Shown here piece by piece: positions 1-36,772 of a stretch of DNA of 36,772 bases. This DNA comes from Paracoccaceae bacterium (GTDB lineage Bacteria > Pseudomonadota > Alphaproteobacteria > Rhodobacterales > Rhodobacteraceae), in contig JAIXPH010000038.1 in assembly GCA_027486345.1 (NCBI GenBank), positions 1 through 36,772 of the forward strand, read 5' to 3'. Below the pieces are notes generated by a model that was not told the DNA's origin, searched no databases, and saw only the letters and a program-made list of their open reading frames with translations. Position numbers and translations under genes: made by a program. How positions within the stretch are numbered: the stretch's first letter is position 1; the number at the start of each line of letters is the position of its first letter.

Positions 1-3000
1 CCAAACACCACCGTCTGCGGCACCGTCAGACCCGAAAGGTCCAGCACATCCCCCGCATCCCCGTTCGAGGCGTCCTCCGGCGCGCCAGACAAACCGTCCA
101 ACCCGCCGTCGATGGTCGCACTCACATCGCCCGCATCGGTCGGGTCCAGCGTGAAGACATCGTCCCCCGCCCCGCCCGTCGCCTGATCCGCGCCACCCAC
201 CGCAAGGTCATCATCCCCCGCGCCGCCCGACAGCGTATCCGCCCCCGCGCCACCCACCAGCGTGTCAGACCCCTCGCCACCAACCAGAGAATCCGCCCCA
301 TCGCCGCCCAGCAGGCTGTCATTGCCGATCCCGCCCGCCACGGTGTCATTGCCCGTGCCGCCCGATAGCGTGTCATTCCCATCCTCGCCCAAAAGCGAGT
401 CGTTCCCAGCATTGCCAAGGACAGAATCCGCCCCCGTGCCCGCCTGAACCGTGTCATCCCCCAGGCCCGCATCCACCGTGTCATCGCCAGACCCCGAAGC
501 AATGACATCGTTCAACCCATCCGCCCCGTCGATCACATCCCCCTGAGGATCGACAAAGCCGACCGGCAGGTTGTCATTGCCAGCGGTGCCGTCCACGACC
601 CCGTCGCCATCGCGCAGGATCGTCTCGATCTGGAAGAAGCTCAGCGTCGAGCCGTCGGCGAAGGTCACCGTGCCCTGACGCGCCCCCGCATCCGTGCCAT
701 CCGCCGTGGAGGTGATCGTCAGCGGACCCGCCCCGCGCAGGTCCAGCACGTCATTGTCGGTGGTCTGGTCCGGCCCATTGCCGCCCACCACCACATCGCC
801 CGCCCCATCCGCCGCGCTGGTGATGCGGATAGTATCGTTCCCACCCTCCCCCCAGCTCTGATCCGCGCCAAGGCCGCCGAGGAACACATCATCCCCGCCC
901 GCGCCATCCTGATCCGCAATCTGCTGACCAACCGAAAGCGTGCCCAGACCCACAGCCCCGTCGCCATAGGTCACATCATCGCCAGACCCGCCAGCGATAC
1001 TATCCGCCCCCGCACCGCCAATCAGCGTGTCAGCGCCATCGCCGCCCGAGAGCGTGTCCGCCCCATCCTCGCCCGACAACGAGTCGTTGCCCGCGTTGCC
1101 GAAGACCGAGTCATTGCCCGTCCCCGCCAGCACCGTGTCATTGCCGAGCCCGGCATCCACCGTGTCATTGCCAGCCCCCGCCGCGATCCGGTCGTTCAGA
1201 CCGTCCGCGCCGTCGATGATATCACCCTGCGCGTCCACGAAGCCGATCGGCAGGTTGTCCGAACCCGCCGTGCCGTTCACAACGCCGTCGGCATCCTGCA
1301 GGATCGTCTCGATCTGGAAGAAGCTCAGCGTCGAGCCGTCGGCGAAGGTCACCGTCCCGCTCTGCGCGCCCGCATCCGTCGCGTCGGCGCTGGCGGTGAT
1401 CGTCACCGGACCCGCCCCACGCAGGTCCAGCACGTCGTTGTCGGTGGTCTGGTCGGGGCCGTTGCCGCCCACCACCACATCGCCCGCGCCATCCGCCGCG
1501 CTGGAGATGCGGATGGTGTCGTTCCCCCCCTCGCCCCAGCTCTGATCCGCGCCAAGGCCGCCGAGGAACACATCGTCCCCGCCCGCCCCATCCTGATCCG
1601 CAATCTGCTGCGGGATCGAAAGCACGCCAAAACCCACAGCCCCATCGCCATAGGTCACATCATCGCCAGACCCGCCAGCGATACTATCCGCCCCCGCACC
1701 GCCAATCAGCGTGTCAGCGCCATCGCCGCCATCCAGTGAGTCAGTGCCGGCATTTCCGGATACGATGTCCCATCCGGCTCCGGCGAGCACCGTGTCATCG
1801 CCAAGCCCCGCATCGACGATGTCATTGCCTGCGCCCGCGTCGATGCGGTCGTTCAGGCCGTCCGCCCCGTCGATGATGTCGCCCTGCGCGTCGGTGAACC
1901 CGACCGGCATGAAATCGCCACCCGCCGTGCCGTTCACCGTGCCGTCGGGCGGCACCTCATTCACGTCGGTGACATTGACGAGCAACGCCACATCCTGCAC
2001 GCCGCCCCGACCGTCCGAGACGCGGATTGTGACGTCATAGAGCTGGTCATTGCCCACCGCGCTGCGCGCGCCTTCAAAGTCGGGCGGCGTGGTGAAGGAC
2101 AGCACCCCCGTCGCCGGATCGATGCTGAACCGCCCCGCATCCGCCCCGCCGACGATGGAGAAGGTCAGCGCGTCGCCATTCGGGTCACTCGCATCCGCGT
2201 TCACCACGAAGGTGGTGTTTTCAGGAATGCTGATCGTCTGCCCGTTCGAGACGTTGGTGAAGACCGGCGGCTGGTTCGCCGGGACGAAGGGCGTGCCGAG
2301 GATTGTTTCGATCTCGGTGAAATTCAGCACCTGACCGGTGGCATTGCCCGCCCCGTCAAGGAACTGAACCGTGCCGTTGGTGCCATTGCCGTTGCTGTCC
2401 GGCACCTGGTTGATGATGCGCCAGTTGCCTGCGTTGCGCAGGTCGAGGACGTCAGCATCTGTCCCGGCACTGCCACCGTCCACAGTCATGTTGGCCACGG
2501 TCTGCCCATTGGCATCCCGCTGCGCGCGGTCCACCAGAATGGTGTCCGCATCGGCCTGACCGCGAACCAGATCGCCCGCGCCAATTGTCAGCGTGTCGTT
2601 GCCCGTGCCGGCCTCAATCGTATCATTGCCGTCGCCGCCAGTGGCGGAGTCGTTTCCGCCGCTGTCGAGGCCGATGTAGTCATTCCCGGCGTCACCAGAG
2701 ACCGTGTCATTGCCCGAGCTGTCGAAGATGGTGTCGTTGCCCGCGCCGCCGAAGATCTGGTTGTTGCCATTGCCGGTGACTGTGCCCCCCTGATCGTCAA
2801 TGAAGTCGTTTCCGTCGCCGCCAAAGACGGTGTCATCGCCCCGGCCATAGACGACGGTATCATCCCCCGCACCGGCATCGATGCGGTCGTTGGGACCGTC
2901 GGTGCCGTCGATCTGGTCGCCCTGCGCATCGGTGAAGCCGATCTGCATATTGTCGGCACCCGCCGTGCCGTTGACGGTGCCGTCGGGCGACACTTCGTTG

Positions 3001-4877
3001 ACGTCGGTGACATTGACGTTGAGCGTGATGTCCTGCAGCCCGCCGCGGCCGTCCGAAACGCGAATGGTGACCTGATAGATGTCGTCGCCGCTCGCGCTGT
3101 TCTGGCCCTCGAAATCAGGGGCCGACGTGAAGGAGAGTACCCCCGTCGCCGGATCGATGGTGAACCGGCCCGAATCCTCGCCCCCGACGATGGAGAAGGT
3201 CAGCACGTCGCCGTTCGGGTCGCTTGCATCGGCATTGACCACGAAGGTGGTGTTTTCCGGGATGTTGATGGTCTGACCGTTCGAGACGTTGGTGAAGACC
3301 GGCGGCTGGTTCGCCGGGACGAAGGGCGTGCCGAGGATTGTTTCGATCTCGGTGAAGTTCAGCACCTGACCCGTGGCATTGCCCGCCCCGTCAAGGAACT
3401 GCACCGTGCCGTTGGTGCCATTGCCGTTGCTGTCGGGGACCTGGTTGATGATGCGCCAGTTGCCCACACCCCGCAGGTCGAGCGTGTCGGAATCCACGCC
3501 ACCCGCACCGCCATCGACAGAAATCGATGCGGTGAAGTTGCCCTGCCCATCAGGCAGGCCCGTATCGACCCCGAAGGAGTCGGCATCATCGCCGCCCTGA
3601 ACCGTGTCCCCCCAGCCGATGGCGCCGCTGTCATTCCCCGCGCCACCGAAGATAAGGTCGCTGCCACCCTCGCCGAACAAAAGGTCGGCATCCGCGCCAC
3701 CTTCCAGTGTGTCATTGCCCGCGCCACCCGTCAGAAGGTCGGCACCAGACGCGCCGACCAGGGAGTCATTGCCCGCATCGCCCCGCAGGGTGTCGTCGCC
3801 GGTCCCGCCCTCGACGGTGTCATTGCCGTCATTGCCGAGCACGGAGTCACGCCCGTCGCCCGCGAGCACAAGGTCATTGCCCAGCCCGGCGTTCACCGTG
3901 TCATCACCCGCGCCCGCCTCGATGCGGTCATTGACCCCATCCACGCCGTCAATGATGTCGCCTTGGGCATCGACATAGCCGATACCCATGTTGTCATTGC
4001 CCGCGGTGCCGTTCACCGTGCCATCAGGCGCAACCTCGTTCACGTCGGTCACGTTGACCAGCAGCGCCACATCTTGCACGCCACCGCGGCCATCCGAGAC
4101 GCGGATGGTAACGTCATAGAGTTGGTCATTGCCCAAGGCGCTGCGCGCGCCCTCGAAGTCCACAGGGTTGCGGAAGGACAGCACGCCTGTGACCGGGTCG
4201 ATGGTGAAGCTGCCGGAATCGGCCCCGCCAACGATGGAATAGGTCAGCGCGTCGCCGTTCGGGTCAATCGCATCCGCATTGACCACAAAGGTGGTGTTTT
4301 CCGGAATGCTGATCGTCTGGCCGTTAAAGACGTTGGTGAAGACAGGCGCCTGGTTCGAGGGCGGCGGCGGAGGCGGGGGCGGCGCAGTGACGACATTGGT
4401 GCCGTCGATGCTCTGGTAATTCCAGATCCTGTCATGCGCCGAGGACAGCATACCCGTGACCCGGATCGAGGTGATCGTCCCGAGATTGGACATCGAGCCG
4501 TCGCCCTGCCAGTCGGCGAGGAAAAGGTCGCCATTCGTCATCTGGGCAAAGGACGCGCGGGTCTCAACCGTCGTGCCGTCCGCACGCGTGACCGTCACGT
4601 TGACAGCGCCCACGTTGGAATCGAGCCGCGTCGTCACCAAACCCGAACCCGTGTCATAGGTGATCGGTTGCACGGGCTGCGCGCCGAACCCCGACGACGG
4701 ACCATCTACCGCGATATAGCCCAGACCGAGGTCGTCCACGGTCAGCGTCGTGATCTGGAGCGGCGTGTAGACCTGTCCGAGAACGGCTTCCTGGTTCTCG
4801 GCAACGATGTTGCCCGCGAACTCGGCCGGGTCGAGGTCCTGGAATTTCCCGACGTAGATGAAGTTTACAACGGCCAT
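1..4877 (-). CDS. Giant RTX (hemolysin-type calcium-binding) repeat protein, 3' end outside window
   Basis: Open frame of at least 1625 residues, still open at the window edge, starting at the ATG at 4877 after a GAGGAG ribosome site. Residues 1-165 are a non-repetitive domain I do not recognise, followed by a poly-proline linker (about 165-173). Three cadherin-like modules follow, each with NQxPVFTNV, IPENTTFVVNADA, DPxTGVLSF and DVTDVNE signatures (about 4350-4025, 3310-2985 and 2275-1950). They alternate with blocks of GGxGNDTL/GAGxDxL nonapeptides, the calcium-binding beta-roll of RTX proteins. Such proteins are normally exported unfolded by a type I system using a C-terminal signal; here that end lies outside the window. 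No signal peptide is visible, which fits type I export. No transporter genes are in the window. Likely role, inferred: adhesin, S-layer or matrix protein. The regular repeats explain many spurious reading frames on both strands. Confidence 0.9.
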   Translation of the reverse strand, partial: MAVVNFIYVGKFQDLDPAEFAGNIVAENQEAVLGQVYTPLQITTLTVDDLGLGYIAVDGPSSGFGAQPVQPITYDTGSGLVTTRLDSNVGAVNVTVTRADGTTVETRASFAQMTNGDLFLADWQGDGSMSNLGTITSIRVTGMLSSAHDRIWNYQSIDGTNVVTAPPPPPPPPSNQAPVFTNVFNGQTISIPENTTFVVNADAIDPNGDALTYSIVGGADSGSFTIDPVTGVLSFRNPVDFEGARSALGNDQLYDVTIRVSDGRGGVQDVALLVNVTDVNEVAPDGTVNGTAGNDNMGIGYVDAQGDIIDGVDGVNDRIEAGAGDDTVNAGLGNDLVLAGDGRDSVLGNDGNDTVEGGTGDDTLRGDAGNDSLVGASGADLLTGGAGNDTLEGGADADLLFGEGGSDLIFGGAGNDSGAIGWGDTVQGGDDADSFGVDTGLPDGQGNFTASISVDGGAGGVDSDTLDLRGVGNWRIINQVPDSNGNGTNGTVQFLDGAGNATGQVLNFTEIETILGTPFVPANQPPVFTNVSNGQTINIPENTTFVVNADASDPNGDVLTFSIVGGEDSGRFTIDPATGVLSFTSAPDFEGQNSASGDDIYQVTIRVSDGRGGLQDITLNVNVTDVNEVSPDGTVNGTAGADNMQIGFTDAQGDQIDGTDGPNDRIDAGAGDDTVVYGRGDDTVFGGDGNDFIDDQGGTVTGNGNNQIFGGAGNDTIFDSSGNDTVSGDAGNDYIGLDSGGNDSATGGDGNDTIEAGTGNDTLTIGAGDLVRGQADADTILVDRAQRDANGQTVANMTVDGGSAGTDADVLDLRNAGNWRIINQVPDSNGNGTNGTVQFLDGAGNATGQVLNFTEIETILGTPFVPANQPPVFTNVSNGQTISIPENTTFVVNADASDPNGDALTFSIVGGADAGRFSIDPATGVLSFTTPPDFEGARSAVGNDQLYDVTIRVSDGRGGVQDVALLVNVTDVNEVPPDGTVNGTAGGDFMPVGFTDAQGDIIDGADGLNDRIDAGAGNDIVDAGLGDDTVLAGAGWDIVSGNAGTDSLDGGDGADTLIGGAGADSIAGGSGDDVTYGDGAVGFGVLSIPQQIADQDGAGGDDVFLGGLGADQSWGEGGNDTIRISSAADGAGDVVVGGNGPDQTTDNDVLDLRGAGPVTITASADATDAGAQSGTVTFADGSTLSFFQIETILQDADGVVNGTAGSDNLPIGFVDAQGDIIDGADGLNDRIAAGAGNDTVDAGLGNDTVLAGTGNDSVFGNAGNDSLSGEDGADTLSGGDGADTLIGGAGADSIAGGSGDDVTYGDGAVGLGTLSVGQQIADQDGAGGDDVFLGGLGADQSWGEGGNDTIRITSAADGAGDVVVGGNGPDQTTDNDVLDLRGAGPLTITSTADGTDAGARQGTVTFADGSTLSFFQIETILRDGDGVVDGTAGNDNLPVGFVDPQGDVIDGADGLNDVIASGSGDDTVDAGLGDDTVQAGTGADSVLGNAGNDSLLGEDGNDTLSGGTGNDTVAGGIGNDSLLGGDGADSLVGGEGSDTLVGGAGADTLSGGAGDDDLAVGGADQATGGAGDDVFTLDPTDAGDVSATIDGGLDGLSGAPEDASNGDAGDVLDLSGLTVPQTVVF
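512..1740 (-). repeat. Long internal duplication in the RTX gene (684-nt offset)
   Basis: About 512-1056 and 1196-1740 match closely at a constant offset of 684 nt (228 codons). Each unit encodes a GDGADTLIGG-type roll, a GVLSIPQQIADQDGAGGDDV-like stretch, a VLDLRGAGPVTIT-like strand and a DGSTLSFFQIETIL-like strand. The offset is a multiple of three, so the frame is kept. This is a recent in-frame tandem duplication inside the protein. Confidence 0.8.
1950..4350 (-). repeat. Three long-spaced cadherin-like repeat modules in the RTX gene
   Basis: Near-identical DNA recurs at about 1950-2345, 2985-3380 and 4025-4350. As one landmark, the string ACGTTGGTGAAGAC begins at 2251, 3286 and 4330, giving offsets of 1035 and 1044 nt, both multiples of three. 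The first two copies are more alike than either is to the third, which suggests stepwise duplication. Each encodes one cadherin-like module. Confidence 0.75.
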
Positions 4878-4945
4878 GTCAAATCTCCTCGCCCGCGACC
4901 GGCGCGGCAATCGTGTGTTGTGTCAGGGATGCGTCACGGTTGGCT

Positions 4946-4981
4946 GCGGCGCGGGCCGCGCGCCGCCCATCGGCGATGGGC
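4946..4981 (-). promoter_or_regulatory. Two overlapping GC-rich hairpins in the RTX leader
   Basis: GCGGCGCG/CGCGCCGC (4946-4953 with 4959-4966, 5-nt loop) and GCCCATC/GATGGGC (4965-4971 with 4975-4981, 3-nt loop) share two bases, so both cannot form fully at once. They lie about 70-105 nt upstream of the RTX start codon. They could form a leader structure or simply reflect GC-rich sequence. Confidence 0.3.
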
Positions 4982-5400
4982 CAGGGCACCTGACGGGAAA
5001 GGGAACGCGCGGGTCGGAACGCGGGCCGTCTGGACTTCGGGGCCACGCGGACCGAGGGGGAAACTTCACCTTCCTGACTGGCGCGACGGGGCCAATGGTC
5101 AGGACGAACATTTGCAAAAAACATGGTCAGCACTGGCAACAGGTGGCACGACGGCCGTTTCAGCTATCGCCATCTCGGTCCCCCAACCGAAACGACGGGT
5201 GATAGGCACATGGGGCAGCCCTTATTAGGACAGGTCCCGGTGCTTGGTCGAATTGCCGGGAAAACCGAGACTCGGCTCGCCTCTGCAACATCCATGAATA
5301 TGCATGGCATTCTTTCGGCTGTCTAATTTCTGGGTTCATTATGCGAACCAAGAAATGGACTCTCATCAGCGCCCGCCACTCTCATGTGGATTTCTGGCCA

Positions 5401-5499
5401 GTTTCGGAAACATTGGAGAAATTTTTACGATTTATTTTCAATATGTTGTTGATGCCCGGCCTACTGCCCCTCGGTGGAGAATGTTTCGCAATGAGAAAC
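5401..5499. promoter_or_regulatory. Pair of GTTTC/GAAAC dyads
   Basis: GTTTC-1-GAAAC at 5401-5411 and GTTTC-7-GAAAC at 5483-5499 lie in the AT-rich part of the region upstream of the RTX gene. Dyads with TTTC/GAAA half-sites are typical of IclR-family operators, and an IclR-like gene is adjacent. The assignment is inference. Confidence 0.3.
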
Positions 5500-5648
5500 A
5501 AAGGAAATAGGTGATTTCAAAAAGGGAACCGTTAACCGGCCCGCCCTCATATCGGGCTATAGGATGGGGAAGACAGCAATTCACTTTGACAGCTGCGCCA
5601 AGAGAATGCGATTAGGGCAGGCGGCGTGAGTCAGTCCATTAAAATACG

Positions 5649-5683
5649 AAATTTCTCGGCCCGAAAATCGAGACGAGAAATTT
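5649..5683 (-). terminator. Perfect 10-bp inverted repeat 3' of the IclR-like gene
   Basis: AAATTTCTCG at 5649-5658 and CGAGAAATTT at 5674-5683, separated by 15 nt. It sits about 100 nt after the stop codon of the IclR-like gene and is followed on the minus strand by a T-rich stretch (TATTTTAAT). It could be a rho-independent terminator or an operator. Confidence 0.4.
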
Positions 5684-5781
5684 GCGTTCAAGGTTCCGCC
5701 CAACTAAGTTCGGAACCGAATTGGACTGCTGCACACAACCGCGTAGAGGGACGCCACATGAAACCCGACGTCCACTCGGGC

Positions 5782-6597
5782 TCAGGGCATATCAACGCTC
5801 GGTCGACCGGCACCGAAGCTTTCGACCTTGCCAGTCAACAGAACGGACAGGCTGGCATAGGCCTGCGCCAGAAGATCCGGCCGCACCGCGTTTGCCTTGG
5901 CCGAAATGCGGATGACGGTGGCCGTGCCCATCTTGCCGCGGACGGACACGCCAAGATACTTGCCGCCCGGACCCCAGAAATACCCGACAAACTGCTGAAT
6001 CCGCCGACGCGCCGTCCCAAGCGTAAGATGCGGTCGATTTTCGCCGTCAACTTCGGCAGCGGCTTGGGTCAGATGTCTCTCGAGTTGGGGAGGAGTCATG
6101 GCGGCATGAACCGCGACGAACATGTTTTCATCGGTCACGTCATGCACGGGTGCGGCGTTCGTCACCCGGCGGGAGGTCTCTTGCAAGACAAGCTCACCAC
6201 GCCGGTTGGGCGAATACAGGTCGATGTGGACCTGATGGCGCGTCGCCACCTCCGTGATGACTTCTGCAACGTCCATGAATTCCGCATCCGCGAAATGCGC
6301 CGCGGCGAAGAACTCGTCGACGCGCGGATCGAGGGCAATCAGGCGGCCGTTCTGGCGAAAGCAGACCCAGTTCGCCTCGCGCAGCGTTGCCACAATCCGC
6401 CAGGTCGCGGCCTTGGACAGGCGCAGCGCGCGTTCAAGTTCCTTGTAGGTCAGCGGCCCGCGCAGGCCGATCATCTCGATTGCCATCAGCATGCGCTCGG
6501 AGGGGCTGGCATCCTGTTCGTCGGCACGCCCCGGCGCCTGCGCCTTGCGCGCCGCGGGCTCGAACATGGAAGACGCCCTGATGAACATACCAGACAC
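5782..6597 (-). CDS. IclR-like transcriptional regulator
   Basis: 271 residues from a GTG at 6597. In-frame ATGs at 6588 and 6567 are possible alternatives; the last has an AGGG ribosome site. Residues about 33-90 form a winged helix-turn-helix (GPLTYKELERALRLSKAATWRIVATLRE), followed by a C-terminal region arranged like an IclR effector domain, with little recognisable ligand-pocket sequence. I call it IclR-like because of the N-terminal helix-turn-helix, the wing and the overall length. It is divergent from the LytTR pair and reads toward the RTX gene, so it may regulate either. The two GTTTC/GAAAC dyads downstream are candidate sites. The effector is unknown. Confidence 0.65.
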   Translation of the reverse strand: MSGMFIRASSMFEPAARKAQAPGRADEQDASPSERMLMAIEMIGLRGPLTYKELERALRLSKAATWRIVATLREANWVCFRQNGRLIALDPRVDEFFAAAHFADAEFMDVAEVITEVATRHQVHIDLYSPNRRGELVLQETSRRVTNAAPVHDVTDENMFVAVHAAMTPPQLERHLTQAAAEVDGENRPHLTLGTARRRIQQFVGYFWGPGGKYLGVSVRGKMGTATVIRISAKANAVRPDLLAQAYASLSVLLTGKVESFGAGRPSVDMP

Positions 6598-6633
6598 CTG
6601 TCAGAACCTACTGTTGCAGAGATGTTGCCTGCC

Positions 6634-6664
6634 GGGTGCCGGGGGGCTGTTACCCCCGACACCC
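6634..6664. promoter_or_regulatory. Strong hairpin in the divergent IclR/LytTR intergenic region
   Basis: GGGTG-C-CGGGGG (6634-6645) pairs with CCCCCG-A-CACCC (6653-6664) across a 7-nt loop, with one C/A mismatch. It lies about 37 nt upstream of the IclR-like GTG and about 105 nt upstream of the first LytTR gene. It may be an operator or a leader structure. Confidence 0.35.
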
Positions 6665-6769
6665 GTAGAAAGCATGCGGCAGCAGTCCACCCATGCGTTC
6701 GTCAGGCCTACCCAATCAATCGTTACCCGTGCTTGCCGATGGTCGGCCGCAGCGCCAGACGGATGAACC

Positions 6770-7627
6770 ATGCCCGGTGATCTTGGTGAAGCGTCGGCTT
6801 GTGAATTGCGCATTCTCTACGCCGACGGGTATTCCGCGCCTTTCACGGTCCGCGAACTGGTGGCCACCATCCGGCACCGGAATGTAATGGCGCTGACTTG
6901 CGTCTTCGCCACCCTGCTCGCCCTGCCCGGAGGCGGCGCGTTCTCGGCAGAGGTGCCGCTGTTGGCGCGCATCCTGTTGAACCTGTTTTCCGTCGGCCTC
7001 TTCGCCGTCCTGTTTCCTGCCCTGCTGAAGGAGGTGCATGAATGGGCCAGCAGCCGGAATCTCCGTGTCGTTCCAGAACCGGCGATCACGGTGCCCATCG
7101 CCCTGATCACCACGCTGGCGGTCGAGGCTTTGGCGATCTTTGTCGTTGGGGAAAATGACCTGACGCGCTGGGACCTTGCGTTGAAACTGGGATTCGGCGC
7201 GATGTTCTGGGAGTTGCACATCACCATGATGCTGCGCTTCATGGGCCCGACGATGCGCGCGCGCGACCGGGCAAGGCAGGCCCTTGCCCCCCCACCGCAG
7301 GTCGCGCCATCCATGCTGCGGATCGGCAATGTGACGATCGAAGCGGCAGAGTTGCGCCGCATCGAAACCGATGACCACTTCCTGATCCTGCATTCCCCCG
7401 AAGGGCCGAGGCGCGTTTTCGCGTCGTTCAACGAAATCGAAGGGCGGCTGGAACCCCTTGGCGTCCGGGTTCATCGCCGCCACTGGGTTTCCCATGCCGA
7501 ACTGGGCGAAATCCGGCCGCAGGGGCGCAGCCACATGATGCGAACCCGGTCCGGAGAAGACGTGCCCGTGGCGCGCGAGCGGCGGAAAGCCGTGGACGCG
7601 ATCATCGCGCAGAGGTCGGCGCCATGA
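6770..7627 (+). CDS. Membrane-anchored LytTR DNA-binding regulator 1
   Basis: 285 residues, ATG at 6770 after a GGATGAACC spacer. The N-terminal half has about four hydrophobic helices (roughly residues 38-58, 64-86, 104-126 and 132-153). The C-terminal part (about 177-280) resembles a LytTR DNA-binding domain: an IEAAELRRIETDDHFLILHS start, a middle with FNEIEGRL, and the typical VHRRHWVSHAEL segment. LytTR proteins usually act as response regulators; here the domain is fused directly to a membrane region with no receiver, suggesting a one-component membrane sensor. The stop overlaps the start of the next LytTR gene (ATGA), so the two are translationally coupled. The signal sensed is unknown. 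Confidence 0.8.
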   Translation: MPGDLGEASACELRILYADGYSAPFTVRELVATIRHRNVMALTCVFATLLALPGGGAFSAEVPLLARILLNLFSVGLFAVLFPALLKEVHEWASSRNLRVVPEPAITVPIALITTLAVEALAIFVVGENDLTRWDLALKLGFGAMFWELHITMMLRFMGPTMRARDRARQALAPPPQVAPSMLRIGNVTIEAAELRRIETDDHFLILHSPEGPRRVFASFNEIEGRLEPLGVRVHRRHWVSHAELGEIRPQGRSHMMRTRSGEDVPVARERRKAVDAIIAQRSAP

Positions 7628-8460
7628 TGACCCTGCGCTACCCCTTCGGCGTCAGCATGCCCATGAGCGAGGCGCGGGTCTGGCACCAAAGCTGGACGCC
7701 GCAATTGAGGCTGTATTTCCTGCTCTTCGCCATCATCGCTGCCCTGTTTCACCCGTCCGATCAGCTCGCCTCCGCCTCGGTCGTGATCCAGATCCTGTTC
7801 TGGGGGATCGGGTATCTGATCTTCATCTTTGCCTATCCCTTCATCCTGCTTGGCTGTCTGCGGGTCGCCCAGATCCGTGGCTGGTCCGGCGTCTACATCT
7901 CGATTCCGCTGGAGCTGACCAATCTGTTGATGGCCGTGATGATGTATGGCTATGCGGTGGCAGTCGGCCTTCCGACCGGGGACCTGTGGGACATCGCCGG
8001 CTTTGTCGCCTTCATCATCGTGCTCTTTGAGTTGGCCGCGTTCTGCTACATCGCCTATGCCGACCCGGTCATCTTTCCCGAGGTCTATGACTCCGCCACC
8101 CCGGACACCCCGGCGCGACCCGCGCGCGAGATCATCCTGCGGGGCAGCACGATTCCCGTCGCCCTGGTCGATGTGGTCGCCGCGCAGGACAATGGCGTTC
8201 TGGTGACCGGTCAGGGGCAAGAGGTCTTCATCACCCGGCCCTTCGGCCTTGTGGTGGCGGAACTGCCCGTGGATCTGGGGTTTCAGATCCATCGCTCCCT
8301 GTGGGTCTCGCGCAATCTTGCCTTGAACTTTGTCGTCGAAGGCCGGCGGCATTTCATCCAGCTTCCCGATGGACGCCGCTTTCCCATCGCCCGGTCACGG
8401 CAGGCGGAATATCGCAACTGGCGCATGTTGAACCGAGGCGGCAGGTCCGTCCGCATCTGA
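7624..8460 (+). CDS. Membrane-anchored LytTR DNA-binding regulator 2
   Basis: 278 residues, starting at the ATG that overlaps the stop of the preceding gene; later in-frame ATGs are possible. It has four hydrophobic segments (about residues 28-46, 57-83, 92-114 and 121-144) and a C-terminal LytTR-like domain (about 165-265) with LVDVVAAQDNGVLV, IHRSLWVSRNLAL and LPDGRRFPIARS. The same architecture as its upstream neighbour, but with clearly diverged sequence, implies an old duplication. Coupled production suggests the two proteins may act together, for example as a heterodimer; that is inference. It lacks any receiver or kinase domain. Confidence 0.78.
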   Translation: MMTLRYPFGVSMPMSEARVWHQSWTPQLRLYFLLFAIIAALFHPSDQLASASVVIQILFWGIGYLIFIFAYPFILLGCLRVAQIRGWSGVYISIPLELTNLLMAVMMYGYAVAVGLPTGDLWDIAGFVAFIIVLFELAAFCYIAYADPVIFPEVYDSATPDTPARPAREIILRGSTIPVALVDVVAAQDNGVLVTGQGQEVFITRPFGLVVAELPVDLGFQIHRSLWVSRNLALNFVVEGRRHFIQLPDGRRFPIARSRQAEYRNWRMLNRGGRSVRI

Positions 8461-8580
8461 CCGGCGCAGACCCATGCACACAGCGCCCATCGCGCGCCGG
8501 GATTGACCTGCCCGCTGGCCGGGGGCGCGGCGCGACCGCAGGCGGACAGGCCAGCCCGCCGCAAGCGCGCTAGGGCCCCT

Positions 8581-8894
8581 CAGACCGCGCGGGTCCGCAG
8601 GAACAGATAGAGCGGCAAGCCGCAGCTCACGCCGATGCAAAAGGTGGCCGGGATCGCCACCAAGGCCAGCCAGTTCTTGCGCACCCATGTCTCGGCCAGC
8701 ACCCAGACCGTCAGCGCGATGGCGGCGATGGTCAGATCCCAGGTCAGCCCGGTGGTGGAGGCGTTGACATACCAGGCATCGATCAGCCCAGACAGGCCGG
8801 TGCCGGTTTCCCGCATGTAGGTCACGAACCAATACATCGGATGCACCGCACCCCAGAGCGCCAGCGCCAGATAGACCATGCGCAACCCGCTCAT
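8581..8894 (-). CDS. DUF2834-like small membrane protein
   Basis: 104 residues with three hydrophobic segments (about 5-25, 50-70 and 78-98). The pattern MVYLALALWGAVHPMYWF, then TTGLTWDLTIAAIALTVWVL, then LPLYLFLR fits the DUF2834 family of small bacterial inner-membrane proteins of unknown function. Its ATG overlaps the stop of the small lipoprotein gene upstream (ATGA), so it is probably the last gene of the argH operon. No function can be inferred from sequence. Confidence 0.7.
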
Positions 8895-9031
8895 TGCATC
8901 ACCACCCCTACAGAGGCCTCGCCGCTCAGGGTCACGCCGGGTTTGGCCTTGGCAGGGGGCGGGACAGGGTCACCATCCACGCCGCATGCGGCAAGGGGAA
9001 GCAAGAGCAACAGCGGCAGGACAAGACGCAT
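8891..9031 (-). CDS. Small lipoprotein downstream of argH (LptM-like candidate)
   Basis: 46 residues: MRLVLPLLLL then LPLAAC, a clean lipobox with the lipidated cysteine at residue 16, then GVDGDPVPPP and a short tail. A CG-x-x-G-x-P pattern just after the cysteine resembles LptM/YifL, the outer-membrane lipoprotein that helps LptD mature; that match is only a pattern match. The start is 67 nt after argH and the stop overlaps the DUF2834 start. A tiny lipoprotein gene behind argH is, as I recall, common in this family of bacteria. Confidence 0.7.
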   Translation of the reverse strand: MRLVLPLLLLLPLAACGVDGDPVPPPAKAKPGVTLSGEASVGVVMQ

Positions 9032-9098
9032 CGGAAACCCTTTCACGGTGATGCGCGAAAGCTAGGGCAGATGCGGCGCGAAGTCACCCTGCCCGCGT

Positions 9099-10508
9099 TC
9101 ACGAAAGCCCCAGCAGGCCCTTCCACCGCGCCACCTGCGCGCGCACCTGATCGGGGGCCGTGCCGCCATAGGACCGGCGCGAGCGGACGGAGTTTTCCAC
9201 CCCCAGCACGTCAAACACATCGGCGCGGATGCCTGCATGGACAGATTGCATGTCAGAAAGGCTCAGGTCAGGCAGGTCGCAGCCCTTGCCTTCGGCCATC
9301 GCCACCAGCGTGCCGGTCACGTGATGGGCGTCGCGGAAGGGCAGACCCAGCTCTCGCACCAGCCAATCAGCCAGATCGGTGGCGGTGGAAAAGCCGCTCG
9401 CCGCCGCCTGTGCCAGCACGGGGCGGTTGGCGTTCATGTCGCCCACCATGCCGGTCATCGCGGCCAGCCCCAACATCAGCGAATCCGCGGCGTCAAAGAC
9501 CTGTTCCTTGTCTTCCTGCATGTCCTTGGAATAGGTCAGCGGCAGACCTTTCATGATGGTGAACAAGGCCACCGTCGCGCCAAGGATGCGGCCCAGCTTG
9601 GCGCGCAGGAGTTCCGCCGCATCGGGGTTCTTCTTCTGCGGCATGATGCTGGACCCGGTGGTCCAACGGTCTGACAGCCGCACAAAGCGGAACTGGGCCG
9701 AGGACCAGATCACCAATTCTTCGGCAAAGCGGGACAGGTGCATCGCGCAGATGCTGGAGGCCGACAGGAACTCCAGCGCGAAATCGCGGTCGGATACGGA
9801 ATCAAGGCTGTTGGCCGTGGGCCGGTCGAACCCCAAGGCCGCCGCGGTGGCGTGGCGGTCGATGGGAAAGGACGTTCCGGCCAGTGCCGCAGCACCCAGC
9901 GGACATTCGTTCATCCGGCGACGGGCATCCTCGAACCGCGAGCGATCCCGTGCGAACATCTCGACATAGGCCAGCATGTGATGGCCCCATGTCACCGGCT
10001 GCGCGGTTTGCAGATGGGTGAAGCCGGGCATGACCCAATCCGCGCCCGCCTCGGCCTGCCGCACGAAAGCCGCCATCAACGCGGTCAGCCCGTCAATTGC
10101 CGCATCGCATTGCGCCCGCACCCACAGCCGGAAGTCCACCGCGACTTGGTCATTGCGCGACCGCGCCGTGTGCAGCCGCCCCGCCGGTTCGCCGATGATC
10201 TCTTTCAGACGGGCTTCCACATTCATGTGGATGTCCTCAAGCTCCACCCGGAAGGGGAAATTGCCGCCTTCAATCTCTGACAACACCGTGAGAAGGCCTT
10301 CCCCGATGGCCTCGGCGTCCTTATTGCTGAGGATACCCTGTGCGGCGAGCATTGCCGCATGGGCGCGCGACCCTGCGATATCCTGCGCGTACAGCCGTTT
10401 GTCGAAGCCGATGGAGGCGTTGATCGCCGTCATGATGGCATCCGGACCTTCGGCGAAACGCCCGCCCCACATCTGGTTGGCGGCTTTGGTATCAGGGGAT
10501 GCGGACAT
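9099..10508 (-). CDS. argH: Argininosuccinate lyase
   Basis: 469 residues, the usual length. It cleaves argininosuccinate to arginine and fumarate, the last step of arginine synthesis, in the cytoplasm as a homotetramer. Visible family signatures are HTARSRNDQ at 113-121, THLQTAQP at 164-171 and the fumarase/aspartase signature [11 protein letters not shown] at 285-295, which includes the catalytic serine loop. The ATG at 10508 overlaps a possible upstream start of the divergent TlpA-like gene, so the two promoters must be compact or overlap each other's coding sequence. Downstream are the small lipoprotein and DUF2834 genes on the same strand. Confidence 0.97.
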
Positions 10509-10527
10509 GGATGCGGCCTTCGGAGGG

Positions 10528-11070
10528 ATGATGCTGCGGAAAATACTCGCCGTCCTTTATACGGCATCACTCCTTGGTGCAAATCCGGCGCTGGCAGGCG
10601 ATGTGTCGGCCTTGCTGGAGGGCGACATGAAGAAGCTCGCCTTGGCCGAAGAACCCATCGCCTTGCCGGATGCGGTGTTTCTGGACGCCACCGATGGCGA
10701 ACATGCCTTGGCCGACTGGCGGGGCAAATGGGTGGTGCTGAATTTCTGGGCCACATGGTGCGCGCCCTGCCGCAAGGAAATGCCGTCGCTGGACCGGTTG
10801 CAGACCGCGATACCGGATCTGGCAGTCCTGCCCGTGGCAACGGGGCGCAATGCGGTGGACGGGATCGAACGATTCTACGCCGAAGCCGGTGTCAGCGCCC
10901 TGCCGATCCTGCGCGACCCGCAATCGGCGCTGGCGCGGTCGATGGGGGTGATGGGCCTGCCGGTGACCCTGATCCTGAACCCAGAGGGCGAAGAGGTCGC
11001 GCGTCTGATCGGCGATGCCGAATGGGACAGCGACAGCGCCAAGGCGGTGCTGGCGGAGTTGATGAAGTAA
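10528..11070 (+). CDS. TlpA-like secreted thioredoxin-fold protein
   Basis: 180 residues from the ATG at 10528. Another ATG at 10531 directly follows, and one at 10507 is possible; a GGAGGG lies right before 10528, so 10531 has the better spacing. It has an N-terminal signal peptide ([22 protein letters not shown]) and a thioredoxin fold with [15 protein letters not shown], redox cysteines at about 77 and 80, and a cis-proline loop GLPVTLILN. TlpA/ResE-type proteins act outside the inner membrane in cytochrome maturation or as disulfide reductases. The substrate here is not shown by context. It is divergent from argH, an arrangement I recall as common in Rhodobacteraceae. Confidence 0.88.
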
Positions 11071-11097
11071 CCGCGTTTTGGCGGACAGCTCGGCGGT

Positions 11098-11169
11098 GGG
11101 GGTTTCACACCCCGTCGTCAATCGGTTCTTGGACCGATGGCGAAGCCGATAAACGACCCCCGTGGGATA
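11098..11169. repeat. Dispersed GC-rich repeat, copy 1 (convergent gene ends)
   Basis: It contains GGGGGTTTCACACCCC at 11098-11113 and GACCCCCGTGGGATA at 11155-11169. Both words recur, in the opposite orientation, at 17314-17346. Here they are separated by 41 nt that hold a hairpin (ATCGGT 11121-11126 with ACCGAT 11133-11138); in copy 2 they nearly touch. It lies between two convergent genes, so a bidirectional terminator role is plausible. Confidence 0.7.
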
Positions 11170-11211
11170 TTCTGAGACGGAAAATGAAGCGGGCTGTCGG
11201 CGCCGGGACCG

Positions 11212-12225
11212 TCAGTCAAACACCCCGGCGACACGCCCGAACAGCATGAAGGCGCGGGCAGTGCGGGTGTCGGACAGCGCGGCGAGGTCGGCGTCGGACG
11301 CCTCTTTCTCGAACTGCTGCAGGGTCTTGTCGAAGGTGCGCATGAAGTGGTGCGCGGCGTCGCGAAAGATGGTGTCTTCGCGCATCCGACCCGCGGTCAA
11401 GGCCAGCGACGACCGATCCCGCACCCCGCCAAGACCGGAGATCTGGCCGCCACGTTCCCCCGCCGCAAAGCGCCGCCACAACTCGGGCCGGGCGCGTTCG
11501 GGGCGCAGGTCGTCCATGTAGATGCCCTCTTGCGCCAACAGGGTCAGCACGTCCTGTGCCGCGCGGATCAGCTTGGCGACGTTGCGATCCTCCAGCGCCA
11601 TACGCAGGGCGCGGAAGCCGTCCTTGTCATCGGGGCCTTCGGGGAAGTTCAGCGCGCGCAGGAATTCGGCGATGCCCAGCGGCGGGCGCAGTTCATCCGC
11701 CGGGGTGCCAAGGGCCAAAGCGGGCTGTTCATCGGCGGGCTGCGGGCGCGGGGCGGCCAGGACGGCCTTGCGGTCCGCCGAGGGCACGGTCAGCGTGGAA
11801 TCGCGCCGCGACTGGAAGGTGGCCGTCACCTCTTTGGTGGCGGCGGTCAGTTCGTCGATCTTCTGTTCCACCACCGGCTTGATCGCCGCCGCCGTCTGCT
11901 GGTTCACCAGATAGGCGTTGCGCATCGCCTCGACCGTGGCTTGCAGGCGGGCGGCTTCGGCGCGCAACTCGCGCACCGACCGCAACGTGGTGACAGAGGC
12001 CCAGATCAGCGCGAGGGGCAGGAACACCACCAGAAGCGTCATCACGATGCCCAGAAGCCCGCGCCCATCCGTGCTGGGCAGCACCGAGACATAGGCCACC
12101 ACCGCCACGACCCAGACCACCGCCAAGAGGGACGCCACCAGTTCCGCCGGACCGAAGCCGACCACGGGTTCGGGGCGCGAGAACACGCCCAAGGGTTCTG
12201 TCATGCGGTCCTGTTCGTCGGCCAT
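11212..12225 (-). CDS. Membrane protein of unknown function
   Basis: 337 residues. Two hydrophobic helices (about 27-48 and 57-79) are followed by a charged, probably coiled-coil region (about 80-140, RSVRELRAEAARLQATVEAM) and a low-complexity linker. A C-terminal domain of about 140 residues follows, with ELWRRFAAGERGGQ and HHFMRTFDKTLQQFEKEASD. I do not recognise the family. The layout, two membrane helices then a coiled coil then a soluble domain, suggests a cytoplasmic domain held at the inner membrane. It reads convergently with the TlpA-like gene and follows greA on the same strand with a gap of about 30 nt, so it may be co-transcribed with greA. Confidence 0.8.
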   Translation of the reverse strand: MADEQDRMTEPLGVFSRPEPVVGFGPAELVASLLAVVWVVAVVAYVSVLPSTDGRGLLGIVMTLLVVFLPLALIWASVTTLRSVRELRAEAARLQATVEAMRNAYLVNQQTAAAIKPVVEQKIDELTAATKEVTATFQSRRDSTLTVPSADRKAVLAAPRPQPADEQPALALGTPADELRPPLGIAEFLRALNFPEGPDDKDGFRALRMALEDRNVAKLIRAAQDVLTLLAQEGIYMDDLRPERARPELWRRFAAGERGGQISGLGGVRDRSSLALTAGRMREDTIFRDAAHHFMRTFDKTLQQFEKEASDADLAALSDTRTARAFMLFGRVAGVFD

Positions 12226-12258
12226 AGGCCCCTGTCCTCTTGCCGTGTGCGCCTGCCG

Positions 12259-12729
12259 TCAGATGTAGCGGATGCTCACGATCTCATAGCTTTTCTGGCC
12301 GCCGGGGGTTTTCACCTCGACGCTGTCGCCCTCTTCCTTGCCGATCAGCGCGCGGGCGAGGGGCGAGCGGATGTTCAGCAGGCCGCGTTCGATATCGGCC
12401 TCGGCCTCGCCCACGATCTGATAGGTTTTCTCTTCGTCGGTGTCTTCATCGACGATCACGACGGTCGCGCCGAATTTGATCGCGCCCGACAGTTTGGCGG
12501 GGTCGATCACTTCGGCCAGCGAGAGCATCGCCTCAAGCTCCTTGACGCGGCCTTCGATGAAAGACTGCTTTTCGCGCGCGGCGTGGTATTCGGCGTTTTC
12601 CGACAGGTCACCATGTTCGCGCGCTTCGGCAATCGCCCGGATCACGGCGGGCCGTTCGACGGATTTCAGCGTCTTCAGTTCTTCGTCCAGCGCGGTGAAA
12701 CCCGCACGCGTCATCGGAATCTTTTCCAT
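12259..12729 (-). CDS. greA: Transcription elongation factor GreA
   Basis: 156 residues from the ATG at 12729. A TTG at 12744 would add five residues and is less likely, because the family starts MEKIPMT. GreA binds the RNA polymerase secondary channel and stimulates cleavage of backtracked transcripts. Visible features are the N-terminal coiled coil (about 1-75) with the [16 protein letters not shown] tip region carrying the acidic residues that drive cleavage, and the C-terminal FKBP-like domain with [15 protein letters not shown]. Length and motifs match the family exactly. Confidence 0.96.
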
Positions 12730-12911
12730 CGTCCACTCACGCAAATGACAATGCCACAGCCTTCGTCAGGCAGTGGCGCTGTCCGGTCCCGTTTGAAGCA
12801 CCTGACCTGAGCGGGGTGTGAAATGCAAGGGGCCTTGGCGGACCCTGTCCTGATGCTGGGGCAGATATGGGACGCGATGACGCTTTGCGACATTGTGATG
12901 CCGCGTCAAGA

Positions 12912-12940
12912 TTGACCCTCGCGCGCACGATGCGCTAGGG
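12912..12940 (+). promoter_or_regulatory. Possible promoter of the ETF-ubiquinone oxidoreductase gene
   Basis: TTGACC at 12912-12917 followed 17 nt later by CTAGGG at 12935-12940, about 65 nt upstream of the start codon. The -35 match is good and the -10 is weak. No other stronger candidate is visible in this 275-nt intergenic region, which must also hold the greA promoter on the other strand. Confidence 0.3.
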
Positions 12941-13004
12941 GAAGGCTGCAAAGAGCGCAACTTTATTGCGCGCCGCGTCTGGCGCCGCAGCGGAAGGATG
13001 AAAG

Positions 13005-14654
13005 ATGGCCGAGATCGTCCGGGAATCGATGGAATATGACGTCGTGATCGTCGGCGCCGGTCCGGCCGGCCTGTCGGCGGCGATCCGCCTGAAGCAGTTG
13101 GATGCCGACCTGTCGGTCGTCGTGCTGGAAAAGGGGTCCGAGGTCGGGGCGCATATCCTGTCGGGCGCGGTGCTGGACCCGTCGGGGCTGGATGCGCTGC
13201 TGCCCGACTGGCGCAGCATGGGGGCGCCGATCAAGACCGAGGTGGTGGAGGACAACTTCTACATCCTTGGCCCCGCCGGTCAGGCGCGCATTCCGAACTG
13301 GCCGATGCCGCCCCTGATGAACAACCACGGCAATTACATCGTCTCGATGGCAAATGTCTGCCGTTGGATGGCGGGTGTGGCCGAAGGGCTGGGGGTCGAG
13401 ATTTTCCCCGGCATGGCCGCCAGCGCGCTGGTCTATGACGGGGACCGGGTGAAGGGCGTCGTCGCGGGGGAGTTCGGGCTTGATCCGGCGACGGGCGAGC
13501 CGGGACCGTCCTATGAGCCGGGGATGGAGTTGCACGGCAAATACGTGTTCCTGTCCGAAGGCGTGCGCGGGTCTTTGTCGAAAGAGGTCATCGCCAAGTA
13601 CGATCTGTCCAAAGGCCATTGCCCGCAGAAATTCGGCCTTGGCATGAAGGAAATCTGGGAGATTGACCCCGCCAAGCACCGCCTTGGCACCGTCACCCAC
13701 ACCATGGGCTGGCCGCTGGGTGGCAACGCGGGCGGTGGGTCGTTCATCTATCACCTTGAGAACAATCAGGTCTATGTCGGCTTCGTGGTCCACCTGAACT
13801 ACGAAAACCCGCACCTCTACCCCTACATGGAATTCCAGCGCTTCAAGCATCACCCGATGGTCGCTGAGCTGCTGAAGGGCGGCAAACGTGTGGCCTATGG
13901 CGCGCGGGCGATCTCTGAGGGCGGCTGGCAGTCGATCCCCAAGATGACCGCGCCGGGCGTGGCGCTGCTGGGATGCTCGGCGGGCCTTGTGAACGTGCCG
14001 CGCATCAAGGGCAACCACAACGCCATGCTGTCGGGCAAGGCGGCGGCGGAATCGGCCTATGCCGCGATCAAGGCCGGGCGTCAGGGCGATGAGCTGACCG
14101 ATTATGAGACCGAGGTCCGCACCGGCCCCATCGGGCGCGATCTGAAAAAAGTCCGCAACGTCAAACCGCTGTGGTCGAAGTATGGTCTGGTCGCCTCGCT
14201 TATGGGTGGCGGCATCGACATGTGGGCCAATACCATCGGCCTGACCATCTTTGGCACGCTGAAGCATGGCAAATCCGATGCGGCGGCAACGGGGCTGGCC
14301 AAGAACTTCAAGCCGATCGACTACCCCAAGCCGGATGGCAAGCTGTCCTTTGACCGTCTGACCAACGTGGCTTTCAGCTTCACCAACCACGACGAGGCGC
14401 AGCCCGCCCATCTGAAGCTGAAGGACAAGTCGATCCCCATCGCGGTCAACCTGCCGAAATACGCCGAACCCGCGCAGCGCTATTGCCCGGCGGGCGTCTA
14501 TGAGGTGGTCAGCGAAGAGGGCAAAGATCCCCGCTTTGTGATCAACTTCCAGAACTGCGTCCACTGCAAGACCTGCGACATCAAGGACCCGTCGCAGAAC
14601 ATCAACTGGACCACACCGCAGGGTGGCGGCGGGCCGAACTATCCCAACATGTGA
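13005..14654 (+). CDS. Electron transfer flavoprotein-ubiquinone oxidoreductase
   Basis: 549 residues, the normal length. It passes electrons from ETF, reduced by acyl-CoA dehydrogenases and related enzymes, to ubiquinone at the inner membrane. An FAD-binding motif GAGPAGLSAAI lies at 17-27. The C-terminal ferredoxin-like domain has CxxCxxC (about Cys518, 521 and 524) followed by DPSQNINW, and a fourth cysteine upstream in RYCPAGVYEV completes the 4Fe-4S site. The start ATG at 13005 follows GGAAGGATG-like ribosome sites. Its natural electron source may include the acyl-CoA dehydrogenase at 25849. It is a single gene here; the ETF subunits are not in the window. Confidence 0.96.
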   Translation: MAEIVRESMEYDVVIVGAGPAGLSAAIRLKQLDADLSVVVLEKGSEVGAHILSGAVLDPSGLDALLPDWRSMGAPIKTEVVEDNFYILGPAGQARIPNWPMPPLMNNHGNYIVSMANVCRWMAGVAEGLGVEIFPGMAASALVYDGDRVKGVVAGEFGLDPATGEPGPSYEPGMELHGKYVFLSEGVRGSLSKEVIAKYDLSKGHCPQKFGLGMKEIWEIDPAKHRLGTVTHTMGWPLGGNAGGGSFIYHLENNQVYVGFVVHLNYENPHLYPYMEFQRFKHHPMVAELLKGGKRVAYGARAISEGGWQSIPKMTAPGVALLGCSAGLVNVPRIKGNHNAMLSGKAAAESAYAAIKAGRQGDELTDYETEVRTGPIGRDLKKVRNVKPLWSKYGLVASLMGGGIDMWANTIGLTIFGTLKHGKSDAAATGLAKNFKPIDYPKPDGKLSFDRLTNVAFSFTNHDEAQPAHLKLKDKSIPIAVNLPKYAEPAQRYCPAGVYEVVSEEGKDPRFVINFQNCVHCKTCDIKDPSQNINWTTPQGGGGPNYPNM

Positions 14655-14680
14655 TGCCGTTCTGACAATCGCTTGATCAG

Positions 14681-14713
14681 CGGCGGCGCAGGCCCCGGTT
14701 GCCCGCGCCGCCG
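14681..14713 (+). terminator. Hairpin after the ETF-QO gene
   Basis: CGGCGGCGC (14681-14689) pairs perfectly with GCGCCGCCG (14705-14713) across a 15-nt loop, 26 nt after the stop codon. There is no T tract, so termination is uncertain; it may protect the 3' end. Confidence 0.4.
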
Positions 14714-14770
14714 ATGGACAGCCGCGACTGGCGGGGCTAGCGTGAACCACCTTACTGGAGTCCTCGTCTC

Positions 14771-16480
14771 ATGCGCCGTTTCCTTGCCTTGTCCCTGTCA
14801 TCTCTGGCCGTGATCGCCGCCTTGACGGGGGCCGCGCGCGCAGCGGAGGGGGCCGATGCGGGCGCGTGGCTGGCGGCGCGGGCGGCCTCGGGCCTTGGGG
14901 ATTTCCGGGCCGGGGCCTTCTGGTATGACCGCGCCTTGCAGGGTGATCCGGTCAACCAGCAATTGCTGGACGGGGCCGTGCTGTCCTCCATCGGTCTGGG
15001 CGATTTCCCTGCCGCTGCCGACTATGCCCGCCGCCTTGGCCAGACCGGGGCGCGCAGCCAGACAGCATTCCTTGCGCTGACGGCAGAACAGGCGGTAAAG
15101 GGTGACTTCGCGCAGTTGGTGGCCGACATTCAGGGCGGGCGCAGCATCGGCACCGTGCTGGACAAGCTGATCATCGCCTGGGCGCAATTGGGCGACGGCA
15201 AGATGACCGACGCGCTGAAAGCCTTTGACGACCTGTCCAAGACCGATGGTCTGGCGGGCTTGGGTCTGTATCACAAAGCGCTTGCCCTCGCCTCCGCCGG
15301 GGATTTCGAAGGGGCCGAAAACATCCTGTCGGGCAAGGCGGCGGGTCCGATTGACGTCACCCGGCGCGGCATCATCGCCCATGTCCAGATCCTCAGCCAG
15401 TTGGAGCAGGGCCCCAAGGCGCTGGAGATCCTCGACAACACCTTCGGCACCGATCCGGACCCGGAACTGGATGCCCTGCGCGCGGTGCTGAAGGCGGGCG
15501 ATCCCCTGCCCTTTGACGTGGTGCGCAATGCGCAGGATGGCATGGCCGAAGTCTTCCGGTCCTTGGCCGAAGTCTTGGGCGATCAGGCCGATCCCGGCTT
15601 TCTGCTGCTTTACACCCGCGTGGCCGCCTATCTCCGCCCCGATCTTGCGGATGCGGTGCTGACATCGGCGCAGATTCTGGAACAGCAAGGGCAGTTGGAC
15701 CTTGCCGCCGAAACCTTTGCCAAGATTCCGGCGGACAGCCCGCTGTTCCACATCGCCGAGATGGGCCGTGCCGACACGCTGATCGCCAGCGGCAAGGTCG
15801 ATGCCGGGATCGAGGTGTTGCAAACCCTGACCCGCAGCCACGCCGAATTGCCCGCCGTGCACATGGCCTTGGCCGATGCCCTGCGCACGCAGGAACGCTT
15901 TGCCGAGTCCATCGCGCCTTATGACGAGGCGATCCGCCGCATCGGCCCGCCCGAGCCGCGCCATTGGGCCGTGTTCTTTGCCCGTGGGATCAGCCACGAA
16001 CGGAACGGGGACTTCAAATCCGCAGAGGCCGATCTTCGCGCGTCGCTGAAGCTGTCGCCGGATCAGCCATCGGTGCTGAACTACCTTGGCTACAGCTTCG
16101 TGGACCGGGGCGAGAACCTTGAGGAAGCCTTGGGCATGATCCAGCGCGCCGTCGCCGCGCAGCCGGACTCCGGGGCCATCACCGACTCGCTGGCTTGGGC
16201 CTATTTCCGGCTTGGCCGCTATGAGGACGCGGTGGAACCGATGGAGCGGGCCTCGCTGCTGGAGCCTGTCGATCCCATCGTGACCGACCATCTGGGGGAT
16301 GTGTATTGGGCCGTGGGCCGCAAGCTGGAAGCGCAGTTCCAATGGCGTCGCGCCCTGTCCTTTGACCCCGAAGAGAAAGAGGCGATCCGCATCCGCAAGA
16401 AGCTTGAAGTGGGTCTCGATCAAGTGCTGATCGACGAAGGCAAGCCGCCGATTACCCCCGTGGTGGCGGATGGCAACTGA
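14771..16480 (+). CDS. Secreted tetratricopeptide-repeat protein
   Basis: 569 residues. A signal peptide ([20 protein letters not shown], then AARA) is followed by a helical array with TPR consensus units, clearest in the C-terminal half (about 370-540). Signatures include [40 protein letters not shown] and [20 protein letters not shown]. The export signal and repeat array suggest a periplasmic or outer-membrane-associated scaffold. The gene ends 11 nt inside the ispE start, so the two are translationally coupled. A partner or substrate cannot be read from the sequence. Confidence 0.9.
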
Positions 16481-17339
16481 CGCGGTCGAATTCGCACCAG
16501 CCAAGGTCAACCTCGCGCTGCATGTGACCGGGCGGCGGGCGGATGGCTATCACCTGCTGGACTCGCTGGTGGTTTTCGCGGGCGTGGGGGATCGGGTGTC
16601 GGCGGAACAAGCGGCAGACCTGTCGTTGACGATCACCGGTCCGCAATCGGCGGCATTGACGGTGGCGGACGACAACCTCGTCCTGCGCGCGGCGCGGCTC
16701 ATGCCCGGAGCGTTCCGGCTGACCTTGGACAAACACCTGCCCGTGGCATCCGGCATCGGCGGCGGGTCTGCCGATGCAGCGGCCACGCTGCGACTGATTG
16801 CGCGGTTGTCCGGCCACCCCCTGCCCCCGGCGGCCGAGGTGCTGCGATTGGGCGCGGATGTGCCGGTCTGTCTGGCGGGTCAGCCGGTGCGGATGACCGG
16901 CATCGGTGAGGGTCTGCATCCCCTGACCCATCCTCTGCCGCCCGCGTGGCTGGTGCTGGTGAACCCCGGTCAGGCGGTGTCCACGCCTGAGGTGTTCCGC
17001 GCCCTGGATCGCCGCGACAACGCGCCGATGCAGGCCCTGCCGCGCCTGCGCGACGCGGCGGAACTGGCGGCTTGGGTGGCGATGCAAAGGAACGACATGG
17101 AGCCCGCCGCGACGCGCCTGCTGCCCGTCATCGCCGAGGTTCGCCGCGCGCTGTCATCGCAACCGGGGTGCCTGCTGTCGCGGATGTCGGGCAGTGGGGC
17201 GACGTGCTTTGGTCTGTTTGCCGATCCGCTTTCAGCAAACGCCGCTGCGCGGGCGATCAGTGCCGCCCGGCCGGGATGGTGGGTCGCCGATGCGCCTGTC
17301 TTCTCTGGAAAAGTATCCCACGGGGGTCCGGGGGTGTGA
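16470..17339 (+). CDS. ispE: 4-diphosphocytidyl-2-C-methyl-D-erythritol kinase
   Basis: 289 residues. It phosphorylates CDP-methylerythritol in the MEP route to isoprenoids. It is a GHMP kinase: APAKVNLAL at 10-18 with the catalytic lysine, the ATP-binding glycine loop [15 protein letters not shown] at 91-105, LGADVPVC with the catalytic aspartate about 130, and the C-terminal motif [11 protein letters not shown] (239-249). The last residues (SHGGPGV and stop) are encoded by the dispersed repeat at 17314-17348, so the C-terminus differs from the family tail. It overlaps the TPR gene by 11 nt and faces the polyprenyl synthase gene, whose substrates derive from this pathway. Confidence 0.96.
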
Positions 17340-17348
17340 AACCCCCGG
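17314..17348. repeat. Dispersed GC-rich repeat, copy 2, with terminator hairpin overlapping the ispE stop
   Basis: On the minus strand it carries GGGGGTTTCACACCCC (17346-17331) and GACCCCCGTGGGATA (17328-17314), the same words as at 11098-11169. CCGGGGG (17328-17334) pairs with CCCCCGG (17342-17348) around a 7-nt loop containing the ispE stop codon. It sits between convergent genes and is likely a bidirectional terminator. Confidence 0.75.
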
Positions 17349-17369
17349 CTGTTGATACAAAAATCAACC

Positions 17370-18371
17370 TCAGTTGATCCGCGCCACCACGTAATCCGCC
17401 AAATCCGCCAGCATGTCGCGCAGGTCATGCGCGGGCAGGCCTGCCAGCGCGGACTTGGCCGCAGCCACCCAAGCCAAAGCCTCATCCCGCGAGGCCTCCA
17501 TCGCGCCATGCTTTTGCATCACGGCGATGGCATGGGCGAGGTCGCCGTCCCGCTGGTCGCCCTTTTCGATCACCCGCGTCCAGAAGGCACGCTCTTCGGC
17601 ATCGGCCTTGGCCACGGCCTTGATGACCGGCAGGGTCAGCTTGCGTTCGCGGAAATCATCGCCTGTGTTCTTGCCGATCACCGCATCCGATCCGCCGTAA
17701 TCCAGAAGGTCATCCACGATCTGGAAGGCGATCCCCAGCGCATCGCCATAGGTCCACAGCGCGCGCACCTGATCTTCGGGCACAGCGGCGATCACCGCGC
17801 CCACCTCTGTCGCGGCCGAAAACAGCGCGGCGGTCTTGCCACGCACGACCTTCAGGTAAATCTCTTCCGTCGTGCGCAAATCCTGCGCGGCGGTCAGTTG
17901 CAGAACCTCGCCCTCGGCGATCACGGCGCTGGCGTTGGCAAGGATATCCATCACCCGCAGCGACCCGGTTTCCACCATCAACTGGAAACTGCGGGCGAAC
18001 AGGTAATCCCCCACCAGAACCGAGGATTTATTGTCCCACAGCAGGTTGGCCGTCGGACGCCCCCGGCGGCGTTCGCTTTCATCCACCACATCATCGTGCA
18101 ACAGCGTGGCGGTGTGAATGAATTCCACCGTCGCGGCCAGCTTCACATGATTGTCGCCCTGATAGCCGCACATCCGCGCGGCGGCGAGGGTCAGCAGCGG
18201 GCGCAGGCGCTTTCCCCCCGCCTCGATCAGATGCGCGGTCACTTCGGGAATGCGCGGGGCGTGTTCGCTGGCCATCCGCAGCCGGATCAAAGCGTTCACC
18301 GCCGCCATATCCTCGGCCAGCCAATCGGCCAGACGTTCCTGCGGTTTGCGTGCGGCTTCGTCCAGACCCAT
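17370..18371 (-). CDS. Polyprenyl diphosphate synthase (ubiquinone side chain)
   Basis: 333 residues from the ATG at 18371, chosen because of a GAAGG ribosome site and because relatives start MGLDE. ATG 18410 or GTG 18413 would extend it. It is a trans-isoprenyl diphosphate synthase with GGKRLRP at 52-58, the first aspartate-rich motif DDVVD at 93-97 and the second DDLLD at 220-224, plus a RRRGRP substrate loop. Small residues upstream of the first motif (HTATLLHDD) fit a long-chain product. In Rhodobacteraceae this type (SdsA/DdsA) makes the nona- or decaprenyl tail of ubiquinone; chain length cannot be fixed from sequence. It is convergent with ispE. Confidence 0.93.
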   Translation of the reverse strand: MGLDEAARKPQERLADWLAEDMAAVNALIRLRMASEHAPRIPEVTAHLIEAGGKRLRPLLTLAAARMCGYQGDNHVKLAATVEFIHTATLLHDDVVDESERRRGRPTANLLWDNKSSVLVGDYLFARSFQLMVETGSLRVMDILANASAVIAEGEVLQLTAAQDLRTTEEIYLKVVRGKTAALFSAATEVGAVIAAVPEDQVRALWTYGDALGIAFQIVDDLLDYGGSDAVIGKNTGDDFRERKLTLPVIKAVAKADAEERAFWTRVIEKGDQRDGDLAHAIAVMQKHGAMEASRDEALAWVAAAKSALAGLPAHDLRDMLADLADYVVARIN

Positions 18372-18430
18372 GCGCGTCACCTTCGCCTTCCCCTCGACAG
18401 CCGGGGTCATCACCCCTTAAGTCTTTTTCC

Positions 18431-18646
18431 ATGAAAGAGCTTTTGCGCAGCACAGACCCGACGATCATCGCCTTTGCCACAGCCCTTCTTGAGGGCGAGG
18501 GTATAGAGGTATTCGATCTGGACGTCCACACGAGCATCCTTGAAGGCTCCTTGGGCATCTTGCCGCGCCGGTTGATGGTGCGCGATGCCGACCACTTCCT
18601 TGCCAGCGTCGTGATCCGGGACAATGGCATCCCCACGGGGCGATAA
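18431..18646 (+). CDS. DUF2007-like small protein
   Basis: 71 residues from the ATG at 18431. KELLRSTDPTIIAFATALLE, then GEGIEVFDLDVHTSILEGS, then LPRRLMVRDADHFLA fits the DUF2007 fold, a small ferredoxin-like domain described as a putative signal-transducing protein. It is divergent from the polyprenyl synthase and its 3' end overlaps the methyltransferase gene by 23 nt if that starts at 18624, so they probably form one transcript. The biochemical role is unknown. Confidence 0.85.
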   Translation: MKELLRSTDPTIIAFATALLEGEGIEVFDLDVHTSILEGSLGILPRRLMVRDADHFLASVVIRDNGIPTGR

Positions 18647-19412
18647 AGTGGATCGCTTTCCCGATGATGACCTGAGCGACGACAAGTTCCTGATGGGGCG
18701 CTTGCGGCTGTTGCAGCCGACGCGCGGCTATCGCGCGGCGACAGACCCGGTGTTGCTGGCGGCGGCCTGTCCGGCGGTGGCGGGACAAAGCGTTCTGGAC
18801 CTAGGCTGTGGCGCGGGGGCGGCCAGCCTGTGCCTTGGCGCGCGGGTGCCGGGAGTTATGCTGGCGGGGCTGGAGGTGCAGGCGGCCTATGCCGACCTCG
18901 CCCGCCGCAACGCCATCCGCAACGGGCAAGCGATGGAGGTGCATGACGGCGATCTGACCACCATGCCTGCGCCCTTGCGCCGGGGGTTCGACCACGTCAT
19001 TGCCAACCCGCCCTATTACAACGCAGGCGGCACGCCTTCGCCCATCGCCGTCCGTGACAAGGCGCTGCGGGTCGATACCCCCATCGCAGCATGGGTCGCG
19101 GCGGCGGCAGCTCGGCTGGACTCCGGCGGTTGGCTGACCATGATCTTCGCCACGCCATGCTTGCCCGAGGCACTGGCGGCCTTGGCCCCCAAGATGGGAT
19201 CAGCCCTCGTCCTGCCGCTCGCCCCGCGTCAGGGGCGCGAGGCCCCGCGCGTGATCCTGCGCGCACGCAAGGGCGGAAAAGCACCGTTCCGCCTGCTGGC
19301 CCCATTCGTCATCCACGACGGTGCTGCCCATGACGGGGACCGCGAAAGCTATACCCCTGCCGCCAATGCGGTTTTGCGCGATGGCGCGGACCTGTCGGCT
19401 GCGTTTCGCTGA
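18624..19412 (+). CDS. TrmN6-like adenine-N6 methyltransferase
   Basis: 262 residues from the ATG at 18624; a GTG at 18648 preceded by GGGGCG is an equally reasonable start and would remove the overlap with the upstream gene. It is a class I SAM-dependent methyltransferase: LDLGCGAGAASL at about 58-69 binds SAM, and the NPPY motif at 128-131 is typical of enzymes that methylate an exocyclic amine. The family includes YfiC/TrmN6, which methylates A37 of tRNA-Val. The TRGYRAATDPVLLAA segment before motif I is typical of that group. The actual substrate is inferred. Confidence 0.85.
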   Translation: MASPRGDKVDRFPDDDLSDDKFLMGRLRLLQPTRGYRAATDPVLLAAACPAVAGQSVLDLGCGAGAASLCLGARVPGVMLAGLEVQAAYADLARRNAIRNGQAMEVHDGDLTTMPAPLRRGFDHVIANPPYYNAGGTPSPIAVRDKALRVDTPIAAWVAAAAARLDSGGWLTMIFATPCLPEALAALAPKMGSALVLPLAPRQGREAPRVILRARKGGKAPFRLLAPFVIHDGAAHDGDRESYTPAANAVLRDGADLSAAFR

Positions 19413-19511
19413 TCGGTAAAACCTGTTCTAAAGTCTGCACGACAATTTCGTGACACGACTCATATTCTGTGGTGCACTGATGGGACGGACAGCAACCACA
19501 GGAGGATTGAT

Positions 19512-19676
19512 ATGACGGTCGCTTCGCATCTGCAGGAACTGCGTCGCAAGCACGAACACCTCTCTACCCAGGTTGAGAAAGAGCAGCGCAGCCCCGCCGC
19601 GGATGCCCTGAAGATTGCCGAATTGAAAAAGCAAAAGCTCAAGCTCAAGGAAGAGATGGGCCGATTGATGCAATAA
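19512..19676 (+). CDS. YdcH-like (DUF465) small coiled-coil protein
   Basis: 54 residues from the ATG at 19512 with a perfect AGGAGG ribosome site. It is highly charged and helical throughout: LQELRRKHEHLSTQVEKEQR, then ALKIAELKKQKLKLKEEMGR. This is the DUF465/YdcH family, short antiparallel helical hairpins of unknown function. It is a monocistronic unit with its own 100-nt upstream region and is followed immediately by the convergent DMT transporter end (3 nt apart). Confidence 0.88.
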   Translation: MTVASHLQELRRKHEHLSTQVEKEQRSPAADALKIAELKKQKLKLKEEMGRLMQ

Positions 19677-19679
19677 GCA

Positions 19680-20552
19680 TCAGGCTTCTGCGCTGGCCTG
19701 CGGCCTTTTTGCCCGTGCCGCCAGCGCCGCCCCCCCCGCGATCAGGACCGCCGCGATCAGCAGCGTCCAGCTTGGTGCCGTGAACCCTGCGAGGACCAGC
19801 GCCAAAGTTGACAACAGCGGGGCAGCATAGGAGGCGACGCCCAGCAACTGGATGTCGCCTTTTTTCATGCCGATATCCCATGTGAAGAACGCGGCACCAA
19901 CCGGCCCGATGCCAAGCGCCAACACCGCAAGCCAGCCGGCGGTTCCTTGCGGCCAGATGGTCTGTTCCAACGCCAGATGGGCGGGCAGCGAAAGCAGCGC
20001 CGTGCCCAGACAATAGATCGTGACGCTTTCCGTGGGCACATCGCCCAGACGCCGCGACAGCACGGAATAGGCGGCCCACGTCACGGCGCAGAGGAAGCCA
20101 AGGCCAAGCCCGGTCAGGTTCACTGCCCCGCCATCGCCGCGGTTCAGCACGATCAGCGCGGCACCGGCAAAGGCGACCAGCGCGCCGATGATATGGGCGG
20201 GACGGATCGTCTCACCCGGCAAGAGGCCAGAGAAAAGCACGATGAACAGCGGCCAGAGATAGGCCATCAACCCGGTCTCGGCACTGGGGGCGACACGAAA
20301 GGCGGTGAAGTACAGCGCGTGATAGCCGAACAGGCCAAGGATGCCAAAGGCATAGACCCGCCACGAAATCCCCTTTAGCCGCGACAGCCCGTTCCGCAGC
20401 GTCCAGATCAGGCCCAGCGCGCCGCCGATGCCAAAGGTCAGGACGTTCAGCAGAAACGGCGGGACCGGCGCAGAGCCGATGGTGAACAGCGCCAGCAGCG
20501 CCCACATCAGGATGGCGGTAAAGCCGATGGCGGTGGCGTTCTGGCGTGTCAT
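19680..20552 (-). CDS. EamA-type (DMT superfamily) transporter
   Basis: 290 residues from the ATG at 20552, which has AGGAAG upstream. There are about ten hydrophobic helices in two EamA halves. Examples are FTAILMWALLALFTIGSA in helix 1, FGYHALYFTAFRVAPSAETG in helix 3 and the GPVGAAFFTWDIGMKKGDIQ segment typical of the second half. Members export amino acids or other metabolites; the sequence pattern is closest to the YddG-type aromatic amino acid exporters, but the substrate is inferred. The structured repeat element lies immediately upstream of the start codon (20609-20852). Confidence 0.88.
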   Translation of the reverse strand: MTRQNATAIGFTAILMWALLALFTIGSAPVPPFLLNVLTFGIGGALGLIWTLRNGLSRLKGISWRVYAFGILGLFGYHALYFTAFRVAPSAETGLMAYLWPLFIVLFSGLLPGETIRPAHIIGALVAFAGAALIVLNRGDGGAVNLTGLGLGFLCAVTWAAYSVLSRRLGDVPTESVTIYCLGTALLSLPAHLALEQTIWPQGTAGWLAVLALGIGPVGAAFFTWDIGMKKGDIQLLGVASYAAPLLSTLALVLAGFTAPSWTLLIAAVLIAGGAALAARAKRPQASAEA

Positions 20553-20608
20553 GGGCGCTTCCTGCAAGGTCGGGTGCAGGTGTAGCGAAGGCGGGGGAAA
20601 AGGAAAGG

Positions 20609-20852
20609 GACCAGAGGACCGACGCGGGGACGTCCAGTGGACGTTCCCGCCGGTCTGATTGCGGCTGAGGCAACGAAGCCGCAAGGGGAGTTCAGCACAA
20701 CTGCGGTATCAGGCACGCGGCGCGCACGACCGGGCGGGAGCGATTTATCGCGCCCGCCAAGGGGCGGGCGGGCGCGGCGCGTGCACGGGGCGCACGCGCA
20801 GGACCGCGTCACCCGATGCAAAACGCGCGCAACACGGGTTGCGCGCGACTGT
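20609..20852 (+). repeat. Structured dispersed element, copy A (five hairpins)
   Basis: 244 nt, from GACCAGAG to ACTGT. It matches 24529-24773 on the other strand over its whole length. The series of stems is: H1 20624-20635 with 20639-20650; H2 TTGCGGCT 20659-20666 with AGCCGCAA 20677-20684; H3 20733-20742 with 20749-20758 (one mismatch); H4 GCGCGTGC 20777-20784 with GCACGCGC 20792-20799; H5 CGCGCGCAA 20824-20832 with TTGCGCGCG 20839-20847. The right arm of H3 can instead pair perfectly with 20767-20776. It lies between phaB (3' side) and the DMT transporter (5' side). The coding frames inside it do not survive comparison with copy B. Confidence 0.85.
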
Positions 20853-20872
20853 TATGCAGGAAGCGTTTCCGC

Positions 20873-21598
20873 TCAGACGAAGAACTGACCGCCATTTGCG
20901 GAAATCGTGGCACCGGTGATGAAGCCTGCATCCTCGGCCGCCAGGAACACCACGCAGCGTGCGATCTCGGCAGGTTCGCCCAGACGGCCGACCGGGATTT
21001 GCGGGATGATCCGCTCGTTCAGCACTTTTTCGTCGATCGCGCGGACCATTTCCGTGCCGATATAGCCCGGGCAGATCGCGTTGACGGTGATGCCGGCACG
21101 CGCGCCTTCTTGCGCCAAAGCCTTGGTAAAGCCCAGATCACCCGACTTGGCGGCGGAATAGTTGGCCTGCCCGGCCTGACCCTTTTGCCCGTTGATCGAC
21201 GAGATGTTGATCACGCGGCCAAACTTTCGGTCGCGCATGCCCGACCACAGCGGATGGGTCATGTTGAACAGACCCGTCAGGTTGGTGTCGATGACTTCTT
21301 TCCACTGGCCGGGGGTCATCTTGTGGAACATGGCGTCGCGCGTGATCCCGGCGTTGTTCACCAGCACGTCGACGGGGCCAAGATCAGCCTCGACCTGTTT
21401 GATGCCCGCGACGCAGGCATCGTAGTCGGCGACGGACCACTTGTAGGTCGGAATGCCGGTTTCGGCGGTGAAAGCGGCCGCCGCTTCGTCATTGCCCGCG
21501 TAGTTTGCGGCGACGGTGTAGCCCGCCGCTTTCAGCGCGACCGAGATCGCCGCCCCGATGCCGCGCGACCCGCCCGTCACCAATGCCACTCTTGCCAT
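20873..21598 (-). CDS. phaB: Acetoacetyl-CoA reductase
   Basis: 241 residues, the family length. It reduces acetoacetyl-CoA to (R)-3-hydroxybutyryl-CoA with NADPH, the second step of polyhydroxybutyrate synthesis. It is a short-chain dehydrogenase: cofactor loop GGSRGIG at 9-15, NNAGITRDAMFHKM at 81-94 (typical of PhaB), and catalytic Ser134, Tyr147 and Lys151 in the NYSAAKSG motif. A strong GAGGAGG ribosome site precedes the ATG at 21598. It lies 109 nt downstream of phaA on the same strand, with a stable hairpin between them. Confidence 0.96.
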   Translation of the reverse strand: MARVALVTGGSRGIGAAISVALKAAGYTVAANYAGNDEAAAAFTAETGIPTYKWSVADYDACVAGIKQVEADLGPVDVLVNNAGITRDAMFHKMTPGQWKEVIDTNLTGLFNMTHPLWSGMRDRKFGRVINISSINGQKGQAGQANYSAAKSGDLGFTKALAQEGARAGITVNAICPGYIGTEMVRAIDEKVLNERIIPQIPVGRLGEPAEIARCVVFLAAEDAGFITGATISANGGQFFV

Positions 21599-21644
21599 GG
21601 ATCATCCTCCTCGATGTCTTTGAAATGGTGTTACTTAAATGACG

Positions 21645-21673
21645 ATGGACGCGCAAGATTATTGCGCGTCCAT
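21645..21673. terminator. Perfect 12-bp hairpin between phaA and phaB
   Basis: ATGGACGCGCAA at 21645-21656 pairs perfectly with TTGCGCGTCCAT at 21662-21673 around a 5-nt loop. In the operon direction (minus) no T tract follows it; on the plus strand TTTT follows. It may partly terminate or stabilise the phaA transcript and so set the phaA:phaB ratio. Confidence 0.55.
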
Positions 21674-21707
21674 TTTGCAGTTGCAGCAATTCGCCGCAGC
21701 GAAGCGA

Positions 21708-22883
21708 TCAGCCGCGCTCAAGGCACATGGCGACGCCCATGCCGCCGCCGATGCACAGCGTGGCCAGACCCTTTTTCACATCGCGACGGGCCATTTCGAA
21801 CAGAAGCGTGTTCAGGATGCGCGCACCCGAAGCCCCGATGGGGTGACCGATGGCAATCGCGCCGCCGTTGACATTCACGATGGCCGGATCCCAGCCCATG
21901 TCCTTGTTCACGGCACAGGCTTGGGCGGCGAAAGCCTCATTCGCCTCGACCAGACCCAGATCGCCGACCGACCAACCGGCCTTGGTCAGCGCTTTGCGGC
22001 TGGCGTGGATGGGGCCGACGCCCATGATCGACGGGTCAAGCCCGGCGGTGGCGTAAGAGGCGATGCGCGCCAAAACGGTCAGGCCGCGCTTTGCCGCCTC
22101 TTCCTCCGACATCAGCACGACCGCAGCCGCGCCGTCGTTCAGGCCGGATGCGTTGCCCGCGGTGACCGAGCCATCCTTGGTGAAGGCGGGGCGCAGTTTG
22201 GCCATGCTGTCCAGCGTGGCACCGTGGCGGATGTATTCGTCGGCATCCACGGTGACGTCGCCCTTGCGGGTCTTGATCACGAAGGGGATGATCTCATCCT
22301 TGAACTTGCCGGCCTTTTGCGCGGCCTCGGCCTTGTTCTGGCTGGCCAGCGCGAATTCGTCCTGCTGGTCGCGCGAAATCTGCCACTGGTTGGCGACGTT
22401 TTCCGCCGTCTGGCCCATGTGATAGCCGTTGAACGCGTCCCACAGCCCGTCACGGATCATCGAATCGATGAAGTTGAGATCGCCCATCTTCTGCCCGGCG
22501 CGCAGATGCGCGACATGGGGCGACAGCGACATGTTTTCCTGACCGCCCGCGACGACGATCCGTGTATCGCCCAGTTGCACATGCTGTGCGCCCAAGGCCA
22601 CCGCGCGCAGACCCGAACCGCAGACCTGGTTCAGCGACCAGGCGCTGGCCTCTTTCGGCAGACCGGCCTTGATATGCGCCTGACGGGCGGGGTTCTGGCC
22701 CTGACCGGCGGTCAGCACCTGGCCGAGGATGGTTTCTTCAACCTCCGCCTTGTCGATGCCCGCGCGGGCGACGACGGCGTCGATCACGGCAGCGCCGAGG
22801 TCATGCGCGGGGGTGGCGGCGAACGAGCCGTTGAAGCTGCCCACGGCGGTGCGCGCCGCCGCGACGATTACGACATTGGTCAT
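21708..22883 (-). CDS. phaA: Acetyl-CoA acetyltransferase (beta-ketothiolase)
   Basis: 391 residues from the ATG at 22883, with an AGAGGA ribosome site. It condenses two acetyl-CoA to acetoacetyl-CoA. All thiolase landmarks are in place: the nucleophilic Cys88 in [12 protein letters not shown], His347 in [17 protein letters not shown] and Cys377 in LCIGGGMG. With phaB it forms the precursor arm of polyhydroxybutyrate synthesis; phaC, phaP and phaR are not in the window. A 21-nt palindrome lies at its promoter. Confidence 0.97.
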
Positions 22884-22924
22884 GGCTGGTCCTCTTTCTG
22901 TCTGGTCCCCGGCATGCTGAAAAT

Positions 22925-22945
22925 TCATGCCGCCTTGCAGCATGA
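22925..22945. promoter_or_regulatory. Palindromic operator candidate at the phaA promoter
   Basis: TCATGCCGC (22925-22933), CTT, GCAGCATGA (22937-22945): 9-nt arms with one mismatch. On the minus strand its core reads CTGC-AAG-GCGG, close to the CTGC-N3/4-GCAG type of site reported for PhaR of Paracoccus. It ends 41 nt upstream of the phaA start and overlaps the predicted -10. Confidence 0.5.
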
Positions 22946-22971
22946 CTAGGCGCGCGGCGAACCAAAAGCAA
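22943..22971 (-). promoter_or_regulatory. Possible phaA promoter
   Basis: On the minus strand TTGCTT (22971-22966) and TAGTCA (22948-22943) with a 17-nt spacer. The -10 is weak and overlaps the palindrome by three bases. Confidence 0.35.
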
Positions 22972-23010
22972 CAATCTTGCGTGCCCAGATTGACGCAGGG
23001 GAAAGTTGCG

Positions 23011-23883
23011 CTACGCGCGGCGCAGACGTGACGGGCTGAGCGGGGATTTGCTGGGCCGCCGGTCACGCTGGTCGGGTTGCAACCCCGGCGGTGACAGGCT
23101 GGGGGCGCCGAAGTGATAGCCTTGCAGACAGTCAAGACCCAGCGCCCGCAGCCATGCGGCCTCTGCCTCCGTCTCAACCCCTTGGGCGATGGTGACCATG
23201 TCGAACTGGCGACCCACAGCCATCAGAGCGGCCATCAGCACCTGATTGTCCGCGTTCCGTTCGATGCCCCGCGTGAACTGCGCGTCGATCTTGACGATAT
23301 CAAAGGTCAATTCCCGCAAGAACCGCAGCGCGCACAGGCCGCCGCCGAACCCGTCGAGGGCAAAGCTGATGCCGTGGCGGCGCATTTCGGCCATGAAGGC
23401 GGCGACGACTTCGGGCATCTGCATCGCCGAGGCTTCGGCGATTTCAAAGATCAGCCGTTGCCCCAAATGTTCGCGCCCCGCCAGCCCCCGGCGCAAGACC
23501 CGCATCCAGCGCGGATAGCCCATCGACCGCGCCGACAGGTTGACCGACAGCCGCAGGTTCGGATCGCGCGCCAGCGATTCCAGCCCGATGGCGAGTGCGA
23601 CGCAGTCAATCTCGCGTCCTGTATCCCGCTCTTCGACCGCCGCCACGAAGTCGCGCGCGGGAATCACCCGGCCGGTCGGGTCCAGCACCCGCACCAACCC
23701 TTCGTAAAAGCCGGTGCGCGACGGATCGCCCGCCACCACCACCGGCTGATAGGCCAGCCGCAGGCGGCGCGCGGCCACCGCATCGGCCACCATCGCCGGA
23801 ACATCCTGATCGCGCAGCGCCAGCGCCACGCCCAAGGCCGTGTCTTCGCCGATCCCCGGCCTGTTTTGTGCACCCGTCGCCAT
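23011..23883 (-). CDS. EAL-domain protein with degenerate catalytic motifs
   Basis: 290 residues from the ATG at 23883, chosen for a GGGGG ribosome site. ATGs at 23919 and 23961 extend the frame; the last overlaps the tag start. EAL domains hydrolyse cyclic-di-GMP. The scaffold is clear: [39 protein letters not shown] and LQGYHFGAP. Several active-site residues appear changed. The usual DDFG loop is ALDGFG at about 175-180 with the second aspartate lost. The usual EGVE is QGVE, so the general-base glutamate is glutamine. It is therefore probably inactive as a phosphodiesterase and may act as a c-di-GMP sensor or protein partner. Confidence 0.85.
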
Positions 23884-23959
23884 GTCTTGCCCCCAAGTTC
23901 GACCCACGCTCGACAGCATGCCGCCACAGGGCTTAAGACGGGGTAAAAGGGGATGCGGC

Positions 23960-24517
23960 ATGGATGGACAACGTTGCCCGTGGTGCGGGACCGATCCGCT
24001 TTATGTGGCCTATCACGACACGGAATGGGGCGTGCCAGAGTATGACAGCCGCGCCTTGTGGGAAAAGCTGATCCTCGACGGGTTTCAGGCGGGGCTGAGC
24101 TGGATCACCATCCTGCGCAAGCGCGACAATTTCCGCGCGGCCTTTGCGGGGTTCGCGCCCGAGGTGATCGCGGGTTGGGGCGAGGCGGAAGTGACGCGCC
24201 TGCTGGCCGATCCGGGCATCATCCGCCATCGAGGCAAGATCGAAGGCACGATCAAATCCGCCCGCGCCTATCTGAAGGTGCAAGACGGCGAAGGGTTTTC
24301 GCAGTACTTCTGGAAGCATCTGGACGGGGTGCCGCTGGACAATGCGCCTTTGACGCCTGCCCATATCCCGACGAAGACGCCCCTGTCGGAGGCGCTGTCC
24401 AAGCAATTGAAGAAGGACGGTTTCACCTTTTGCGGGCCGACGATTGTCTATGCCTTCATGCAGGCGACAGGGATGGTGAATGACCATTTGGCAGGTTGTC
24501 CGGCGCGGCGGGGGTGA
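23960..24517 (+). CDS. tag: DNA-3-methyladenine glycosylase I
   Basis: 185 residues. It removes 3-methyladenine from alkylated DNA, starting base-excision repair. The family pattern is nearly complete: RCPWCGTDPLYVAYHDTEWG at the N-terminus, GLSWITILRKRDNF, GIIRHRGKIE, and VNDHLAGCP at the end. The zinc ligands of the family, Cys6, His19, His176 and Cys180, are all present. The start codon overlaps a possible longer start of the divergent EAL gene. It is convergent with tsaC, with the second copy of the structured element between them. Confidence 0.96.
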   Translation: MDGQRCPWCGTDPLYVAYHDTEWGVPEYDSRALWEKLILDGFQAGLSWITILRKRDNFRAAFAGFAPEVIAGWGEAEVTRLLADPGIIRHRGKIEGTIKSARAYLKVQDGEGFSQYFWKHLDGVPLDNAPLTPAHIPTKTPLSEALSKQLKKDGFTFCGPTIVYAFMQATGMVNDHLAGCPARRG

Positions 24518-24528
24518 GACGCACCGGC

Positions 24529-24773
24529 ACAGTCGCGCGGGGCAAGTGACCCGCGCGAGTCGCAACAGTAGACCCATGCCCGCCCGTGCGCCCAACGCAC
24601 GGGCCGCGCCCGCCCTGCGGGGGGCGGGCGCGCAAAGGGCGCACCCGCCGGGCGGTCACGACCCGTGCCTGATGCATCAGGACTGCTGAACACCCCTTGC
24701 GGCTTCGTCGCCTCAGCCGCAATCGAACCGGCGAAACGCGCCACAGGCGCGTTGTCGCGTCGGTTCTCTGGTC
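24529..24773 (-). repeat. Structured dispersed element, copy B (five hairpins)
   Basis: 245 nt, read on the minus strand from GACCAGAG (24773) to ACTGT (24529). It has the same stem order as 20609-20852. H1 is 24746-24758 with 24731-24742, with one bulged base. H2 is identical in sequence to copy A. H3 is 24640-24649 with 24623-24632. H4 is GCCCGTGC with GCACGGGC (24597-24604 with 24582-24589). H5 is TCGCGCGGG with CCCGCGCGA. The central segment 24623-24632 extends to an 11-bp perfect alternative helix with 24605-24615. It fills the space between the convergent tag and tsaC genes. Confidence 0.85.
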
Positions 24774-24777
24774 GCGC

Positions 24778-25731
24778 TTACCCTCTCGGCGCCGCTGCCC
24801 GTGACAGCCGGTCATTGATCGCGCGGCCAAGGCCCGTCATCGGCACGGGGGCGAAGGCGATGGTTCCGCCCTCTCCCGCCAAGGCATCTGCCTCGCGCAG
24901 GATATGGAACAGACGTGCCGCAGCCTCGACCTCATCCCCCGACTCGGACAGGGACAGCGCAGCCCCGGGACAGGGGCCGAAGCCGACCCAGACATCACCA
25001 ACCACAGGCGCGGTGACGTTCAGACGCACCCGCGCGCCGGGGGCGTAGTGGCTGGCCAATTGACCGGGGGCCGATGGTTTTGCAGCATCGCCGCTTGTTG
25101 GAAGGGCCATACCCAAGGCCGCCTCCAACGCCTCAGCCGCCACACCGCCGGGGCGGAGCAGGGTCGGCGGGCCGTCAAGGCCAAGGATCGTCGACTCCAC
25201 ACCGACTTTGCAGGCGCCACCGTCCAGCACAGCCTCGATCCGGCCCGACAGCCCCTCCAGCACATGCGCGGCGCGGGTGGGCGAAACCTTGCCCGAGGGA
25301 TTGGCCGACGGTGCCGCCAACGGACCATCAAACGCCGCCAGCAGCGCCCGCGCCACCGGATGGGCCGGCACCCGGATCGCCACGGTGGGCAATTCCGCCG
25401 TCACCAGCGCCGACAGGCCGGCATCGGCGCGCAGGGGCAGCACCAGCGTCAGGGGGCCGGGCCAGAATTGCGCCGCCAAACTTTCGGCGCGGGCATCAAA
25501 CACCGCGTAGCGTCGCGCGGTCGCTAAATCAGGCACGTGCACGATCAAGGGATTGAACCGGGGCCGCCCCTTGGCCTGATAAATCCGCGCCACCGCCCGA
25601 TCATCCCGCGCATCGCCGCCAAGGCCGTAAACCGTCTCGGTCGGAAAGGCGACAAGCCCGCCCGCGCGCAGGATATCTGCCGCGCGGATGATGCCCGGGG
25701 GCGTGGGAAGCAGGCTTTGCGTTGTGATCAT
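24778..25731 (-). CDS. L-threonylcarbamoyladenylate synthase (Sua5 type)
   Basis: 317 residues from the ATG at 25731. It makes threonylcarbamoyl-AMP from threonine, bicarbonate and ATP, the first step of the t6A37 modification of tRNAs reading ANN codons. The YrdC-type catalytic domain is clear: GGLVAFPTETVYGLGGDA at about 24-41, KGRPRFNPLIVHV, RVPAHPVARALL, and APSANPSGKVSPT. The extra C-terminal region of about 110 residues, with HYAPGARVRL, marks the longer Sua5 form over the short TsaC. The family name tsaC or sua5 would both be used. Upstream it is divergent from the acyl-CoA dehydrogenase gene. Confidence 0.94.
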   Translation of the reverse strand: MITTQSLLPTPPGIIRAADILRAGGLVAFPTETVYGLGGDARDDRAVARIYQAKGRPRFNPLIVHVPDLATARRYAVFDARAESLAAQFWPGPLTLVLPLRADAGLSALVTAELPTVAIRVPAHPVARALLAAFDGPLAAPSANPSGKVSPTRAAHVLEGLSGRIEAVLDGGACKVGVESTILGLDGPPTLLRPGGVAAEALEAALGMALPTSGDAAKPSAPGQLASHYAPGARVRLNVTAPVVGDVWVGFGPCPGAALSLSESGDEVEAAARLFHILREADALAGEGGTIAFAPVPMTGLGRAINDRLSRAAAPRG

Positions 25732-25848
25732 GGTGACGCAGCGTTCGGGGTTGAGCGGGACCGCACTTGGGCTAACGCTAAGCGCCATACTCCGTGCCCC
25801 ATCTTTTGCCAAGCGAACCCGTCCCTTCCGCCGTTTAAGGACAGACCG

Positions 25849-27555
25849 ATGCCCTACCATGCCCCCGTCAATGACCTGCGCTTCATTCTGGATCATGTCG
25901 CGGGGTTTGACCGGGTCGCCGCGACCGACCGTTTCGCCGACGCCACCCCCGACACCGTCACCGCGATCCTGACCGAGGCCGGGCGCTTTGCCGAAGGCGT
26001 GATGGCCCCCTTGAACCGCGCCGGGGACAAGACCCCCGCCCGGCTGGAAAACGGCGTGGTCCGCACCAGTCCCGGCTTTGCCGAGGCTTATCGTGCGCTG
26101 GCCGATGGCGGCTGGATCGGCCTTGCCGCTGACCCTGCCCATGGCGGGATGGGCCTGCCGCAGACGCTGGCCACCTGCGTGACGGACATGTTTTCCGGGG
26201 CCAATCTGGCGCTGCAACTGAACCCATTGCTCACAGTCGGGCAGATCGAGGCGTTGGAGCATCACGCCTCTGACACGCTCAAGGCGCTCTATCTGCCCAA
26301 GTTGATCTCAGGCGAATGGCAGGGGACAATGAACCTGACCGAACCGCAGGCGGGCAGCGATGTGGGGGCCTTGACCACCCGAGCCGAACCGCAGGCGGAT
26401 GGGACCTATGCGGTCAGCGGACAGAAGATTTACATCACATGGGGCGATGCCGATTTCGCGCGCAACATCTGCCATCTGGTGCTGGCGCGCTTGCCCGATG
26501 CGCCAAAAGGCTCCGCCGGGATCAGCCTTTTCCTTGTGCCGAAATTCCTGCCCGATGCGGCGGGAAATCCCGGTCCGCGCAACAGCCTGTCGGTGGTGTC
26601 GCTGGAGCATAAGCTGGGCCTGCACGGCAGCCCGACCTGCGTGATGCAATATGACGCCGCCACGGGCTGGCTGGTGGGTGAGGCGAACCGGGGCCTTGCC
26701 GCGATGTTCACTATGATGAACAACGCCCGTCTCGGCGTGGCGATGCAGGGGGTGGGCGTGGCAGAGGCCGCGCTGCAACAGGCGGTGGACTATGCGCTGA
26801 ACCGCCGTCAGGGTCGCACGCCGGTGGCAGGCGGGGGCACGATCATCGACCATGCCGATGTGCGCCGGATGCTGGCCACCATGCGGGCCGAGGTGTTCTC
26901 TGCCCGCGCCATCGGCTTGTCCTGCGCCGTGGCCATCGACATGGCGCGCGCCACGGGATCGGCGGATTGGGCGGCGCGGGCGGCGCTGTTGACCCCCATC
27001 GCCAAGGCTTACGGCACGGATACTGGCATGGCCGTCACACAACAGGCGGTGCAGGTGCATGGCGGGATGGGCTTCATCGAAGACACCGGCATCGCCCAAT
27101 ACAGCCGCGATGTCCGCATCACGGCGATCTACGAAGGCACCAATGGCATTCAGGCGATGGACCTTGTCGGTCGCAAGATGCAGGACGGCGGAGAGGCCGC
27201 ATTCCGTCTGATCGACGAGGTTCAGGCCGGGGCCGAAGCTGCCCGCGCGGCGCTGCCCGATCTCGCGGGCGATGTCTGGGCAGCCGCAGAGGCATTGCGC
27301 GACGCGACCGAGGCGATGGTCAAGGCCGAGATGAACGACCGTTTCGCCGGGGCGGTGCCCTATCTGCGGGCCTTTGCGCTGGTCTTGGGGGGGCATTTCC
27401 ACCTGCGCGCGGCCTTGGCCGGGGATGCCAAACGCGTGGCCCTTGCCCGTGTGGCGATCAAGCGCGTCCTTCCGGCCCATGCGGCGGCTTTGGCCGAGGC
27501 GCGCGAGGGGGCCGACACGCTTTACGCCTTGTCGGCAGAGGACTTGGCAGCTTAA
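25849..27555 (+). CDS. Acyl-CoA dehydrogenase, DmdC-like
   Basis: 568 residues from the ATG at 25849 after AAGGA. The long form, with a C-terminal extension of about 130 residues past the catalytic core, and the N-terminal YHAPVNDLRFILDHV pattern match the DmdC-type group, whose best-known member dehydrogenates methylmercaptopropionyl-CoA in DMSP breakdown. Core landmarks are NLTEPQAGSDVGAL, KIYITWGDADF and the catalytic glutamate about 429 in IYEGTNGIQAMDL. The true substrate cannot be told from sequence. Electrons would pass through ETF to the oxidoreductase at 13005. It is followed 10 nt later by the metallo-hydrolase gene, so they are probably co-transcribed. Confidence 0.92.
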   Translation: MPYHAPVNDLRFILDHVAGFDRVAATDRFADATPDTVTAILTEAGRFAEGVMAPLNRAGDKTPARLENGVVRTSPGFAEAYRALADGGWIGLAADPAHGGMGLPQTLATCVTDMFSGANLALQLNPLLTVGQIEALEHHASDTLKALYLPKLISGEWQGTMNLTEPQAGSDVGALTTRAEPQADGTYAVSGQKIYITWGDADFARNICHLVLARLPDAPKGSAGISLFLVPKFLPDAAGNPGPRNSLSVVSLEHKLGLHGSPTCVMQYDAATGWLVGEANRGLAAMFTMMNNARLGVAMQGVGVAEAALQQAVDYALNRRQGRTPVAGGGTIIDHADVRRMLATMRAEVFSARAIGLSCAVAIDMARATGSADWAARAALLTPIAKAYGTDTGMAVTQQAVQVHGGMGFIEDTGIAQYSRDVRITAIYEGTNGIQAMDLVGRKMQDGGEAAFRLIDEVQAGAEAARAALPDLAGDVWAAAEALRDATEAMVKAEMNDRFAGAVPYLRAFALVLGGHFHLRAALAGDAKRVALARVAIKRVLPAHAAALAEAREGADTLYALSAEDLAA

Positions 27556-27565
27556 ACCCGCCGTC

Positions 27566-28600
27566 ATGGACGGTATCCGACACCCCTTCGACACCCCACC
27601 CGCCGAAGGGCATGCGACCGAGGTTGCGCCCAGCATCCTGTGGCTGCGGATGCCTTTGCCGATGGCCTTGGACCATGTGAACGTCTTTGCGCTGGATGAT
27701 GGCCATGGCTGGACCATCGTTGACACCGGCATGGACACGCGCCGCAGTCGGGCGGCGTGGCAGACGGCGCTGGATGGTCCGTTGGCGGGTAAACCCGTGA
27801 GCCGCGTGATCGTGACGCATTACCACCCGGATCATATCGGTCTGGCGGGCTGGTTTCAGGCGCAGGGGGCAGAGCTTCTGACCACGCGCACAAGCTGGAT
27901 CACCGCGCGGATGCTGGTCTTGGACCGCCAAAGCGAACATCCGCCGCAGGCGCTGGACTTCTACCGCCGCGCTGGGGTGTTGGGTCAGGCTTTGGCGGCC
28001 AAGGCAGCGGAAAAGCCCTTCAACTTCGCCGATGTGGTGGCCCCTTTGCCCTTGGGTTTCACCCGGCTGTCCGAAGGCGACATCCTGACCGCTGGCGGGC
28101 GGCGCTGGCTGGTCCGCCTTGGCCATGGCCACGCGCCCGATCATGCGATGCTGTGGAGCATGGATGACCCCCTGATCCTTGGCGGCGATCAACTCTTGCC
28201 CGGTATTTCGGCCAATCTGGCGGTCTATCCCACCGAACCCGCCGCCGATCCGGTAACGGAATGGATGGACAGCGCCCGCGCCCTGCAACCCCATGCGCGG
28301 GAGGATCACCTTGTCCTGCCCGGCCACAAGCTGCCCTTCACCGGCCTGCCCCTGCGTCTGGAGCAGATGATCGACAACCATGTCGGCGCGCTGGACCGCT
28401 TGGTCGAGCACCTCTCCACCCCGCGCACGGCCATTGATTGCTTTGCCCCGCTGTTCAAACGGGACATCGGCCCGGCGGAATTCGGCTTTGCGCTGGTGGA
28501 ATCGGTGGCCCATCTGAATTGCCTGTTGCGGCAAGGCCGGGTTCAGCGTTCCTTGTCCGACGATGGCGCGTGGCTGTGGCGCGCAAGGGAAACGGCATGA
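27566..28600 (+). CDS. Metallo-beta-lactamase-fold hydrolase
   Basis: 344 residues from the ATG at 27566. The zinc site motif THYHPDHIG lies at about 84-92 (His85, His87, Asp89 and His90), and downstream ligands LGHGHAPDH and LVLPGHKL follow. The fold serves many hydrolases (thioesterases, lactonases, glyoxalase II-like enzymes). Its position directly behind the acyl-CoA dehydrogenase suggests a thioester or related substrate in the same pathway; that is inference. The stop overlaps the next start (ATGA). Confidence 0.9.
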   Translation: MDGIRHPFDTPPAEGHATEVAPSILWLRMPLPMALDHVNVFALDDGHGWTIVDTGMDTRRSRAAWQTALDGPLAGKPVSRVIVTHYHPDHIGLAGWFQAQGAELLTTRTSWITARMLVLDRQSEHPPQALDFYRRAGVLGQALAAKAAEKPFNFADVVAPLPLGFTRLSEGDILTAGGRRWLVRLGHGHAPDHAMLWSMDDPLILGGDQLLPGISANLAVYPTEPAADPVTEWMDSARALQPHAREDHLVLPGHKLPFTGLPLRLEQMIDNHVGALDRLVEHLSTPRTAIDCFAPLFKRDIGPAEFGFALVESVAHLNCLLRQGRVQRSLSDDGAWLWRARETA

Positions 28601-29061
28601 CCCGCAAATCGACCGAAAAGACCAGACCGCCCCGCGCCAAGGTGGCCATGGCCGATGCCGCAGCCCCCGCGACGGTGGAAACCGAACCCCTGCCCAAGGT
28701 CTTGGCCCAGCGCCCGGTCAAGGACAAAAGCCCCGCCGAATGGGCCTATGACCGGCTGATCCTGTACATCCGGAATTTCGAAGCCCAACTGGATGCAACG
28801 CAGGAAATTGCGATGGGGTTCACCGGCGGTCAGGCGGGTGTGTTGCAGATCGAGGGTGTCGGCTTCTTTGATCCCGACATCGTCACCTTTTACGGCCGGG
28901 ATGAAGATGGGATGAAAACCCAACTGATCCAGCATGTCACCCAGTTGAACGTCCTGCTGCGCGCCGTGCCGAAACAGGCGGCGGATGACCCGCCGCGCCG
29001 CATCGGATTTCAACTCATGACCGGCTGGGCCGGGGGCGAGGCTGGCGACGCCTCGGCCTGA
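28597..29061 (+). CDS. DUF6173-like conserved protein
   Basis: 154 residues. A basic, low-complexity N-terminus (about 1-45) precedes a compact domain with KSPAEWAYDRLILYIRNFEA, then DPDIVTFYGRDEDGMKTQLI, then HVTQLNVLLRAVP. I recall this as the DUF6173 family found in Rhodobacterales; the function is unknown. It is coupled to the metallo-hydrolase by a 4-nt overlap and looks like the third gene of the acyl-CoA dehydrogenase operon. Confidence 0.75.
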   Translation: MTRKSTEKTRPPRAKVAMADAAAPATVETEPLPKVLAQRPVKDKSPAEWAYDRLILYIRNFEAQLDATQEIAMGFTGGQAGVLQIEGVGFFDPDIVTFYGRDEDGMKTQLIQHVTQLNVLLRAVPKQAADDPPRRIGFQLMTGWAGGEAGDASA

Positions 29062-29147
29062 TGCCGCAGCCTGTGTGGCAAGGCGTGACAGCGGAGCATG
29101 AATCGGGTAAAGCGCGGTCAAAACGCCGAACTCGAAGGGAACACGAC

Positions 29148-29282
29148 ATGGCCGAACACGAACCGGGCAGCATGGACATCCGCGCGCAGGAACAGACTTT
29201 CAACGGCTTCGTCACGATGACGAAATGGGCCGTCGTGGTGATCTTCGCCATCCTGATCTTTCTGGCCCTGACGGGGATCTGA
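29148..29282 (+). CDS. aa3-type cytochrome c oxidase subunit IV
   Basis: 44 residues from the ATG at 29148 after GAAGGG. A short polar N-terminus (MAEHEPGSMDIRAQEQTFNG) is followed by one membrane helix (WAVVVIFAILIFLALTGI). This is the small bacterial aa3 subunit IV that sits in the oxidase complex in Rhodobacter and Paracoccus. No other oxidase subunit is near it, as usual for this gene. A strong terminator follows directly. Confidence 0.92.
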   Translation: MAEHEPGSMDIRAQEQTFNGFVTMTKWAVVVIFAILIFLALTGI

Positions 29283-29292
29283 TCCGACGACG

Positions 29293-29320
29293 ACCGGCGT
29301 TCCACGGGACGCCGGTTTTT
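29293..29320 (+). terminator. Rho-independent terminator after the aa3 subunit IV gene
   Basis: ACCGGCGT (29293-29300) pairs with ACGCCGGT (29309-29316) around an 8-nt loop and is followed by TTTTT. It starts 10 nt after the stop codon. This is the clearest intrinsic terminator in the window. Confidence 0.92.
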
Positions 29321-29350
29321 CAGTCCTGCATTTTCAAGGTTTTCCCTTTC

Positions 29351-29965
29351 ATGTTCCGTATTCTGTCGCTGATTTTGCTGGCCTTTACGCTGGCCGCCTG
29401 TGTCGGCGGGGCGGAACCGAAATGGGCACCCGATGCAGAGGTGGCCGCCGCGCGCTTCGTGGCGGATGCCCCACCGTCGATCACGCTCTACACGGTGATC
29501 AACAACAACTCGCAGGCGGGGGCGCACTCTGGGCTGATGATCAACGCCTCGGAACGCATCCTGTTCGATCCGGCCGGAACATGGCAGCATCCGCGCATCC
29601 CGGAACGCAATGACGTGCATTTCGGGATTACCGACAAGATCAAGAATTTCTATATCGACTACCACGCGCGTCAGACCTTCCGCGTGGTGGAACAGACGAT
29701 CATCGTGACGCCAGAGGTGGCCGAACTGGTCGCCGCAAAGGCCAAGGCTTACGGCGCGGTGCCCAAGGCGCAATGCGCGCGGTCCGTCACCTCGATCCTG
29801 TCGGGGGTGCCGGGGTTTGAAAGCATCGGCTCGACGTGGTTTCCGAAAAAGCTGATGCAGGATTTCGCGACGCTGCCCGGTGTGACCGAACGCATCATCC
29901 GGGATGAGGATGCCGACAAGAACCACGGCGTGTTGCTGATACAGGCCGCGAACGCGCCGGACTGA
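29351..29965 (+). CDS. Lipoprotein with permuted papain-like (NlpC/P60-type) signature
   Basis: 204 residues from the ATG at 29351. A lipobox (FTLAAC, cysteine 17) puts it in the cell envelope. The mature part has a histidine in QAGAHSGLMI (His59), preceded by a SITLYTVINN strand, and a cysteine in KAQCARSVTSIL (Cys142), starting a helix. His before Cys is the order of the circularly permuted NlpC/P60 group (LRAT, YiiX and DUF4105-like proteins), which includes amidases and acyltransferases acting on cell-wall or lipid substrates. The family assignment is inferred from motif order and spacing. Confidence 0.8.
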   Translation: MFRILSLILLAFTLAACVGGAEPKWAPDAEVAAARFVADAPPSITLYTVINNNSQAGAHSGLMINASERILFDPAGTWQHPRIPERNDVHFGITDKIKNFYIDYHARQTFRVVEQTIIVTPEVAELVAAKAKAYGAVPKAQCARSVTSILSGVPGFESIGSTWFPKKLMQDFATLPGVTERIIRDEDADKNHGVLLIQAANAPD

Positions 29966-29968
29966 CGG

Positions 29969-30295
29969 TCAGCCGACCAGTGCAAGACAGGCATAAAGCG
30001 TCACCGCCCCGCCGATGATCGCGCCCAGCACACTGCGGGTGATGACGCCCACCAGCAGCGTCATCACCGCCGCCGCCAGGCGGGCGGGGTCGGTTTGTCC
30101 GCCCGTCGCCACAGGCCACAGCACCCCGGGGGCCACCAGCGCGGGCAAGACCCCGACGGCGGTATAGCGCAGCGCGCGGGTCAGCCATGTGGGCAGCGGG
30201 CGGTTGCCCAGCATCCCCAGAAACGAGAACCGGATCAGATAGGTGCCCACCGCCATCAGCGGCATCACCGTCCAGAGTTGGGTCTTGTCAACCAT
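29969..30295 (-). CDS. azlD: AzlD-like branched-chain amino acid exporter small subunit
   Basis: 108 residues, four hydrophobic segments. LMAVGTYLIRFSFL with the conserved arginine, ALRYTAVGVLPALVAP and LLVGVITRSVLGAIIGG are AzlD landmarks. With AzlC it forms a two-component exporter of branched-chain amino acids (or their analogues). It overlaps azlC by 8 nt on the same strand, the usual arrangement. It is convergent with the lipoprotein gene, 3 nt apart. Confidence 0.92.
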   Translation of the reverse strand: MVDKTQLWTVMPLMAVGTYLIRFSFLGMLGNRPLPTWLTRALRYTAVGVLPALVAPGVLWPVATGGQTDPARLAAAVMTLLVGVITRSVLGAIIGGAVTLYACLALVG

Positions 30296-30998
30296 TGGCC
30301 CGCCCCTTTTCCAGCCGCCACACCAACGTCGCCCCCGCCGCCATCGCACAGGCCGCCGCGACCAAGACCCCGGTCCCCCACGGCAACCCTGCCAACAAGA
30401 GCGACATCAGGATCGACACCCCCGCCGCCACGATATGCGGCAGGCTGCGCAGCAAGGGGGCCACCATTGCAAGGAAGGTGATCGGCAGCGCGAAATCCAA
30501 GGCAAACTCCGGCGGAATCGCGCGGCCCGCCAAGGCCCCACCCAACGAAGCCGCATACCAGACCGGCGCGACGGGCAAGAGCGCGCCGAAAAAGAACGCG
30601 ACCTTGGCCATGATGGGCAGAGCGGGATTACGCTCATATTCGATAGACGAGACGGCAAAGCTTTGATCCACAAGGAAATAGGCCATCACCGCCCGCCATC
30701 CCAAAGGCGCGCGTCCCAAATGCGGGGCAAGTGCGACAGAATACATCACCATCCGCAGGTTCACCGCCAAGGCGGTGGCCAGCACGATCAGCGTCGGCGC
30801 ATTGTCCTGCATCAGTTGCAATGCTGCGAATTGCGAGGCCCCCGCAAAGACCGTGACGGTAAACACCATGGTTTCCAGCACGTTCAACCCGGCCTCGGTC
30901 GCCACGACGCCGAACAGGATCGCGAAAGGGATCACGACGATGGTGAAGGGCAGGGAATGGCGTGCCCCCCGCCAGAAGGCGGCAGAAGTCTCTGTCAT
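30288..30998 (-). CDS. azlC: AzlC-like branched-chain amino acid exporter large subunit
   Basis: 236 residues from the ATG at 30998; the frame extends further upstream but family length supports this start. It has about six to eight hydrophobic segments. FWRGARHSLPFTIVVIPFA, VFTVTVFAGASQFAALQLM and AVNLRMVMYSVALAPHL are AzlC signatures. It is the main membrane subunit of the AzlCD exporter. It is divergent from mobA, with about 90 nt between them. Confidence 0.93.
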   Translation of the reverse strand: MTETSAAFWRGARHSLPFTIVVIPFAILFGVVATEAGLNVLETMVFTVTVFAGASQFAALQLMQDNAPTLIVLATALAVNLRMVMYSVALAPHLGRAPLGWRAVMAYFLVDQSFAVSSIEYERNPALPIMAKVAFFFGALLPVAPVWYAASLGGALAGRAIPPEFALDFALPITFLAMVAPLLRSLPHIVAAGVSILMSLLLAGLPWGTGVLVAAACAMAAGATLVWRLEKGRANG

Positions 30999-31088
30999 GC
31001 TGGCTTGTCTTTCCGCTGCGCGGCGTGGCTTTACCTGCCGCCTTGATGGCCTTAGGCAAAGGGAAGGGCAAGTCAGGAGACACCACAG

Positions 31089-31676
31089 GTGCGGATTTTC
31101 GGTGTGATCCTTGCCGGGGGCGGGGGGCGGCGGATGGGCGGGGCCGACAAGGCCACCTTGCGCCTTGCCGGGCGCAGCCTTGCAGCCCATGTCGTGGACC
31201 GCCTTGAACCCCAGGTAGAACGCTTGGCGATCAGCGCCAATGGTGATCCGGCGCGTCTGTCGGCGCTGGGCTTGCCGGTGCTTGCGGACACGCAATCGCA
31301 GGGGCCGCTGTCGGGGGTGCTGGCGGCGCTGGACTGGGCCGTGCCGCGCGGGGCGACGGCGGTGGTGACGGTGGCGGTCGATACGCCGTTCTTTCCCGGC
31401 GATCTGGTGCCACGGTTGATCCTTGCCTCTGACCCGTCGGGGATGGCGCTGGCGCGGTCGGGCGGAAATGACCACCCGACCTTTGCGCTTTGGCCGGTGG
31501 GATTGCGCGACGATCTGCGGGCTTTCCTTGCCAGCGGGGCCAAGGCCTCTGTCCGCGCCTTTGCTGATGCGCGGGGCGCGGGGCGGGCCGATTTTCCAGA
31601 GGACGGGGCTTTCATGAACCTGAACACCCCCGACGACCTGTCCCGCGCCGAAGCCCTGATCCGGGGCGCGGCATGA
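31089..31676 (+). CDS. mobA: Molybdenum cofactor guanylyltransferase
   Basis: 195 residues from a GTG at 31089, with CAGGAG upstream. It joins GMP to molybdopterin to make the MGD cofactor of DMSO reductase-type enzymes. The nucleotide-binding loop is LAGGGGRRMGGADK at 8-21. NLNTPDDL near the end is the second family motif, and VDTPFFPGDL is the metal-binding aspartate region. Its stop overlaps the mobB start (ATGA). Confidence 0.94.
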   Translation: MRIFGVILAGGGGRRMGGADKATLRLAGRSLAAHVVDRLEPQVERLAISANGDPARLSALGLPVLADTQSQGPLSGVLAALDWAVPRGATAVVTVAVDTPFFPGDLVPRLILASDPSGMALARSGGNDHPTFALWPVGLRDDLRAFLASGAKASVRAFADARGAGRADFPEDGAFMNLNTPDDLSRAEALIRGAA

Positions 31677-33037
31677 GGGTTTACGGCGTCATCGGCTGGA
31701 AAAACTCGGGCAAGACCGGGCTGATGGAGCGTCTGGTGGCCGAGATCACCGGGCGGGGGTTTTCCGTTTCCACCGTCAAGCATGTGCATCACGACGTGGA
31801 CCTTGACCACCCCGGCAAGGACACCTTCCGCCACCGTCAGGCGGGCGCGGTCGAGGTGGTGCTGGCCGGGGCCCACCGCTACGCCATACTGCACGAACAT
31901 CGCGGGCCGGAACCGGACCTGACCGCGGTGCTGTCCCGTCTGTCCCCGGTCGATCTGGTGCTGGTTGAGGGCTACAAACGCGACAGCCACCCAAAGCTGG
32001 AGGTCTGGCGTCGCGAAACCGGCCACCAGATGATCCAGCCGGGTGACCCCTTGGTGCGCGCGGTGGCGACCGATGCCGAAGTCGGCGCGCTGCCCGTCCC
32101 GGTGCTGGACCTGAACGACACCGCGGCGGTCGCGGATTTCGTGCTGGCCGAGGTGGGTTTGCAAGCCCGGCAGGCATCCTTTGATACGGTGGCGGTGGTG
32201 GATTGGTCCTCTTCCGCTTCCCCTTCGCCCGCCAAGCCTTCGGCGGATGCGATCTGGATCGGCGTGGCCGGGGCGATGGGTGAAACAACCACCTACCACC
32301 GCACCCGAGCCGAGGCCGAAACCACCCTGCGGGCCTTGATCGACACAGAGCGTCAGGCAGGGCGACGGCTGCTGATCGGCTTTGACTTCCCGCTGGGCTA
32401 TCCCGCCGGGTTCGCCGCCCGCCTGACGGGAACGCCCCATGCCCGTGCGGTGTGGCAATGGCTGGCGGGGCGGATCACCGATGGGCCTGACAATGCCAAC
32501 AACCGCTTTGCCGTGGCCGATGCGATCAATGCAGGATTTGGCGGCGGGCCGTTCTGGGGGCGTCCCAAAAGTCTGCCGTTGTCCAACCTCAGCGAAACCA
32601 AGACGGTGGATTACGCCCGCCTTGGCCTGCACGAACGCCGCCTGATCGAACAGACCATCCCCAAGGCGCAGCCGGTGTGGAAGTTATACACAACCGGATC
32701 GGTCGGGGGTCAGGCACTGATGGGTCTGCCGATGATCCACCGCCTGTCCAACCTGCCCGGCGTGGCGGTCTGGCCCTTTGACGCGCCCGATGCGCCCGTG
32801 GTGCTGGCCGAGGTCTATCCGTCGCTTCTGGCGCCGCGTGTTGCAACCGAAGGTGGGATCAAGGATCAGGCGCAGGTGCGCCTTCTGGCCCGTGCGTTGC
32901 GGCGGCTGTCGGTGAGCGGGCAGCTCTCGCCCCTGTTCACCACGCCCCAAGCGCCCGTGACAACCGAGGAAGGCTGGGTTCTGGGCGCAGGGTTCGAAGC
33001 CCTGCTGACAGAGGCCGCAGAAGGGCCGGCGTCATGA
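31673..33037 (+). CDS. mobB: MobB fused to a C-terminal domain of about 290 residues
   Basis: 454 residues. The first about 165 are MobB: Walker A GWKNSGKT at 8-15, TVKHVHHDVDLDHPGKDTFR, and VDLVLVEGYKRDSHPKLEV. MobB is a GTP-binding helper of MobA. The rest (about 175-454) is an additional domain with FDTVAVVDWSSSAS, LIGFDFPLGYPAGFA, LYTTGSVGGQALMG and VVLAEVYPSLLAP. Aspartates in VVDWS and GFDFP suggest an RNase H-like fold of the DUF429 sort; that is inference. There is no sign of a frameshift between the parts. It lies between mobA and a GNAT gene, coupled to both by 4-nt overlaps. Confidence 0.88.
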   Translation: MRVYGVIGWKNSGKTGLMERLVAEITGRGFSVSTVKHVHHDVDLDHPGKDTFRHRQAGAVEVVLAGAHRYAILHEHRGPEPDLTAVLSRLSPVDLVLVEGYKRDSHPKLEVWRRETGHQMIQPGDPLVRAVATDAEVGALPVPVLDLNDTAAVADFVLAEVGLQARQASFDTVAVVDWSSSASPSPAKPSADAIWIGVAGAMGETTTYHRTRAEAETTLRALIDTERQAGRRLLIGFDFPLGYPAGFAARLTGTPHARAVWQWLAGRITDGPDNANNRFAVADAINAGFGGGPFWGRPKSLPLSNLSETKTVDYARLGLHERRLIEQTIPKAQPVWKLYTTGSVGGQALMGLPMIHRLSNLPGVAVWPFDAPDAPVVLAEVYPSLLAPRVATEGGIKDQAQVRLLARALRRLSVSGQLSPLFTTPQAPVTTEEGWVLGAGFEALLTEAAEGPAS

Positions 33038-33621
33038 GCGGCTTCACCCTGCACCACGGCCTGCCCGCCAGCCTGCGCGATCAGGCAGTGGCGCTGTACT
33101 GGCAGGCGTTCGGGCCGAAACTGGGCCGCGTCATGGGGCCGGAGGCCAAGGCCCTGCGCTATCTGTCGCGCGTGATGCGGCTGGACAACTGCATCGGCGC
33201 GCTGGACGCGCAGGGGCAATTGCTGGGCCTTGCAGGGTTCAAGACCGAACAGGGCAGCTTTGCGGGCGGCACCATGACCGACCTTGCCGACATCTACGGC
33301 CAGACCGGCAGCCTGTGGCGTGGGATGCTGCTGCGCGGCCTGAGTGATGAGACCGACCCCGAGATGTTCCTGCTGGACGGCCTTTGCGTCGCCGATGGGG
33401 CGCGGGGGCAAGGAGTGGGGACGGCGCTGCTCAATGCCATCTGCCTCGAGGCCCGCAACCGGGGCTACACGGCCGTGCGTCTGGACGTGATCGAGGGCAA
33501 CGACCGTGCCCGCGCGCTCTATGAACGCGCGGGCTTCGCGCTGGACCGCACCGCCCGCATCGGGGCGCTGCGCCATGTCTTCGGCTTTGCCGCCGCGCAT
33601 GTGATGGTGCGGGCGGTTTGA
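33034..33621 (+). CDS. GNAT-family N-acetyltransferase
   Basis: 195 residues. The acetyl-CoA loop is LCVADGARGQGVGTALL (Q/R-x-x-G-x-G/A), followed by the AVRLDVIEGNDRARALYERAGF segment typical of GNAT enzymes. The N-terminal about 90 residues are less conserved and give no substrate. It overlaps the mobB fusion by 4 nt, so it is the third gene of that operon, but nothing ties acetylation to molybdenum cofactor synthesis. Confidence 0.9.
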   Translation: MSGFTLHHGLPASLRDQAVALYWQAFGPKLGRVMGPEAKALRYLSRVMRLDNCIGALDAQGQLLGLAGFKTEQGSFAGGTMTDLADIYGQTGSLWRGMLLRGLSDETDPEMFLLDGLCVADGARGQGVGTALLNAICLEARNRGYTAVRLDVIEGNDRARALYERAGFALDRTARIGALRHVFGFAAAHVMVRAV

Positions 33622-33638
33622 GCCCCTAGCCCCCGACC

Positions 33639-34334
33639 TTAGCCCGGAACCGCCAGACCACGCTGCACGGCGGGGCGGGCAAGGAAACGCTCCAGATAGC
33701 CCGGCACGTTCTTCAACCCGGCATAACCGACCAAATCCCCGGCCTTGTAGAAATCGCGCAGCGTCCGCAGCCATGGGGCGATGGCGATATCGGCGATGGA
33801 GTAGTCGCCCACGATCCAGTCTTTCCCCTCAAGCGCGCCGTCGAGGACTTTCAGCAGACGCTCCACCTCGGCGCGGTAGCGTTCCTTGGGGCGGGGGTCT
33901 TCAATTTCTTTTCCGGCGAAGGTGTGGAAAAAGCCCAACTGCCCGAACATCGGCCCAAGGCCCCCCATCTGCCACATCAGCCATTGCAGGGTTTCATAGC
34001 GCTTGCCCGCAGGCACCAGCTTGCCCGTCTTGTCCGCCAGCCAGATCAGGATCGCGCCGGATTCGAACAACGGCAAGGGCGCGCCATCCGGGCCGTTCGG
34101 GTCGATCATCGCCGGGATCTTGTTGTTGGGGTTCAGGGACAGGAATTCCGGCGTCATCTGGTCATTGGTGGCGAAATTGACCTTGTGCGCCTCATAGGGC
34201 AGGCCAAGTTCTTCCAGCGCGATGGACACCTTAGTGCCATTCGGCGTGCCAAGGGTGTAAAGCTGGATCACCTCGGGCCGGGTGGCGGGCCAACGGCGGG
34301 TGATGGCAAAGGCGTCAAGCGCGGTCTGGGTCAT
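33639..34334 (-). CDS. Glutathione S-transferase (YfcG/YghU-like)
   Basis: 231 residues. The thioredoxin-like N-terminal domain has IQLYTLGTPNGTKVSIALEE, then LNPNNKIPAMIDPNGPDG, then LFESGAILIWLADK, the glutathione site with the Asn/Thr start motif of the Nu class rather than a catalytic Tyr or Cys. The C-terminal helical domain has WLMWQMGGLGPMFGQLGFFH and DYSIADIAIAPW, the capping motif. Such enzymes act as disulfide-bond reductases with glutathione. It is convergent with the GNAT gene. Confidence 0.94.
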   Translation of the reverse strand: MTQTALDAFAITRRWPATRPEVIQLYTLGTPNGTKVSIALEELGLPYEAHKVNFATNDQMTPEFLSLNPNNKIPAMIDPNGPDGAPLPLFESGAILIWLADKTGKLVPAGKRYETLQWLMWQMGGLGPMFGQLGFFHTFAGKEIEDPRPKERYRAEVERLLKVLDGALEGKDWIVGDYSIADIAIAPWLRTLRDFYKAGDLVGYAGLKNVPGYLERFLARPAVQRGLAVPG

Positions 34335-34547
34335 CGGATCGCTTTCCTTGGGGCCGGACCGACAGGCCGATGGGCCATGGGTCAGGCATTAAGTCGCGCG
34401 AAAGATGCGGCTGGCCAGGATCAAAGTCCAGTGCGCGGGCGGCACGCTGACTGTGCGGATTTGGGGAATGGTGGCGAGGGGGAGCGCTTCGCGCCTTCTC
34501 GCTGGTTGCCGTGGTCGATAACCCTCTGATTTGTTTGGTATCACTTC

Positions 34548-34730
34548 GTGGTTGATCTGGGCAAGACGTGGCCGTTGGTCATCATCTTGGTATGTGCGCT
34601 TGGGGCACGGCGGACAGATCGCGGTTGGTCATGGGCAGGCGTGGCCGCTTGGCGAGGGCATGACGATGTGCTGGCCGTGCTGGAAGCGTGGCGCGGGTTT
34701 GCACCGGCGGATCAGGTGACGACGGCTTGA
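34548..34730 (+). CDS. Small hypothetical protein, tryptophan-rich
   Basis: 60 residues from a GTG at 34548 with no clear ribosome site. VVDLGKTWPLVIILVCALGA looks like a membrane or signal segment, followed by WSWAGVAAWRGHDDVLAVLE. The amino-acid composition is more protein-like than most chance frames here. It overlaps the 3' end of the recombinase on the other strand by 19 nt. It may be real or a remnant; I do not recognise it. Confidence 0.35.
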   Translation: MVDLGKTWPLVIILVCALGARRTDRGWSWAGVAAWRGHDDVLAVLEAWRGFAPADQVTTA

Positions 34731-35329
34731 GCCTCGGCGGCCATTTGCTTGGCGACCTTGGAAGCGGTAGTCGGCGAGCAGCCTGCGGCGCGGGCTGCGG
34801 CGCGAATGCCCATGCCTTGGCTGATCGCGGCACGGATGGCGGCGGCGTCCTTGGCGGGCATGGCGGGTCTGCCAAAGCGCGTGCCCTTGGCGCGGGCGCG
34901 TTCGATCCCGGCGGCGATCCGATCCCGGACCAACGCCCTCTCGAACTCGGCAAAAACGCCCAACATCTGATACATGGCCCGGCCCGACGCGGTGGACGTG
35001 TCGAGCCCTTGAACATGCAAATACAGGCCGACATCACGAGCTTGCAGATCGGACAAGATCGAGACGAGGTGCTGGATCGATCTGCCCAACCGGTCGACCG
35101 ACCACGCGGCGATCATGTCGACCTCGCCGCGTGTGACCTGCCGCATCATGGCGTCCAGACCGGGGCGCTTGTCCCGCCCGTGCGCGCCGGAGATGCCCTC
35201 GTCGACATGTTCGGCGACGACCGTCCAGCCCAGCCGCGAGGCGACCTCGCGGAGTTGGCGCAGTTGGGTCTCGTTAGTCTGGTTCTTGTCGGTCGAGACA
35301 CGGGCGTAGATGGCGACGCGCTTGGTCAT
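34712..35329 (-). CDS. Serine recombinase (resolvase/invertase family)
   Basis: 205 residues from the ATG at 35329; the frame is open upstream of it but that part is low-complexity. The catalytic domain begins VAIYARVSTDKNQ with the nucleophilic serine at 12. It continues with VDMIAAWSVDRLGRSIQHL, LHVQGLDTSTASGRAMYQM and VFAEFERALVRDRIAAGIE, all typical of small serine recombinases, and ends with a helix-turn-helix (AIRAAISQGMGIRAAARAAG). It could act as a resolvase, invertase or plasmid-type stability factor. It marks the start of the accessory region. Confidence 0.92.
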   Translation of the reverse strand: MTKRVAIYARVSTDKNQTNETQLRQLREVASRLGWTVVAEHVDEGISGAHGRDKRPGLDAMMRQVTRGEVDMIAAWSVDRLGRSIQHLVSILSDLQARDVGLYLHVQGLDTSTASGRAMYQMLGVFAEFERALVRDRIAAGIERARAKGTRFGRPAMPAKDAAAIRAAISQGMGIRAAARAAGCSPTTASKVAKQMAAEAQAVVT

Positions 35330-36010
35330 GGCGGGGTGGGCTCCGGGACGAGGTTGGCGAGTCCGTGAGGGTCTCATGGATCGCTGATCTGTCAACTTTT
35401 GAGTAGGTTTCTGGACGGGCAAATCGGGCTCCGCACACCCCTTGTTTTGCTGGCTTCTTGGGCGCGATTTTCGAGGGGGTTTTGTGGACACCTGTTGGGC
35501 ATCCGGGGGACCGTCCCAGCACGATCCCACCACCGTCTCGCAGCGCCTCCGCCTCTTGATCGGTCTCGGCGATCGTCGCGGCACGGTCACAGCCCCACAG
35601 TCAGGATCACGGTCGCAGCGAGGATCGTGGCGGCGTGGCTGCCGATCGTGACCAGAGGATGGATCGGACAGACGACTCCCACCGATCCACACCAGCGCCG
35701 CCAGCGTCCGGCCCTGACGGTTGCGGTGGTCGTGGCGATGGTCCGGGGCACGGTCGCGGGGATCGTCATGGCCACGGTCAGGACGACGGTCGTCGCAGGA
35801 TCGCCGGGCCCATCTTGGGGCAGACCGTGGCACAGCCGCTGGGGCGTCGCGGAAACGGTGGGTAGATCGTCGCGGTGACGGTCGGAGCTATCGTAGTCGC
35901 AGCGGTCGCTCGGTGGTCCTGCGCACGATCGTTGGGAGCCGTGCTCCTGCAAGCTTGCGCCGTGCTCGTAGTGGTTGTGGTCGCACGATCTACCGGGAGA
36001 TCGTCGCAGA
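35330..36010. other. Low-complexity block rich in GGTCG/GATCG words
   Basis: About 35560-35990 is built from variants of short words such as GATCGTCGC, CACGGTC and GGTCGTGG. Every frame on both strands gives simple composition: D/H/R/G-rich in some frames, A/V/T-rich in others. The part nearest the recombinase (35330-35500) holds its upstream region. I see no confident gene here apart from the weak minus-strand frame listed next. Confidence 0.5.
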
Positions 36011-36135
36011 CTGCTGAACAGGTCATAGGTGGCCGCATCCGCGCCCACCTGCTCGCGCAGCCATCGCACCGGCAACGGGCGTGCGCCCTGCCGGTCCTCG
36101 ACTGCCGAGACAAACCAAAACGCGGAACTCATCAT
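35587..36135 (-). CDS. Hypothetical protein, possibly frame-disrupted
   Basis: 183 residues from the ATG at 36135. The first about 45 residues (SSAFWFVSAVEDRQGARP, then VRWLREQVGADAATYDLF) look like real protein. Then composition becomes rich in D, H, S and R, and after about residue 105 it turns to A/T/V-rich. An adjacent frame over 35830-35600 is D/H/R-rich instead, as if the original gene had shifted frame. I do not recognise it. It may be a decayed gene in the mobile region. Confidence 0.3.
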   Translation of the reverse strand: MMSSAFWFVSAVEDRQGARPLPVRWLREQVGADAATYDLFSSLRRSPGRSCDHNHYEHGASLQEHGSQRSCAGPPSDRCDYDSSDRHRDDLPTVSATPQRLCHGLPQDGPGDPATTVVLTVAMTIPATVPRTIATTTATVRAGRWRRWCGSVGVVCPIHPLVTIGSHAATILAATVILTVGL

Positions 36136-36444
36136 TGGAGTCGGTGGCAAAGGAAAGCCCAAATCCGTGTCACGAAATAACCAGATAGGAAGAGATTACG
36201 TGACATCACACTTCGCCCCCGACTCCGAAGATGAGTGCCGCGATCGAAAGAACCCAAGGCGCGCGAGCGTGCCAACGCGACGCGTGCACGACGGTCGCGA
36301 AGCTCCGCGAGCGGGCGGCGTCAATAAGCTCGTCACGATCATCGCAAGCGTGGAAGGAACGTCGCAGGCGAAAGACCAGAAAGAAGGGTCAAGGGAAAAA
36401 GAGGGGGAATGGACGGAAAAGTGACCGAAGCGCGCCTGCCCCTA
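36136..36444. other. Intergenic stretch in the accessory region
   Basis: About 310 nt between the weak hypothetical frame and the truncated gene. A plus-strand frame (36029-36424, Lys/Glu-rich at its end) and another (36231-36701) run through it, but neither has a ribosome site or recognisable motif. Composition is mixed and less GC-rich than the chromosomal genes. Confidence 0.4.
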
Positions 36445-36655
36445 CTAAGCGGCGACTGCTTCAAAGAACACTTCGGCCACTCGATGGCCCGCGCCCTCAA
36501 CCAAGCTGCGCGCGACGGCAGGCATCGACGACAGCGCCCCCTCGACATCGTCCATGTCTAGCCGAACAGCCACTTCCGGCGCGTCCAAGCGAACCAAGTT
36601 GGGTCTTCCGATCAGAAGGCCCGCTTGCCCAAGCGCGTTGTGCGACTGCGCCCGC
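36445..36655 (-). pseudogene. C-terminal fragment of a gene cut by the IS3 element
   Basis: A clean minus-strand reading frame ends at the TAG at 36447-36445. It reads NALGQAGLLIGRPNLVRLDA, then PEVAVRLDMDDVEGALSSMP, then AVARSLVEGAGHRVAEVFFE and AVAA. About 70 residues are visible, with no start codon of its own that would make a full protein. At 36656 the sequence changes to what looks like an insertion-sequence end (TGAGCTACCCCCC), so the 5' part has been separated from it. I do not recognise the family. Confidence 0.6.
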
Positions 36656-36772
36656 TGAGCTACCCCCCGAAAATTGGACAGTGACGGAAGCTACGATCTA
36701 AAGTCTGCTGGTCTCCAAGAACGAGGAGAACAGACATGTCGAAACGCAGGAACCACGACGCGGCCTTCAAGG
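36656..36772 (+). mobile_element. Left end of an IS3-family insertion sequence (continues past window)
   Basis: The terminus probably starts TGAGCTACCCCCC at 36656 (IS3-family ends begin with TG), followed by AAAATTGGACAGT, an about 55-nt leader and an OrfA start. Only this end is visible, so the inverted repeat and target duplication cannot be checked. Confidence 0.7.
36736..36772 (+). CDS. IS3-family transposase OrfA, first 12 codons
   Basis: From the ATG at 36736, after GAGGAG, the visible residues are MSKRRNHDAAFK, running off the window. This start is characteristic of IS3-family OrfA proteins, whose N-terminal helix-turn-helix follows. OrfA is normally joined to OrfB by programmed frameshifting to make the transposase. 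Confidence 0.85.
   Translation, partial: MSKRRNHDAAFK

Follow-up and report, generated by a model that had tools for sequence, protein, structure and literature searches.

Analysis of this Rhodobacteraceae bacterium revealed a folded DNA element of ~240 bases that occupies ~25 intergenic places in its genome. It behaves like a small mobile element, because the corresponding gaps in sister species often hold different and frequently flipped copies. With modest confidence, we interpret it as a small, non-coding and non-autonomous mobile element of the Rhodobacteraceae whose working form would be a folded single strand, either RNA or single-stranded DNA.

The window, i.e. the whole stretch of 36,772 nucleotides analyzed here, contains two copies, A and B. 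A preliminary description of this DNA had placed them at 20609-20852 on the plus strand and 24529-24773 on the minus strand, where they indeed align over their full length, from GACCAG to GACTGT; the arm differences that it listed for hairpins H1, H4 and H5 are present in the two sequences. The features of both copies and their neighbor genes are as follows, where R1 is a covariance model of the 5' half of the element, built from 25 copies.

19680..20552, minus strand: EamA-type transporter gene, neighbor of copy A, with its start side towards the element
20609..20852, plus strand: copy A, 244 nt, from the alignment; R1 match at 20607-20690 (plus)
20616..20656, plus strand: H1, long hairpin with outer stem GGACCG/CGGTCT, variable inner stem and near-constant tip
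20659..20684, plus strand: H2, hairpin TTGCGGCT/AGCCGCAA, then GGGG
20713..20784, plus strand: H3, large hairpin whose closing arms are A (20713-20719) and B (20778-20784)
20778..20798, plus strand: H4, formed by arms B (20778-20784) and C (20792-20798), a rival of H3 for arm B
20824..20847, plus strand: H5, terminal hairpin CGCGCGCAAC/GTTGCGCGCG, with arms highly variable across copies
20873..21589, minus strand: short-chain dehydrogenase gene, neighbor of copy A, with its 3' end 20 nt from the element
24005..24517, plus strand: methyladenine glycosylase gene (Adenine_glyco), neighbor of copy B
24529..24773, minus strand: copy B, 245 nt, from the alignment; R1 match at 24691-24775 (minus)
24533..24558, minus strand: H5 of copy B, TCGCGCGGG/CCCGCGCGA, the hairpin of L016 in the arm comparison
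24583..24668, minus strand: arms A (24668-24662), B (24603-24597) and C (24589-24583) of copy B, from alignment A4
24778..25731, minus strand: Sua5/YrdC-type gene, neighbor of copy B

The two copies first described belong to a much larger set. R1 found 25 strong copies and one weak match in the 4.08 Mb genome (G000), and a family-wide covariance model, R2, recovered the same 25 copies and two weak matches; both models represent the 5' half alone. Since two of the strong copies (L009/L024) stand in tandem at one site and another copy (L022 and L020) is split by an insertion over two contigs, the number of sites in G000 is 24. When copy A was used as a query against its own genome, 28 matches were obtained, including fragments and the palindromic reverse of one copy. 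A known RNA family was rejected: Rfam 15 gave no match above the gathering threshold in the window, and none up to E 5 in 20500-24900, so the element would merit a library entry. It was not found in print among open-licence papers, and the word 'Rhodobacter' is absent from the main texts of PMC2267715, PMC12306157 and PMC3733652.

The element begins with a G-rich stretch and CAGAG at its 5' edge. Across 96 genus copies, H1 combines a near-constant outer stem with a widely varying inner stem, and its tip consists of two C-G pairs around a 3-nt loop (AGT in copy A), these pairs being retained in 95/96 and 96/96 copies. H2 is closed by TTG/CAA pairs, with GGGG after it; it had been called invariant, which holds between copies A and B but not genus-wide, where H2 has paired changes too. 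Arm B is the complement of A and of C alike, and in copy A the three arms had changed together. H4 had been described as a hairpin, and its arms can pair, but its 5' arm (arm B) doubles as the 3' arm of H3; H3 and H4 compete for this arm and are therefore alternatives. An exact 7-mer match among the three arms was present in 20 of the 53 copies used (three of 56 were too short), compared with 0-1 in each of 20 shuffles; the remaining 33 copies failed this exact criterion, and the matches comprised eight overlapping words, about five of them really different. H5 lies at a mostly constant distance behind the three-arm part; a mechanical search for it returned a hairpin in 71 of 82 copies, with 39 distinct arm pairs, a few of which are evidently other nearby hairpins. 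By inspection, a shorter unit lies inside the H3 region at loci of other genera (L061, L062, L075 and L079). In it, an H1-like hairpin tipped by TCCAGTGGA or TCCGGTGGA is accompanied by a second G+C-rich hairpin, and units similar to it were seen in L377 and L378 of G000.

With regard to structure, both copies folded better, each on its own 5'-3' strand, than any of 200 dinucleotide shuffles (z -5.64 for copy A and -4.52 for copy B). In alignment A5 (the 5' half of the 96 genus copies, which came from a search of 93 sources), 96.5% of the cells were paired, and double changes occurred in 21 of 26 pairs; the covariation score was 0.353 against 0.119 in shuffles, and fell to at most 0.072 once one arm was slid by 1-3 columns. 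Similarly, A6 (61 distinct family-wide copies) had 96.4% paired cells, double changes in 25 of 26 pairs and a score of 0.467 against 0.124. Both alignments were fitted to a covariance model, which favors the model, but the initial MAFFT alignment, made from 25 copies, agreed with them (94.0% paired, 14/26 double changes, 0.283 versus 0.123). In the APC-corrected ranking, 14 of the 26 stem pairs of A5 fell within the top 26 and the five best were stem pairs, although a few non-stem pairs scored high too; in A6, 15 of 22 fell within the top 22 and the eleven best were stem pairs. In the stems of the 5' half, structure is thus more strongly conserved than sequence. The original claim of a structured dispersed element is borne out in that these stems are held by paired changes in an element without an Rfam match. 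For the 3' half (A4, 22 copies), the ranking was not significant, with two stem pairs in the top 34, and the H5 arms were therefore compared instead.

The preliminary description had also concluded that selection acts on the structure. Two copies alone are weak proof of this, because an arm copied from its partner also yields paired changes; the claim gains its support from the wider alignments and from a partial strand asymmetry. That complementarity arose by mutation alone, an arm being copied from its partner during replication or repair without selection on structure, appears decidedly unlikely to us. The arms of H5 and of inner H1 do vary widely yet stay complementary, and at one locus (L297) a 5' arm recurs as a perfect fold-back palindrome, so arm copying seems to happen. 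Such copying should nevertheless be strand-symmetric, and A5 is not: pairs turned into G.U or A.C in a ratio of 37:10, and purine-purine and pyrimidine-pyrimidine mismatches stood at 69:8. This asymmetry was weaker in A6 (29:16 and 26:10); the corresponding counts were 18:1 and 4:2 in H3, and in H5, where it was absent, 0:2 and 0:1. As it is uneven and the copies are related rather than independent, no probability is claimed for it, but it tends to favor the displayed strand as the one that folds, be it RNA or single-stranded DNA. Moreover, arm copying leaves the near-constant H1 tip and the spread of copies unexplained.

A covariance-model search of Rhodobacteraceae genomes, which had been proposed at the outset, found further copies with both models. 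Within the genus, R1 matched 9 of 19 genomes (own included) and gave no match in the other ten. In the family, matches were found in 12 of 295 genomes with R1 and in 41 of 394 with R2 (own included in both cases), many of the latter being single weak matches. Class-wide, five of 385 genomes matched; two belong to the same family, and the three from other families gave weak matches of no more than 46.4 bits. The broad searches used stricter filters and scored 11-15 candidates per genome, so the copy numbers that they gave are lower bounds. Thus, the element is patchy in Rhodobacteraceae and found weakly elsewhere in the class. A pattern scan of named genomes returned at least 113 stretches, and many of the non-Rhodobacteraceae ones among those listed look like chance. 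For the follow-up, 36 Rhodobacteraceae-like stretches of these, 24 of 26 family-search loci (L068 and L081 omitted) and five genus copies were taken; these 65 sources yielded 66 matches, and seven of the 36 Rhodobacteraceae-like stretches gave none. Carriage by plasmids or phages was rejected, as neither 72,556 plasmid records nor 50,697 phage records contained a match, and 14 pattern hits in viral contigs, none of which matched R2, were probably chance. The 96 5'-half copies in nine related genomes, many of them at shared sites, constitute a large natural experiment.

Copies are intergenic, usually with a gene 3' end no farther than 80 nt away. None of 26 fragments overlapped a gene predicted by our home-made gene caller; nine and six lay between genes of one direction, seven between convergent and two between divergent genes, and two were undecided. 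Copy B makes up nearly the whole gap between the convergent gene ends at 24517 and 24778. A processed leader or trailer, one of the readings initially offered, is unlikely, because copies face both ways relative to their neighbor genes, and a given site may hold opposite orientations in different species. It could also be argued that the element is a domesticated 3'-end element, i.e. a hairpin cluster that ends or stabilizes transcripts from either side and would be retained because it is required at gene 3' ends, as proposed for REP/BIME, which we consider rather unlikely. In a simple scan, only six of the 29 gene 3' ends facing an element had their own intrinsic terminator in the gap, and many of the gaps measure 3-25 nt. 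At locus A, where four of 19 genomes contain the element, the relatives without it have terminator-like hairpins or other palindrome pairs, several of them a hairpin and T-run behind the dehydrogenase gene (by inspection). Indifference to orientation would suit such a two-way function as well. On the other hand, inspection of the aligned copies found no T-run behind H5, the last hairpin, and the element is hence not a typical intrinsic terminator; several copies (e.g. L002, L003, L008 and L017) even lie beyond an intact terminator, and more than half of the genus members have no match. A 3'-end role alone would also leave the exchange for non-orthologous copies, described below, unexplained. 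As a separate observation, the same gap at locus A of G001, G003, G018 and G002 (L088, L092, L099 and L102, respectively) contains a different family of paired palindromes, of the TTTCTGACGCAGAAA and GAATTTGACGCAAATTC types.

Comparison of sister genomes showed that many sites are shared. An element was present in the same gap at 17 of the 24 G000 sites in G006 and at 13 of the 24 in G014, with fewer shared sites in more distant genus members. Direction could be compared in eight sister genomes for 39 pairs at 16 sites (omitting the tandem site L009/L024 and the IS-split site L020/L022): 20 pairs had the same direction and 19 were flipped. These pairs are not 39 events, because relatives share ancestry; at the L004 site, for example, G002 and G013 have one flipped state and one H5 type in common. 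Several carriers are fragmented drafts, with metagenome assemblies involved, and flipped cases occurred in less fragmented genomes too (G001, G002, G015 and G017).

Identity was compared for 41 pairs (adding L008/L245 and two L019 pairs, without L016/L267), and 12 of the 18 sites had at least one flipped relative. First, ten of 21 same-direction pairs were best matches, all ten at 0.90-0.95 identity, compared with one of 20 flipped pairs; mean identity was 0.87 and 0.83, respectively. Second, after correction for copy typicality, the identity excess was 0.059 in same-direction pairs (p<0.0001) and 0.007 in flipped pairs (p 0.14; background sd 0.029), and 10/21 versus 1/20 exceeded the background's 95th percentile. 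Finally, the flipped excess was 0.001 (p 0.44) in the close relatives G006 and G014, and was less clearly gone in distant relatives (0.012, p 0.10). Had the same copy been flipped, flipped pairs would be as similar as unflipped ones; they differ, which means that copies were mostly exchanged in place, in either direction. This exchange is not universal, since at least ten same-direction pairs look like plain vertical inheritance.

The alternative of in-place inversion, in which inverted repeats on both sides recombine and turn the same copy around, as in an inverton, is highly improbable. Nearly half of the pairs (19/39) are flipped, flipped pairs ranked somewhat better by raw rank than unrelated copies (mean percentile 0.33 versus 0.5), and a few loci have short edge inverted repeats: five of 40 own flank pairs scored at least 20, compared with 3% of mixed pairs, although one of these five is a contig-start oddity (L261) and two represent one site (L238 and L258). 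Overall, own flanks did not significantly exceed mixed flanks in their resemblance to inverted repeats (p 0.13; 40 of 60 copies, whose ends had to be motif-recognizable), and the flipped copies are not sequence orthologs, as their best-match count and corrected excess indicate. Simple inversion of one copy was therefore rejected on flank repeats and flipped-pair identity. The oddity mentioned above (L261; G014:C120, first 62 bases) is a contig that opens with an inverted copy of the gene flank found across the element, which reflects either misassembly or a mixed population.

Traces of earlier occupants were found beside present copies. Remnants of old 5' ends lie next to copies at L005, L012, L017, L243, L263 and L305, and by inspection at L264 and L298; they face the opposite way, and two of them (L243 and L305) break near the tip of the old H1. 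Tandem copies were seen at L009/L024, L297, L298, L300 and L078. At L297 (G013:C5), two very similar copies lie ~320 nt apart in tandem, and the fold-back palindrome is a third unit. At the L018 and L025 sites, G006 has a different hairpin-rich sequence in the gap (L353 in G006:C196 and L354 in G006:C88, respectively); by inspection, one is A-B-C-like and one contains an H1-like hairpin. Such other hairpins and palindromes in the same gaps make these gaps look like reused docking places.

The element may be a non-coding RNA, as another of the initial readings had it. A multicopy family of small-RNA genes with their own transcription, in which conserved sites reflect function at each locus, is quite unlikely in our opinion. 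Strong covariation together with the partial strand asymmetry would fit such genes, and the three-arm motif resembles a switch; but upstream, the G-rich stretch is the sole common feature seen, and mixed orientation, absence from ten genus members and exchange for non-orthologous copies would all be unexpected.

Under the mobile-element reading that we prefer, new copies may be inserted at or into resident copies, for which they would have a preference, or at something that those gaps share. Insertion would proceed through a single-strand intermediate and would be carried out by an enzyme supplied in trans that recognizes the hairpins, above all the constant H1 tip. The resulting tandem or inverted pairs could then collapse to a single copy, and sites near gene 3' ends would be reused by incoming copies. 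A copy lying nearly alone between two stop codons would presumably also have to form the end region of the transcripts concerned.

The usual marks of mobility were also searched for. No target-site duplication was detected (longest shared flank word 3.41 versus 3.34 in mixed flanks, sd 0.15; 34 copies with motif-recognizable ends), and thus the usual mark of cut-and-paste transposition is missing; nor was any empty site recovered whose borders are exact. The 5' and 3' ends of the element differ, so the ends do not form terminal inverted repeats; the reverse complement of the 5' end was found near the 3' edge (p<=0.02) in seven of 89 copies, one of them a tandem neighbor, with ~2 expected. Among candidate movers, the Y1/RAYT transposase (PF01797) was over the cut-off in none of the 19 genus members, with one weak match in G007, and in 5 of 14 control genomes. 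IS110 was over the cut-off in 8/19 genus genomes, among them the carriers G001, G002 and G006, and not in the carriers G000, G005, G013, G014, G015 and G017; TnpB was over it in one of 19 (G002). All three were rejected, as their profile matches do not fit the carriers. A SINE-like pattern was likewise rejected, because the copies read contained no clear 5'-truncated series (R1 and R2 model the 5' half only).

Several known systems resemble the element in part. MITEs, such as Correia/NEMIS and ERIC, are short, folding, non-coding intergenic repeats, as the element is, and like it would be mobilized in trans; the element differs in that terminal inverted repeats are generally absent and target duplication was not detected, and no parent transposon was found for it, an IS481 insertion alone being seen among the copies read. 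Integron attC sites act as a folded single strand in which constant boxes are combined with freely varying complementary arms, a combination that the element may share, to judge from resemblance. RIME and the intergenic repeats of Brucella and Caulobacter are palindromic repeats of Alphaproteobacteria, as intergenic as the element, to which they are likened here by description only. The same applies to the repetitive hairpin-forming elements of sponge mitochondria, quite other genomes, which are said to invade intergenic regions (PMC2800124). Of the three readings initially offered, a DNA-structure repeat in the manner of REP/BIME comes nearest in behavior, but the REP markers looked for are missing. 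REP sequences are described as single palindromes, 20-40 bp in length, that carry an unpaired GTAG or CGTC tag (PMC3733652). Like REP, BIME and REPIN with their RAYT, the element is dispersed, extragenic and hairpin-forming, and as there, an insertion sequence (here of the IS481 family) occurs inside copies. It differs in being ~240 nt long with several hairpins and in lacking a GTAG/CGTC tag at the hairpin edge, its 5' edge being CAGAG (by inspection); the reverse complement of CGTC is present inside H1 in the genus and absent in relatives such as L059 and L061 (by inspection). Furthermore, its genus has no Y1 transposase over the cut-off, and its copies are exchanged in place in either direction.

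Dispersed hairpin repeats of bacteria are usually read as relics of known transposases or as transcript-end structures. We tentatively suggest, while regarding it as doubtful, that the element could represent an undescribed mobile type: a multi-hairpin single strand with near-free arms and a three-arm, switch-like part that would refill fixed docking sites near gene 3' ends with unrelated copies in random direction, entering resident copies or other hairpin elements, without target duplication and without any of the three tested transposase families, which use hairpins or RNA. Its variable but complementary arms could barcode individual copies. The questions of what moves such repeats, and why into the same gaps, can be put to the test, named isolates such as Defluviimonas denitrificans DSM 18921 included.

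Within the copies read, the sole insertion seen was IS481. Locus A of G006 had been considered to hold an autonomous version of the element; this was rejected, because the sequence in question turned out to be an insertion of the IS481 family. This IS481-family element (NF033577, 276 bits, read in L251) lies at 1652-2915 of L251 (G006:C272). In two copies, L251 and L242/L174 (G006:C164), an IS481 end stands at the same H3 position (after CCCCCGGCAGG or CCCCCCGCAGG), so this hairpin looks like a preferred target.
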